Part shown: piece by piece, positions 1 through 64,000 of the stretch
How positions within the stretch are numbered: the stretch's first letter is position 1
Layout of the letters: every line of letters begins with the position of its first letter
Source: Tribonema minus
Taxonomy: Eukaryota; Sar; Xanthophyceae; Tribonematales; Tribonemataceae
NCBI GenBank assembly: GCA_017506865.1
Contig: JAFCMP010000125.1
Span: 154,003-218,002, forward strand
Direction: 5' to 3'
Length of the DNA: 64,000 bases
Translations under genes and position numbers: made by a program
Notes under the pieces: model-generated
Told to the model about the DNA's origin: nothing
Database searches by the model: none
The model's input: only the letters and a program-made list of their open reading frames with translations

Positions 1-361
1 GGCAGAGAAATGGTGTGCACAAGTGGGAAGCTGCAGCTATCAAGGTGCAGGCGGCCTTCAGGTGAAGTCTGCCATTCCGAACTTCAGGTTTGACCTCAGG
101 GCGAGCTGTGCTGCTGCAAAGCGCTGCCCAAAATGATTCGTGCATGTTCTTTTGATAAAAAGTCTACAGCACTGAAAACAAAGCATTCAAAGACGAAAAT
201 CTTGCGTCGGCAATTAGCACAGCAGTCGTTGCTCGCATGTTGCAGCTTCAGGTGCACAAGTAACGATGGCCACACTCCATCGCTGATTCGCCATGGTCGC
301 TGTGCATCACATACATCTTGAACGAGATGCAAGCAGCGGCCCCAAACAGCATCTCTAACAG
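1..361. other. no gene recognised
   Basis: I see no supported coding exon on either strand. The last bases read ctctaacag, a reasonable branch-point and splice-acceptor signal for the TPR exon that follows, so this stretch may hold an intron or 5' leader of that gene. Confidence 0.4.
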
Positions 362-2194
362 CAGTTCACCGATTCCGCACCATCACCCGCCGCATGTACA
401 AGCAGAGGTTACGCCGGCCGCCGCGCCGCCCGCAAGGCCAGCCGCGCCCTCGTCGCGCGCAGAAAAGCGCAAGCTGTCGCTGCGCAGGCTGACCACGCCG
501 CAGCCACGGGCGCCCATGACGAAGCAGCAGCGCTCGTCGAAGCGGCGCTCGCGCTGGACGCCGCCTGCGCCGCCGCGCTGCTGCTGCGCAGCCGCCTGCT
601 GTACGCGCGCGCCGACTACGCGCGCGCGCTGAGCGATGCCGTCCACGCCCTCGCCGCCGCCGCGCCGCCGCCGCCGCCGGCCGCATCCGCCGCCGCGCCG
701 TCGCCGGCAGCGCCGGCAGCGCGGGCGCCTACGGCAGCGGCGGCAGCGGCGGCAGTGGCGGCAGACATGGAGGCCGACGCCGCGTGGGCGTGCGCGCGGT
801 GCCACGCGCGGCTGGAAGACTGGGAGGGCGCCGCTGACGTGCTAGCGCGGTACCTGAGGGCGCGGCCGCGGGATGCGCGCGCGCAGGCGCTGCGCGGGCA
901 CGCGTGCCTGCGGCTGCGCGACGGCGGCGGCGCGCTGTACCACTTCTCGCGCGCGCTGGAGCTGAAGGTGCGGCCGGCCGCGCGACGACTCGCTCTCTGC
1001 GTTAGCGGTGCTGCGCGGACGGGCGTGGACATGCGTGCCTGGCAGCGTACCTTTCATTGTGTGCTCTTGTCCTGCTGTGATCTCGGTCAACACGCGCTGG
1101 GCTTGCGTTCAAAACGAGCATCGCGTGCCACGGTGAGGCATATGGCAGCCATGTCGTTCAGCGATCGGCCCGCCCTCGGTGCGCGGGTGGCGTCCACGCA
1201 CATGTGTGCCAGAGTGCAGTGCCTTTGAGCGTTGGCACCCAGTTTGCATGTCATGTCAAGCACCCATATGCCCGCGTACAGTGGAGTACAGCATCTGAGC
1301 GCTGTCAGCCGCTTGCCTCTCATGCGCGCACCTGCTGCATGTCGCAGGGCAACAAGGCGGCGCAGAGGGACCTGATTCGGCTCGGCGCGGCTCGCTGCTG
1401 CGACCAGGACTGGGCAGCAGCCGAGACGGACCTGACTGCAGCGACACGGCTCAAACCGAGTTCTGCGGTGAGAGCCGTGGCACTTGAACTTGTGTAGTTT
1501 CACATGTACTTCTATGTGCGTTAGCCATGGCAGCCATTGGTCGGTCAGTGTCTCAAAGTTGCGCGCTGTGTACCTGCAAGGTGCCTGTGGAGTCAGCGTG
1601 CACCAAGACGTCATGGCAGGCCATCAGGCAGTGCCGCCGTGGTGGAGCGCGCTCTCGCGCAAGCACTTCTGAAATACCCCATCGTGTTTCATAGTCACAC
1701 CTTGAGGCATCGGTACCCCACAGTCACGTAAGCCAGGTGGTGTGCGGGGGGGTGGTGCATGTGCCGCATGCTGAGCAATGACGCTGTCATCCGCTCAGCC
1801 TGATGAATCCATTCGTGCAATGCGTGGCGGGGACGCGAGCCGCCCGTGAGCCGCACGCCCCCGCCTTACCCCGCGCTCCCGCTGCGATCCCCGACAGGCC
1901 GCGACGGTCGACGCACTCGCCGCGCGCGGGCACCTGTACGCGTGCATGCGCGAGTTCCCGTCCGCGGCGCGTGACTTCAAGGAAGCGCTGCGGCTGATCC
2001 CCGCGTCACCCGCCGCCGCGGCGGGCCTCGCGCAGGTGACTGCACCCGTGCCGCCAGTCGCCGTGGGCGGCAGCAAAGCGAAGGCGGCGGGGGGGCAGGG
2101 GGGGGCGGTGCGCGCGGCGGACATGCGGCGCGGGGGGGGGCTGTCGCCGCTGCGCGGCGCGGTGTCGCCGCCGCCGCCGCGGGGCGTGACGTGA
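362..2194 (+). CDS. TPR-repeat protein, three exons seen, both ends uncertain
   Basis: Exons are about 362-967, 1348-1467 and 1898-2035, all joining in phase 0 with GT-AG introns; reading past the last donor reaches TGA at 2192-2194. The peptides are Ala-rich tetratricopeptide helices: around ALLLRSRLLYARADYARAL, ALRGHACLRLRDGGGAL and HLYACMREFPSAARDF. TPRs are protein-protein docking modules, often in co-chaperones, and no catalytic domain is visible. The first exon frame is open only from 359, and an acceptor (ctaacag) sits at 353-361. A start could be in an upstream exon or at an ATG near 318-328 in another frame, so the N-terminus is unresolved. A C-terminal J domain, as in DNAJC7-type proteins, was looked for and not found. 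The family is safe, the specific role unknown. Confidence 0.6.
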
Positions 2195-4257
2195 TTTGAC
2201 TTCATTCTTGTTGGCATCAGCCGCCCCCCCGGGAGGGAGCCACCGCACTGTATCCTGGCGAGGAGTTTGCCGGAACTGTGCGCGGCATGAAGGGATGTCG
2301 CGGTCACGGCGTGTGCATCGCTTTGTGACTGTCTGGCCGCTGGTAGAGCTGGGCACTGCCGAACCGCCTCAAAGAACTGAGAACGCAGCGCCAGCTGCAG
2401 ACCACAACGCACTGAGAACCAGACGACAAAGATGACGGATGTGTGGGGCTGAACAAGGGTGCAGGCTGGTGCTGCTTGTCACCATGTGCGGCAGTGGTTG
2501 ACCACAGTCAGAGCAAGTGCTGAGCGTTGCTGCACTGCTGCCCTCCACTTGCAGCGCAGGAGAGCACAACCCCAGAAGACTTGGTGACAGTCAGCAGTTG
2601 CGCAACTGTGCGCTGTTAGCTGGACCGCGCCCATGTCACAATGGCGCATAGCACTGTGTGCGCATGTGCTCATTTCATACAGACAGCATCCGTGGCGGCT
2701 TCCATGTGTCAGATGCCTCTTCATCCTGCAGTATGCCCATCATTGTAATGCTAAATGGCAACCTAGCACGCGCTGCTGTGAGTGTCTCATCGTCGTGTAC
2801 TACACAAAGTGACAGGCACAGCGACAGTTACTGCTTTGGTGATGGTGATGCGGCGAATGCACATGCCCATAGAAGTGGGAGCCATTTGTCTGCACGACGA
2901 TACAGACGCCTGCTGGAGGCATCGCTGAGATCATTGCACGATGTCGTCGTCATCTTGTGTTGTACTTGCATTTAATTCCCGCTCAGAGCGCGAAAAAGCC
3001 CAGATGCACACGACTTTAGCCAATGATGAGGCTTAACACTTACTACATAGACACACTGTGATAGCTTCAACTGGTCGATTGAACTAACCCATGCGCACCT
3101 TGTCTGTGCACCTTGTCAAGCTGCTTGTGTGCTGACGGCTAAGAGCTGAATGGTGTTAACGAAGCATGACATGCATTCCAGCAAAAAACATGCTCATGCT
3201 GCCATCGCAGCCCGCGCATGTGTGAACAGTCATCCCAACTTCAAATAGAGGTGAGGCTAATACCGACACAGCGGGAGATGAACATGAAATGACTGTCAAA
3301 CACATGCATGAGATCGTGCCAACTTCAACTGTACATATGAGCTAAACTTTGGGGTATAAATGATGCTGTGACTACAGTGTTGACTTGTGAAAACGTAGCA
3401 CGCTGCATTCTGTTGCAGCTGCGTGTTTGAGTGCAGACAGCGCCTCAAGCTGACAGCATCTCCAGAAAGCATCTCAAACAGTCGAAGAACTAGTATGTAC
3501 TGTGCACATCCTCCAGGCCCTCTTGGTCATGCCAAATGCCAAATTGTGCAATGCAGTCACAGGCGCCACATGAGCATGCATGCTATACCGGCACTACATG
3601 GCACCTCATCTACATCATCATACCCTAAGTAGCAGCTGCTGCCATCAGGCAACAGTGCTCAGAGCATTGGTACGTGACCAACCACTCCACGACAGCCACA
3701 TGCTCCAGATGAGTCGTAATCATACGGGACAGCCAAGTGTTTCATAGCGCGACAACTACCCTAATGCTGGGTAGCACTGATGGATGTGTCAAGTGGGCAC
3801 CGCAGTTGCGCATGGCATGCCTACTGCACAGAGCAACTGTGAGGGCAGATGCAAAACACAAGACAAAGCTTTACATAAAACTCCAGTTTCACATTTGCGG
3901 TCACACAGTCCGCTGGCTGTGCGCGTGGTAAATATTACATGCTGCTGACCTTGCAACAACGAGTGTGACTATGTACCAACGGCGCTGGGTATGGACTGGG
4001 GTCGCGTTCATACCTGCCCCCAGTGCTCCCCCTTTGCGCCTTATGTCTTCCTCAATGCCCCTCAAAAGCACAGTTTCAGGATGGTCAAGCTAATGTGATG
4101 GAACCATGCTCAAACCAAAGCGCGCTGCCGCCGCTGCGCTGCTGCAAACACGGCCGGCATCTAAAAGCATGAACAAACGCTGCATCGCGACTGCCGGCGA
4201 CAGACTGCATGTACTCACGGCATGACAACTGCCTCGCCAGCACAGTCCCAATAGCGC
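2195..4257. other. intergenic, no gene recognised
   Basis: Base composition is close to balanced compared with the GC-rich exons on both sides. The short open frames have no family resemblance and no coherent exon structure. It should contain the 3' ends of the converging TPR and HAT-repeat genes. Confidence 0.4.
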
Positions 4258-4330
4258 CGCCACCCGCTGTAACCGCCGCCGTCGCCTCCGCCGCCGCCGC
4301 CGCCGTCGCCTCCGCCGCCGCCGCCACACA
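4258..4330. repeat. CCG/GCC trinucleotide tract
   Basis: Interrupted runs of GCC/CCG with occasional GTC and CTC triplets. The tract lies just 3' of the stop codon of the minus-strand HAT-repeat gene, so it would sit in that gene's 3' UTR. Confidence 0.7.
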
Positions 4331-4356
4331 ATGTGCCGCCACACGAAGCGCGCCCC

Positions 4357-6399
4357 TCAGCTGTGCCGCACCCGCGCAAAATCGAGCTCCAAGTCGTTCC
4401 ACATCGAGAACTCCCCAAACTCCCCCTCCATCCCCGGCCACGCCTCCACGCCGTCGCCCCACCCCGCTCCGCCCTGGCTGATCACGCCCGCGCCCGCCGC
4501 CGCCGCGGCCTCCGCGACCTTGGCCGCCGCCGCTGCCGTCGCCTCCGCCGCGCGCCGCCCCGTGCCGAGTGCGCCGAGCGGCGGCGGCGCCGCTGCCGCC
4601 GCGGAGCGTGCCATGGACGCCGCCAGGCCGCGCTCGTACACGTCGCGCGCCTCGCGCGCGTTGCCGGCGCGCAGCTCCATCGCCTCGTACGCGGCCCAGA
4701 CGGACGCGGCGGCGGCGGCGGTGGCGGCGGCGCCAACGGCGACCTCGAAGAGCGCGCGCGCGCGCACGGGGACGCCCGCCGCCGCCTCCATGAGCGCCCA
4801 CGCGACGAGCGTCGGGACGGACGACGGGTCCTCCTCGAGGGCGTGGCGGAAGCACGCGCGCGCGTCCGCGGGGCGCCCCGCGCGCGCCTCGAGCACGCCC
4901 CACGCCTGGAAGAGGCGCACGCGGTGCGGCGCCGCGGGGCACGCCCAGATGCCCTGCTGGAACGTCGCGCGCGCGGCGTCGGCGTCGCCCGCCTCCGCCT
5001 CGAGCGCGCCGAGCGCCTGCCACGAGGGCGCGTGGCGCGGGTCCGCGCGCGTCGCGCGCCGCAGCGCCGCGCGCGCGCCCGCGACGTCGCCCGCGCCCTT
5101 GAGCACGAGGCCGTACGCCTGGTGGACGGCGGCGTCTCGCGGCCGCAGCTCGATGGCGCGGCGGAAGAGCGCGATGGCCTGCGCGGTGCGCCCGCGGCGC
5201 GCCTCCATGACCGCCCACGCCTGCAGCGTGAAGGACGACTTGGGGTTCTCCGCGAGGCCGCGCCGGAACAGCTCCTCCGCGGTGCGGTAGTTGGCGAGGC
5301 GCGCCTCCATGACGCCCCACGCCTGGAACAGCGCGGCGTTGCGCGAGTTGGCGCGCGCCGACGCCTTGAACTTGTCGCGCGCCGCGTCGTAGTCGCCCTG
5401 CGATTCCTCCAGCACCCCCCAGGCCTGCCACGCGTAGTAGCTGCCGGGCGCCGCCGCCGTCGCCGCCTCGAAGCAGCGCCGCGCCTCCGGGACGCGCCGC
5501 CGCCGCTGGTACAGCATCGCCAACGCCACCCAGCTGGCGGCGTGGGTGGAGTCCACCCTCGTGGCGGTGGTGTAGAGCTCTAGCGCGCGGGCGTAATTGC
5601 CCAGCTTCTCCTCCATCACCCCGTAGGCCTGCAGCAGGTACGGGTTGTCCGGAGAGTTGCTGAGACCCGTCTCCCACAGGGCCCTCGCCCGCGCGCTGTT
5701 GCCCTGCTTCATTTCGTACCGGGCCAGGCCCATCCACCCCCTGCCGTCCCGAGGGTCCAACTCTACGCACCGCTTGTACAGGCGCACTGCCTCCGTTGCA
5801 TCGCCGGCGATCATGGCCTGCTTGGCCTTGTAAGACAGCAGGTCCAGGTTGATGGGAAGCGGCCTGGCCCGTTGACCGGGCATAGGGCCCGGCACAAGTT
5901 CGTCGTATTGCCCCAGGAGCTCCGCCTCGACCTTGAGGCTCAGCTCGGTACGGTTGAGGAACGTGAAGTGGCCGTCCTCGGTGCCGATGGGTGGGTACGC
6001 GGCTTTAAGATCTTTGTTTACAAAGGAGGACACGGCCGCCAGCATCGACTTATCCTTCTGCCCCCGGCTAGGCTGCTGCGGTGTAGCTGGAGGTGATCCT
6101 CCCTGCTGCGCTGCTCTGCTGCTGCCTCCGCTGACCACAGCGGGTTCCGCCGAGTAGAAGTTGTCGCGGCCTCCCGCCGCCATGACTGGCCATGTCCAAG
6201 CCGATGGAGGCCTGTGCTGCCTGCGCTGTCGTGGTAATGGCTGCTGCGCGCTGTAAAATCGTGCTCCTACACTTGGGGTGAAACCCGACACCGCTCTCCC
6301 GCACGAGGCCACCACTACTGCTGCCGCCGCAGCCGCGACCGCTGCTGACCGCTGCAAACACCACATGCACCGAGACCGGCCCTCGCCATCTCGCACCAT
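4357..6399 (-). CDS. plastid HAT/TPR RNA-stability factor, Mbb1/HCF107-like
   Basis: A single-exon 680-residue protein. The N-terminus has a hydrophobic Ala/Val stretch ending AVSG followed by FTPSV, then a basic Ser/Ala-rich region: a bipartite complex-plastid presequence. A second Met at residue 12 (start at 6366) would place the signal peptide closer to the N-terminus and is a credible alternative start. Residues about 190-600 are consecutive half-a-TPR units, each with a core like FQAWGVMEARLANY or LYKRCVELDPRDGRGW. In plants and green algae this family (HCF107, Mbb1) binds and protects the 5' end of psbB/psbH transcripts in the chloroplast. The Trp-rich repeat cores and the length fit that family better than generic TPRs. 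The Ala-rich linker and acidic tail (EGEFGEFSMWNDLEL) are typical of the C-terminus. The exact RNA target here is inference. Confidence 0.85.
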   Translation of the reverse strand: MVRDGEGRSRCMWCLQRSAAVAAAAAAVVVASCGRAVSGFTPSVGARFYSAQQPLPRQRRQHRPPSAWTWPVMAAGGRDNFYSAEPAVVSGGSSRAAQQGGSPPATPQQPSRGQKDKSMLAAVSSFVNKDLKAAYPPIGTEDGHFTFLNRTELSLKVEAELLGQYDELVPGPMPGQRARPLPINLDLLSYKAKQAMIAGDATEAVRLYKRCVELDPRDGRGWMGLARYEMKQGNSARARALWETGLSNSPDNPYLLQAYGVMEEKLGNYARALELYTTATRVDSTHAASWVALAMLYQRRRRVPEARRCFEAATAAAPGSYYAWQAWGVLEESQGDYDAARDKFKASARANSRNAALFQAWGVMEARLANYRTAEELFRRGLAENPKSSFTLQAWAVMEARRGRTAQAIALFRRAIELRPRDAAVHQAYGLVLKGAGDVAGARAALRRATRADPRHAPSWQALGALEAEAGDADAARATFQQGIWACPAAPHRVRLFQAWGVLEARAGRPADARACFRHALEEDPSSVPTLVAWALMEAAAGVPVRARALFEVAVGAAATAAAAASVWAAYEAMELRAGNAREARDVYERGLAASMARSAAAAAPPPLGALGTGRRAAEATAAAAAKVAEAAAAAGAGVISQGGAGWGDGVEAWPGMEGEFGEFSMWNDLELDFARVRHS

Positions 6400-6519
6400 C
6401 CCATGTGACGCGGTTCGAGAAGTTTGACTGAAAGATCATGATCAAAAAACCTCAGGCCCGTGAGTCACTTGAACTTCTGACAATTTCACTACCTAATCTG
6501 GAAAGCCTGAGAAGGAAGA

Positions 6520-7979
6520 ATGGTGGCAACACGGAAGCAGGCCCGGGTCCTGGCCGTCAGCGCATCTTGTGATGCGAAAGCGGAAGCGAGCCAGCAGCAA
6601 CGTGGTAAGAATGCGTGTCGTACTTTACAAGTCGCGCCGATGATTTCGGTCGGGCTTCCCCGGGGCCCCCGCCGTAGCATTGCATCTGCCGCATGGTTGT
6701 GGGCTGCAATTTCTTTTAGTTGTTCACGCTCACTCTGCCGTCCACTCAACAACATCGCACTTCCTGCTGGCACGTTTGTAGCTTATGGCCTGCATTACCA
6801 ATAGCAGCATGTGATTGACTTGCAGCACCTCCATACCCTTTGTCGTCTTTCCAGACATGTGGATGAAAGTCTTCGAGTTCTTGCCGCACGGGCTCTACCT
6901 CCAGCTTTCGTCCGTCAGCACGGGGTGGCGCTCGCTGTATGCCAGTAGCATGCAGCTCAGGGGACAGAAGTCACAGAAAGAAACGTTTTAAGCATGCCAT
7001 GGTTGCATCCGTGCCTCTGATTCAGTGGGCGATTGCAAATGGGTGCGTGGAAAGCACGAGGCTGCTGCAATATGCCGCCACTTGTGGCCCCTTAGTAGTG
7101 GTACAGTATTTATGCGCAAGCGCAGTACGTTGGGGCATGGACCCGTGTCAAAACGAGTCCGTATGCTGGGGTGCAGCTAAGCGCGGGCATCTGGAGATGC
7201 TGCAGTGGGCACATGCTCAGGAGTTCTCCTGGAGCACATCCACAACTGCAGCAGCGGCGTACAGCGGAAACCTGGAGGTGTTGCAGTGGGCACACGCCAA
7301 TGGGTGCCCCGTAGGTCGGAGCACATGCGCTTCAGCAGCCAGCGGAGGGCACTTGCATGTGCTGAGGTGGGCGCGCGACGCCGGATGCGAGTGGGATGAC
7401 CAGACGTGCGATGGCGCCGCAGCAGGCGGCCACTTGGACATCCTCCAGTATGCACGGAGTCACGGCTGCCAGTGGAGCATCATGACGTCCTACTTTGCGG
7501 CCCGCCGAGGCCACCTCCAGCTTTTACAGTGGGCGCACGCAAACGGCTGTCCCTTGGAAAGCAACTCGTACTCAGCGGCCGTGCGCGGACGCCGCCTGCA
7601 CGTGCTCCAGTGGCTGCACGAGGTAGGCTGCCCCTTCGACGAAGGTGTGTGCGCGTGTGCGGCAGGGTCAGGTTATTTGGACATCCTGCAGTGGCTGCGG
7701 GCGCGAGGCTGTCCCTGGAGCGGGTTGGTCTGCACTGAGGCAGTCATGAAGGGTCACTTGGAGGTGCTGCAGTGGGCGCGCGCCAACGGCTGCCCGTGGC
7801 AGCAAGAAAATACCTTTGTTTTTTTATCATGGACGAGGGTTGCGGACTGCGACAGTAGCATGTTGTCAGCGGTGGAGTGGGCATTGTCGAATGGCTGCCC
7901 GTGCGCCGACTTGTGTAGGCCTCGGGTGAAATTCTTGCGGAGCAGAGTGGACGCTGCTGAGGCGTGCCGCCCTGTGTAG
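6520..7979 (+). CDS. ankyrin-repeat protein 1, frame broken near 6960-7000
   Basis: Exon 1 is 6520-6604 (starts MVATRKQARVLA), donor GTAAGA. Exon 2 starts at 6855, and the join gives R-D-M-W in frame. Exon 2 first encodes a short F-box-like helix pair (MWMKVFEFLPHGLYLQLS, then VSTGWRSLYAS), then ankyrin units of about 26 residues with the core GHLEVLQWARANGCPW. The parts are not in one frame: the exon 1 frame meets TAA at 6989, while the ankyrin array is open in another frame to TAG at 7977-7979. Against the paralogue at 11263, this copy is two bases shorter between the GGACAG motif and the MVASVPL codons, which explains the break. About nine repeats are present, one more than in the paralogue. 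Ankyrins bind partner proteins and no enzyme domain is seen. It is either a recently broken gene or an assembly indel. Confidence 0.7.
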
Positions 7980-9097
7980 CACCGCAGAGTCATAGTCACT
8001 TGTGGATTGCTGCAGTAGATCGTCACCACTTGCTTGCGCATACAAGCTTTGTCAGCACCGCTTTCAATACACACAGAATGCTTCCTTTCACGTCTTTCAG
8101 TTCGATGCGCGTCGTCTCGTTTGCGCTGTTTGGAAAGTGTGCATCGGGTGTGCGACGCATGTGCTGCACAGCATCATCCGCTTTACAAACAGGCATCACA
8201 CATGCGCTTCCAAGACTGGTTTTCAGCCTTGCATCCCGCTCGCATCAGGTGAGAGTGTAGACTGCCAGCTGTGCTTGCATGCATGCATGCTTGGCTGCTG
8301 GTCCTGCTCATACAATGTTTTAAATGTTGTTTGTTGGCAATGTCTGCGGTGTTCGAGCATCCGCACAGCCATCTTGTAGTTTCTCACCGTTCTTGCACGC
8401 ACAGAAACGGTGGTCTACGGCATATGTTATGAAAAACGAATCAAAAGATCGTTGAGCTCTAAGTGACAAGGGATGGTTAGCCGCAAGTGCCTTCCACCAA
8501 TAAACTTGGTCGCCGCTGCTGCAGTCATTTTTTTTTGCTCTACATGTGTGTGCGTTGGACACAAGAACTGCGCCAGAAGCAGCTGCCCATATGCATATGC
8601 ATATGCGCGCAAAAGCGTTGCTCAGAATACGCATCGTGATTTACCTGCAGGGTGTCAAAGAGAAGCATGATGTCACAATTGCCAACAAGGCATCAAGAAG
8701 AAAAGTGCCAGCCACAGAGCGCAGCAGCTCGACTGCAAGCTCGAAAGAACATCACTGCTGCACACAATGTCAGCTCATTCAGTGAGTTCCGGCCACATCG
8801 TGTAAGTGTGCCTGCAGTAGGCCACACTGCACGATGGACAGACAAATGCAGGAGCATGCCAACAGTGCGCAACTGAGTGCACCATTGTGAACAGTCCGCA
8901 GCAGCACTCTGTTCACAAGAATCGTCTGCACAGAAAATGTAACTGTGCTATGGTGCAGACATGTGAAACAGCACCGCCAAATGTGTCCATTCAGTACTTG
9001 GTCAGCGGCGCACGGGGCATGATGTGCGTCTCTGCAGGCGCTCCATCACCATTTGAGTGCTCTTATGCTTTACGGGCCTCACAGGCTCATTCATTCA
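7980..9097. other. intergenic, no gene recognised
   Basis: Spacer between ankyrin gene 1 and the 3' end of the minus-strand armadillo gene. No supported exon. It contains a short alternating run, catatgcatatgcatatgcg, near 8589-8608, which I do not regard as more than a simple repeat. Confidence 0.4.
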
Positions 9098-10488
9098 TTA
9101 CTGGTGCCCTTCCTCCGACGAGTATACAGCCTCTATGACGGCAGTAAGCTCGCCGGCGTTGGTGCAGAGCCAGCGCCTGTTGGGCTCATGTTGTGCAAGC
9201 TGCAAGGCTGCCTCGACAGCACACTGTTTCAGACCTTCGTCATGCGGGAAACGGTGAATGGCTGCGCAAACTGCTACGCAACCTGGAATGCCAAACAGGG
9301 AGGCGCATGCTGCCGTGCGTGCCAGCGCAACAATGGCCTGCAATGCATACTGCTGGATAGCACCTTCCACAGCGTATTCGGCTTCTACAATGCCACAGTG
9401 CGCATTCATGCCCGCCACCGAAGCCTCGCAGCACCCGGCGGCAATGAGTTGCACCATGTTGCTGTCCTGCTGCGCTAGCTTGACGGCAGCCGCCATGCAC
9501 GGTCGCAGCACTTGAGCGCTCAAAACATGCTTAGTGAGTGCTGTCACCAGAGCTTGACAGGCTCCGCAGCCGCCAAGCCTCAAGGCTATATCCGGATAAC
9601 TGCAGAGCTGACTGATGGCCCACCAAGCAGCTACCTCGGAATCCAAGTCGGTCCAGCCGCCCCCCCCAGCCAATGCCACCACTGCTTCACAGGCCCCTTT
9701 CGAGGCCAGTGTCAGAGCGCTGGTGGCATTGAAGCACAGATTTTCTATGGCACTGAGACACGATGACTGCACGCGTTCGTCGGCATAATCCGCTGGATGC
9801 GTGCTGATAGCCGCCACCAATGCCTCACACGCACCCGCAGCGCAGAGGGCCGCGTTGTCTCCTCATAGGCAAGCCGTTGCAACGCAAGCGCCGCATGTTG
9901 CCGAACGTCGTTGTCCTTTGCACTGCAGGTCATTGCTCTCACTACAATGTTCCCCCCACTGGCTTTCAGAATTCGGCTGGCGGCATTGCTACCACGGCCG
10001 TGTTCGAGCACGGTACACATGGCGTGCAGGCCCTCGCGCAGCATGATCACATCGCCTGGGAATGAGCGCAGGACTTCAACAATTACTTCACCTGCGCTTT
10101 GGCAGTAGGCGTGCAATGGAGCGGCGCTTGCAAGGATCCTGATGGCTCGCAACCCCGCCAGGCACACGCGCTGGTCGCCCCAACATACGACCATTGCAGC
10201 AACTACCCTCGCAGTGGCCCCTGCAGCTTTGAGTATGTCTGCGTTAGGCACGTCTGTGACACGTTTTGCAATTGCAAGGACGCCATGACGCTGCACCCTG
10301 GGGCAGTCGGGGTACCTGCTCATGCATTCCACCAAAGCTTGCGCAGCACTCCTTGTAATGATCATGTACTCTGCGTGTACAGTGCCATTCCCCGGTAACG
10401 AGGGGGAATCACTGTGCGCTGCCTGGCGATGGCGATGCCTGTGTTGAGTGGGGAAAACAGTGACATGCAGCACATGAGACGAACACAT
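9098..10488 (-). CDS. armadillo-repeat protein, one apparent frameshift
   Basis: Two overlapping frames encode one continuous series of armadillo-type helical repeats: Ala/Leu-rich units such as AVEAALQLAQHEPN, VLAIAKRVTDVPN and AALALQRLAYEE. The upstream frame (10488 to about 9866) ends its homology at LAYEE. The downstream frame continues the expected motif as DNAALCAAGACEALV and stops at 9098. At about 9858-9866 the minus strand reads tatgaggagacaac, where an uninterrupted repeat would be explained by tatgaggacaac, so two extra bases (AG) break the frame. No GT-AG intron fits. The start is uncertain: Met at 10488, or Met at 10365 immediately before the first repeat. Armadillo proteins are scaffolds. 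It is unrelated to the flanking ankyrin paralogues, so the ankyrin duplication spans or skips it. Confidence 0.7.
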
Positions 10489-11262
10489 TGCTCATGAGCG
10501 CAGCACACCAGTGTACACCAGCGCATATGTCGTGCAGTGAAAGCTGAATTGATGACGACCTACTGCAGCCAGGTGCGCCACAAATTAAAAGTGCGAGTGG
10601 TTTAAACCAAGCACGAGAGTTCACCACAATGTGTGCGCATCGAGTGCTGCACATTCAGGTGTACAAAGCCTTGGCAATTCGGGTCTATCTCAGACGCCAA
10701 TGACAAGAGTGTGGATTTGACTAGAAAATCTGCGCAGCCTGCGAGTTCAAAGTCTTTGACCCATGCTGAGACAAAGCGATTTTAAATTAAATTATGAACA
10801 ATGAAGGTACAGCGCATACGGCGGAGCGCAGAGCCCATGCAACTGAAACAATTTCAGTTGGCAGCTTCAAGGCGCTGTGCCACCTGACGCTAGACAAAGC
10901 ATGAACGATGGTTCAGCTCATTCGAGGCCTGATTCTCGGCAAAAAAGATGCATCAGCGACCATTGGGGTCTAAGCGTGCACACCCTGGAGCCCAGCACAG
11001 GGCCTCGTGACAAGAGCAGGGCGCACAAAAATCGCCAGATGTCACGTAGATGTAATCAGTTCTTGGGCACGCACCTGCTGCATCTGAGCCGCGGCCCTTG
11101 CTGCGCGTTGCGTCCGACGTCGACTAGACTCTGTCCCTCGCTCGCCCCTCTGCTCCCAGAGCTGTACTTCAAAACAAACTTTAACTCTGAACTTCAAACG
11201 TGAAGTACTTTGAGCGCGAATGCAGAAGGGAGGTGGGCCAAAGGCAAGGCGGTAGAACAAGG
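10489..11262. other. intergenic, upstream of ankyrin gene 2
   Basis: No coding signal. Near 11168-11212 there are several copies of an ACTTCAAA / TTGAAGT type word, including a near-palindrome around the sequence aacgtgaagtac. This word recurs in many other non-coding stretches of the window. Confidence 0.4.
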
Positions 11263-12579
11263 ATGGTGGCAACAAGGAAGCGGGCCCGCGTTCTGGCTCT
11301 CATTGCATCTTGTGACGCGAAAGCGGAAGTGAACCAGCAGCAGCGTGGTGAGTTGTGCGTTGTGTCATTCATAATCTTTGCCATTTTCCAGTTGCGGGAT
11401 TGAGTCCTGCGTAACTGCGTAATCTGCCAGGCCCAATGCGCTCGTAACGTTTTCAAGTGCCGCACATATGTTTCTTGCGCAAGTGGTCTGACAGTCAAGC
11501 ACCTCCATTCTTCGCTTCCACCCCCAGATATGTGGACGAAGGTCTTTGATTTCGTGCCACATGGGCACTACCTTCAGCTTTCATGTGTGAGCACCGGGTG
11601 GCGCGCTCTTTATGCCAGTAGCCTGCAGCGCAGGGGACAGACCCAGTCACAGAAAGGAACGGCTGTGCAAGCCATGGTCGCATCCGTGCCCCTGGTGCAG
11701 TGGGCGACTGCAAATCGGTGCAAGGAAGGCATGAGGCTGCTGCAGTATGCTACCGCGTGCGGTAATTTAGCAGTAATGCAATACGTGTACACAAATGCCA
11801 GAAAGCGGGGCATTGATCCGTCTCAAGACTCATTTGTGTGCAGGGGTGCAGCTGAGCGCGGGGATCTGGAGATGCTGCAGTGGGCATGTGCCCAAGGGTT
11901 TCACGGTTACACGCGCACAAGCGCAGCAGCGGCGCGTAGCGGGCACCTGCAGGTGTTGCAGTGGGCGCATGCCAACAGGTGCCCCGTAGGTTGGAGCACA
12001 TGCGCAGCAGCAGCCAACGGAGGACGCCTGGAGGTGCTGAGGTGGACACGCCATGTCGGGTGCGAGTGGGATGAGCACACGTGCGATGTTGCCGCAGCAG
12101 GCGGCCACTCGGACATCCTCCAGTACGCACGGAGCCACGGCTGTCCGTGGAGCAGCATGACGTCCTACTATGCGGCCCTCTGCGGCCATCTTCAGCTTTT
12201 GCAGTGGGCGCACGCAAATGACTGTCCCTTGGAAAGCAACATCACCTCAGCGGCTGCGCGCGGAGGCCACCTGCACGTGCTTCAGTGGTTGCACGACATT
12301 GGCTGCCCTTGGGCTCCAGGCACGTGTGCGGCTGCCGCTGAGGGGGGGCATCTGGACATCTTGCAGTGGCTGCGGGCGCACGGCTGTCCGTGGCAGGAAC
12401 TCGGGGCGCTTGACTTTTTCATGTGGACCTCTGTAGCAGATTGCAACATCAACATGTTGATAGCGGCGGAGTGGGCACTGGCCAATGGCTGCCCCCGCGA
12501 CGATGAGTGTAGGTCTCGGGTCAGGTACCTGCGCCGCAGGGTGATGGCGGCTCAGGCGCGCGCCGCCGCGCAGCACTGA
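11263..12579 (+). CDS. F-box-like plus ankyrin-repeat protein 2
   Basis: Exon 1 is 11263-11347 (85 nt, starts MVATRKRARVLAL), donor GTGAGT. Exon 2 is 11528-12579. The join restores R-D-M-W, giving an intact protein of about 378 residues. The N-terminal part has a charged helix, then DMWTKVFDFVPHGHYLQLS and VSTGWRALYAS, an F-box-like segment common in front of ankyrin arrays in stramenopile algae. The rest is ankyrin units of about 26 residues (GHLQVLQWAHANRCPVGW type). It is the intact paralogue of the gene at 6520, sharing the exon 1 sequence, intron position and repeat order, but it lacks one repeat near the C-terminus. An F-box plus ankyrin layout would suggest a substrate adaptor for an SCF-type ubiquitin ligase. 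That is inference, because the F-box match is short. Confidence 0.85.
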
Positions 12580-13752
12580 CCACTCAGCACTACATACCTG
12601 CGAGCTGCTGCGGTACTTGCACGACCATTTGCGCGCATCACATACATGTCACCAATACACAAAGGCATGCCCATGTCCTGTTTTTCAAAGTGGTCTGCGT
12701 TGCCTGGCGTGCACCATGTTGAACACATTGGCGTAGCAAGTGTGTGCATCAATTGGTCGGCATCACCATCCGCATTAACTTGGGCAGGCATCATGCATGC
12801 GTGGCCGGCGATACCGATCGATCATGTCGCATCGTGCTCGCAGCTCTGGAGCTAAAGCGCTCGTGCACGACATGCTTGCACGTGCACGCATGCATGCGTG
12901 GCCAGGCCCGCTTGGCCTACAGTGCGGTGTACATGGGCGATCTTTGATGCTATGCTGCATGCCTTGATGTGAAATCCATCAGTTCTTGATGTTGTAGGGC
13001 GCAGAATGCGCTGCTTTTATGTCCAGAGGACCCCAGACTACATGTGTCTGACAGCGCCTGTCAATCTGTATTCTTGCGCAAGTACAGATCTTGTCAAATC
13101 ACGCCAGCCATTTATGTTGATGTGTGCGTCAGGGTGTGCATTGCAGTAGGCACCAGGTGTGACAACAGGTGGTCTGTGGCAATAATGGCTTGTGGATTGA
13201 TCCTTGCGCATCAAACATGCAGTTAAAGACAGCTAGAGAGACCACACGAGTGGCACAAGCTAGAGACCATCAGTGGTCTCATACTGTACACTAGGTCTGA
13301 TGTTTGCACAAGGGAAGTTGGTGAGTGCGCGCATGGTTCTCCCAGTGTCTGACTCGCTTGAATACCTCAGCTGAAACTGCACATCAGTCATCAGCGGCGC
13401 ACGAGCGTTGACCTCAAGTGCATCATTACGTGCAACCATGTACAATGCATTGGCGCAGAGCAGCGTTGGGCAGGTGCACCTTAGTTGAGTGCGAACACTT
13501 TTCGGCCAAGCGCACAGACTGCAGGCTTTCAAACCCACACCTATGGAGGTACAAAGCAGGAAGAGAGCAGAACGGAGTTCACTTCACGACATACTTCAAT
13601 TATGTACACAACTCCAGTAGTGTGCACTATCACAAAAAGAAACCTCTCTAGCCAACTGACATGGCGCATGCGCCGAAGCCACTATAAACCACGCTATACT
13701 TGCGCATCACACTGGCTTGCTATTGCTACATGCGCAGCGGCGCTAGGATCAA
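12580..13752. other. intergenic, no gene recognised
   Basis: Spacer between the ankyrin gene 2 stop and the 3' end of the minus-strand J/NYN/CCCH gene. Composition is balanced and I see no supported exon or RNA gene. Confidence 0.4.
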
Positions 13753-14980
13753 CTATGGCGGCGCCGCGTGGTCGCCAGCATGCGCTGCGCTTCTGCCGCC
13801 GCCCCTGCCCATGGTGCCCTTGAAGCCGCGCCCGCCGCGCCCGCGGCCACGGCCGTACCCCCGCCCCCACCCACCGTGCGCATGCGATTGCGGTGCTGCG
13901 GCGACGGCCGCGGTGCTGCTCGCAGCAGCGGCGCGCTGCAGCAGCTGCTCTTCGAGCGCCTGGTGGTCCAGCTGCCGCTCAGTGGGCTCGCGCTTCTGAA
14001 GTTGGGGCTGAGGCAGCGGGGGCGGCGGCGCAGTGTGCTGCTGCTGCTGATCTGCCTGCGCCAGCACCTGCAGGAGCTGCTGGCGCTCCGTTGGTGGATG
14101 GCTGGGATGCTGCTGCTGCTGCTGCTGCTGCTGTTGATGCGGCTGCTGGTGGTGATGCTGGCGCAGCGGCGCCTGCTGCTGCTGCTGCTGCGGCAAAGGC
14201 ACTGCGGAATGCAGCGCCGGCTGTGGCGTGCCAGCAGCTGCGGTTCCTGCAGGGAAGCCCTGCTGCTGCTTCCCCTGCTGCTGCGCTGCACCAGATGGCG
14301 GCGCACGCTTGACGGCGTGCGCGTAAAAACACCGGTCGCCCCTGAAGCACTTGCCCACCGGGAAGTACTTGCAGTGGATCTGCTTCATCGCCGCAGTGCC
14401 ACTGCCGCGGCTGACTGCGTCGCTGTCGTTTGTGGGCACGGGCACCTGCTGCCGTGGCAGCGATGATGGCTGCGGCGCGCTCCGCTCATTGGCTGGCGGT
14501 GCTGCGGCCGGTGCAACAGATGTGGTGGTGCTGATGGGTGCTCGCTGAGGTGCGGCAGAACCGAAGCGCTCATGCTCACATGGTGCTGTTGGCGCATCGT
14601 ACACCCGCTGCTGCTGCTGCTGCGCCTGTGGCTGCTGCGGCTGCACCGTGCCTTGGCTTTGTTGCTGCTCCTGGTGCTGCTGCTGGTGGTGGTGGTGCTC
14701 AGCGCCGATGGCAGCAGCAGCGGCAGCAGCAGCGGCCAAACTACCAGCACCATGAGGCGCTGCACCAGCTGGAGGCTGCGCGCCAGTGTCGTGGGAGTAC
14801 TTGCACTTGCTGCCGTTGAAGCACTTGCCCGTCTTGCTGAAGAAGCACTTGCAACGCTGAGGTGCGCCAGTACCGCTGTGTGTTTGCTGGCGGGCAAGTG
14901 CCTGTTCGACGTGTGGCCGCTGCTGCTGTGCCTGATGCTGCTGCGGCTGCACCGCGCCTGGACTTTGTCGCTGTTCCTCG

Positions 14981-15013
<33 letters not shown>

Positions 15014-18000
15014 TGGTGCTGCTGCTGCTGCTTTGTGCTGATGGCAGCAGCAGCAACAGTGGCAACATTACTAGCCCCTGCAGGCGCCGCAGCAGCAAGA
15101 GGCTGTGCAGTAGCGTCATGGGAGAACTTGCACTTGCTGCCGCTGAAGCACTTGCCCGTCCTGCTGAAGAAATACTTACAATGCCGCAGCGGCTTCGCTG
15201 TAGAAACGCCGCCGCTGCTGCTGCCGCCGCCTGCCGTGCCGGCCTGTAGCTGCTGCGGCTGCTGCTGCTGCTGCTGAGGTAGTGCCGATGGCAGCAATTG
15301 AGATTGCCAATCCGTCACCTCGCCTGCGCGGTCAGGCCCAGCATCGCCGCCCTGCGCGCTGCTGCCGGATGCACTGGCCTCATAAACTTGCGGAGACCGC
15401 TGCTGCGGCGGCGGCGGACTCTGGTGATTCGCCTGGCCCTGCGCGGCACGCGGCGCGCTGCCGTGCCGCGGAGCCTGGTGCGGCATCTGCTGCTGTTCAG
15501 CGGCAGTATGCGGTCCCGCCAGCTTGTGCTCCTTCTCCGCAACAGCAAGCGGCCCAGCACCCGTGTGTGCAAACAAGCACGTGGCCCCCCTGAAGCACCT
15601 GCCCGCCGCAAAGTGCCTGCACTGCCGCGTCTTCGGCGCCGCGGGCGCAGCGCTGCCGCCGGCAGCGCCGCCGCTGCTGCCGCTGCGGCCCGCCTGCTCT
15701 GCCTGCGGTGCGCAGCAGTGCTCCGCAAGCCAGCCAAAGGCGAGCAGATCCGGGTGCGCCAGGTGCAGGTCGCGGTAGCGCTGGCCGAGCTGGCCGTGCC
15801 ACGCCCAGACCTCCACGCCGCAGCGCGCGTGCAGCGCCTGCAGGACGGCCAGGTAGACGCCGTCGCCGGCGGTGAAGGCGCCCTGCAGGGAGACCAAGTT
15901 TGTGGACGTTATCGACGTGAGCATGCGCGATGTTGGATTGTCTCATACTGCAGGTGCTCAGAGACTCTGTGCGGCAGCGCTGCGGCGCTGTCTTTTCCCT
16001 CGTCAGCGAGATGCGCAATGTTCATGGCTCAGACTGCAGCAGCAGCATCCGCCGCTGCCAGCAAGCACACGAGGTAAGCAGCAACAACCTGCGCACCCAT
16101 CTGGCGCAGCGCACGACGCATTCTATGAACTCTGCATAAAAGCGGCACATCGGCTCAGGAAAGCTGAACCGCAACAGCATGCGTATCATACAGCTGAATG
16201 GCCGGACCTGACCTGATTTTTTGAATGCAGCGGCGCGCCATGCTAAACGCATACGACGCACTCGCAGCAACGCTCATCATGAATGACCTGCTTGCGGGCC
16301 CATTACACAACAACTTTGCCAGTAAGCACTGCTGCAGAGGCAGCTCGGGCTGCGGCGCGTACCTCTGCCCCGAGCGCGCGCGCGCTCACGTCATTCGCCA
16401 CCACCACGAGCGTCACGCCGGCGTCCTTTGCGCGCGCCACGCCCTCCGCGTGCACGAGCGCTGCTGCCGCAAATACCTCGTCGACGCCGCCTGTTGGACG
16501 AGAGGCCGCGCACGGGTGCGCTCGTCAGGAAGGCGATGAAAATGTGATTCCAGACTGAACGCCAGCGGACGATGCTGCGGGGCGGGGATCGCCACGCCGT
16601 GAACGCGGGTGCTGCCGCGAGAGCTTGTAGCAGCGCGGTTTGCGCGCCGAGCGGAGCAACCGTTTGGCTGCACTTTTGTGGTGCGTGGATCGATTAAAAC
16701 GCTGAGCAACGCTGCCAATGGTGTGACACCGACGGTGCGCATGACGTTACGAAGAGCTGAGAGTCACCCGCCATGCCCGTGCTGCGTCAATGACTGCGCA
16801 CCACGCCGCGCTGCGCGACAACAGCAGCGGCTGCAGATGATTGCAAGACAAAGCGCGCTGCTGGTAACATGTGCTGTGCAATCATGCAAGGGAAGGCGGC
16901 TGGAAGGCTGAAGGTGTGTTTGCGGTCAGAGGTTGGCCTCGTCTCCCAATGATTTCCCCAGGTGCATACATCAGCCTGTGTAGGCATGCAGCGCCCGAAA
17001 ACACGCGTACGCTGGCACGGCTTACATTGCTCGTGACCGCCTGTACAGCAGCAGGACGCAAAACAACGACTTGCTGCATAGCATTGAAAGCGGCCACTGA
17101 ACGGCAGCGCGACGTGATACAGCGCCACTTCAACATGCGCCTTTAGTGCAGGTGTTTGCAGCGATGCTCAGACACATCTCCTTTCGCCCACTGGCATGCC
17201 AGCGCTGCTGCCGCCGCTGCTGCGCACCTCGCCAAGGGAAAGCAATCATGTGCCCACACGCTTGTGTGTTCGCTGTACACATGCTGTCGGTCAGAACCGG
17301 AGGCGCAGCACGGGCGAATGCTGACCTGATGTTGCTGCTCGCACAGTAGGATCAGGGTTAGTGTGGGGTTAGATGCCGACAGTGCACTGCGAGTGCGCGT
17401 CACAGCGCCGACGCAGTCACCTGCAGACGCTTCCTCCGCGCGGAACGCAACGTCCAGCGCCTCCGCGCTCCCGCAGTAGGTGCCGCCCGCCGCTGCGGCG
17501 GCGCGCCACTGCTGCCGCAGCGCCTCGCACTCCTGCGGCGCGGCGCCGCTGCCGCGCACCAGCAGCGCGTACACCTTGCGCTGCTGCGTCACATGTCGGA
17601 TCAGCGCCGCAGCATCAAAGCGCGGCGGCGTCGGCGGGCGCGCCGCAGCCGCGTCGGCGGCGGCGGCGGCGGCGCCTGCGGCGTGGGCGCGAGTGTGCAG
17701 CGTCGCGTTGAGCGGTGACGATGATTCAGGCATGCAGACAAGGGCTCGCAGCAGCGAAGCGCATTGGGGGGCTGGCCTCGCCCGTGCAGAGTGAGCAGCA
17801 GTGCATGCGAGCATGCCAGTTTGCAAAACGTGCACATGCACATGCACACACATGCGCGCGCCCACAGACACCATCACCACTCACACACACGCTGCCGTTC
17901 TCTCTTTCTCTCTCTCTTTCGAAGCGCCGACCCTCGCGCCCTACGTGAACAGAGCACAGCACTGTATGAATGCATACGCGCAGCGACCCTGGCAGCGCTT

Positions 18001-21000
18001 ACCGGCCAAGACGCTGTTGGCATCCACCAGCAGGTGAACGCGCTCTTCCACCCCAGCGGAGAAGGTGTGCACGCTGCGCGCCGCAGTTGGCTGATGCGCC
18101 TGCTGCTGCCGCTGCTGCTGACCGACCGCAGCAGGCGATGAGCGCGCCGTCGTGGCGTGCGCGGCGCTTGGCGGAGCGGTGGCAGGTGCATACTCCGCAG
18201 GCCGGACTTGCTGCCTCTGCTGCCGCTGCGGCTGCTGCGGCTGCTGCTGCTGCTGTTGCTGCTGCTGAGCACTGCTGCGCTGCTCCCACTGTGTTGCCGG
18301 ATTTTGCTGCTGCGCCTGCTGCGTTGACGGAGCTGCGCCGCCATGCCACGCACCGCTGCTGCCCGCGGGCTGCGTCGCCGCCGCCGCCGTCGCCGCCGTC
18401 GCCATGTGCAGCGTCTCTGGTGCCGGCGCAGCGCTCGCTGGCGGCGGCTGCGGCGTGCTCTGCGCAGCAGGCGCCACGTGCAGCGCTCTCAGCGCGTCCG
18501 CCTCCGCCTGCATGCGCGCCGCGAGCTCCGCCACCGCGGTCCTGGTCGCCTGCGCCTCCACTGCCCGATTCCGTGCGCGCAGGCCATTCAGCACTCGCAC
18601 CGCGGCACCGCACAGCTCAGCAAGGCTGGCCTCCCCGCGCGCAGCCTCCACCGCCGCTGCCAGCTCGGCTTCGTGCTGCGACCCCAAGGCCGTCTCCAGG
18701 CGCGCGCGAACCGCCGCCGCCGCCGCTGCCGCTGCCTCACGGTCCGCACGCAGCGCGCCGAGCACCCGCTCTGCCGCGCTGCAGAGCTCGGCGAGGCTGG
18801 GGAGCCGCTGCCCTCGGGCATCGTCCAGCGCCGCCACCAGCTCTGCTTCGCTTTGAGAGATCATGGCCGCCTCCAGACACGCTCGCGCGGCCGCCTCCCG
18901 CCGTGTGCGCACCGCGCTCAGTAGCTGCGTCGCCGCTGCGCACTGCGCAGCGAGGCTGGGCTCGCCCTGCGCTGCCTTCAGCGCCGCCACCAGGTCCGCT
19001 TCGTCCTGCGATTGCAAAGCGTCCTCCAGCCGCTCCCGCGCTGCCGCTGTCACCGCCGCCTGCTGCGCCGCCTCCTGCATCGCCGCATCAAGCGCACGCT
19101 CTGCGGCACGGCACAGCTCCGCTAGGCTCGTGTGCTGCCGCGCAGTCTGCAGCGCTGCGGCCAGCTCCGCTTCGTCCTGTGACGCCACGGCCGCCTCCAG
19201 CCGCTCGCGCGCCGCCGCCGCTGCCGCCGCTGCCTCGCGCTCCTGCCGCACAGCGCGTATGGCGCCCAGGACGCGCGCCGCTGCGCCGCACAGCTCGGAG
19301 AGTGCGGGCTGCTGCTGCGCACGCTCTAGTGCCGTCGCAAGCTCGGCTTCACTCTGAGATGCCATCGATGACTCCAGCTGAGCCCGAGCCGCCGCCACTT
19401 CTGCCGCCGCTGCCTCCCGCGCCTCGCGTGCGCCGCGCGCTTTGCGCAGCGTCTGCATCGCCATCGCGCGCTGAGTGGCGAGGCTCGGCTCGCAGCTCGC
19501 GCCTTCCAGCGCCGTCATGAGCGCTGCCTCATCCTGAGATGCGACAGCAGCCTTGAGCTGTGCGAGTGCGCGAGCGGTTGTCTCTGCGGCGGCGGCCGCT
19601 GCCGCTGCTGCTGCCGCCGCGGCATCTGTCTCTGCGCTAGCGCGCACTGCGCGCAGCACGTGCGCCGCCGTCACGCACAGCAGCGCGAGTCTCGGCTCGC
19701 CCCTCGCATCGTCCAGCGCGGCCACCAGATGAGCCTCTTCGCGACTCGCCAGCGCCGCCTGCAGCTGCGTCTGCCGGCGCACCAGCGCAGCCGCTGCTTC
19801 CTGTGCTGCCGCCGCCTGAGCCTCCCTTGCGTGTCGCAGTTCAGCGAGCATCTCCGCTGCCATCTGGCGCAGGACAGCCAGGCTCGGCTCCTCCGCCGCA
19901 TTCTCCAGCGCTACCGCCAGTGCTGTTTCATTACGGTCCGCCATGGCCGCCTGCAGTTGCGCATGTCGCCGTTCTGTCGCCTCTGCAGCTGCCGCTGCGG
20001 CTGCCGCTGCTGCGGCCGCCGCAGCTGCGGCAGCCGTCGCTGCTGCAGCCGCCGCCGCAGCGGCAGCGTTCTCCCTCTGCTCCCTCTCCGTTTGCAGGGC
20101 TTTCAGCGCTTTCTTGGCTTGCTTGCGCAGCTTGAACATGCCCGCGCCGCTGCCCTTGCATTCCTTGAGGGCCGCGGTCACCGCAGCCTCATCGCGCCTA
20201 TCGATGGCAGCGAGCAGCTTCTTCTGCACCTGCGCAGCCGCCGCCGCGGCTGCCGCTGCAGCCGCCTCCGCGGCCTCCTGCTTCTTCCGCGCGCGCACCG
20301 TCTGCAGCGCGCTCCGCGCCGCGTCGCTTAGAGCGGCGACTGCCGCCATGCCGCGTGCGTCGTCCAGCGCCGCCAGCAGCTGCGCCTCGTCCAGCGCCTC
20401 GACCGCTGCTTGCAGGCGCTCCCTCATGGCGCGCTCCGCCGCCGCCGCGCGCTCCGCGCGCGCCGCCTTCAGCGCCTCCGCCACCGCTTTCCGCACGTCC
20501 GTGACGCCCTGTCGCCCCTTCAGATCCCCGAGCACCGCCGCGAGCGCGCTCTCGTCGCCGCTCTGCAGCGCAGCGCGCGCGCGCGCCTCCAGTTTTGCCG
20601 CCGCCCGCGCCGCCGCTTCCGCAGCCGCCGCGGCGGCGGCGGCGGCGGCCTGCTCCTCGCGTCGCTTGCGCAGCTCGCTCAGCGCCGTGACCGCGCGCTT
20701 GCGCACGGCGGAAAGCCCCGCCGCGCCCGTCAGCTCCTCGACGATGGCAGCCAGCGCTGCCTCGTCGCCCGCGTCGCCAGCGACCTGGACGCGCGCGAGC
20801 CAGCGCACCGCCGCCGCCTGCGCCTCCGCGGACGCCGCCTCGCGGTGCTCCTTGCGCGCGCGCAGCGCCTTGAGCGCCTGCTTGAGGCGCCTGCGCGCGG
20901 CCGCCTCCTTCGGCTGCCCCCTGTACTCCTCCAGCAGCGCGGCGAGCGCGTCCTCGCTGTCGCCCGCCAGCGCGGCGTCCAGGCGCGCCGCCTTGGCGGC

Positions 21001-22319
21001 GGCGGCGGCGCTCGCGGCGTCGCGCTCCCGCCGCGCGCGCACTGCGTCCAGCGCCTCCCGCGCCGCGACGCGCACGCCGTTGACGCCCAACTTGCCGTTG
21101 AGCTCGTCCAGCAGCTCGTAGAGCGCGCGCTCGTCGCGCGCCGCCTCCGCCGCGCGCACGCGTGCGTGCAGCCGTGCGGTTGCATCCGCCGCCGCCGCCT
21201 GCGCTGCGTAGCGCGCCTCCTCGTCCTCCTGCCTGCGCCGCTGCTCCGCTGCGTAGTCGCGCCGCGGCGGCGGCTGCTGGCGCGCACCGCCGCCGCCGCC
21301 GCCCCCGCCGCCGTAGCCGAAACCCCCAAACCCGCCAAACCCCCCAGGAAACCTGACTGGGACTTTGACGCGGACGTAGCGGCCGCCGCCCAGATGCACA
21401 ACGTGCGTCTCGTAGAAGAAAAAGTCATCGTACATGTCGTAGTAGTCTGGATCATCGTCGTCGTCATCCTCGTAGTAATAGCCGCCGGCGCTGCCACGGT
21501 GGCCTCCGCTGCTACCGCTGCTGGGGGCGCCTGCGGTCGCGTCGCCGCCGTCGGGGGCATATTGCTCCGGGTTTGAGATGCGGTGGTAGGCCGCGCTCAC
21601 GCGCTGGAACTTTTCCTGGGAGATTGAGGCAGACAGAGAGCAGGTTGTGGGGCAGACGTGAGCCGGCCGCAAGCTCAATCGAGCAGGCACAGGCGCCGTG
21701 CAGATTATTTGAGCTGACATGAGGCGGAAATGCAGCTTCGCAAAGCACCAGTGGCACCTGCCCCATGTATGTTGTGGTTTGTTTATGACAATGTGGTGCA
21801 GCATGTAACCTATACTCTCTGGTCACTCCAGTGCGATGAGCTGCACAGGTGCTCATGGCTTAAAGTCGCAACGGTGACTTTTTTTGGGGGGGGGGACAGC
21901 AAAGCTTCTATTCGAATGCGTATTGGTTGACACAGGCGATGAAGCCCATTGATGCACACAACCAATCATTTCGGCAAAGCCCAGCAGGGGCATCACAGAA
22001 ACCTATGTAAGGTTCATGACAGGAAGCAAGGGAGTAGCATGGGTTGCCCCTCGTAAGGTTGCAGTGGACCTGAACACCTGGCACCATTGCTGCGCGCTTA
22101 TGCGACTGTCACGAGCAGCCAGAGGGTCAGCTGCACGACTGCCACTGTGCGCAGCATTGGGCGCGTACACGGCGGCTGACTGACCTTGGCGTTCGGGTCA
22201 TCTGATTTGTCAGGGTGACACTTCAGCGCCAGCCTCCGAAAAGCGGTTTTCACAACGTCCTGGCCCGCCCCATACGAGACCTCCAGCACGGAGTAAGCTT
22301 CCCGCAGAGTGAGCTTCAT
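13753..22319 (-). CDS. J domain - 14x helical repeat - NYN nuclease - 4x CCCH zinc-finger protein
   Basis: Five exons on the minus strand: 22319-22185, 21615-18003, 17675-17421, 16490-16363, 15882-13753. They sum to 6261 nt (2087 codons) and every junction keeps phase. Residues 1-75 are a J domain with HPD (LKCHPDKSDD), split by intron 1. An acidic/Tyr patch and a Gly-rich linker follow. Fourteen Ala-rich repeats span about residues 190-1080, then a Gln/Ala linker. The NYN/PIN-like domain starts at VHLLVDANSVLAG, includes GGVDEVFAAAALVHAE and VTLVVVANDVS, and ends at TAGDGVYLAVLQALHARC and VEVWAWHGQ, so three candidate metal-binding Asp positions are present. Four CCCH fingers follow (first C-X7-C-X5-C-X3-H, residues about 1465-1483) between polyQ tracts, and an RGG-type tail. 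J domains stimulate Hsp70; NYN plus CCCH recalls Regnase-type RNases. A chaperone-coupled RNA nuclease is inference. Confidence 0.8.
14099..15275 (-). repeat. CAG/CTG tracts encoding polyglutamine linkers
   Basis: Multiple CTG runs on the plus strand (for example near 14109-14134, 14173-14191 and 14982-15008) read as CAG/CAA in the coding strand of the CCCH exon. They give Gln-rich linkers between the zinc fingers. Such linkers are often disordered and condensation-prone in RNA-binding proteins. The tracts are length-unstable and may vary between strains. Confidence 0.8.
18535..21180 (-). repeat. 14-unit array of a roughly 65-residue helical repeat
   Basis: Inside the large second exon the protein is built from 14 units that I could align by eye. 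The consensus is RLEAAVASQDEAELAAAL, then ARGEPSLAELC, then AAERVLGALRA, then an Ala/Glu/Arg helix of variable length. Unit length is about 52-72 residues, and the last five or six units are the most alike. The pattern predicts three helices per unit, the third a charged Ala-rich linker. I do not recognise it as a named repeat family. Confidence 0.75.
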
Positions 22320-22667
22320 GGGTGTGCGGTTGATGCCGCTACCAGTTGAAGTACACCTTGGCGAACGAGACCATTCCCCTGCAAATGGTCACGCGACAAA
22401 AGGCGCTGCGGGCGGGGCTGCTCCTGCTGCTGCCCGTTGCAGTCTTGCAAGCACTGCTGCTGGCGGCAATCTGCGCGATGCGTCAGCGTCGGCAGCAACA
22501 GGGGGGCGGCGCCTGAAGATAATATCTTTGCTCACGTGATTACTTCGCCGGTTCAATTTCGAGGTGAAGTTGGTGAGAGGATTCCTTGAGCTTTCTCAAG
22601 TGCCCACGCCTGCAATTCCTGAGCTGCTTCAAGGGCGATCCTGCATTAATCGTTGCAGCTCGTCGCC
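22320..22667. promoter_or_regulatory. shared divergent promoter, J/NYN/CCCH gene and UBLCP1
   Basis: The 348 bases separate two start codons that point away from each other (ATG at 22319 on minus and 22668 on plus). No coding signal lies between them, so both promoters must be here. No TATA box is evident. This is position-based inference. Confidence 0.5.
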
Positions 22668-25600
22668 ATGTCCGCCATAGAGTGTGCGGCGGCCGCTGCG
22701 GCTGCGAAGGAAGCTGACGAAACTGGCGATCCTGGATCTGCTGCTGCAGACGCGCTGTTTGCAAGAGAGGCGGAAGTGGCCAGATCTCAGGAAATCTATG
22801 TGCTGATTGCGAAATTCAGGGGCACTGAGTACCAGCTGGAGTGCGAGGAAGACACGCAGATCGTGCAGATAAAGGTGTGTGAGAAACCTGTTGATTGCAT
22901 TCGGCCTCCTGCCTTAGGGATTCTCCGTTGATGCCGGCGCACCCTCCCCCTGATGGCAATTGTTGTGTGCAGGCCATGCTGCAGGAGAAGACGAACGTGC
23001 TCATGAAGAGGCAGAAGCTCATCGGACTGTCCATCAACGGCAAGCCTGCCTCCGACGAGACCCCCCTCACCCATCTGAGCAAGCTCAAGAATCCTCACCG
23101 CTTCATCCTCATGGGCACTCCAGAGGTGATGCGATGAACTCAACAGCGCATTGGGTGACACAGCAAGCACAAAGGCCGGCCAACATTGCATCTATGTGGA
23201 CCTCGCGCCCTTTGTGCTGTGCCTTGCAGCGTGTGCAGTATGCCCCATTTGTCGGCAATCAGTGGCATGAACATCGCAGCAGCGCTCGGCGGGCTCCAAT
23301 CGCCCTGACATATGCGCGCATGCACAGCGGAAAGCGTCTGTACGAGCTCATACGACTGCCTTACAGCTGGCTGCTTCTGCCCGCAATTGGGCACCGTGCA
23401 GGCGGACATATTCGTGGACCCGCAAGACTGCCAGGAGCTGCCGGAGGTCTTTGACGACTTCGACCTCGAGATGGCGCCGCACAGCGAGCAGTGGCGGCAC
23501 GCCATCGAGAACAGCGAAAACCTGGCGCGGTTCACGGAAACGACAGGTGGCTGCGCGCTGGCGTGAACGATTGCACCACAACGGCGCAATCTGAGAGACC
23601 CTGCTCCTGGTCGTGCGCTGGATACAATCACTTCCACATGCAAGACGTGTGCCAGTTGGCAGCTGATGCATGAGCGACAACGCTTCGGCGCGGCCCACTG
23701 ACATGCATCCCCGCGCGCTGCTCACTGCCGCCTGCAGAGGTCCACTTCATCCACCAGCCGCGCGAGGGCAAGCGCCTGCTCGTGCTGGACCTGGACCACA
23801 CGCTGCTGGACTTCAGCGGGCGCAGCGGCGGGACGGACGCGGGGCTGGTGGCGGACAGGGTGAGCCTGAAGCGCCCGCACATGGACGCGTTCCTCACGGC
23901 AGTCTACGCGGAGTACGACCTGGCGGTGTGGTCGCAGACGAGCTGGCGCTGGCTGGAGCTCAAGCTCACGGGTGAGGGTCACTGATGGCGTGTGCACGCG
24001 CGCGTGTATATGTGGCTGGTTTTGTACCGTGTGTGTTCTGACGCGCTGGCGCTCCATGCATGGCGGCGATGGCGTGTGTGCATGCGCGCCGCTTGTACAT
24101 GTAGCTGGTTTCGTCCCATGTGTGTTTTGACGCGCTGACGCTCTCCGTGCATGCGCATGCGCTGCGGTCAGAAAGACGGGCCACTGCAGTTTGAGCGCCT
24201 CGGATGAGTGTGATTACACTTATGGCTGCTGTCGGCAGGACGCGGCGTGCATGTTCGCTGCACCTGCAGTCCGTGGTCCCGTTGAAGCAGAGACCTCATG
24301 GCAGTGCAAGCCTGTGTTTTGATTGGACGAGCCTGCTCGCTCATTGCCGGCTCGAGGCCAATGTGCCTGTCGCAGTTTGAAGTCACGGATGCTGTGCATG
24401 TCGATACGCTGGCATGCTCGCTCGCTGCACAGACCACGCCGACTAGCGCTGCGACACTGGCCATTTTGCATGCTTCTAGTGCGGCGACAGAGGACCGTCT
24501 GCCACCGGCCTGAGCGCTGGCTGGCATTTGCCTCTTGGTGCTCAGCGCTGATTATACCGCTTGAAATGTCTGCCCACGCTGACGTCCGTCGTCATCTCGC
24601 GCCCCGCGCGTGCACAGAGCTGGGCCTGCTGTACCACCCCGCATACAAAATTAGCTTCGTCCTGGACAAGACGAGCATGTTCCACGTCACCAGCACGGAC
24701 CGCGCGGGGAAGGAGCGGCGCCACCAGGTGAGCGCAATGAGCGCTGGGGCGATACGCAGCATTGCTCAGCATTGCTGCACTGTTTTTGCTCGGCATATTG
24801 CCATTGCAGGAATAGACAGCGTGGACATCACCGTAGCTCGCACCGTTGCAGTGTTGAAGAACGTGGTGCGCCAGTGCTCAGATTGTCATGCGCCAGCGCA
24901 GCAGCGGTGCTGCATCACATCGTCTGTTTGAGACGTACCACCGCCTGCAGCGCGTTTGTGAGGCATGGATGCCGACCATGTGTCACCGAGAGTGCGCTTC
25001 TCAACGGCGCCGTGGACGCCGCTCTCCTTGCGTACAGGTGAAGCCGCTGCACATCATCTGGCGGAAGTTCCCGCACTGGACGGAGGCCAACACGTACCAC
25101 GTAGACGTGAGTGACCCCATGTATGTACATGCAAATGCCATGTATATACAAATGATTCGTTTTTCATATGCAAATGAAAGTGACCACGTGCCCTTCCTTG
25201 CATCCTGATGGGTATCAGCACTTGGGCCTGCACGCTTGCGCACGCCCTGACCGGCTCAGGTCACGTATGGAGTGTCTGGATGATACGTGTACTAGATGTG
25301 GCCTTCAGGATGTTTGTTTGTCACTTGTCGCTTGGGGTTGCGAACGATTTCTGATCGTCATTGTGTGCTACTCTGAGGACATGCCAACTGAGCGAAGCCC
25401 ACGTTGCCGCGCTTCTGTGCAGGACCTGGGACGAAACTTTGCGCTGAATCCAGCAAATGGGATCAAGGTCAGTGCAATGCTTACGACACCTTCGCATGTC
25501 TGCACAAAGCTGCCATGCAGCAGCCGCCTTTGCGCCCGCCATCGTCAGTTCGCCAAGCAGGCACGCTGACTTGTGGCCTGCAAAAACCATCAGTGTTATC

Positions 25601-25947
25601 ATAATGCACTACTTCTACTTCAATTTGAAGTATCATAATAGTAATCTTGCAGACCAAGTACAGGCTGGACTGCTACGTTGCTCTGCTGCATGGCAGAGCG
25701 TACTGTTACATCGGTCCTCCGACCGTAGCACACTTGAGCCGCACGCCACGCGCAGCCCTCATCCGCCGCTCCCCGTCTGACCAATCAGGTGAAGGCGTAC
25801 TACCGCGGGCGCGACGGCGCGACGCGTGATGACGAGCTCGTGCACCTGGCGCATTACCTCCTGCAGCTAGCCGCACACTCCGGGCCACCGCCCGCAGACC
25901 ACAAGAACTGGCGAGGTTGGAAGCCGCAGCCGCCGCTGGGGGGATGA
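22668..25947 (+). CDS. UBLCP1: ubiquitin-like domain CTD phosphatase 1 (proteasome phosphatase)
   Basis: Eight exons: 22668-22874, 22973-23125, 23402-23546, 23738-23971, 24618-24727, 25038-25106, 25423-25467, 25789-25947. They total 1122 nt (373 residues) and all phases match. Residues about 25-115 form a ubiquitin-like domain (IYVLIAKFRGTEYQLE; KLIGLSINGKPASDE; FILMGTPE). The phosphatase domain has the HAD/FCP1 nucleophile motif LLVLDLDHTLLD, then YDLAVWSQTSWRWLE, YKISFVLD, KPLHIIWRKFP and DLGRNFALNPANGIK. Order and length match UBLCP1, a nuclear Mg-dependent Ser/Thr phosphatase that binds the 26S proteasome through its UBL domain and dephosphorylates the Rpt1 region to lower activity. The start ATG at 22668 gives an N-terminal Ala/Glu-rich extension not needed for the fold. 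Both catalytic Asp residues are kept. Confidence 0.93.
23985..24150. repeat. two-copy tandem repeat, period about 84 bases
   Basis: In UBLCP1 intron 4 a segment beginning gatggcgtgtg and containing gctggttt and tgacgcgctg is repeated once, about 84 bases apart, with scattered substitutions. It has no coding role. Confidence 0.65.
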
Positions 25948-26896
25948 ACGCTGCAGCTGTTTCGTCTGTAGTGAGCTGCAGCCTTTGTCGTCTGTAACGA
26001 GCGCAGCGTTTGTCGGGTGGCGGCACACATGACAGTTCGCGGCAGTGGTCAATGCGGGCTAAGGCCTCGCACCCTCGCCGCGTAAGCAGCAGCGTGTTCA
26101 TACCGCCTTGTGAATACCGAGCCAGCATGCAGGGGGGCCGGCCGCCGGCTTGCCACGAAACGACGCCATGGCTCAGCTGGTGCGGTGGTGCCGCCGGCGC
26201 AGCGCAGCATGACGCTTTGTGGCCAGCAGCGGCGGCAGCGCTCACGCGTGCTAACGCACCCTGTGTCTACTCCAGCAAGAGGCGCGCACCCATCACACCG
26301 GTAGCCACTTCAGAGTGTTGCCCTGCGGCTCCGCTCGCGCCTGTCGCCAGCGTTGGCTGCGTGGAAGCCCCTCGTCATTCCCCTCCGACAGCGATGCGTG
26401 CAGCTGCCACGACACCACCCGCATGGCCCCCATATGCTGGCACGCCCAGTGCTACGGGGCTAGACGACCTGCAAAATATAACAGCCGCACTACTGCATTG
26501 TTGCTTCAACCGTTTTCGACATGGTTGTTTACGCTGATGCTCGATTTTCAGAAAGCGTCCCACATCTGTTTGGCAGCCACTTCCCGCTGTCTACTTGCTA
26601 AGCTGCGTCCACCCCCTATGCTGTTGCCGAACATTATGGCCCTCTGGCGCGCAGCTTCCCTGAGAACTGCAGCTGACTATATACGGCTCCTGAATTCGCT
26701 TTTACGGTCACTGCTCTTCATCTGCTGCCTCACGGTGCCTTTTTTCGGCTCATCTTTGGCGCCCACGTTTGAAATCAGGTTGATGTGCTGCGTCAAGTTG
26801 CTGTTGCACCTTGGCGTCACTTCTCGCCTTACAGCTACTACACCTCTGCTGCTTGGAGGCTCTCTGCTGCTGTCAGCATTGGCTCTGGAAGTCGAA
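25948..26896. other. intergenic, no certain gene
   Basis: Open frames exist on both strands but none shows a family signature or splicing logic. The frame of the aminotransferase first exon stays open upstream with a hydrophobic stretch (TPLLLGGSLLLSALALEV), so a longer aminotransferase N-terminus with a targeting signal cannot be excluded. Confidence 0.35.
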
Positions 26897-29800
26897 ATGA
26901 CGCCCAAGGCTGTCGTAGACCCGCAGCCGGATGCCCTCAGCAGCTGCAGCACCGCCTTGCTCGATGGCGAACTGAAATTCGCTGGCTTCCAGGTGAAGGT
27001 ATCAGCCAAGGCTGTCCGCACCGTCAATCCTATACGCAGGATAGTGGAGAACATGAAGCCTCCACAATGCTCGGACAGGGAGCTTATATCGTTGTCATTA
27101 GGTGAGCACAGCTGTCTCAGAACACGCTCTCAATGTTACCGGATGTTTTGCTGTGCGCCACTTGGTCTCAAACCGTGACATCGTGTTGCATTAATGGTTA
27201 TGGTCGGTGTGCTCGAAGTACCGCCGAAGTTGCAGGAGCTATTCCTGATCCAGGATCGATTCCTGATCCTGGCATTTGTACAGTGCCGGCAAAGTCGGCA
27301 GCAGCGACGTGGAGGCGCTACAATGCGGCCGCCATGTACCCTAGAGACTGCAAACAATGGATAGTGGCTCTGTTACCACAGATGGATGCTTAGGTCATCA
27401 TCATTCTGGCTGCTATTACAGAAACAAACTGTAGCCAAGTGCGGCAGAGCAGACCGAAATCGTAGGCCAGCTTCTTGCGGAGACCGATCGCCCTCGTCCT
27501 CATATGGTCCACCTACAGCACCATTGTCACCACTCCGTCAGCAACAGAGCTTAGACCACTCCATCTGCTCATATCATCCCCCTCCCTCTCTCTCCCCCTC
27601 ACGCCACCAAACCTCACGGCAACCTCAACACTCCAACACCAACTCCCTCATGCTGCTGCTGCCGCAGGCGACCCGTGCGCGCACGGCAACCTGCGCGCCC
27701 CCGCCTTCCTCTCGGAGCTCGTCGCGCGAGCCGCGCTCTCCGGCGCCAGCGACGGCTACTGCCACAGCGCCGGCGCCCCGGCGGCGCGCGCCGCCGTCGC
27801 CGCCGCCTACAGCACCGCCGCGTCGCCGCTCTGCGCGGACGACGTCTTCATCACGTCGGGCTGCAGCGGCGCGCTGGAGCTCGTGTTCGGAGCGCTGCTG
27901 GACCCGGGAGACAACGTGCTCGTGCCGCAGCCGGGGTTCCCGCTGTACAAGGTGAGCGCGGCTGCTGTAGCCGGCCGCTGCCGCTGCTGCTTGCGAGGGC
28001 CGCGCCTGCGCAACGAGCTGCCTCGCAGCACTGCTCGGCAATCGTGTGCTGTGTTGCGGCGTAGGTCGGGCTACAATTACCGCCGTCACTACGCGTTTGT
28101 TGTGTGACACGCTAGTATCGCGCTGGCGCGGAGCGTTGCAGGGCTGGACAGGCAGCGACGGCGGCTCGAGTGCTGCCGTTGTAGACCGAGGTACTGCGGT
28201 TGGCTGAGCGCAGTGCTCCATCAGTGCGACAGCGCGTGCGCCCAAGGATGCTGAGAACTACAAAGCACAGTATGCGGTTGGTCACTATTAGCATCATAGC
28301 TACGGCCCTCGTCTGCATGCTGCAGTGATGCGCTGCTGCTGCGCGTCGTCGTCAAGCCCGCGCTCACAGCCATTGACCTGAACGCTGATGACTGCTGCGA
28401 ACGCGCCGCCGCTGCAGGTGGTCGCCGAGAGCCTGGGGGCGGAGGTGCGCCACTACCGCCTGCTGCCCGACCGCGACTGGGAGGTGGACCTGGAGCATAT
28501 GGCGTCGCTGATTGACGGCGACACGCGTGCGATCCTCGTCAACAACCCCAGCAACCCCTGCGGCAGCGTGTACTCAGAGGTACATGCATCCCATCGTCTG
28601 TTGATTACTTTTTTGTGCAGCGAACCCATGATAGTAATTTTCGGTCTCAGTCACGCAACATCCAACAAGTGTTGGTTCGTGTAGTCTTGAAACCTCAGGT
28701 ACGAAGTATGAGGTTGTGACACTGCGACTTCATTGTTAACACCAGCTGTCGCGTGCAACAGTCAGTTTCTGCCTTGCGCTCATCCGGCCTTGCGCTGCGC
28801 TGTGTGTAATGGATGCTTGAGCGCTGACGTTGCGCTACCTCGCTCGGTACGGCGGTGGCGGCGCGTTGATTGGCGCGGCAGGTCGCTGGGCAGAGGCGTT
28901 GCGTTATGGTGCCTTGTCTGCAGGTGCAACGTGCAGACCGATGCCGTCGTTGGCATCCATGGCATCATCGCAGCAGCAGCAGCAGCAGAAGCTCGCACTT
29001 GCGGTCGTGATGCGGCCTGCTTATGGTACACTAATGCGCACATTTCGACTGTGCCATTGACCGGTCGGTGCATGTTGAGTTGCGTTTTGAGTATGTTGTT
29101 GTAAGCACAGGGTCACAGCGGCTGTCTAACCCTGACCCTTACCCCAAGGATGCCCCCCCGTCATGTCGACGCAGGAGATGTTTCGGACGCTCATCAGCCT
29201 TGCGCGGCAAGCATGCGCTGGTCACCACCAGTGTCAAAAGTCTGATGCACTTTAATGGCTCCCTGATGTACAGCGATTTGTGATTGATGCGTGCATGCTC
29301 TTTGGAAAAGTTGGGGGGTCAGGAACAGGGCTGGCATCAGGGTTGAGGTGGCCTGCGCGTGCACGATCGAGGATATCGGTGCCCAAGCCTTCGCCCAGTG
29401 CGCGCCCCCCACCCTGCACGCCACACCACCTCGAGAGCACCCGGTCACCGACGGATGCACAGCAGCGCTTGCCGCCTCTGACACGGCAGCAATCCCCGTC
29501 ACCCTGTCGGTCATCTTACAGCGCCGGCCGTGCCACGGTACTGCACCCCAACCCTAACCTTAACCCTAGCCGCCACTCAACCGCCCCCCCCCCCCCCCCG
29601 CTTCCCCCCCCCTCAATTCAATTCCTCCCCCCCACGCCCCCCCCCCAGGAGCACCTCCGCGCCATCCTCGCGCTTGCGGCGGCGCGCCGCCTGCCGCTGA
29701 TCTCCGACGAGATCTACGGCGCGCTGGCGTTCCCCGGCGCGCCGCGCGCCTTCACGCCCCTCGCCGCACTCCCCGCGCGCGCCCCCCTCATCACCCTCGG

Positions 29801-31883
29801 CGGCCTCGCCAAGCAGTGCCTCGTGCCGGGGTGGCGCTGCGGCTGGGCGCTGGTGCGCGATGTGGGGGCGGGCGCGGGGGGGGAGGGGGCCCCCTTGCGG
29901 GGGTCCGCGCGGGCCTCACGGCGCTCTCGCAGGTGTCCCTCGGGACGTGCACGCTCGTGCAGGTGCGTCACGCTTGATGCGGGGGTATGCGCGTGTGCGT
30001 GCAATTTGAAGATGGGGTTATGCGTGTGCGGCACGCTTGCCGCGGTGCGCGCGCTCACTCGCACAGGCGATCGAGCAATGCGCAGCGGAGGTGCGCTTGC
30101 GTCTGAAGACGGCAGCAGACTGAGCAACCAGCGGTGAGCTGCCTGTGATGATGGCCGTGATGGGCGGAGGCAGCACGCAGGAGAGGGAGCGTGCTCGCTG
30201 CCCAAGTGGCGCATGCGTATGCAGCGCGGTGCCATGCGCTTGCGACGCAGCCAGCGTGATCGCAGACGTGTTTGGGCACACACGGCCCTACATGGTGAAC
30301 AACCTGACCCTACTTAGGTAGTGGTGAACTTACCCACTCGGACGCTGCCCAGTTCATACCCGATGAAACACGTGGCTGCCGCTCTGTGGTTGCGTTGTCG
30401 GGCTTTTGTCACTGCCACCCTGCGCCACTTTCCCCTTGTTGTCAGGGTAAGAGACCCCTGTGCTGTCAATTTGATGGTTCCAGGCGGCACTGTACGTCAT
30501 CTTGACGGTTTGCCCCCCCCCTACCCCCCTGCCCCGCCCCCGCCCCGTCCTGAGTCCACTTTGTCGCCACTGACGCTCAACAGCCACTTGCGAGTCAGAG
30601 CTGCCCCCTCGGCAGCGCATCGAGCTGCGGGGGCCAAGTAAGAAATGCATGCTCTCTCTCAAACACACCTGCCCGAACACGCAATTCTGACCTCCCCCAC
30701 CTTGCAACCCCCGTGATCTCACAGGCTGCGCTGCCGGAGGTCCTGGGCGCGGCGCGGCGCGAGCAGCTGCGCGCGTTCCACCTCGACTACGCGGCCTTCC
30801 TGGAGGGCAACGCGCGCTTCCTGGTGCGCCGCCTCGCCGCGGTGCCGGGCCTCAGCTGCTCCGCGCCGCCGCAGGTGAGCCGCGCTGCTCGCTGCCGCCT
30901 CAAATCGCGTTCATGCGCGCGTCAAAGTCTCTTCAAACTTCCTCGTGCGCCGCCTTGCCGCGATGCGGGGCCTCAGCTGCTTCGCGCCGCCGCAGGCGAC
31001 GCGCGCTGCTCGCTGCCGCATGCGTGGTCACGCGCTCCACCGCTCTCCAATTTTCATACTGTAGTAAGGCCTTGTGTCGCGTGTTCAAAGAGATGGGGGA
31101 GAAGCAGCGCGGGCTGGTACGCAGTGCGTGCGTGCGCCAGCAACGTTCGCGCGTGTCGCGAGCCTTCTTTGGGAGTGTGCGATATTCAGTCGTGTGTGTC
31201 TATTTTCTGTCGAGAGCAGGCGAGGGTGCGCCAACGCGGTGATGGTGAGGGATGTGAGCAGCTGATCGTGCCAGGCATGCTCAGTCCTCAGCAGTGTCAC
31301 GGTGCATGATCAACGCACCGCGCGTTATACTTGGGCACTGCAGCTCGGGCACTGCAGTTCTGCAAGCAAATTCTGCTGCGAACACGGCAGCCACCCCACC
31401 CCGCCTCATCGCATGCAGCACTCCGCGTCAGTGCTTGCCTGTCTCGTCTGTCCTGTCCCTCAACCCCCACTCCCACATGCTCTGTCCCACATGCGAGAGA
31501 CGGCCTACCTTGTCCTCTTTGTGCCCCTAATCCCTCACACACACACACACACACCCGCCCCCCCCCCTGTGCAGGGCGCCATGTTCGTCATGATCCGCAT
31601 CGACCCCGCGCAGTTGCCCGGCGTCGCCGACGACGTCGCCTTCGCCGAGGCGCTGCTGCGCGAGGAGGCCGTGGCAGTGCTCCCCGGCCTCGCCTTCGGC
31701 ACGCCGCTGCACGTGCGCCTCGTCTTCTGCGCGCCGCGCGAGCGCCTGGCCACGGCGGCGGCGCGCATTGAGGCCTTCTGCCGCCGCTGCCGCTGCGCCG
31801 GCGCGGCGGCGGGCGGCGCCACTGCCGCCGCCGCTGCAGACCCGGCCGCTGCCGCCAGCACCGGCCGCGGAGACGCCGCGTGA
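26897..31883 (+). CDS. TAT: tyrosine aminotransferase, PLP-dependent
   Basis: Six exons: 26897-27101, 27668-27951, 28418-28579, 29649-29962, 30725-30874, 31575-31883. Peptides line up along the tyrosine aminotransferase fold: NPIRRIVENMKPP, SLSLGDP, DDVFITSGCSGALEL, VPQPGFPLYK, ILVNNPSNPCGSVYS, LISDEIYGALAF, LGGLAKQCLVPGWRCGW (the PLP Schiff-base Lys codon is 29811-29813), then AMFVMIRID. The enzyme transfers the amino group of tyrosine to 2-oxoglutarate, giving 4-hydroxyphenylpyruvate, the entry to tocopherol/plastoquinone synthesis and tyrosine breakdown. Exon 4 is 314 nt where phase demands 315: after LVRDVGAGAGG the frame slips in a G-rich run near 29865-29900, then resumes as GVRAGLTALSQVSLGTC. 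This is either a real break or a homopolymer error. The start at 26897 is a choice; an acceptor before 26993 is also possible. Confidence 0.9.
29549..29646. repeat. telomere-like CCCTAA units and C-runs in intron 3
   Basis: Just before aminotransferase exon 4 the intron holds accctaaccttaaccctag (29549-29567), a C16 run (29584-29599) and further C-rich tracts up to the acceptor. The pyrimidine richness serves the acceptor. The CCCTAA-like units may be chance or an interstitial telomeric remnant. Confidence 0.5.
30928..31020 (+). repeat. intronic partial copy of aminotransferase exon 5 end
   Basis: Within the intron following exon 5, a segment of about 80-90 bases (ttcctcgtgcgccgcc... through gcgccgccgcag and ctgctcgctgccgc) repeats the last 57 bases of exon 5 plus the first bases of the intron (30808-30898) with a few substitutions. 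The exon boundary in the copy reads gccgcaggcgac, so the GT donor is lost. Confidence 0.75.
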
Positions 31884-33471
31884 GCGAGCGGTGGTACGCG
31901 CTGCGAGAGCGCTGCGGCGGTGACACAGATCACTGCGGCAACAGGTCGCAGCGCTGTGGCGCAGTCTCGATGGAGGGCGCGCAGGCGGCAGATGCTGATG
32001 CGCGCTGTTGCACTGTCACACTCTGAGCGCTGACACCGCTGCGTGCCGCTTCCATTTGGAGTATGCCGCTGCCCCCCCTTGTGGGAGGGTGGCGTGTTTC
32101 AACGACAATCGACCACCTTGTATAAACTCTCAACTGTTGGTAGCATTCTTGATAAGTAACGCGTCAGCACAAAGGGTGCACGCATGTACTGAAACTCATC
32201 TGTCGATAGCGGCACGGACGGTGCCGAGCTCATTCCCATGTGTTGTCACGGCGTTTTCTCTGTAGCGATAGCGTTTCACTGCCCCTCGTGAGGGCCTCTG
32301 TGCTGTGTGTGACGCGGCGTCGATGAAGGCTGTCGTTCATAGCGCGCCGGCAGCGCGGATGCCGCCGACCGACCGGTATGTACTTCAACTTGAAGTATCT
32401 CATTGTGTGCTTTCCAGCGGGAGGATGGAATCAATGTGTTCGCTTGCGTACGTAATCACTGTCAATAATGCAAATTGTGTGCAGCTCAACATCATGTTTT
32501 CTATGACGTCAGATGGTGCCTTGCTGTGCACTGCTGTGTTGATGCATGATGAATTGTGTCTGCTCCTGAATGCTCTAGGTCGTCATATTGACCATGCCTC
32601 GCAGCTGCACATTGTACGCCGACTCTCCAGCCCATTTGGTGCAGAAGCATGTAGCTAGCGGTGTTGCAGTGGTTTTGACATGTATGCCAGGCGTGCTGCT
32701 CGAAAAATTGGCAAGACGGGGTAGGCATTGCTGGAAGGATCGCAAACTCAGCAACGTTGAGTCTTATGATATAAATGCATACATGCACCACAGTACGCCG
32801 TTTGCAACCAGCCGATCGCGCATCTTATACAGCTTGACATCAGTCTAATCAGACAGCAGGCTGCCCTGTTGAGTAGCGGAAGCAATGCCACTGTTATGCC
32901 CGTGTGATGGACTCAGTACTCCCCCGCCCTTGTACGCAGCAGGTGTGCCGAGCGTTGGCTGCTTTTCCCCATCGCAGTCAGGGGGTCAACGACACTATCA
33001 CCTTGTCAGCTCTGACACATGTGAGAACTGGGCTGACCTGACTGCATGGGGGTGCTACATACTACAAGAGTCGATGCATGTGCAGTGGCAATGCCTGGCA
33101 TGCACCCGCTGCGACGGCCAGCACACCAAATGTTCGCGACCGCCTTGGAGTGGGCCAGGCAGTGCTCAGCATGGCAGTTATGTGCAACTTCAAGTGACAT
33201 GACATCATTGCAGAGAGTGATCTCGCTGGCACAGTATGCAATGGCTCAACGGCAAGGAATAGATGTGGCACGAGCGCAGAAGCAACGGATAGCAGAAACA
33301 ACGCTCTGAAACGGTACAGTAAAGTTGCATCTATGACTGGGGGTACCAGGGCACCTGCGGGGTTTGTGCCACCAGTGGAGAGCACAGCGCGGCAGCCCGA
33401 TCAACTTCAAGTACAGTGAATACTACGACGGTGTCTAGACGATGCGAGGGTTCATGAACGTTCATGAAGAT
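31884..33471. other. intergenic between converging genes
   Basis: Holds the 3' ends of the aminotransferase (+) and the YqeY gene (-). No supported exon. At 32390-32406 there is a near-palindrome, tacttcaacttgaagta, with one unpaired centre; the same word recurs elsewhere in the window. Confidence 0.4.
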
Positions 33472-35791
33472 TCATGCACTGGCGGCCTTCGCTTTCAGGA
33501 GCTCCCCCACCACTTGTTGCGCGATCTTGCCGTCCATTTCGTCCTTGTGCTGGCTCATCAACTTACCCATGACCTGCACTCATGGGGGTTGGAAGACAAA
33601 TGGGTATACGCAAGGGGGAGGGGGGGGGGGGGGGGGGGGGGTTAATTGCTTGTGTTCGAACATACAATACTGCACCTACTCGCTTATGACCTGCCATGGT
33701 CGGGTTTGTAAGAAATTGCAGTTTCACAGACGTGAGGTGACGTTTGATGACGTCTTCCTAACCGCGGTTAAACAAATGCTTGTGCACAAGAAAGGAAATG
33801 AGCATCATAGGCCCGTGTGCGCGATCAATTTCATGACCTCACCATCGCAAGTTCAGATGCGGATAACTGCGCTCTCACCACACTTGTAGCCACAGCCATA
33901 GCCCTCCAGCGCAATCACTAGCACTCAGATCGTGTGAACAACAACTTGGCCCGTTGATGGTCAACATAGTGCTGATCAGTACAATTACACAATGAGAGAC
34001 CGTGTCTCTGACAGTCCCTGACATGCATTTACACGCCTCAATTGACGCGCGACGCGCCGCCAGCGCTGCAGCACTGTTGCGCGCAGGTGCCACGTTCAAG
34101 CAGACCTACGCATCAGCCGCTGAGCATGCACCGCGCCCCCTCCACCTGGGTGGTGACCGCAGGACGACGGCGACACCGCATCGGCGCAGGTGCCCCCGCA
34201 CTTTTGCAAACTTCAGGCCCACAACAGCTGCGAAAGAGCGAAAGAGTGACCATCAGGCAGGCAGTTGCGCAGCGCACCTTGCCCATGTCCAATGGGCCCT
34301 TGGCGCCGGCGCTCTCAATGGCCTCCTCAGCCCACTTTGTTGTGGTCTCCTTGTCGGCCAGCTGCGGCAGGAAGGACTCGATGATGCCCAGCTCCACCGT
34401 CTCCTTGTCCACCAGCTCCTGGCGCCCGCCCTTTGCGTACATGTCTATGCTCTCCTTGCGCATCTGCCGGGGAGGGTCGCGGGTGGGAGAGAGTCGCAGA
34501 AGGCAGCAGGTGCACTGTCACGTTGCTGATGTGATATTGCAGCAGCAGCATGGGGTGACAGTCGAGCCGCTATTGAGCTGTAAACTGCACACGTGTGCAC
34601 TGCGCATGCGCGCAGGAGTTCAGTACAGAGAGTGCCGGCACTGGCCGGCACATGCACATGGCACAGACGTCCGCCTGGTGTACGTACATGCTAGCTCACA
34701 CTCCAACGGACAGTCATGCACAGGTTCTAGAAGCCAGAACGAAGTCGTCTGGCAGATCGTTGCGTCAACTGGTTGCAACAGTTCACTAAGATCGCTCACA
34801 CAAGCGAATGAGCTCGTGAAAGATCTAGAAGCAGTGTTCATGTTCTGGGTAACCTTTCATGCACTTGGGCGACCTTGTAAATACAGCGCAGCACACAATT
34901 GGGGCCGCGAGTCTGTCCCAGTGCATCTGGCCATACAAAGGCACAACACCATACATATCAATTTTTTTCACCTTGCTGAGCTTGCGCAAGACCGCCATGC
35001 ACTTGTCGTCCGGCAGCGTGTCGCCAGCTCCTGCCTGCGTGTTCAATCGGACCCACGCGCAGAGAGACAAGCAGTGGTGTCACAGCTCGCATTGGCACCC
35101 ATGCCATCATCCATTGAGCGACGCTCGTGCCAGGAAAGGACTAATGGCAACATCGGTGCCACTGCCCCAGCACATTGCGCACAGCGCTGAGTTACATGGC
35201 AAGAGCACTCGACTTCAAGTAGCTGATGAATGTCAAAGAGTGCCTGTCACAATGTGCCACATACCTCCTTGGTCTCTTTCAAGAACGCAGCGCGGATGTT
35301 GCGCAGAGCAGCCAGCTTGTCCGCCTCCTTGGCTTTCATGGCAGTCTGCGGAGTGGCGACAGCGAACGCAATCTGCAATGATCCACGTGGCATGTTGTGA
35401 TCAAATCACATGATCGTGCAGGGCATGGCCATTGCTGATTGGCAGCAATGAAGTAGTCAGCTCGCTCGCAAGTGTTTGGCCTCCTGAAACTGGAGACACT
35501 GCAGGTGTGTGCATGAATTCGACATGTTTTATTCGTTCAACCTGAAAATCTTTGTCTGTGCACATCGGATGTTTACGATCCTGCAGCAGCGCCTGCCACA
35601 CGACATGGAGGCATAACGTCACCAAACATCACCTTCATCTGTTCTGAGATGGTGTCATAGATGCCACTTGACATTCGCAAAGTCGCCAGGGATGCAGTCG
35701 CAGCTCGAGGTGCCATGGAGTGGAGCATAAATCCCTGTACAGAGTACATCGCCAGCGGTGCCAGAGTCCTCATGAGTGCCATTGCCTTCAT
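33472..35791 (-). CDS. plastid-targeted GatB/YqeY-domain protein
   Basis: Five phase-0 exons: 35791-35633, 35345-35265, 35034-34972, 34463-34278, 33573-33472; 196 residues. Residues 1-40 look like a bipartite plastid presequence: a hydrophobic segment ending SVQG, then FMLHSMAPR and a Ser/Ala/Arg-rich part. The mature protein is a standard YqeY domain: YDTISEQMKTAMKAKEADK, LAALRNIRAAFLKETKE, LPDDKCMAVLRKLSK, RKESIDMYAKGGRQELVDKE, IIESFLP, ending with DMGKVMGKLMSQHKDEMDGK and a short helix. YqeY resembles the C-terminal tRNA-binding domain of GatB, the amidotransferase subunit that converts Glu-tRNA(Gln) to Gln-tRNA(Gln). The free-standing protein has no firmly known role. It is divergently paired with the plastid glutaredoxin gene. 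Confidence 0.9.
33620..33641. repeat. G22 homopolymer in YqeY intron 4
   Basis: A run of 22 G preceded by gggggag. On the coding strand it is a C run within the intron upstream of the last exon. Likely length-variable and prone to sequencing error. Confidence 0.9.
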
Positions 35792-36011
35792 TGCTGCAGC
35801 CCCCCCGATCTACTGGCGCGCCAAGATGCTCGCCGCGGCCCTGCTGACGCGCCATTCGCCGGCTGCACTCGGATGTGGTCGCGGCACGTTCCGTCGGCAC
35901 GTTCCTCGGCGCGTTCGGCCAAAAAGAAAATCTTGGTCTGGACCACCTGGCATCACACACACACAATAGCAGCACAGCAAAGCACAGCAACAGCAGCAAC
36001 ACACAGGAGCC
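35792..36011. promoter_or_regulatory. bidirectional promoter of two plastid-protein genes
   Basis: The 220 bases lie between ATG 35791 (minus, YqeY) and ATG 36012 (plus, glutaredoxin). A CA-rich run (cacacacacac, 35954-35964) and AGCA repeats lie just upstream of the glutaredoxin start. Co-expression of the pair is inference. Confidence 0.55.
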
Positions 36012-37848
36012 ATGGTCGCAACGACAACAACCTTCGCCGCCGTCCTAGTCGCAGGCCTGCTGTCGCCATCTGAGGCTTTCTTAGGGGCATCCAACAGCGT
36101 CAGCATCGCGAGGTCAAGAGCCGCCACGCCGCAACGGCATCACGTGCACCGCCACAACGTACCTGTTGCCATGTCTGCAGTAGCCACGGCGACGGAACAG
36201 CTTGGCCTGGTCACTGTCTACCACAAAGAGACCTGCCCTCACTGCAAGAAGGTGCGTATGCACTGTAAATGGTTCTCGAAGCTTGTCGGCAAGATCCTCT
36301 GTCTGTTCTGTGCTGTTGTCACATCTGACTTTGACACTGCTGAGCTGAGCTTTTGATGCTGGCCGAGGTCGCGCGAAACTTTGTAAGTGGGCCTTTCATG
36401 TAAGTCGCTCTGGTGCCTTCTGTGCAATCGTGTACCTAGGCATGTATAGCTAGATACTCAGGCGCAAGGCTCAGTGGGTTTCATAAGTATTTTGCGCAGT
36501 ATTTTCAACTGTTGAAGTTGAAAGTCCTGATTCATCGCAAGGCATCCATTGCTATGATTTGACGGCAGGGTGGCAGTCTTTTGCAACACATCCTAGGCTG
36601 GGATGCAAACTTGATGCTCAACGCTTATGTCATTTCTAGTTTGTTGGAGCGCTGCCAACACGGTGAACCGCACCATCATACCTCTTTAGTGATAGCCTGA
36701 ACATTGTTGGCATGCAATGCACGTGTCACGAACACTCGTATGTGTGCTGCTGCGTTTCAGGTGCTGGAGCTGCTGGAGGGCGACTATGGACTTGAAGTTA
36801 CAAAGGTTGATGTGCTGGGGGAGGACTCTGACAAGGTGCTGAAACAGATGCGGACGTTCTCTGGCGGGCGGAACACGGTTCCTCAGGTGTTCTTCAACAG
36901 CCATCATCTGGGAGGAAACGACGATGTGCAGGTGTGTTTGCAACCAAAATGACTCTTTCTATGTTACTTGAGGCTTGGCATGGAGTGCGGTACTTGAATG
37001 CAGGACCTGTCCAGTGGTGTGGACCTGATGGAGATCAGAATGATATGTAGAACATGATCAGTACGGTTCGAGGCCTGGCCTCTCCCATGTATACTGCGCC
37101 GAGACAACTTTTACGCTGTGGATACAGCAAGAGTGTCAAGCACTGCAAGCAATGCTGAATTAGCTGTGCATCTTCCAAACACTTAGGCCCTTGCTCCACG
37201 GCTCGCCATCCGACAGCGATAACTCATACCCACTTGCCGACACTGCATTCAGCGACTCTTGTGCACAACTCAGTTGTCAACGCTGCGACATGGGCTTCGT
37301 ACCAGTCATGGGCGGCGCCGTTGACCTCTGCGTCTGGCATCTCATGCTCTGTGCAGACTGCAGTACATGTTGACACCTTACAGTAGTTTAGGATTGTGTT
37401 TCAGGAATTCGGCGACCAGCGCATTAACTCGATATCAAACTGTTACAGTTAACCAGGACATTGATTACATGATGAGCCAGTGGAGTCGGCTTTGAATCAC
37501 AAGGTTTTGAACAGAGCTCATCGAATCATTACAGCCTTACACTGTTATCATGCTTTTTAACATCGAAATATTGTGCTTGCAAACATACCCGTTCATGTGA
37601 GGAGCACAGCTGCGCTCTTGCATGAAATCACTATGGTTGAATGTCCCTTTACACGGCCGACATTCTGTACGTTGCAGTATGGTGCTGTAGATGCAGCACA
37701 CAAGAAGCTAACTCTGGGTTCCCTCCCAAATCCGTTGTTGCGCGTGCGACAGGCGCTGCACGCGGAAGGCGAGCTTGAAAAGCTGGTGGAGTCCATCCTC
37801 TCGGAGCCCGCCACGCTCAAGAAGGGGTGGTATCACCCCTGGTACTGA
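36012..37848 (+). CDS. plastid-targeted glutaredoxin, CPHC type
   Basis: Three phase-0 exons: 36012-36251, 36761-36931, 37678-37848; 193 residues. The signal peptide MVATTTTFAAVLVAGLLSPSEA is followed by FLGASNS and a His/Arg/Ser-rich stretch, the clearest bipartite plastid presequence in the window. The thioredoxin fold starts at LVTVYHKETCPHCKK, with the dithiol active site CPHC at residues 75-78. Exon 2 carries the cis-Pro segment NTVPQVFFNSHHLGGNDDV that binds glutathione. Glutaredoxins reduce disulfides and mixed glutathione disulfides, and some carry Fe-S clusters; the dithiol site suggests the oxidoreductase class. The last exon adds a C-terminal helix ending KKGWYHPWY that a minimal glutaredoxin lacks. 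It may mark a larger-family relative or a lineage-specific tail. Confidence 0.9.
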
Positions 37849-39142
37849 GCGGTGTGGCTGGCGCGATCACGGCTCAGCAACACAGCAGTGCTCCGCATTT
37901 GCCCCAAGCAGCACTGGCAGTGTTGCGGCGCATCGGGGGCCTTCGCGCAGATTCTGCGTGCATTTCTCAGCTCCGGTGCTGATGTGTGAACCACTTCCTC
38001 TGACACAATTACACCAATAGCAGCAGCGCTGCACTCGGCTGGCGGCGGTCGATGGTCATCAGCCGCCGCCCCACATAATACAATTGATAGCACTGATTAT
38101 ATAAGGCTTGGGGCTACCCTTGCGCTGCTTGGCATTTCAGCAGTGCAACTTAGGGAGGCAGCCCGCCTTGTGCATAGGCTGTGGTGTGGTCGGTCCATGT
38201 TACTTGTCTGTTCGTGTCCACATTTGGATTCGGGATGGTTTTCGTGAGGTAATGAACGGCGCCGACATCAGCTGCAATTGAAGATGACCGTGCTGTGATC
38301 TGGTGCTCTGCTTGCTGCTGCTGATTGCTTGCGATGCCGTCTGAATGTTGGTGAGCGCTGCTAATGTCTGCTGTGCTCTACAGAGCGTTCATGATGATGG
38401 GACTCAAAGCAGCTCACGTGGAAGCGTACCTCTCCAGCTTGCTTTTCAAGTTGCATCGCTGTGCGGAGTTGAACGTGTGCTCCAATGATTCAACTGCCCC
38501 TGATTCCAAGTGGCCCACATGCTCCAGTTTGGCATGGTGCTATTGGAATTGATTGCGGTGTGCCGACAAATTAATCATTGCAGGGTTGAAGTTGAATTTG
38601 AGCACTATAGCCCTTCGGAAGAGTGTGTGTTGTCTGTTTGACCATTGATCCTTGCTGGGCATCCCTCCATCTTGCGCCGTTTGAAGTTGAAGTGGTTGAC
38701 AAGAAGGTGCATCATAGTGCTGCATGAGTGCCACAAGCCTCTAGTTGTAGTCCTTCAAGTTTTGTCAACTGCATCAGAGATGCGTATATGTTGCACTGAA
38801 GCACTGTATGCAACTGTGAACACTCTTTGCACTCCTGTCCACACGTGAACACTGTGGGTGCATGTGACGCCAACTACACAAACGGATGTACCTCGCTCTG
38901 CAGCCCTGATCCTGTCGGCGAAAGAATGTGCGTATTGATGTGCGGAGCTTCATTATTCAGCGCGAGAGCTGCATGGACAGTCTGGAATTCAGAAGTGACA
39001 TATTTTCATCGCATAACATGCAGTCCATCACCACTGCAAAGCGAGGATCGTTCACAGCAGCTGCCCCAAGGCAAACACGGACAGATGCCACCGAGGCTGT
39101 ACTTTTTATTAATTCTCGCTCAGGGCGCGAAAAGGCTGTACA
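37849..39142. other. intergenic between converging genes
   Basis: No supported exon. The word ttgaagttgaa occurs at about 38585 and 38682. The region must contain the 3' UTRs of glutaredoxin (+) and the pseudouridine synthase (-). Confidence 0.4.
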
Positions 39143-42100
39143 TCACTCGTACCAATTTTGTGAATCTGCAAGGCCAGTCCCCCGGGAACCTCGCGCCGGC
39201 ACCGACAGCTCCCCCAGGTCCCCCCCCGCCTCCCCGCCCTCACCAAACCAGCCAGGATGTTCTTCGATCGCCACAGGGTACACCCCCCTGACGATGGACG
39301 CCATGTCCTCGGGCAGCGGCGCTTCCAAGCGCAGCGCCGCGCCGGTCGTCGGGTGGGTGAACTCCAGACGCAGCGCGTGCAACAGCGGCCGAGAGATGCC
39401 GCGCTTCTGTAACCGCCGGTTCCAGTCGCGGTTGCCGTAGAGCTCGTCGCCGACAATCGGCGTGCGCCGGTGCTGCAGTTGAAGTTGCAGACCAAGAGCA
39501 CAAGAATGTCGAGTGTATGTGAGATGCAGCTGGGTGGCACGGTGTTTGAGGTTTGCGCACGGCAGACGCGGATGTTCCGTAAGGCTAAAGTTGAAGTCAC
39601 GCAACGACATGTTCACGTTTGACGGTCAGTTGCAATGGTGGTGCTTTGCAATGCCGTGCGGAAGCGCTATGCGCACAGATGATGGCCGCCAGATGTTCCA
39701 TCGTGGTCTCATAATCACCGCCATACGCACATCAAGATGTAAACAACCACTGCCGCCTGCTAGCTGTCATTGAACCGCGAGCAGCGCTGCAGTGTCAGCA
39801 CGGGCATGCGCATCGGTGGATCTGCTTTCGCAATCCTGACCTAAACATTCTTACGACTTGTGCACTGTTGACCCGCGCTATCTCAAAGTGCACGACTGCA
39901 GCAAGCAACGGAAGAAGAGCGTTCGCTTCCGCGACAGCACGCACCAATCGCCGCTGCAGCACATGTCACTGGCGCCTCTGGCGTTCCGAAAGCATCTAGT
40001 CCTGGCTGCATCAGCTGAGCCTTCTTATGCCAAGTGCGGACACAAAGCGTGTAACCCTAGGCTGAGCTGACATTTCCAACCAGTAACGCAGTGGGCGCAA
40101 AAGCGGAGTTGACCGCGTGCACCGGCGCGACCGCTGTGCGCCATCGTGGCGGCACCAGGCTCAGAAGGTGCAACAGGGGTGCTGATTGTATAACCCTCGC
40201 GTCACCCCGTGTACCTCGCGTCTCATTCCACCCCGACACTGTAATCCTTCGCCCAATGCAGTGTAGCATCAGCATGCAGCAGCGGTCTCCCTAACCTCGA
40301 GCCTTACTGCAACTTCAACTTCAACCTCCAGGCCCTGTGGCTGTCCCCTTTACCTGCAGGTGCAGCGCTGCCGTCAAACATCAGCCCTCACCGCAACTGC
40401 AACCTCACCTCTAACCTCATTTGAAGCTGTATGTATACAAAGAGATGTGTTTTCTCATGAACTGCAAAAGATTGCTGCTGACCCCTCAGGTGCACGCGGA
40501 TCGTTCAACCCTCATCCTCATTCCAACTTCAGCATCAACATCAAACATTCGCCCTCATCAATGCCGTACAGTTTCCAAAAGAAAACAAAGAAAGGTGTTT
40601 TGCCTTGCACTTCAAGAAATTTAAGCTGGCCCCTCACCTGCAGGTGCACGCGGATCTGGTGCGTGCGGCCCGTTTCGATGCGCACCTCCGCGACGCTGAG
40701 GCTGCCGTCGAACGCCGTGCAGCGCACGTGCGACAGCGCGCGCCGCGCGCGCGCCCCCGGCTGAATGTCCGGCACCGCCACCATCTTCTGGCGGTTCGTC
40801 GCGTGGCGCCCTATGGGGACGTCGATGGCGTCGTCGCCGGGGTTGCCCGCGCACACCGCGAGGTACGTCTTGCGCACCTTGCGGTCGTGGAAGAGCTGCG
40901 AGAGCTGTTTCTGTGGGCGGGGGTGGGGGGGTAGGGTGGAGGGGGGGGGGAGGGGGGGGGGAGGTCAGCAGCCGGTTCACATACAGGTGTGCCGATGGGG
41001 GCTCACGGGTGTCAAAGCTGCTGCGCCGCAGCTGCTGGTGCCTGATGCAGAGCAAAGCAATTTGTGATTGGAAATGCAGCCGTAAATTTATGGTGCACTG
41101 CTGCTGTATGACAGCCCTCGCACTGTGCAGCAGGCGGACGCTGTGCCTTTTGCGGCGCTGTGCTACTGCTGAAGCCAGGGAAGAACGTGCATTTGAAATT
41201 TGACATTCCCGTATAGCAAGTGAGTCGGGAGTCGCAGAACTGTAGAAACAACAGTTGGGTCTAGCAGTCGCACTGTTTCATCATATTGGGCAATTCGTGG
41301 GACAGTGTGCAGCGCAAGTGGTACGTCGTTGCATGTTGTTCGTCGGCCTATCAGCGGGGGGGCGGGCAGCAGGAGCTCTGTTGCGCCATCATCGTCACGC
41401 ACCGAAACGGCGTGGCAACGCATGGGCAGTTGAGCATGCAGCGCTGTTCGGAGATCAAGCTAAGCACATGAAATGCAACATGGCCTTAGCGAAGTGCCGC
41501 CGGGGCTTATCAGGACGCATGTGTCAAAGACTACCCCGCTGAGCAGCGTGCGCAGGATCATGCGTTAACATGCCAAACAACTGAGCACTGACATGAGCGC
41601 TTGCCGTGTGAGGTGCGCTGCGTTAACTCCTTTCGACTATGACTGCTGCGAGATTAGTTGTCCAGGTGAGCAATTGGGCCATACCATGGCTGACAGCGAC
41701 CGCCGCAAGAGCTTCATCACTTCTGGTCCGTTGTCATATTGAGCAGTTGAAAAGGACGCCATTGTTGGCTTCGCATCGTGTTCCGCATCAAGATGTCTAA
41801 GTGACAGCCCCCAATGATGGCATGTTTTGGATGTCGCACGGATTCTAACAGGTCAATCATGCCGCGAGCCACATCTGCGCAGCAAAATGGTATCAAACTA
41901 GTGAAATGGGGCGGGGGGGGGCATAACAGAGGTGGTTGCCACGCCGCCAGCTAGTGCTTGTAGTGGGTGCTATACTGCCGGCTGTAGCCACATCAACTAT
42001 GATCCCTGTCTGCATGGGCAGCGCATCAGCGCGCATTTGAATTCTTTTGTGCTGTGGCCCCGTAACGTTGACGGCTGAACGTCTTCAATGTACGTGGTTG

Positions 42101-42852
42101 CAGCACATGTTCGTTGTGCGCACCTGCATGATGGGCGTCTTCGCCGCCAGCAGCACTCCCGATGTGCCCTTGTCCAGCCGGTGCACCACCCCCGGCCTCA
42201 AGTCACCCGATTCGCCGAGGCTGACCACGCTGCCGTCCTTGCTAAGGTGATGCAGCAGCGCGTTGACAAATGTGCCATTCCAGTTCCCTGGTGCGGGATG
42301 CACCACCATGCCTGGCGGTTTTGCAATCGCCAGCAGCTCGCTGTCCTCGAAGATAACATCCAAAGGGATGTCTTCGGGGCCCAGATTGAGCTCCGCCGTG
42401 GCCAAAAAACGCACGCTTATGATCTGGCCTGCCGTTACCTTGTGCGATTTTTTTACAGCGCTGCTGCCGTTGACGCACACGCAACCCTTGGTGCACAGAT
42501 CGCCGAAGTAGGTTCTGCTCTGGTCCGGTACCTTGCTGCAGAGGAAGGCGTCGATCCTCTGGCCTGCATCCGCGAGGTCCGCCTCGAACACTGACACATC
42601 AAAAATTTCATCCTCGTCTGCGTCCGCGCCCTCGTTGCCGCCGTCATCTGTACGTTCCAGTGCTGCAATGTCGTCCAGAGAGTACGTAGGAACTTTGGGC
42701 TTGGCGTGCAGCCGAGTGCCACAGCTGCAACGGCGCTTAGGGCATCTTGCCATCACAGCTTTGAAGCTCGAGGCTGTAGCCGCAGGCGCAGTAAACCCCT
42801 GGCATTGGACCATCAAGACAAAGAGCCATGGCGTGCCTTGGTCGAGCCGCAT
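39143..42852 (-). CDS. plastid-targeted RluD-type 23S rRNA pseudouridine synthase
   Basis: Three phase-0 exons: 42852-42124, 40910-40638, 39472-39143; 443 residues. The N-terminus is hydrophobic (WLFVLMVQCQG) followed by FTAPAATASSF, a bipartite plastid presequence. Residues about 95-160 are an S4 RNA-binding domain (QRIDAFLCSKVPDQSRTYF; KGCVCVNGSSAVKKSHKV). The catalytic part has ELLAIAKPPGMVVHPAPGN and the RluA/D motif GVVHRLDKGTSGVLLAAK with its catalytic Asp, then RKTYLAVCAGNP, IETGRTHQIRVHLQ and PIVGDELYG. The family isomerises uridines in helix 69 or similar sites of large-subunit rRNA, here presumably plastid rRNA. Exon 1 shares a divergent promoter with an ankyrin gene and is copied at 46.2-46.8 kb. 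Intron 2 contains repeats of the exon 2 end. Confidence 0.92.
40340..40660. repeat. imperfect tandem repeat copying the exon 2 end
   Basis: The words acctgcaggtgca (40350), cctcaggtgcacgcggatc (40485) and cacctgcaggtgcacgcgg (40635) recur about every 135-150 bases. Each is followed or preceded by caaacat..cgccctca type words. The last copy contains the real exon 2 donor of the pseudouridine synthase (minus), so the intron has grown by tandem copying of the exon boundary. Confidence 0.6.
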
Positions 42853-43080
42853 ATTTGGCTGCTAGACGACCAGCTGTTGTCTCCTATTTCAAGGGCTGCT
42901 GCTCTCCAGACTTTTCCTCTCTCAGTCCTCATACTTCAACACTGACGTCAACTTCAACGCAAACTTGAACTTCAGGATGAGAGATGTGAGAGAGAGAGAG
43001 AGACAAGCAAGCGAGGCGGAGGAGGTGAAAGCTTGCCTGAGGTGAAGGTGGGAGGAGTTTCTCTGTCGGCGAGGGCACTC
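42853..43080. promoter_or_regulatory. bidirectional promoter with TGACGTCA palindrome
   Basis: Lies between the synthase start (minus) and the ankyrin A start (plus). It contains a perfect CRE-type octamer TGACGTCA at 42943-42950, within a run of acttcaac words, and a GA-rich tract (gagagagagagag) near 42988-43000. The octamer is kept in the duplicated promoter at 46886-46893. bZIP proteins bind this octamer in other eukaryotes; its use here is inference. Confidence 0.5.
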
Positions 43081-44916
43081 ATGTCTGACGCCGCGGACAA
43101 ACACCTATACGACGTGCTGGAGAAGCAACTGATGAGACTATCACAGCTTCCGTGGCTGACAGGCACGGCGTCGTCCCAGAGAGGAGCGGGAGCAGAGCAA
43201 GGTAAAAAAACACTCGTTGCGACACATGTGACCGCACGTGCAACGAGCATGCGTGAATAGTGCGATTATTCTACCATTGAATCTTTCTCGATCAAAGTCT
43301 TTGCCATGTTTGATTCTTCATAGTGCTCACCATTTCTCTGCCAACTCCGCATTGTCTGTAGAGCCGCGATCGGTACTTGCCCAGCTGAGCTTGGCTGAAG
43401 TGGAGCTGGAAGGCCTCAGCGCGGCAGCGAATGCCATGCCCGCGACCCATCCCGGCGTCGGAGCCCTTCGCTGCGGAGTGCGCATGCTCGAAGAGCGCTT
43501 GCGGGCCATCCAGGAGTCTTGCGAACAACACCAGCAGGACGTCTACCGACGCGTACACCCCACCCCAATTCCCGCCTCTGCAAGCGTTTTTGATCGTCCC
43601 TGCGCAAGGAGGTGCTGCGGTCCCTGGGCCCGGAGTACTGGCTGTACGTGTCCGGCGTCTCGAAGGCGCTGCGCTCCGCGTACATGGCTGTGCTGGCAGC
43701 GCACGAAGGGGGCTACAGCTCCATATGCGTCACATCCGGCGCCGCCGCGGCGCAGTCGCTCAGCACGTTCCGCATGGCTCAGCAGTGCGGCATCACCCAG
43801 CAGCAGCTGGAAGATGAGGACTGCTGCGAAGCGGTCGGCCGCAGCGGCTCGCTGGAGCTGATTCACCTTGCCGTGCAGGCAGGCATGCCTGTCAACACGG
43901 ATGCGCTCCTCGGCGCTGCGGAAGTCGGCAGCGTGGAGGCGGTGAATGAGCTGTACACGCACATGTGCGACAACGGCGGAAACGCTGAGCACGTCTATGC
44001 CGAACTGCTGGAAGCCAGGCTGGACGTGGGCGCGTACGCTGCAGGCAGCCGCGCGGATGCCGCGCGCGTGCGCGAGGTGCTCATCTGGCTTTTGCAACAG
44101 GCAAGGCCGCGCCGGGACTGGCCGGAGCACTATACGACGGCGCTATGTTGCAGGGCCGCGCAGTGCAGCCGTTTTGAGACGCTGCGCTGGCTGATGACGT
44201 CCGGCACCGCACTGTTCGGGCCATATGAGCACGATGCCACGGATGCCTTTGAAGACTCAAGCGCATATCAGCAGTATGACGCCTATAAGACGTGCTTTGT
44301 AGTACCCGGTAGCGCATGCTTCAGCATCATGGACGCGGCCATCAGCTCCGGGCATCTGCACATGGTGCAGTGGCTCCACGCGCAGTCACACGCCTTTACC
44401 GCCTACAGCGCAGGCTTCGCTGCCGCATTCAACCACCTCCCACTGCTGCGCTGGCTACACGCGCAGGGCACAGAGGTGTGCACCTTCGACGCTGCTAAAG
44501 TTTTGCTGTGCACAGCAGGTTCACCCCCCGCCAGCCCTGCGCAGTGGGCGTGGCTGCGGCAGATTGGCGCACTGGACTGGTCACGTCCTGTGGAGCGCGC
44601 GACGCTCCTACGGCGTGTGTGCCAATGCACCGACCGTGCTGTCATTATGCAGCAACTCCTGTCGGAAGGTGTGGCATGGCCAGACAACCTCGCCGAGCTC
44701 GTTGAGACGGGCGAGTGGTCTCCTTCAGACGTCCGCAACGCGGTGGTGGCGGGGTGTCCGTTCGGACAGGGCTGGACGTCAGCTACATGCGACTACATTC
44801 GAGACTATCCTGCACAGGTCGAGCTTGCAGAGGACGAGCTTGCAGAGGACGCACATGCAATCATGCAGGAGCTGCACAGCGCAGGGTGCCCGTGCTCATG
44901 CCCCAGGTCTGCGTAG
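43081..44916 (+). CDS. ankyrin-repeat protein, copy A, one frame break
   Basis: Exon 1 is 43081-43201 (MSDAADKHLYDVLEKQL), donor GTAAAA. Exon 2 starts at 43362 and is phase-matched (E-P-R-S). It encodes a helical N-terminal region (LSLAEVELEGLSAAANAM; GVRMLEERLRAIQESCE), then after about 43590 a different frame continues with LRSLGPEYWLYVSGVSKAL, a short F-box-like helix pair, and ankyrin-like units (GHLHMVQWLHAQSHAFT, AAFNHLPLLRWLHAQG) to the stop at 44914-44916. Relative to copy B this copy is four bases shorter between GCAAGCG and AAGGAGGTG, which breaks the frame. Everything else is open, so this is the best preserved of the three copies. Function is unknown beyond protein binding. Confidence 0.65.
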
Positions 44917-45951
44917 TCCGGTTCACAACCAATGCAGGAGCAAGTTGTTTGACCAGGCGCATGCAAACATGGCAGGAAAGTAGTGATGAGCATGGCTTGA
45001 TGATTGTGGGTCAGTCCGGCTTCTGGTTATTTAGGGCATGGCGATGACACGCACGCGCTCTCCAGCGCTCAACATGTCATACCCAGTAGCGCTTGGTGGA
45101 CTAGGTGGGCGTGCAGCTGAAAGAGGCAGTGAAGGAGGTTTCAGGTCACCATCTGCTCTCTCTCTGATCTTTTCCTCTTCCATGTTTGCGCAACTGTAGT
45201 ATACAATGCATGCTGCTCCTGCACACGTAATGCCGGGCACCGGCATGCTAGCAACATGCACCTTCACATAGCAGTAGCGCAGACTAGGCTAGCACAGTGA
45301 ATGCGCCTACATCCGCCGGTTTGTAATTTGACAAGGCAAGTGTTTGTTGCCTTGTGCTTGGCGTGTGCACAGCATCTACTTGCACAGAATGGATTGGCAC
45401 AGCAGTGCAGTGAAGGCACTGCTCAGCAGTCGTGCCCTTGGCTGCTGCTTGGCCTGCTGGCGCAGATCTGTGTATCTTGCTTTTAATGAGGTTCAATAAT
45501 CATGCCAGCAAATAGACATCTGTGCGTGTACATACTGCTTGGAGTGACCCAATTGCAATCAGTTGGTAGTTGCAATGCCCCCCCCCCCCCCCCCCCCCCC
45601 TTTCAGGTTGTGACTGCAGGCAGCACTGTACCACCGATGTTTATGAACCCTGACACGCTCGTGTTGGCACATGTACAGTGGCACGCCCTGCATTGCTTGC
45701 ACCGTCAGAAATTGGCGCGAACAGTCAGCAAATGCATTTGCTATTGAATCGCCACTTAACGTTGTATGCTCCTGATAGCAAACAGGCAGAATAAGCCTCC
45801 GGTTCGCTGGAGCCCCATCCCATACAGGTGCCCAACCATCAGTCAGGTCACATAGTGCCCCCTTCAGTCAGTTGATTCGATCTTAGTGGACCTGCTCGCG
45901 AGACCCGCCGTTGAGGTGCATAGACTCTCTGCAGCTCACAGCGCCTCAGGC
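44917..45951. other. duplicated spacer, no gene
   Basis: Non-coding, and similar to 48839-49966 (for example around 45301-45480 and 49264-49450). A C23 run lies at 45578-45600; the matching site in unit 2 is a shorter C tract near 49552-49563. Confidence 0.6.
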
Positions 45952-46105
45952 ATGAACTTTGAGGCCCTGCCAGAAGCTTGGCTGCTGACAAAGAAGCAAC
46001 TATGCGGCGTGCTGGAGAAGGAGCTAGTGTGACTGTCGGAGGTTTCGTGGCTGGCCGGCACGACGTCGTCAATGGGCAACGCCAAGCATGGAATTCGTCG
46101 AGCTG
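45952..46105 (+). pseudogene. truncated relic of an ankyrin first exon (copy D)
   Basis: Starts atgaactttgaggccctg and matches the start of copy C at 49967 (atggactttgacgccctgg), with the shared words gctggagaag, ggcacgacgtcgtc and caacgccaagcatgg. Translation reaches a stop inside (ctagtgtga). Homology ends near 46096-46105, just before the synthase exon fragment begins, so it marks the duplication junction. Confidence 0.7.
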
Positions 46106-46199
46106 CAACCTCTTTCATGCTATGTGTGTTCTGAGCATGGCTATGGTGGACTGCAGGAAGTCCGCTTGGGTGTTGGCGTGACGACGCGCCGTCGTACTT

Positions 46200-46812
46200 G
46201 CTGAGGTGATGCAGCAGTGTGTTTCACAAATGTGCCAGTCCAGTTCCCTGCTACGGAATGCACCACTATGCCTGGCGGTTTTGCTATTGCCAGCAGCTCG
46301 CTATCCTCGTAAATTAAATCCAAAGCGATGTCTTCGGGGCCCAGAGCGAGCTCCGCCGTGGCCACAAAGCGCACGCTTATGGTCTGGCCTGCCGCGACTC
46401 TGTCCGATTTTTTTACAGCGCTGCTGCTATTGACTCGTACGCAACCCTTGGTGCACAGATCGCCGAAGTAAGTTCTACTCTGGTCCGGTACCTTGCTGCA
46501 GAGGAAGGCGTCGATCCTCTGGCCTGCATCCGCGAGGTCCGCCTCGAACACTGACACATCAAAATTTTCATCCTCGTCTGCGTCATCGCCGTCGTTGCCG
46601 CCGTCACCTGTACGTTCCAGTGCTGCAATGTCGTTCAGAGAGTACGTAGGAACTCTGGGCTTGGCGTGCAGCCGAGTGCCACAGCTGCAACGGCGCTTAG
46701 GGCATCTTGCCATCACAGCTTTGAAGCTCGAGGCTGTAGCCGCAGGCGCGATAAACCCCTGACATTGGAACATCAAGACAAAGAGCCATGGCGTGCCTTG
46801 GTCGAGCCGCAT
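46200..46812 (-). pseudogene. orphan copy of pseudouridine synthase exon 1
   Basis: Near-identical to 42240-42852, including the presequence (FQCQG then FIAPAATASS), the S4 domain and LLAIAKPPGIVVH. After GTFV a one-base insertion (gtgaaacacactgctgc against gtcaacgcgctgctgc) shifts the frame, and similarity ends near 46150-46200, before the catalytic HRLDKGTSG motif. No exons 2 or 3 follow, so this copy cannot make the enzyme. An upstream in-frame Met at 46824 exists, but 46812 matches the parent. Confidence 0.9.
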
Positions 46813-47010
46813 ATTTGGCTGCAAGGCGACCAGCTGTTGTCTCCTATCTCAATTCTCAGATGTACCTCAGTCCTCACACTTCAATTGACGTCAACTTCAT
46901 CGCAAACTTGAACTTGAGGCGAGACGGGACGGAGGAGGAGGGGGGGGAGGAGAACATTGCCTGGCGGTGAAGGTGGGAGGAATCTTTCTGTCGGCTCGGC
47001 GACGGCACTC
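46813..47010. promoter_or_regulatory. duplicated promoter with TGACGTCA
   Basis: Second copy of the synthase/ankyrin divergent promoter. The TGACGTCA octamer (46886-46893) and the neighbouring caacttcatcgcaaacttgaac are kept, while the GA-rich stretch has diverged into GGAGGAGG runs. Confidence 0.5.
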
Positions 47011-48838
47011 ATGTCTGACGCCGCAGACAAACACCTGTACGAGGTGCTGGAGAAGCAACTGGTGAGACTATCACAGCTCCCGTGGCTGACTGGCACGGCG
47101 TCCTCCAGGGGCAGAGCAGACGTAAAGCAAGGTGAGAAAAACTCGTGTTGACACCTGCGACCGTAGATGCAACGAGCATGCGTGAACAGTGCAGATATTC
47201 AACCATCGAAACTTTCTCGATCAAATGCCTTTGCAATATTTGATTCTTCAGAGTGCTCACCATCTCTCTGCTATGTTCTATTTGCCTGCAGAGCCGGCAC
47301 TCGCCGAGCTAAGCCTGGCCGAAGTGGAGCTAGAAGGCCTTAGCACGGCAGCGAATGCCATGCCCACGACCCATCCCGGCGTCGAAGCGCTTCGCTGCGG
47401 AGTGCGCATGCTGGAAGAGCGCTTGCGGGCCATCCAGGAGTCCTGCGAACGGCACCAGCAGGGCAGCAAGCGATGTGCACACCCTGCCCCGAGAACCGCT
47501 TCTGCACGCGTCTTCAACGACGTGCATCTGCGCAAAGAGGTGCTGCAGTCCCTGGGCCCGTGCTACTGGCTGTACATATCCGGCGTCTCAAAGGCGCTGC
47601 GCTCCGCGTACATGACTGCGCTGGCAATGCGCGCAGGAGGCCGCCGCTACGTGTGCGGCACCTCCGGCGCGGCGGCGGCGCAGTCGCTCAGCACGTTCCG
47701 CATGGCTCAGCAGTGCGGCATCACCCAGCGGCAGCTGGACAGTTGGCACTGCTGCAATGCGGTCGGCCGCAGCGGCTCGCTGGAGCTGATTCGCTTTGCC
47801 GTGCAGGCAGGCATGCCCGTCAACACGGACGCGCTCCTCGGCGCTGCGGAAGTCGGCAGCGTCGAGGCGGTGAATGAGCTGTACACGCACATGTGCGACA
47901 ACGGCGGTAACGCTGAGCACGTCTATGACGATCTGCTGGACGCCAGGCTGGACGTGGGCGCGGAGGCCGTGGGCAGCAGTGCGGATGCCGCGCGCGTGCG
48001 CGAGGTGCTCATCTGGCTCTCGCAGCAGGCGCGGCCGCGCCGCGACTGGCCGGAGTACTATATGACGGCACTCTGCTGCGGCGCTGCGAAGCGGGGCCGC
48101 TTGAGACGCTGCGCTGGCTCATGACGTCCGGCGCCGCGCTGTTCGGGCCGTATCAGCACGACGTCACGGACGTCATTGAGCGCTTAGACGCATATCAGCA
48201 TTACGCGTACGAGACGTGCTTCGAGACGCGCTTCGACTGCGTCTGCAGCATCATGGATGCGGCCATTGTTTCTGGGCGCCTTGAGGTCGTGCAGTGGCTG
48301 CGCGCTCGGTCGCACGCCTTCACCGCCCAAAGCGCCAACCTCGCCGCCTCCGCAGGCCACCTGCCGCTGCTGCGCTGGCTGCACGCGCTCGGCGGAAGTG
48401 TGCCCCTTCAACGCTGCCAGCGTGATTGAGAAAACAATTACACTCAGTGTGCCGCCACGCATTGCGCAGCTGGCGTGGCTGCGGCAGATTGGCGCAATGG
48501 ACTGGTCCACGCCCGCGGCGCGCGCGACGCACCTTCGGTGCGCGTACGCTGTGCCGTACAGCACGCCCGTCGTGCGGTGGCTCCTGGCCGAGGGCGCGGC
48601 ATGGCCGGCCGACATCGCTCAGCGCGTAGACAGTGGCGAGTGGCGTCCCAAGGCCGCGTATCACGCGGTCTTGGCGGGGTGCCCGTTCGGGCACAGTTGG
48701 ACCTCGGTTACATGCGACGCCGTCTTGCGTGGCGACGCGGATGACCCGTACGCCGCAGAGGGCGGGCACGTGCGGTTGCAGAGACTCCACAGCGCAGGGT
48801 GCCCGTGCACGTGCCCTAGGCCTTCGCGGTCTGGGTAG
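47011..48838 (+). pseudogene. ankyrin-repeat protein, copy B, two frame breaks
   Basis: Exon 1 is 47011-47131 (MSDAADKHLYEVLEKQLV). Exon 2 starts at 47292, phase-matched (E-P-A-L). The N-terminal part is intact through VFNDVHLRKEVLQSLGPC and YISGVSKALRSAYM, where copy A is broken. The frame is then lost twice: near 48100 (one T missing in the codons matching RFETLRW of copy C) and near 48393-48400 (two bases missing relative to copy C before the VCPFNA codons). The tail is open to the stop at 48836-48838. Breaks at sites different from those in copies A and C argue for independent decay, though assembly indels are possible. Confidence 0.75.
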
Positions 48839-49966
48839 GAAGGCATGTAGCGGCTAGCATCGGTGGTGAAGGGTATCTGGTGGTCCATAGAGCCAGGATC
48901 ACTTGTAGCCGGCAGGAGAGTAGTGTTGAGCATGGCATCCTGGGTCTGACCCAGTCCGGCCCCTGGTCGCGAAGGCATGGCGGTGACACGCGTGCGCTTT
49001 TCTGCGCTCCACATGTCATACCCAATAGCGCTTGGTGGCCTTTGGGGGGGGGGGGACAAGTGGAAGAGGCAGTAAAGGAGGTTTCAGGTCAGCAATCTGC
49101 TTTCGCTTGGATCACTTCTCTTTGACCTTTGCATAACTCCGGTACACAATGTATGCTGCTGCTGCACAATGTGATGCCTGGCAGTGGCATCATGGCGTGA
49201 TGCTGGCAACATGCACCCTCACTGTGGCACATAGCAGCAGTGCAGACTACTCTAGCACAGTGAATGCGCCTGCATCCTGAGGCTCCGTTTAATGAGTTGA
49301 CAAGGCGACTGTTTGTTGCCTCGAGCTTGGCATGTGCACACCATCTATCACCTGCTGGCACAGAGGTCGGCACAGTGTGCAGTGAAGGCACTGCTCAGCA
49401 GCCGTGCTCTTGGCTGCTGCTTGGCCTGCTGGCGCAGATCTGTGTATCTTGCTTGCTATAATGAGGTTAAAAAATCGTGCCAGCAGATTGAACGATGTAT
49501 GTATTGCTTGAAGTGACTCATGAGTCATGATTGCATGCATCACTTGCCGCTTCCCCCCCCCCCTTCCCTTCATTACCGTGACTGAAGTACTGAAGCACCG
49601 ACATCTAAGAAGCTCGACGCGTTCGTGTTGTGGCACATGTACAGCGGCACGCCCTGTATACTATTATTACGGTTGTAGTATATGCTATGGCTTGCGACAT
49701 CAGAAACTGGCACCTGGCGGGACACAGTCAGCACAGGCATATTCTTACTTCAAAATGCCACTGATATGCTCATGACGTCACTAAAGCCGTGTGACACGGT
49801 CACACACGGAAAGAATAAACCCTGGTGGGTGTTCCCTCTCATGTTGGTGCCCATCCATCAGCCAGAATCAGTGCCCCATCAGTCAGTTACATGGACCTTA
49901 GTTGACCTTATCACATGACCCGCTGTTCAGTGCACAAGAGTCTTTGCAGCTCACAGCGCCTCTGGC
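48839..49966. other. duplicated spacer, no gene
   Basis: Second copy of the non-coding spacer at 44917-45951, with the matching words gacaaggc, tgtttgttgcct and ctgtgtatcttgct. No exon seen. Confidence 0.6.
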
Positions 49967-51745
49967 ATGGACTTTGACGCCCTGGAAATAAGGTGCGCTG
50001 CCGTCGCAATCGCCCCAGACAGACAACTATACAGGCATGCTGGAGAAGCAGCTGGTGAGACTGTCAGAGCAGTTCTGGCACGACATCGTCGATGGGCAGC
50101 GCCAAGCATGGTACGATCACAAATCAGTCTGTGACTCCAACCAATGCAGCATACAACCATTGATAACGATATGCCTGGACTCACTTCAGTTACATAGTTT
50201 CCCTTAGCTGCCGCCCTTTGTGTCTGTAGGGACCCAATTGACACCTGGCCACTCAGCTCGGCCACAGTAAAGCTGGAAGGCCTCCGAGTCAGCGCGGCAG
50301 CAAATGCCATGCACATGACACTCACCGGCGTTTGCACCCTTCGCTGCGCGGTGCACTGGCTGGAAGAGCGCTTGCGGGCTATTGGAGGCTCTTACAACCT
50401 TCATCAGCAGCCCGAGGCCTGCGGCCAATTCACAAACCCTGCTCAGAGCGCAGCCTCAGCGCGCGGTGTCTCGAAGGTCTTGTGTTCCTGTGCTGGCGGA
50501 GCCGTGCAGGGAACTGCCGCTATGTGTGCTTCACCTCTGGAGCCGCGGCGGCGCAGTCGAGCATACCATTCCGCATGGCTCAGCAGCGCTACATCACTCA
50601 GAGGCAGCTGACCACGCTCTCTTTCTGCAAACAGTCGGGCGCAGCGGCTCGCCTGGAGCTGATTAACCTCGCGGTGCAGGCGGGCATGCCCGTCGATCAC
50701 TTTGCGTTCTGGGGCGCTGCAGAAAGCGCCAGCATCGAGGCCATCGACGAGCTTTGCTCACATTTGTGCGACGACCACGGTGACGCTGAGCACGGCTTTG
50801 TCCCTGAGCACGGCTCTGTCGATCTGCAGGAAGTCTGGCTGGGTGTCGGCGCCTACGCGGCGGGCAGCCGTGCGGATGCGGCGCGTGCGCGAGGTGCTCG
50901 TCTGGCTCTCGCAGCAGCCGCGGCCGCGTCGAGACTGGCCGGAGTACTATACGACGGCGCTCTGCTGCAGGGCTGCGTTTTGCGGCCGCTTTGAGACGCT
51001 GCGCTGGCTCATGACGACCGGCGGCGTACTATTCGGGCCGCACGACAAACACGATGTCACGGATGCCTGTGAGAGCTCACCCGCATATGAACGATACGTT
51101 GTCTTCGAGATGTGCTTCACAACAAGTTGCGGCTTCATCTCCACCATCATGGAAGCGGCCATCGCCTCTGGGCGCCTGGATGTCGTGCAGTGGCTTCGTG
51201 CGCAGTCACACGCCTTCACCGCCGAAAGCGCCAACCTCGCCGCCGCCGCAGGCCACCTGCCGCTGCTGCGCTGGCTGCATGCGCACGGAGCGAAAGTGTG
51301 CCCCTTCAATGCTGACAGCGTGGTTGCGAATACACTACTCCATGCGCCGCCACACACTGCGCAGCTGGCGTGGCTGCGGCAGATTGGCGCGCTGGACTGG
51401 TCCACGCCCGCAGCGCGCGCGACACACCTTCGGCACGCGTGCGAGTTTGCGGACCGCGCGCCCATCGTGCGGTGGCTCCTGGCTGAGGGCGCAGCGTGGC
51501 CTGCCGACCTCGCTGAGCTCGTGGAGACGCACGCATGGTCTCCTGAGACGGCGCAGCGTGCGGTCATGGCGGGGTGCCCGTTTGGGCAGAGCTGGACCTC
51601 CATTACATGCGACGCCATCTTGCACAGCGTCGCCGAGGACGCATACGCCGCAGAGGATGGACACGTGCTGTTGCAAAGACTACACAGCGCAGGGTGCCCG
51701 TACACGTGCCCTAGGCCTGCGCAGTCTGCGTCGGAAGGCATGTAG
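49967..51745 (+). pseudogene. ankyrin-repeat protein, copy C, degenerate 5' half
   Basis: The first exon (about 49967-50116) has lost an open frame. From about 50229, codons for the helical N-terminal region are recognisable (VKLEGLRVSAAANAMH; VHWLEERLRAIGGS). About 70 bases that encode the SLGPxYWLY helix pair in copies A and B are deleted (near 50470-50510). The frame then changes, is open over FTSGAAAAQSSIPFRMAQQ, and changes again near 50885 (one base missing in GCGCGTGCGCGAGG). The C-terminal 285 residues (VREVLVWLSQQPRPRRDW to the stop at 51743-51745) are well kept. It is more diverged than A is from B, so it predates their duplication. Confidence 0.75.
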
Positions 51746-53597
51746 CTGCAAGCATCGCGGGTGAAGGGGGGTTCCAGCTTCACAGTTTTTGACGGATCAA
51801 AAATGATAAAAATGATTGAGCCTATAGTGTGGTTTGATGTATGCTCACACTTTGTGCTTCTTGTTAACGATTGTCTTGCTGTTGGTGTGATGCCTTGCTC
51901 ATCATCACCGGACCTTTGGTGTTTTCAAGCATCGTACTGACATCCTGGAGGTTTGAATGGTCGGTAACGAGGTTCTTGGTAAATAATTGTGGTGTTTTCA
52001 GAGCTGTGCTCCACAGTTGAAGCAGGCAATGCCTTGCTTTTAAATCTGCATGGGAGAGTCACCGGTGATTTTATTGCAATGTTGCTGTGCCATTTGTTGC
52101 CTTTGTGTATTGCCCACCATGCCCGCCGCGCTATGTTTGAGCTGTGCGCTCAGGTCTTTTAAAGAAAAGGAGGACAGCATTTAACCTTCACAATGCCCTT
52201 TGCCAGGCAAGCAACGGCGTCGTCACCTCAGAAATAAGTCTTAATCAAGTTGCCCTTGTTGACAACAGCTCTGTTTTCCTGTCTGTGCGTTCATGCAGCC
52301 GAAATGAATTTGAACAGCAGGAGTGACGTTCATGCCTTTGTATACTTGCAGGGGGCACCATTCCCTTGACACCGCAGACTCTGAGAGCAGCATCACCTCC
52401 AGGGGCAAAAGTGGCTTATGTTTGATGTGTGCACGTGGCTAATTAGCGCTAACTTTGTGCTTGCATCGGCAAGCGGCGATCGGCCCAGCTCAAGAGCAAG
52501 AGGAAGGGAGGTCGCTTGATTTGTTCACGTGTGCTTGTCAAGAGCTCTGTGCGTGAGCCAACTGCGCTGCGCGAACGCACACAGCAACTGCATGCATGCG
52601 AGAGCGGCGTGAGAAAACGGCAGCCATCATGCCCAGGAGAACACATAATCAAATGTAATCTCATGGTACGGCCACCGTTGCTTGCGCGCGCGTGCGCGGT
52701 ATCCACGGTGTCTCACAGCTTTGGCTCGCACCCCGCTTTACGCAACATCAAAAACAGAAATTGATAGTGAAGTCCACCACTGCCGATAGAAAGGACTGAT
52801 CACACGCAGGCGCCGAGCAGGTTGTGGCTGTACCTGTAAGCCTTGTTGCTGGTAATGCACAGCCTTCGGCAACTGTTGCTAGGGCTATGCTGCACAGTCC
52901 TTGTGAATCGTGCTACGGGCACGAACGGGACCAGTATCAGAAGGCTCTGGATGGACGTGGAGGGACTGTGGCCACAGCTTGAGCATACGGGCATACAAAA
53001 AGCACTTACATAGAGCCCCCTCGAATTCTCTTGCATCTCCCCCAGATCCCTTCACATCTCCCCCCCGGCAGACATCAACGTATTGGTGGGGCAGGTTCGA
53101 AGAACCACCCCAACGCTCAACTGCGTGCGTCTGCAGCGGCTGCTGTTGGAGCCTCCGTTGCGGCGCACTCACAGACACAACTTCAGCTTTCAGGAAAGCG
53201 TGCACGATGGGCATGCCGCTAGACAGTGGGGGTCTGCGCGTCCTGGGTGACAGGTGTGTTTAAAGTGCTTAGCCTGAAGCGACGATTGCTTGCAGGTCGT
53301 GGTAGCCGTCGATGAAAGCTTGTACCTCCTGCAGCGCAACGGAGAGAGCAACGTTTTTCAGGCATCAGGCTTGGATGTGCTGCACCAGACTGCTAGCAGA
53401 TTGTATTGGATGTAGCGGTGTGCCATGCTGTACAGGTCAATGTTGGTGACCGTGCAGTGCGAGTGCATGCAGCATGCAGCTCAGAACCAATACTCGTGAG
53501 CAAACCTGAAATAGGTTTGCTGCAAACGCAAAGATCAGGTGTGCAGTAATAGAGGGCGGCCATACTTTACTGCTGACCATGTACCCCAAGCCTCAGC
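51746..53597. other. intergenic, no gene recognised
   Basis: AT-richer than its surroundings in 51780-52450. No coherent exon on either strand. It contains the 3' end of the minus-strand hydrolase gene. Confidence 0.4.
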
Positions 53598-56500
53598 TCA
53601 TTGTAACGCAAACACTGCAGCAAACCGCAGTGGCAGTGCCAGTTTATTGCCACCACCATGAACATGCTGTGCCATCCCACCAGTTCCCATCAACGCCTGC
53701 CTTCCAAACAATGACACCAGCTCATCCTCAACAGTGACGCTCCAGTAGCGCTCCCAGTCGCTCACCTCTGGCGTATTGAGGTCCCAGTCCAGCAACTTGC
53801 CCTCCACGACCTTGTTGTAGAGGAAGAACGTCACCTGCGTGACGCGCGGGAAGGCGCGCGCAACGTCGTTGAACATCTGCCGCAGCCACGCCGGCTTGTC
53901 AGTGCCGAAGCTCGTGGTGGCTGCGGGGCAGGCGTGCGGCAGCGAGAGGGGTGGCGTCAGCAGATTTCCCCAACAAAAAGCGAGGTCAGGACGTGACGCG
54001 GCGTGAGAGCTGAGTAGGGCTGGAGGTTTGCTGGCGCGTATTGCTTTACGAACAGCAATGCCTTGCTCTGGGCTGTGCGCAGGGGTGGCTAGCAGCCACA
54101 CGAGTCCAACAAAGCGACAAGAGTTTACTGGGGTGGGAGCGCCTGCGCGTTGTCATGTGAAAATGAGGCGCGCCTGCTCCGGTTCGATCAAGGCGCAGAC
54201 TGTCCTGACTCTAGCGCTTCTCAATGGGGTGTTGGTGCCGCAGCTATTCATCACGGCATACTGCACAGCGTGACTCTTGCGGTGACTCTTGATAGACACT
54301 GTAAGGCACAGCTCTGCGAAACATTCACGGCTCGCGCGCACAAGCGCTCTTGTGTTGCCATGACAGACCCCATCAGGGTGTAATTCGAAGTGTCCGCCAG
54401 CTGTTGAGCACTTGCGACCGCACATCGGCCGGTGGATCGGTGGACGTCGGACAGCTTACTCGCAGGTCTATGTACGTTCATTGCAGTCCTGGAGCATCTT
54501 GACCATCACACGCACGCTGCAGTGGCGGACCAAGGAGCAACTCCGCAACACCAGTGAGCGCCGCTGCTGCATCCCTGAGCCACAACATTTGCCAGCTCAT
54601 ATACCCTTGTTCACTTTCATGTGATCAGCCAGATGTTCAGATTTTCGCCAACGCACCAATCGGTTCAGCGGCCATGTTTCTCTGAGCGCAAACGCTTTAC
54701 ATTTCATAAATGTCTGTTGGTGTCAGTGTGTAACCTGAGTGTCAGGCAATGTCAAGTGGCAGGCACACTTCGCGCGCGTCTGGGGCCACGTACCTGTTTC
54801 TGCAATCCAGATGGGGAGCTTGGTGAGCTCGGTCACCTGCAGCAAAGCAGAAGAACACAACACACAGAGGCATCTGGTGAGCAAACGGCCCAGCAAGTCT
54901 AGTGCGCACTCTCAATGAAGGTATCAGAGCTCCTACCATAGGGGCTATTTAGGGGGTGGCGGTAGCAACACCAGCGTCGGCTGCAGGAAGAGCCAGCACA
55001 CAAGACACTTGGCGCCAAACCCAGCATAGGCGCCCTGGCTCATGACTTCACAGGCACTGCCAGCAGTGCACGAGATATGCGATCATGCGCATGATGCATT
55101 GCTGCATCTTTTCATTACATGCAGGCAGTAGGCAGCTTCATGGCATGGCCTGCCAGTGGGGTGTGCTGTGGAATGCTGGTGGCATTGTTCCTCGCCGTTG
55201 CAGCGTTGTTCATGTCTTTCAGTGGCAGCTACTGCTGGTACGATGAGCAGATGCGCTGCCAACACTGTCGTTTCTCGTTAGCGTGGAGCGCAATGGCTCA
55301 GCACAGAGCACCGACGCGCGCATCGCCCGTTGCAACGCTCAAATACGACAGCGCACATCGCACGCCCACTGACTGCGTACCACATGCCACACGCAGGGCC
55401 TACACGCTGGCAGCAACAGATGATCATCATCCCGCGCGCGAGACCCTGCGCCTTCCGTAGCACCTGCGAACCCTGTGTAGATTCTAGATGCTTCAAAGTA
55501 CTCATGTCTCATGACACAGTGCGCACCTGCTGGTACATGGGCGTTAGGCCGTCCCTGAAGGAGCGCGTGTACTGGTGGTTTGGTGTGCTGAAGGCCCTGT
55601 TGTAGGAGGTGATGGCCACCGCGTCCAGGCCCTCGTCGCCAGGCCAGAGCTCCGCCATGGGACGCGGGTCGTCGAAGCCTGCGGCGCGCGGTGCGGCATT
55701 TTTTTTGCGCGTGAGAGGGACAAAGTGTGTGCGTCCACATGCGCGTATGGGGACAGCGGGGGAGGGGGGGGGTGTATGGCCTCTATGTCTATGTTCAACA
55801 TTGCAGCACAGAAAGTCTGTAGAGATACGGATCAACGCCCCCGCGACGCTTCGCACAAGACCTCTGTTGTTTCGGCTGTTGGCCTCGGATGCTTGCACTG
55901 CCAGACCAGGGTTTCAAACCAAGTGCGGTGTCTCGATGAGCTCGGCGTCACTGGCATCCATCCAACAGGCCCCCAGGATATCCATTTTTGAGCAACCAGC
56001 GCTGGAGCCTGATGCGTCATTGAAACGCTCCTTGCCGGTTGCGGTCCAGGATAAGCACTTGCTGAGCACTGCTTTGCAGCCAGCTGTGACTTTTGCCGCT
56101 GCAGTTTTGTGCACATGGCCTTGGACCTGTGCTTGCAATGTCACCTCGTTGAGTTTTTTTCATCAGAGAAGGCGTGCTCCACTTGGCGCATGCCAGACTG
56201 CCAACAGGACGCAGGCACACATCAAACTTAGCATTGATGCTTCATGTCTTTCGAGCATGGTGCACTTGCTCATGCCATTTGCGTTTACCAAGCGGCCAGG
56301 TGAGGCCGGACCGCTGCTGCCTATTATGCGCATGATGGCTGAACCAGTGACAGCATGATGAGCCGGCCGCCATTTGATGCTTACCTCAACCCTGTATCTC
56401 ACAGCTGCGACTGCTTTGGCGCCTGTCATGACAAGATTGAAACTGGTCTCACTCATGCCCATCAACACCCCCACTACCTACATCTGGTACACTTTGGCAG

Positions 56501-56944
56501 ATGTCCGCCTCTGTCTGTACTGTAGCATACTGGCGCACATGTTTTCATGCGGCATGACCCTCGCACCCACCATTGTGATCGTTCAGGTTCATCTGGAAGA
56601 GGACGGGGGCGCCTCTGGTCCTGAAGATGCTGATGACGCGCTGCAGAGCCTGGCGGAGCAGCGCCACGGTGTTGGCACCCACGCCGTTGGGCCGCTGGCG
56701 GTACAGCAGACCCCACGGGTACCAGTCGCCTGCACGCAGCGGCGGTGGGGGTGAAGGGCGCATACCGTCAGGCGCGATGGAGAGGCACTGCATGTGGCGG
56801 AGCTGAACATGTGTGTGTGCGTGCGTGTGACTTGCGTGCAGATAGCACAGTGCGTGCGCTACGTGCGAGCGTTATGCATGGTTCCGCTGCACGTACCAGC
56901 ACAGTGCCATTGGCGTGTGTGAAACGAGGCTCGCGAGATTGGCA
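53598..56944 (-). CDS. GH26-like glycoside hydrolase, 5' end missing
   Basis: Six phase-consistent exons on minus: 56944-56897, 56802-56766, 56729-56571, 55678-55527, 54836-54794, 53920-53598. Joined peptides: FTHANGTVLLRHM, PDGDWYPWGLLYRQRPN, LLRQALQRVISIFRTRGAPV, MAELWPGDEGLDAVAITSYN, VTELTKLPIWIAETATTSFG, WLRQMFNDVARAFPRVTQV, FFLYNKVVEGKLLDWDLN, stop at 53598. The layout (WYPWG, WPGDE, SYN, IWIAET) is that of clan GH-A beta-mannanases of family GH26, which cut mannan backbones. The nucleophile Glu is present in IAET. The acid/base Glu, usually in HExNG before WYPW, is not: the codons read APDG. The intron before WYPWG is only 36 bases. Upstream exons with a start and signal peptide were not found before the retroelement at 57.5 kb, so the gene may be truncated or merely unresolved. 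Confidence 0.65.
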
Positions 56945-57479
56945 CTAGCGCCTGCGCACTGCACTTGTGGACTTGCATAAAAAAACATACGCCCCAAGGG
57001 AGGCTGAGTGTCCCATGAATTCCTAGGGTTTACTCACATGCAGCAGCCTAGTCTGTGCAGTGCACAGCTGCAGCCTGGGTGGCTGCTTTTGAATGGTAGA
57101 TGCAGGTGAGTTTTAAACAGGTATTCTGGCCATTGACTCGATCATGTAACGCACGCCATGCGTTACCACCAATGACCCCCCCGCTCCACCTGATTCATGC
57201 TGATTCATGCAATACTGACACGGGCAGCTGTATGTAAAGTAAACTATTTATGTAGCCTTCTGGCTTATGATGTTTCAACTCTATTATATTCGGCCGTTAT
57301 TAGGGCCCAGGGCAATTGGTTCGAACTAGGGGAACATTGCAGGAAAACCCCTTAACCGGTGAGACCCTTGAGTCTCCCCAGATGAAGGGTTGTGCTTGCA
57401 AGGCCTCGGTTCTTGTCACTCAGCTAGGATACCACGGCTCCAGGATAGAGACAACTGAAGCCAACAACCATCAACCATC
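56945..57479. other. boundary between hydrolase gene and retroelement
   Basis: No confident exon. It may contain the true 5' end of the hydrolase gene (minus) and the 5' LTR or leader of the retroelement (plus). I could not define an LTR because its partner lies beyond the window. Confidence 0.3.
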
Positions 57480-57525
57480 ATGGACCCGTCTAAATCAGCC
57501 CAAGCCAACGCTGCCCCATCTACAA
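57480..57525 (+). CDS. candidate leader exon of the gag-methyltransferase ORF
   Basis: ATG then DPSKSAQANAAPST, ending in A before a strong donor (GTAAGA) at 57526. The gag frame has no ATG between its opening and 59142, although coding clearly begins by 58723. An acceptor (ccatgtgcag) ends at 58722. Joining the two keeps phase (A plus AC makes an Asn codon). The intron would be 1197 bases. Inferred, not proven. Confidence 0.5.
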
Positions 57526-58099
57526 GTAAGACAGGCTTAACATAACAAATATAACCCCAACTTTGTTTCATGGCACCTACAGACAGTCCTTACCCACCCC
57601 TTGCTTCGCTCTGGCGGGCCCTGACGAACCAAGCTACACGTGCTCCTTAAATATCGTATCGTTAGCCCTCGCTTGCCCTCATCAACACGTGCTCTGGAGC
57701 GCCAACGTTGCTTTCCCGCTCCTTAACGTAGGCCAATTGACCGAATAGGAAATCGTCCAATCATTCAGTATCGGCCCTTCGCGAGGCGGACGCGCTGAGT
57801 GTTGGTTACCGCTCGTACTAACTGGAGGCAGCTACGAGGAGGAATTTAGCGCAGGGGTCGGTGTGCATGCACATTGTAAATATGCGCCTGCATGCCGCAT
57901 CCTTTGCTTGGTTGTGCCAGCTGTCGCTACCAAGTGAACACTGAGCAGCAGTGCTTTTATGCTGCGTGAGCCGCCCTAGCTCCAGTGCCTGTGTCGGAGG
58001 AATCATGCTTAGCAGCGGCTCACACACCCGTAGTTGCTTCGCATGACGTCGGCTGTTAACGCTGTGTAATTGAGATGATGAGGCTGACTGTCGAAAGCT

Positions 58100-58125
58100 G
58101 CGGTACGGGTTCTCCCGTACTGACT
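58100..58125. other. perfect 7-bp hairpin in the retroelement leader
   Basis: gtacggg, loop ttct, cccgtac lies in the stretch between the leader exon and the gag body. It could be a structured leader or part of an LTR. Nothing else was recognised from 57526 to 58722. Confidence 0.4.
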
Positions 58126-58722
58126 TGCACGGGCATTAGTGGGCTTGCGAGGTTACCCATCACCCCCCACCCTTTGTTTCTCGGCACCATCTGATGATGG
58201 TGTAATCGAGCTGATGATCACAGTTCGTCTTGCGAATGCGTCGACGCTCGCTTGAAGTTGCTACCCAGAGCAACTTAGGTAACGGTTGCATACCGGAGGT
58301 GTTGGATTGGTGCAGGCCACAATCAGCTAGGCAACAGCGTTAACTACGACGATAAACAGGTGTGCATATGGTGCTTGCGCAGCAACAACAGTAACTCTGC
58401 TCTGCCGCTGCCGCACTAGAATCAAATGCATTGAGACATAGCATGCCGCGGTTGACACGGTTGCGGGAGCCCGTGGTTCTACTGACTTGCGTGGCTATGA
58501 TTGGCAACCACATGCATCTCATGGGAGTGCCGGTGTGTTCTGTGCACGTCCCGGGCTGGCTAATTGCACGGGCGAGCGCACAGGGACATCCCATGTTCCA
58601 AGAGAAGCTCTCTTGATGAGTACTATAATAATTTTTGTTCTCCCAGGCTGATGGATATCTTATTGTTGGATGGTGAGGGGTATATTTGAGAGACTCAACA
58701 CATGATCCTGTTCCATGTGCAG

Positions 58723-61700
58723 ACTCGGACTCCTCCACGAAAAGAAAGGGGAGTAAGGGCAAGGCTGATGCGGCACCGGCTGACAAGCCGGAGAAGCCCG
58801 CGAAGAAGTCCAAGTCGTCAAAGGAGCCCGCAACCCCTCCTGCGCCGGCCGTTGGCGGTAGCGAGCGAGAGGCGGAGCTCGACGACGAGATATGCGCTGG
58901 CGCCGGTGACGACGCCAGCTCTGATGCGGGTGAGACTGGTGCCGGTCTAACCGTATCCAGAGCCCGTTATACCCGGCTGCTCGAGCTGTTGGCGGCCTCG
59001 CACAAGTCCGGGGCATCTGCCTCGGCGAGACTGTCTGCAGACGAGGTACAGCTGCAAGAACGTTTCCAGGACCTTGACGCCCAGGCTAAGGTGTTGCGTG
59101 GCCTGCGCGATGCTAGCAAGGAGGGTTCCCCTGAACGTACAATGTACAAGACGGACCTCTATGCGATCACGTACCAGCTTCCACGTCTTAAGGCGAGCAT
59201 GGAGCAGGTAGAAGTTGACCGCTGCGCGTACTCACAGAGATTCAGCGCTTTGGAGACTGCTCGCATAGAACTCGACGCAATCATGGATCGCGATCTTGGC
59301 GATGCAGATACACTGCGCCGTCTCAAGGCGTTCGAGAAGGTGCAGCTGGTGCAGCACTTGCAGGCAGGGCGTTTGGTCCAGGTTGCCCCGCCCCGCGTTG
59401 GCGTGGCGGCCTCGATTCAGATGTCTCATACTGCGCCGTCGAGCACTGGGGTCACCACGACCCCCAGCGACGATGGCAGTGAACCGTCCCGAGCGGACGG
59501 CGCTGACGCTGCTAACAGGGGCAAGGGAGACGTCTATGCGAAGGCTGGTAGGATTGCCGGCGTAGCCGACCTCTCTTCTCGCGTAGGTGTATGTGTCACC
59601 AGGCTTGACTCACTCACCGCTGCGCTGCGCTCCATGGCAGAGGACGTCAAGGTCCACGCTCTAAGTGTGGCCATAAAGGCGTCGAAGGACAAACCCTTAC
59701 TTTCAACTGTGCGCCTACTGTCCCTAGAGGTCGGCGGCAAGCGGAAGGGGTGGGAGCAGCTAACGTACGCAGAACGTTGTGCAGCCATAATTGAGCACTT
59801 CAACTCTGAAGCTGCCCAAGAGAAGGTGTACAATTCTCTACTTCAAGCCAGGCGTCTCCCGAGCGAGAGCCCTGGGGAGTTGGCTCTCCGCGTGCGGAAC
59901 ATGGTTGTACAGGCAGGTGGTAGCGAAAGTTCTCGTGAGTTTTCTGAAAAGCTTCACTACTTACGCCTCATCTCATCCAAGGAGCGGACGGCCGCTAGGG
60001 TTGCACTGGGGAGGGGCTGGCAGGACGCTGGTCTTGCGAGCATTCAGGAGCACATTGAGCGCACCTGGAACGGGAAAGCCCATGCCGCGAGCAAGGGCGG
60101 ACCCACGTCGCAGGATGGTTCTGACCGCGAGAGTTTGCGCGACGACGCGTCGCAAGCAAGTGACGCGCCGCGCCAGACGCCCTCTGCCTCGCAGATTGCG
60201 CGCAAGGAGAGGGCGCTGGCGGACAAGGAGAGGCGCCTCGCCAAAAAGGAGAAAGCCTTGGAGGTGCGAGCTGCTGCTGTAGCCGCCAAGTCGGCTCCGG
60301 CAGCCGCGCCCGCCAGGCGTGGGCCCCCCGCGCCTGAGCATGACAATTCAGGCATGGTGCAGTTCAACCCGCGTTCTCACTGGGTATGCTTTGACTGCCA
60401 GACAACGCTGCCGCGCGGTATCGCCGTTGACATGCATCGCAACACGCCCAACTGCCCGGCGTTTGATCCTTCCCGCCGCCCCCGCGCCGCACCGTACGGC
60501 GGGCCGCGCGGTGAGCCGCGCGGCGCGCCACCGGCGCATCAGGCGAATCAGTACACGCGGTACGGTCCCCGCCCCCCTTTTCCGCCCCCGGCTGCTATGC
60601 CGCAGGCGCCGGTCGTGGCAGCGGCGGCTGCTGCCGCTGCGCCAACGCCAGCGGAGGCGGACGAGTATCACAAGATGATGGCCTTTGTGGCCTGGCAGAG
60701 GGCTCAGGGTGAGTCTACTTCGCTCGCGCGCGCGCGTGCGGCCCTCTCAGGGGGTGGCACCAGCGGTGCGCGCGCCGCAGTTGAACTTGAACATGCTTTT
60801 GGTCAACGTGATATGTGCGTCTCCGCGTCCATCGCAACCTCACCACGTGAGCGCGCGCCTGGGCACAATGACGCCGTATTGCTGGCTATGTTGCATCCTT
60901 CGTTACCCAGCGTACCTTCCCTCGCGGAAGTGTCGCAGTCTACGGCTGATGCTAACATGCAACTTGAAGGTGATAGTGCAAACGATACTCCCCCATCAAA
61001 CACTGGTTCGCCGCATACGGTTACCATACCTAATGCAAGCGAATCGCCTGTCTGTGCTACCGCTGTGACACAGGACCCTGATGCTGGCATGCCAGTGGCG
61101 GGTGCAGCGCGGCATGTGACACACGCCTCCATATGCTGCGGCATTGGTGGCTGGGACGAGGGTTTAAAGCAGGCAAGTGTGGCAGGCCTTGTGGTGGACA
61201 CTCAACTTGCTGTTGACAAGTGCCCCCGCGTGTGTGAGGCGTACCACGAACTGCACCCTGGCACCCACAAGGTTTTAAACGCGTGCCTGAGCGATGATGC
61301 AGTAGCCATAGCACTGGCTGAACTGGATCCTGACCTCACCACAATGTCCCCCCCGTGCACAGATTATGCAAACGGGAGTGGCGTTGAGGGGGCAGCGGCG
61401 GAGGTGACGATCATGGCGGCGCGGCTGATTGTGAGGGCGAAGCTGCGCTGCTGTGTCATCGAGAATGTGGTATCCATGCTCAGCTCCAAGGCGTGGGCGT
61501 GCGCGCAGGCTTTGCTGCTGGCCCACGGCTACTGTCTCTATGTCAGCAAGCTGAAGGGGTCGGATTTTAGCATAGCGTGCCACCGGCGGCGGCTGTATGT
61601 GGTGATTGCGCGGGCAGGGGTTGGTGTCACGACCGCTATGGCACGGTTCGGGGCGTTAATTAATGCAATTCAGCGTTCATCATTACCCATGTCCGTACGG

Positions 61701-62246
61701 CGCGTTCTTCGCTGCCCTGAGCGCTGTTTCTTTTGGAAATCTCGCGTGAAGGGTACCAAGAGTGTGTATGATGCCGATGACTGCATGCCCAGCCCGGTCA
61801 GGCGGAACCCTGGAAAACCACCAGTGGATCTGGCTGACTATGTGGCTGATGATGAACATGATGCTGGCCCTGTGCAAAATGCAAGAGTACTGTCATTGCG
61901 TGAAATGGCTGTCCTGCTCACCTTTACACGTGACTTGCCATGCAAGGCCACCATTGAGGACATGAAGTTATGGCTTGTAAACTTAGTCATGCCACGCATG
62001 GCTTTTCACATTGCCGTTGGGCTTGTGGGATCTGGCATGCTTGATCTTCAAGTAGGCGCCCCTTGTCCCCGGGGTGTCCGCCTGGACCATGACCCTAGTG
62101 CACCCCCCCTGAATGGATGCTGCCAGGGTCTGAAGATTACATGCATGTGGCAGAGACTCCTACTGAGCAAGGCAAGGTGCAGGCTAGGGTTGCGGCCATC
62201 ACCGCACGATACAGTGCTTGGCAGTATGCAGTCACCCCTGATATGA
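58723..62246 (+). CDS. retroelement gag-like protein fused to a C5 cytosine DNA methyltransferase
   Basis: About 1189 residues if joined to the leader exon. The N-terminal part is Lys/Ala-rich and basic (KRKGSKGKADAAPADK), then helical gag-like sequence (KGWEQLTYAERCAAIIEHF; SPGELALRVRNMVVQ), a charged coiled coil (RKERALADKERRLAKKEK) and a Cys/His cluster (CFDC, then H and C) resembling a nucleocapsid zinc finger. From about residue 815 the C5 methyltransferase motifs run in order: I, SICCGIGGWDEGLKQA; IV with catalytic Cys in MSPPCTDYANGSG (codon 61356-61358); VI, CVIENVVSML; VIII, SIACHRRRLYVVIAR; a target-recognition region of about 100 residues; IX/X, SLREMAVLLTF and LVMPRMAFHIAVGL. All residues needed for methyl transfer to cytosine appear present. 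The stop is at 62244-62246, and the pol frame overlaps. Confidence 0.85.
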
Positions 62247-64000
62247 TATGTGCAGAAGGTTTGAACACAGGTCCTTGGTCTTGCACAGCGCTCAATGACT
62301 CGTGCAATGACTCAGACTCTGATGTTGATGAAGTTGAGGAAGAGGAACTTGTGCAGTCACACCCTAGCGGCTCCTCACAAGGTGCATACGCCAGTGAAGA
62401 CGAGCATCACTTTGACGACACGGTGCATGAGGCAACTCGCAGGCGTGGGCTAGGCAACCCTCGCGTGAGCGCTGTGGCTGCCAAGCTACACGATGAAGCG
62501 AGCCGCTCACAAGCCGCTGAAGTGGATCCCGCCTCGGTGAGGCCGGGAGAGACAGTTGTGTTGCCAAGTGGCCAGCCCAGCAAGCAGCGGTTTGCCAGGC
62601 TGAAGGCACGCGTGCAGCACCAACGTGGGTTCAAAGAACGAGACTTTGTCTCATTGCTGGACCCCGGCGCTGAGGCAGGCATCATGGCAAAAGCAACGGC
62701 GGATGAGCTATCTCCAGGGACGACATGCCCTCTTGAGAAGGGGGACCATTCAGTCATAGAACTGGCAGACAGTCGCACACAGGTCAAGATCGTAGGCGCT
62801 TTGCACCTCACCTTACGGTTTGGTAACAAGCTGGTGCGGCACAAGTTCTACATTGTGGACTTGGCCATCACCACCATTCTAGGCAGCGACTTCTTTGGCA
62901 TGTACAAAACCCTCTTTGACTATGAGGATTTGACATACCAGCCGTTAGGTTCGGACGGCCCAAAGTTGAAGATGCTAGGCAGCGAGGCAGCGCATGGGAC
63001 GGTGTGGCAAGGCGCTAAGACCGCAGGGGCTGTGAAAATTAGCCCCAAAGTACCAGCCCCCCCTGCGCATCGTGCCGTGTGCCTGGTGAATGACATACTC
63101 ATTCCAGCGCACACCGAGGTGAACGTTGAAGTTGCATTACACCCACCAGTGAAAGGGCTGAGCCCCTACTCGGCAGTAATACAACCCGCAATGTCTCAGA
63201 CGATGTTGAAGTTGCAAGAAAGGGGCGTAAAGGCCGCCATGTCGGTGGATATTGTTGGCGCGCACAACCCTGTGCGCGCACGCATGGTAAACTTCTCAGA
63301 CCAGCCGGTGCTTATGGCCAGAAACACCTTCATTGGTGAGGCACGGCCGGCTTCGCCTGAGGATATCATTGAGTTGGAGGACGCATCTGCGACCAAGCTT
63401 GAGCAACAGCTCTTGCAGGTGGCTGCAGCTCACCACCCGAACAGCGAGTTCAGCTACGCTGCAACCGCGGCGCTGCGAGCAATTGCATTGGGGAAGGCTG
63501 CTGGTACCTATGGTGCTGCTAATGTGTCTGCTGCTACACCAGGCACAGAACGCACTCGTACCACACAGGAACCCTGCACTGAAGCAGAGCTACGCGAGAT
63601 GCTACCCACCAAAGGTGACCTTCATGATATGAAAGCCCCCGATGGTAGGCCATATGCTGAGCATCTGATGGATGTGTTCAACGAATTCGCGAGCGTGTTT
63701 GCAAAGGACCCCAAAAATCCGACAGTGACAAACCTCATGGAGTTTGAGATTGACACTGGTGATGCAATGCCTATCGCTGAAAAGGCTAGGAGGTGGGCGC
63801 AAAAGGAGGCAGAGTACATCATGGAACATGTCAAGGCCATGCATGTGCGCAAGCAAGTGGAGCCTAGCAATGGTCCATGGGCATGCAACCCAGTACTAGC
63901 AAGGCAAGGTGATCAGATACGATTTTGCGTGGACTTCCGCCGTCTCAACGCTGTCACGAAGCGCGACAGCAGAGGTCTAGGCAACATCGATGATATGGTG
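62099..64000 (+). CDS. retroelement pol: aspartic protease and reverse transcriptase, 3' truncated by window
   Basis: Frame -1 to gag, open from just after TAG at 62096-62098 to the window end, with no ATG needed. An acidic linker (DSDVDEVEEEE) leads to a retropepsin-like domain: FVSLLDPGAEAGIM at about 62643-62684 and ITTILGSDFFG near 62870-62900. The active-site triplet is DPG where DTG or DSG is usual. A connector follows, then the N-terminal part of a Ty3/Gypsy reverse transcriptase from about 63730 (FEIDTGDAMPIAEKARR; QVEPSNGPWACNPVLARQ; IRFCVDFRRLNAVTKRD). The catalytic YxDD box lies beyond the window. It is presumably made as a fusion with the upstream ORF by -1 slippage. Confidence 0.85.
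62103..62109 (+). promoter_or_regulatory. candidate -1 frameshift site (C7 run)
   Basis: In the gag frame this reads CCC CCC C. Both codons can re-pair after slipping back one base onto ACC CCC. It is the first slip-prone site after the pol frame opens, five bases past the TAG at 62096-62098. The overlap of the two frames is 148 bases. Confidence 0.5.

Follow-up and report, generated by a model that had tools for sequence, protein, structure and literature searches.

Results

The window, a stretch of 64,000 nucleotides from the xanthophyte Tribonema minus, ends in a Ty3/gypsy LTR retrotransposon of about 11.4 kb, whose 5' 60% occupies positions 57216 to 64000, the remainder being cut off by the end of the contig; all features described here lie on the plus strand. 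While the original prediction had placed the start of the element at 58723, a predicted splice acceptor ends just before this position, and the true start is at 57216, the first base of a 355-bp 5' LTR (57216..57570, TGACAC...TTTCA). This LTR differs at 2 of 355 positions from the sequence that follows pol in C157, and the 355-bp LTR occurs as pairs about 11.03 kb apart on C512, C422, C407, C130 and others. Judging from the sequence, the LTR contains a predicted first exon of 46 nt (57480..57525), consisting of an ATG-started run of 15 codons plus one base and followed by the donor GTAAGA, while a PBS-like site, TGGCACCTACAG (57571..57582), lies immediately 3' of the LTR and thus inside the predicted intron (57526..58722, acceptor CAG at 58720-58722). 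In the C201 subfamily (L152:387-447) an ACAA|GTAAG junction is found with junction and phase identical to those of the predicted exon, with a PBS-like site 59 nt further on (TGGCACCCAACAG in L152), and the predicted acceptor junction, CATGTGCAG|ACTC, is present in L152 too. The gag frame has no ATG before aa 156. In L153, a piece of a third subfamily, the LTR-exon arrangement was not seen; the LTR may lie outside this piece.

Behind the acceptor, a gag-like region (58723..61097) can be recognised by eye in the open frame 58677-62246 from its lysine-rich start and a CxxC...H....C stretch, and it is followed by a C5-cytosine DNA methyltransferase (MTase) domain (61098..62012) with the catalytic cysteine of motif IV at 61356-61358 and ENV at 61461-61469. 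The frame of the window copy breaks just behind the MTase, after aa ~1144, where two open frames overlap (62099..62246). Retropepsin-like motifs, LLDPGA and ILGSDF, follow at 62654..62893, and the start of the reverse transcriptase (RT) at 63911..64000, as mapped from the RVT_1 domain of an intact copy (aa 1746-1902). The predicted gag-like part and protease are therefore present on the MTase strand as features seen by eye and as sequence motifs, but neither has a Pfam match: none to gag in frame 58677-62246 and none to protease in the pol frame of the window. The pol frame has no Pfam RT match either, and with the contig stopping at 64000 the window includes no more than about 90 nt of RVT_1, such that the predicted Ty3/gypsy RT is borne out by another copy, on which RT, RNase H and integrase are found.

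Recovery of RNase H, integrase and the 3' LTR, which had been proposed as a check, was achieved on other copies. A complete copy is a single frame of 3104 codons comprising the gag-like part, the MTase, the protease motifs, RT, RNase H and integrase, and unbroken frames of about 3100 codons occur on several contigs. The order RT, RNase H, integrase holds for the window family and likewise for lineages A3, A7, B and C. By eye, a PBS-like TGGCACC... stands behind the 5' LTR and a polypurine tract, GAGAAGGGGGAG, ahead of the 3' LTR. A 4-bp target-site duplication flanks four of ten copies (C512, C422, C130 and C517, with C512 and C422 sharing their flanks); none was found in C407, C345, C218 and C66, and for C78 and C295 the piece examined did not show where the 3' LTR ends. 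Protease has no Pfam match in the window family, matches below the cut-off in the L092 subfamily and a single one above it, in P0020. Behind its integrase the window family has a Tudor-like C-terminal stretch, which scores 21.5 bits for PF21743 (E=2e-4) and stays below the cut-off of 27.2, and the integrase tail of lineage B carries a chromodomain. DIRS-like split repeats were considered and dropped, because the LTRs proved ordinary, in an LTR-internal-LTR arrangement. The Ty3/gypsy LTR retrotransposon family to which the window element belongs is young and has many near-identical copies in T. minus.

The MTase is present in nearly all surveyed copies of the family. At 32 of the 36 places located with 5' internal DNA (37 rows, with two pieces of one place merged), it lies 2.5-4.5 kb downstream, and of the first 50 RT places listed, at least 42 have an MTase 1.5-4 kb upstream, as scored against the MTase places listed. 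PF00145 was scored at 123 places among 378 candidates. The truncation of the window copy by the contig end, and its broken frame, might suggest that a host MTase gene had landed by chance in a single copy, or that the assembly was at fault. The copy survey refutes this, and the frames of about 3100 codons on several contigs and relatives in other assemblies also speak against it, leaving this explanation with a negligible probability.

At least five lineages (A-E) can be told apart among the element-borne MTases. The MTase tree, which with L004 included omits 5 rows of the earlier MTase set and uses 24 of 48 viral MTases, has three broad groups in common with the RT tree, while the two trees conflict over the placement of A3 and A4 inside lineage A. 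For the MTase-bearing RTs the best tree takes three changes, but a single clade was not rejected (AU p=0.11; p=0.31 for A+D+E) in a test with 40 chosen MTase-free rows, from which P0133 and rows of unknown MTase status were omitted. C15, picked as a control representing an MTase-free sister lineage in the same genome, was found to contain a divergent MTase, and P0015, P0017, P0019, P0021 and P0022, which show no MTase, cannot be taken as lacking one because these records begin near the RT. A close viral donor was considered and dropped: among viral contigs, A1 produced 73 pattern matches, none of them to a relative, and A4 produced 53 loci at 21-30% identity. Residues 795-1110 of P0001, compared with long proteins, matched nothing at E<=0.001 among 5582 candidates. 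In several element lineages of T. minus, a C5-cytosine MTase is a constant part of the Gag-Pol polyprotein.

As predicted, motifs I, IV (SPPC), VI (ENV), VIII (RxR) and IX/X follow each other in order, the Pfam DNA_methylase profile matches aa 817-981 of ORF 58677-62246 (E=9.7e-12), and the C5 MTase fold is matched. With good Pfam, PDB sequence and structure matches and an MTase in nearly all copies surveyed, the domain is neither a poor match to C5 MTases nor a chance insertion, and the original prediction withstands both objections. The window MTase differs from that of the C157 copy at 1 of 305 residues, and all 13 aligned MTases, which come from lineages A-D, retain the catalytic cysteine, ENV and RxR; in lineage E, motif IV reads STRC in place of SPPC.

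The MTase is under purifying selection. Of 17 pairs, the 10 with Ks > 0.1 have Ka/Ks values of 0.115-0.295, and the ratio is well under 1 at Ks about 1; among the 7 near-identical pairs, it reaches 0.63 and 0.93 in two, and a third lacks synonymous changes altogether. RT is more strongly constrained (Ka/Ks 0.019 in the one scorable pair of four). It might be argued from this weaker constraint, and from the altered motif IV of lineage E, that the MTase has no catalytic role and is merely carried along or serves Gag-Pol as a structural component. However, the invariant catalytic residues and the low Ka/Ks of pairs that have diverged to Ks about 1 make this very improbable.

The best sequence matches of the element MTases are DNMT2, HhaI/HaeIII and DNMT1. 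DNMT2 chains are the top PDB sequence matches for both profiles (A1 and A2), and no DNMT3 chain is among the PDB sequence matches listed (52 for A1 at E<=1, 53 for A2 at E<=0.1); the fold-match rows listed include no DNMT3 either, which excludes nothing. LTR elements need a tRNA primer, and DNMT2 is a tRNA methyltransferase, such that a DNMT2-like enzyme could be imagined to methylate RNA, either the genomic RNA or the primer tRNA. We consider this quite unlikely, since the DNA enzymes M.HaeIII and M.HhaI have the highest Z in the structure comparison, lineage D alone has HhaI as its best match, and L004, a DNMT2-like piece of the host whose best match is DNMT2 (E=1.8e-38), is not part of the element-borne clade. 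Moreover, young copies have a 3.3-fold excess of C>T changes at CpG, counted among element copies alone (3 rearranged loci of 30, L035, L038 and L042, were omitted, and a second run also left out L036 and L045). This excess could stem from host DNMT5 and does not show whose enzyme acts. CpG observed/expected is 0.81-0.86 in the element, little different from the 0.88-1.06 of the remaining window, and lower in the pol part (0.70) and the LTR (0.46). PF12047 and PF02182, used to look for host DNMT1/UHRF1, had no match, which shows nothing because no control genome matched either. We infer that the element MTase probably acts on DNA.

Discussion

Why should a retrotransposon maintain a DNA methyltransferase in its polyprotein? 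The scenario that we favour, with some confidence, is that cDNA of the element is methylated, mostly at CpG, by the fixed Gag-Pol MTase of this T. minus family. The polyprotein would be translated from a spliced RNA that begins in the LTR, while unspliced RNA, retaining the primer-binding site, would be packaged. The MTase would be carried in the Gag-Pol particle, released by the protease, and would act on the cDNA before or at integration, such that new insertions would already be marked and host DNMT5 could afterwards maintain the mark. The likeliest gain to the element would be a lower cost to the host, or less detection by it. Several observations weigh against this scenario: the CpG content of the element as a whole differs little from that of its surroundings, the CpG excess could be the work of host DNMT5, the MTase is less constrained than RT and has high or unscorable ratios in some near-identical pairs, motif IV is altered in lineage E, and the MTase and RT trees conflict inside lineage A. 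It is also conceivable that the main targets of the MTase lie in trans, in host chromatin or in competing elements, and that marking neighbours or the host genome is the selected effect. The high copy number speaks for such a role, and the integrase tails, with the Tudor-like match under the cut-off and the chromodomain of lineage B, may steer the element to chromatin. However, the MTase shares one frame with RT and is therefore expected to be made with the particle, and we regard action in trans as unlikely.

A bolder proposal builds on methylation of the element's own new copies. Elsewhere, DNMT5 is a maintenance enzyme. For brown algae, loss of DNA methylation and absence of DNMT1, DNMT3 and DNMT5 have been reported (PMC13076208). 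The available text of PMC10538959 reports DNMT5 for T. minus and names no DNMT1. Perhaps the retrotransposons are a main source of de novo cytosine methylation in T. minus, the MTase having been captured once or very few times long ago and become a core domain of most Ty3/gypsy lineages there, with the elements methylating their new copies and host DNMT5 keeping the marks. We put this forward tentatively, as possible but doubtful. If true, the host would rely on its transposons for the first step of methylation, and this would matter for how DNMT5-reliant genomes acquire new marks. Whether element-borne enzymes supply de novo methylation in T. minus, a relative of brown algae with a reported DNMT5, becomes a testable question. 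The frequent pairing of RT places with an MTase, together with the deep, constrained lineages, suggests that MTase carriage can be a lasting way of life for Ty3/gypsy elements rather than a rare accident.

Retrotransposons with cytosine MTases have been documented in dinoflagellates and a charophyte (PMC5890265), and the original prediction of a host outside both groups is confirmed, T. minus being a stramenopile. As far as it is described, KnitGypsy-Dnmt3 of the charophyte Klebsormidium nitens, with a DNMT3-type enzyme in its Pol frame and DIRS-like repeats (PMC5890265, de Mendoza et al. 2018), resembles the T. minus element in being a Ty3/gypsy element of several copies with a C5 MTase in the coding frame, conserved key residues and purifying selection. 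By the same description it is set apart by its repeats, as the T. minus element has ordinary LTRs and an MTase upstream of the protease motifs, by its enzyme, as the T. minus MTases match DNMT2/HhaI/HaeIII/DNMT1 best with no DNMT3 among the matches listed, and by its host, which belongs to another supergroup, while the T. minus genome holds several deep lineages. Since the Klebsormidium enzyme is of the DNMT3 type and accompanied by DIRS-like repeats, the capture in T. minus was likely independent, as had been suggested. SymbioDIRS-Dnmt3 and SymbioLINE-Dnmt of Symbiodinium, as outlined in PMC5890265, are also C5 MTase retrotransposons with hundreds of copies, several subfamilies and purifying selection on the MTase, but belong to the DIRS and LINE classes, and SymbioLINE showed CpG depletion, of which the T. 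minus element gives no clear sign. Gypsy-10_Ec32 of Ectocarpus, a Ty3/gypsy element with a C-terminal Tudor domain and a reported T. minus homologue (PMC12477816), recalls by its description the sub-threshold Tudor-like match of the window family, whereas the available text mentions no cytosine MTase in a gypsy element. The T. minus element thus adds to a known kind, the DNMT-carrying retrotransposons, with an MTase that resides in the element, in many copies and under purifying selection.

Structure and distribution of the element

Extension past window position 64000, where the original prediction had expected RNase H, integrase and a second LTR, fails because the contig ends there, but all three are seen in a second copy on T. 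minus contig C157 (99.8% match to window 57567-64000), the LTR lying 3' of pol. This stretch 3' of pol in the C157 copy also matches window 57216-57570, and because the same 355 bp recur in a genome search as pairs with a spacing of about 11.03 kb, on contigs such as C512, C422, C407 and C130, they constitute the LTR of an element of about 11.4 kb. The LTR starts with TGACAC and ends with TTTCA; the internal region has a PBS-like sequence (TGGCACCTACAG) directly after the 5' LTR and, just before the 3' LTR, a purine tract (GAGAAGGGGGAG). Target duplications of 4 bp were found for four of 10 copies tested. Since the 5' flank of the window copy is common to those on C512, C422 and C407 (38-39 bp compared), a single insertion may be represented by several of the listed copies, as haplotypes or duplicates, and copy counts thus do not equal counts of independent insertions. 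At one place on C157 (near 1117020; genome piece L046, 2960-3100), two copies follow each other head to tail without an intervening LTR, the first copy's 3' part being joined directly to the 5' internal part of the second.

The window copy has a first open frame (58677-62246) and a pol frame (62099-64000), with a frame break directly 3' of the cytosine methyltransferase (MTase). The C157 copy is a single unbroken frame of 3104 codons, in which Pfam recognizes DNA_methylase (aa 817-981), the reverse transcriptase (RT) domain RVT_1 (aa 1746-1902), RNase H, an integrase zinc finger and the integrase core, while matches to Tf2-1 SH3 and Tudor-like domains are weak and below their cut-offs. In its pol frame the window copy agrees with the C157 copy at 630 of 634 residues.

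Does the MTase belong to the element, or did a host gene land by chance in one copy? The 5' internal part of the element matches 36 places, of which two are short matches at 70-71%. An MTase lies 2.5-4.5 kb downstream at 32 of the 36 (the others are on C412, C113, C190 and C183), which argues against the chance insertion raised in the original prediction and for an MTase carried across element copies. At 42 of the 50 first-listed RVT_1 places the start of an MTase lies on the same strand, 1.5-4 kb upstream; of the remaining eight, two lie too close to the beginning of a contig, two have an MTase farther upstream, at 6 and 12 kb, and four have none assigned among the matches listed, which is not evidence of absence. 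Genome searches scored at least 123 places among 378 candidates with PF00145 (the DNA_methylase profile) and at least 150 among 402 with the window MTase, identity to the latter falling in steps of about 96-100, 77-80, 65, 53, 47, 41 and 38%; extra queries, whose lists overlap, added more places, from lineages B/C, D, E and A7 (a division of lineage A). Pfam places the MTases of lineages A (three subfamilies), B and C in elements that also encode RT, RNase H and integrase, and those of D in elements with RT and integrase; the lineage C and D copies read are split into several frames, and for lineage E the reading covered MTase and RT. A chromodomain 3' of integrase, above the Pfam cut-off, is present in a lineage B element (L088:222-9029, residues 2724-2779) and in P0127, an environmental relative of lineage C (residues 2668-2719).

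The methyltransferase and its possible footprint

No variation is seen in the catalytic Cys, ENV or RxR among the 13 aligned MTases of lineages A-D. The AlphaFold2 model of the window domain, built with 10 relatives (pLDDT 80.4, pTM 0.82), is poor at residues ~213-259, in the target-recognition part. By Z score this predicted structure is closest to M.HaeIII (24.9 over 265 aligned residues, 3.2 A) and M.HhaI; DNMT1, DNMT2 and DNMT5 score at most about 4 below M.HaeIII, and Foldseek ranks plant MET1 first. Two sequence profiles run against the PDB, which includes DNMT3 structures, matched DNMT2 chains best, then bacterial and phage-type enzymes and DNMT1; DNMT5 was weak (E=0.076 and 1.9e-4) and DNMT3 was not among the matches listed. 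The best match of a single lineage D sequence was HhaI. In lineage E (L098, C15:516200-518200, and L014), STRC replaces SPPC in motif IV while ENV is retained, and the MTase lies 3' of the protease-like motifs rather than 5' of them as in lineage A.

For the ten of 17 MTase pairs whose Ks lay between 0.146 and 1.9, Ka/Ks was 0.115, 0.139, 0.155, 0.168, 0.207, 0.207, 0.239, 0.230, 0.295 and 0.138, both 0.207 values coming from the same element pair. Seven near-identical pairs gave 0.12-0.93 in six cases and no synonymous change in one. For RT, one of four pairs was scorable (0.019), two being saturated and one lacking synonymous change.

Young copies (25, with 3.7 kb from each) carry C>T changes, counted on either strand, at 13 of 542 CpG and 12 of 1615 other sites (P=0.004), with P=1.0 for other changes; in 27 copies the counts are 27/542 and 32/1615 (P=0.0006; other changes, P=0.33). 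This fits CpG methylation of young copies, either by the element's enzyme or by host DNMT5. The window element has a CpG observed/expected ratio of 0.86 and the C157 copy one of 0.81, against 0.88-1.06 in six stretches of the remaining window, so that strong depletion of the whole element is not evident; by part of the C157 copy, the ratio is 1.03 in gag, 0.77 in the MTase, 0.70 in pol and 0.46 in the LTR.

A predicted spliced start in the LTR

The gag frame lacks an ATG upstream of residue 156. A predicted 46-nt exon within the LTR (57480-57525) runs from an ATG to a GTAAGA donor, and a predicted CAG acceptor at the gag start (58720-58722) would restore the frame in phase 1. The C201 subfamily, whose MTase is 81% identical to that of the window family (Ks about 1), has a matching order of ATG, donor and acceptor, with the same phase and edges (ACAA|GTAAG and CATGTGCAG|ACTC). 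In L152, a piece of this subfamily, the ATG of the predicted exon, which may likewise lie in an LTR, is at 387, the donor at 448 and a PBS-like site at 507, and the frame runs from 1607; no such arrangement was found in L153, from a third subfamily. As the predicted intron would contain the PBS, we infer a scheme in which spliced RNA would be translated and unspliced RNA packaged.

Origin of the element-borne enzymes

Of the 51 MTases in one tree, 20 carried by elements group together as a single clade (98/96), to the exclusion of the other 31, which comprise 24 sequences of viral contigs, four database matches, a DNMT2-like piece and two T. minus orphans; this grouping is relative to a set without DNMT1, 3, 5 and 6 and does not bear on the position of the clade within the eukaryotic DNMTs. 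The first pair of MTase and RT trees both recover (B,C), (D,E) and A, with long D and E branches whose join is weak for the MTase (87/78) and lost in the 51-MTase tree. Within A the trees conflict, A3 grouping with A7 by RT and with A1/A2 and others by MTase. A wider RT tree spreads MTase bearers over more than one group, a single clade not being rejected (AU p 0.11). Between one and three captures would fit these patterns, as would element-to-element exchange. Among the 120 proteins listed, four environmental relatives (P0016, P0018, P0020 and P0127) have an MTase upstream of RT. In P0133, an environmental gypsy-like polyprotein of 2297 aa, a weak C5-MTase-like stretch (SPPC...ENP, residues 1272-1352) lies between RNase H and integrase, perhaps a separate capture.

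According to PMC10538959, the host, a xanthophyte, has genes for DNMT5 and HELLS and for a putative CDCA7, and one further protein groups with a DNMT4-like clade. The MTase profile search also returned the T. minus protein P0008, and piece L004, whose best PDB match is DNMT2 (E=1.8e-38), is probably the host DNMT2. L001 (C223:936374-939871), L002 and L003 are intronless, dcm-like C5 MTases of 367-390 aa, placed outside the element-borne clade and perhaps of viral or bacterial source; L001 exceeds the TIGR00675 cut-off (E=3.4e-31), L002 falls below it, and L002 and L003 appear to be near copies on two contigs. Other reports name DNMT1 in Discosporangium, Schizocladia and Chrysoparadoxa (PMC12459048) and describe DNMT1, 3 and 5 as absent from brown algae (PMC13076208).

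A literature search that excluded subscription journals and preprints found no report of the window family, and located de Mendoza 2018 (PMC5890265), on retrotransposon MTases, and reviews. The accessible text of an Ectocarpus transposon study (PMC12477816) describes Tudor-bearing gypsy elements, which have a homologue in T. minus, and a Sola transposon encoding a 4mC/6mA-type MTase, and does not mention a cytosine MTase in gypsy. DNMT3 members are mentioned in retrotransposons from streptophytes and dinoflagellates (PMC12344493), and a general statement citing others counts stramenopiles among the hosts of DAM- and DCM-encoding Ty3/Gypsy and DIRS elements (PMC6338049).
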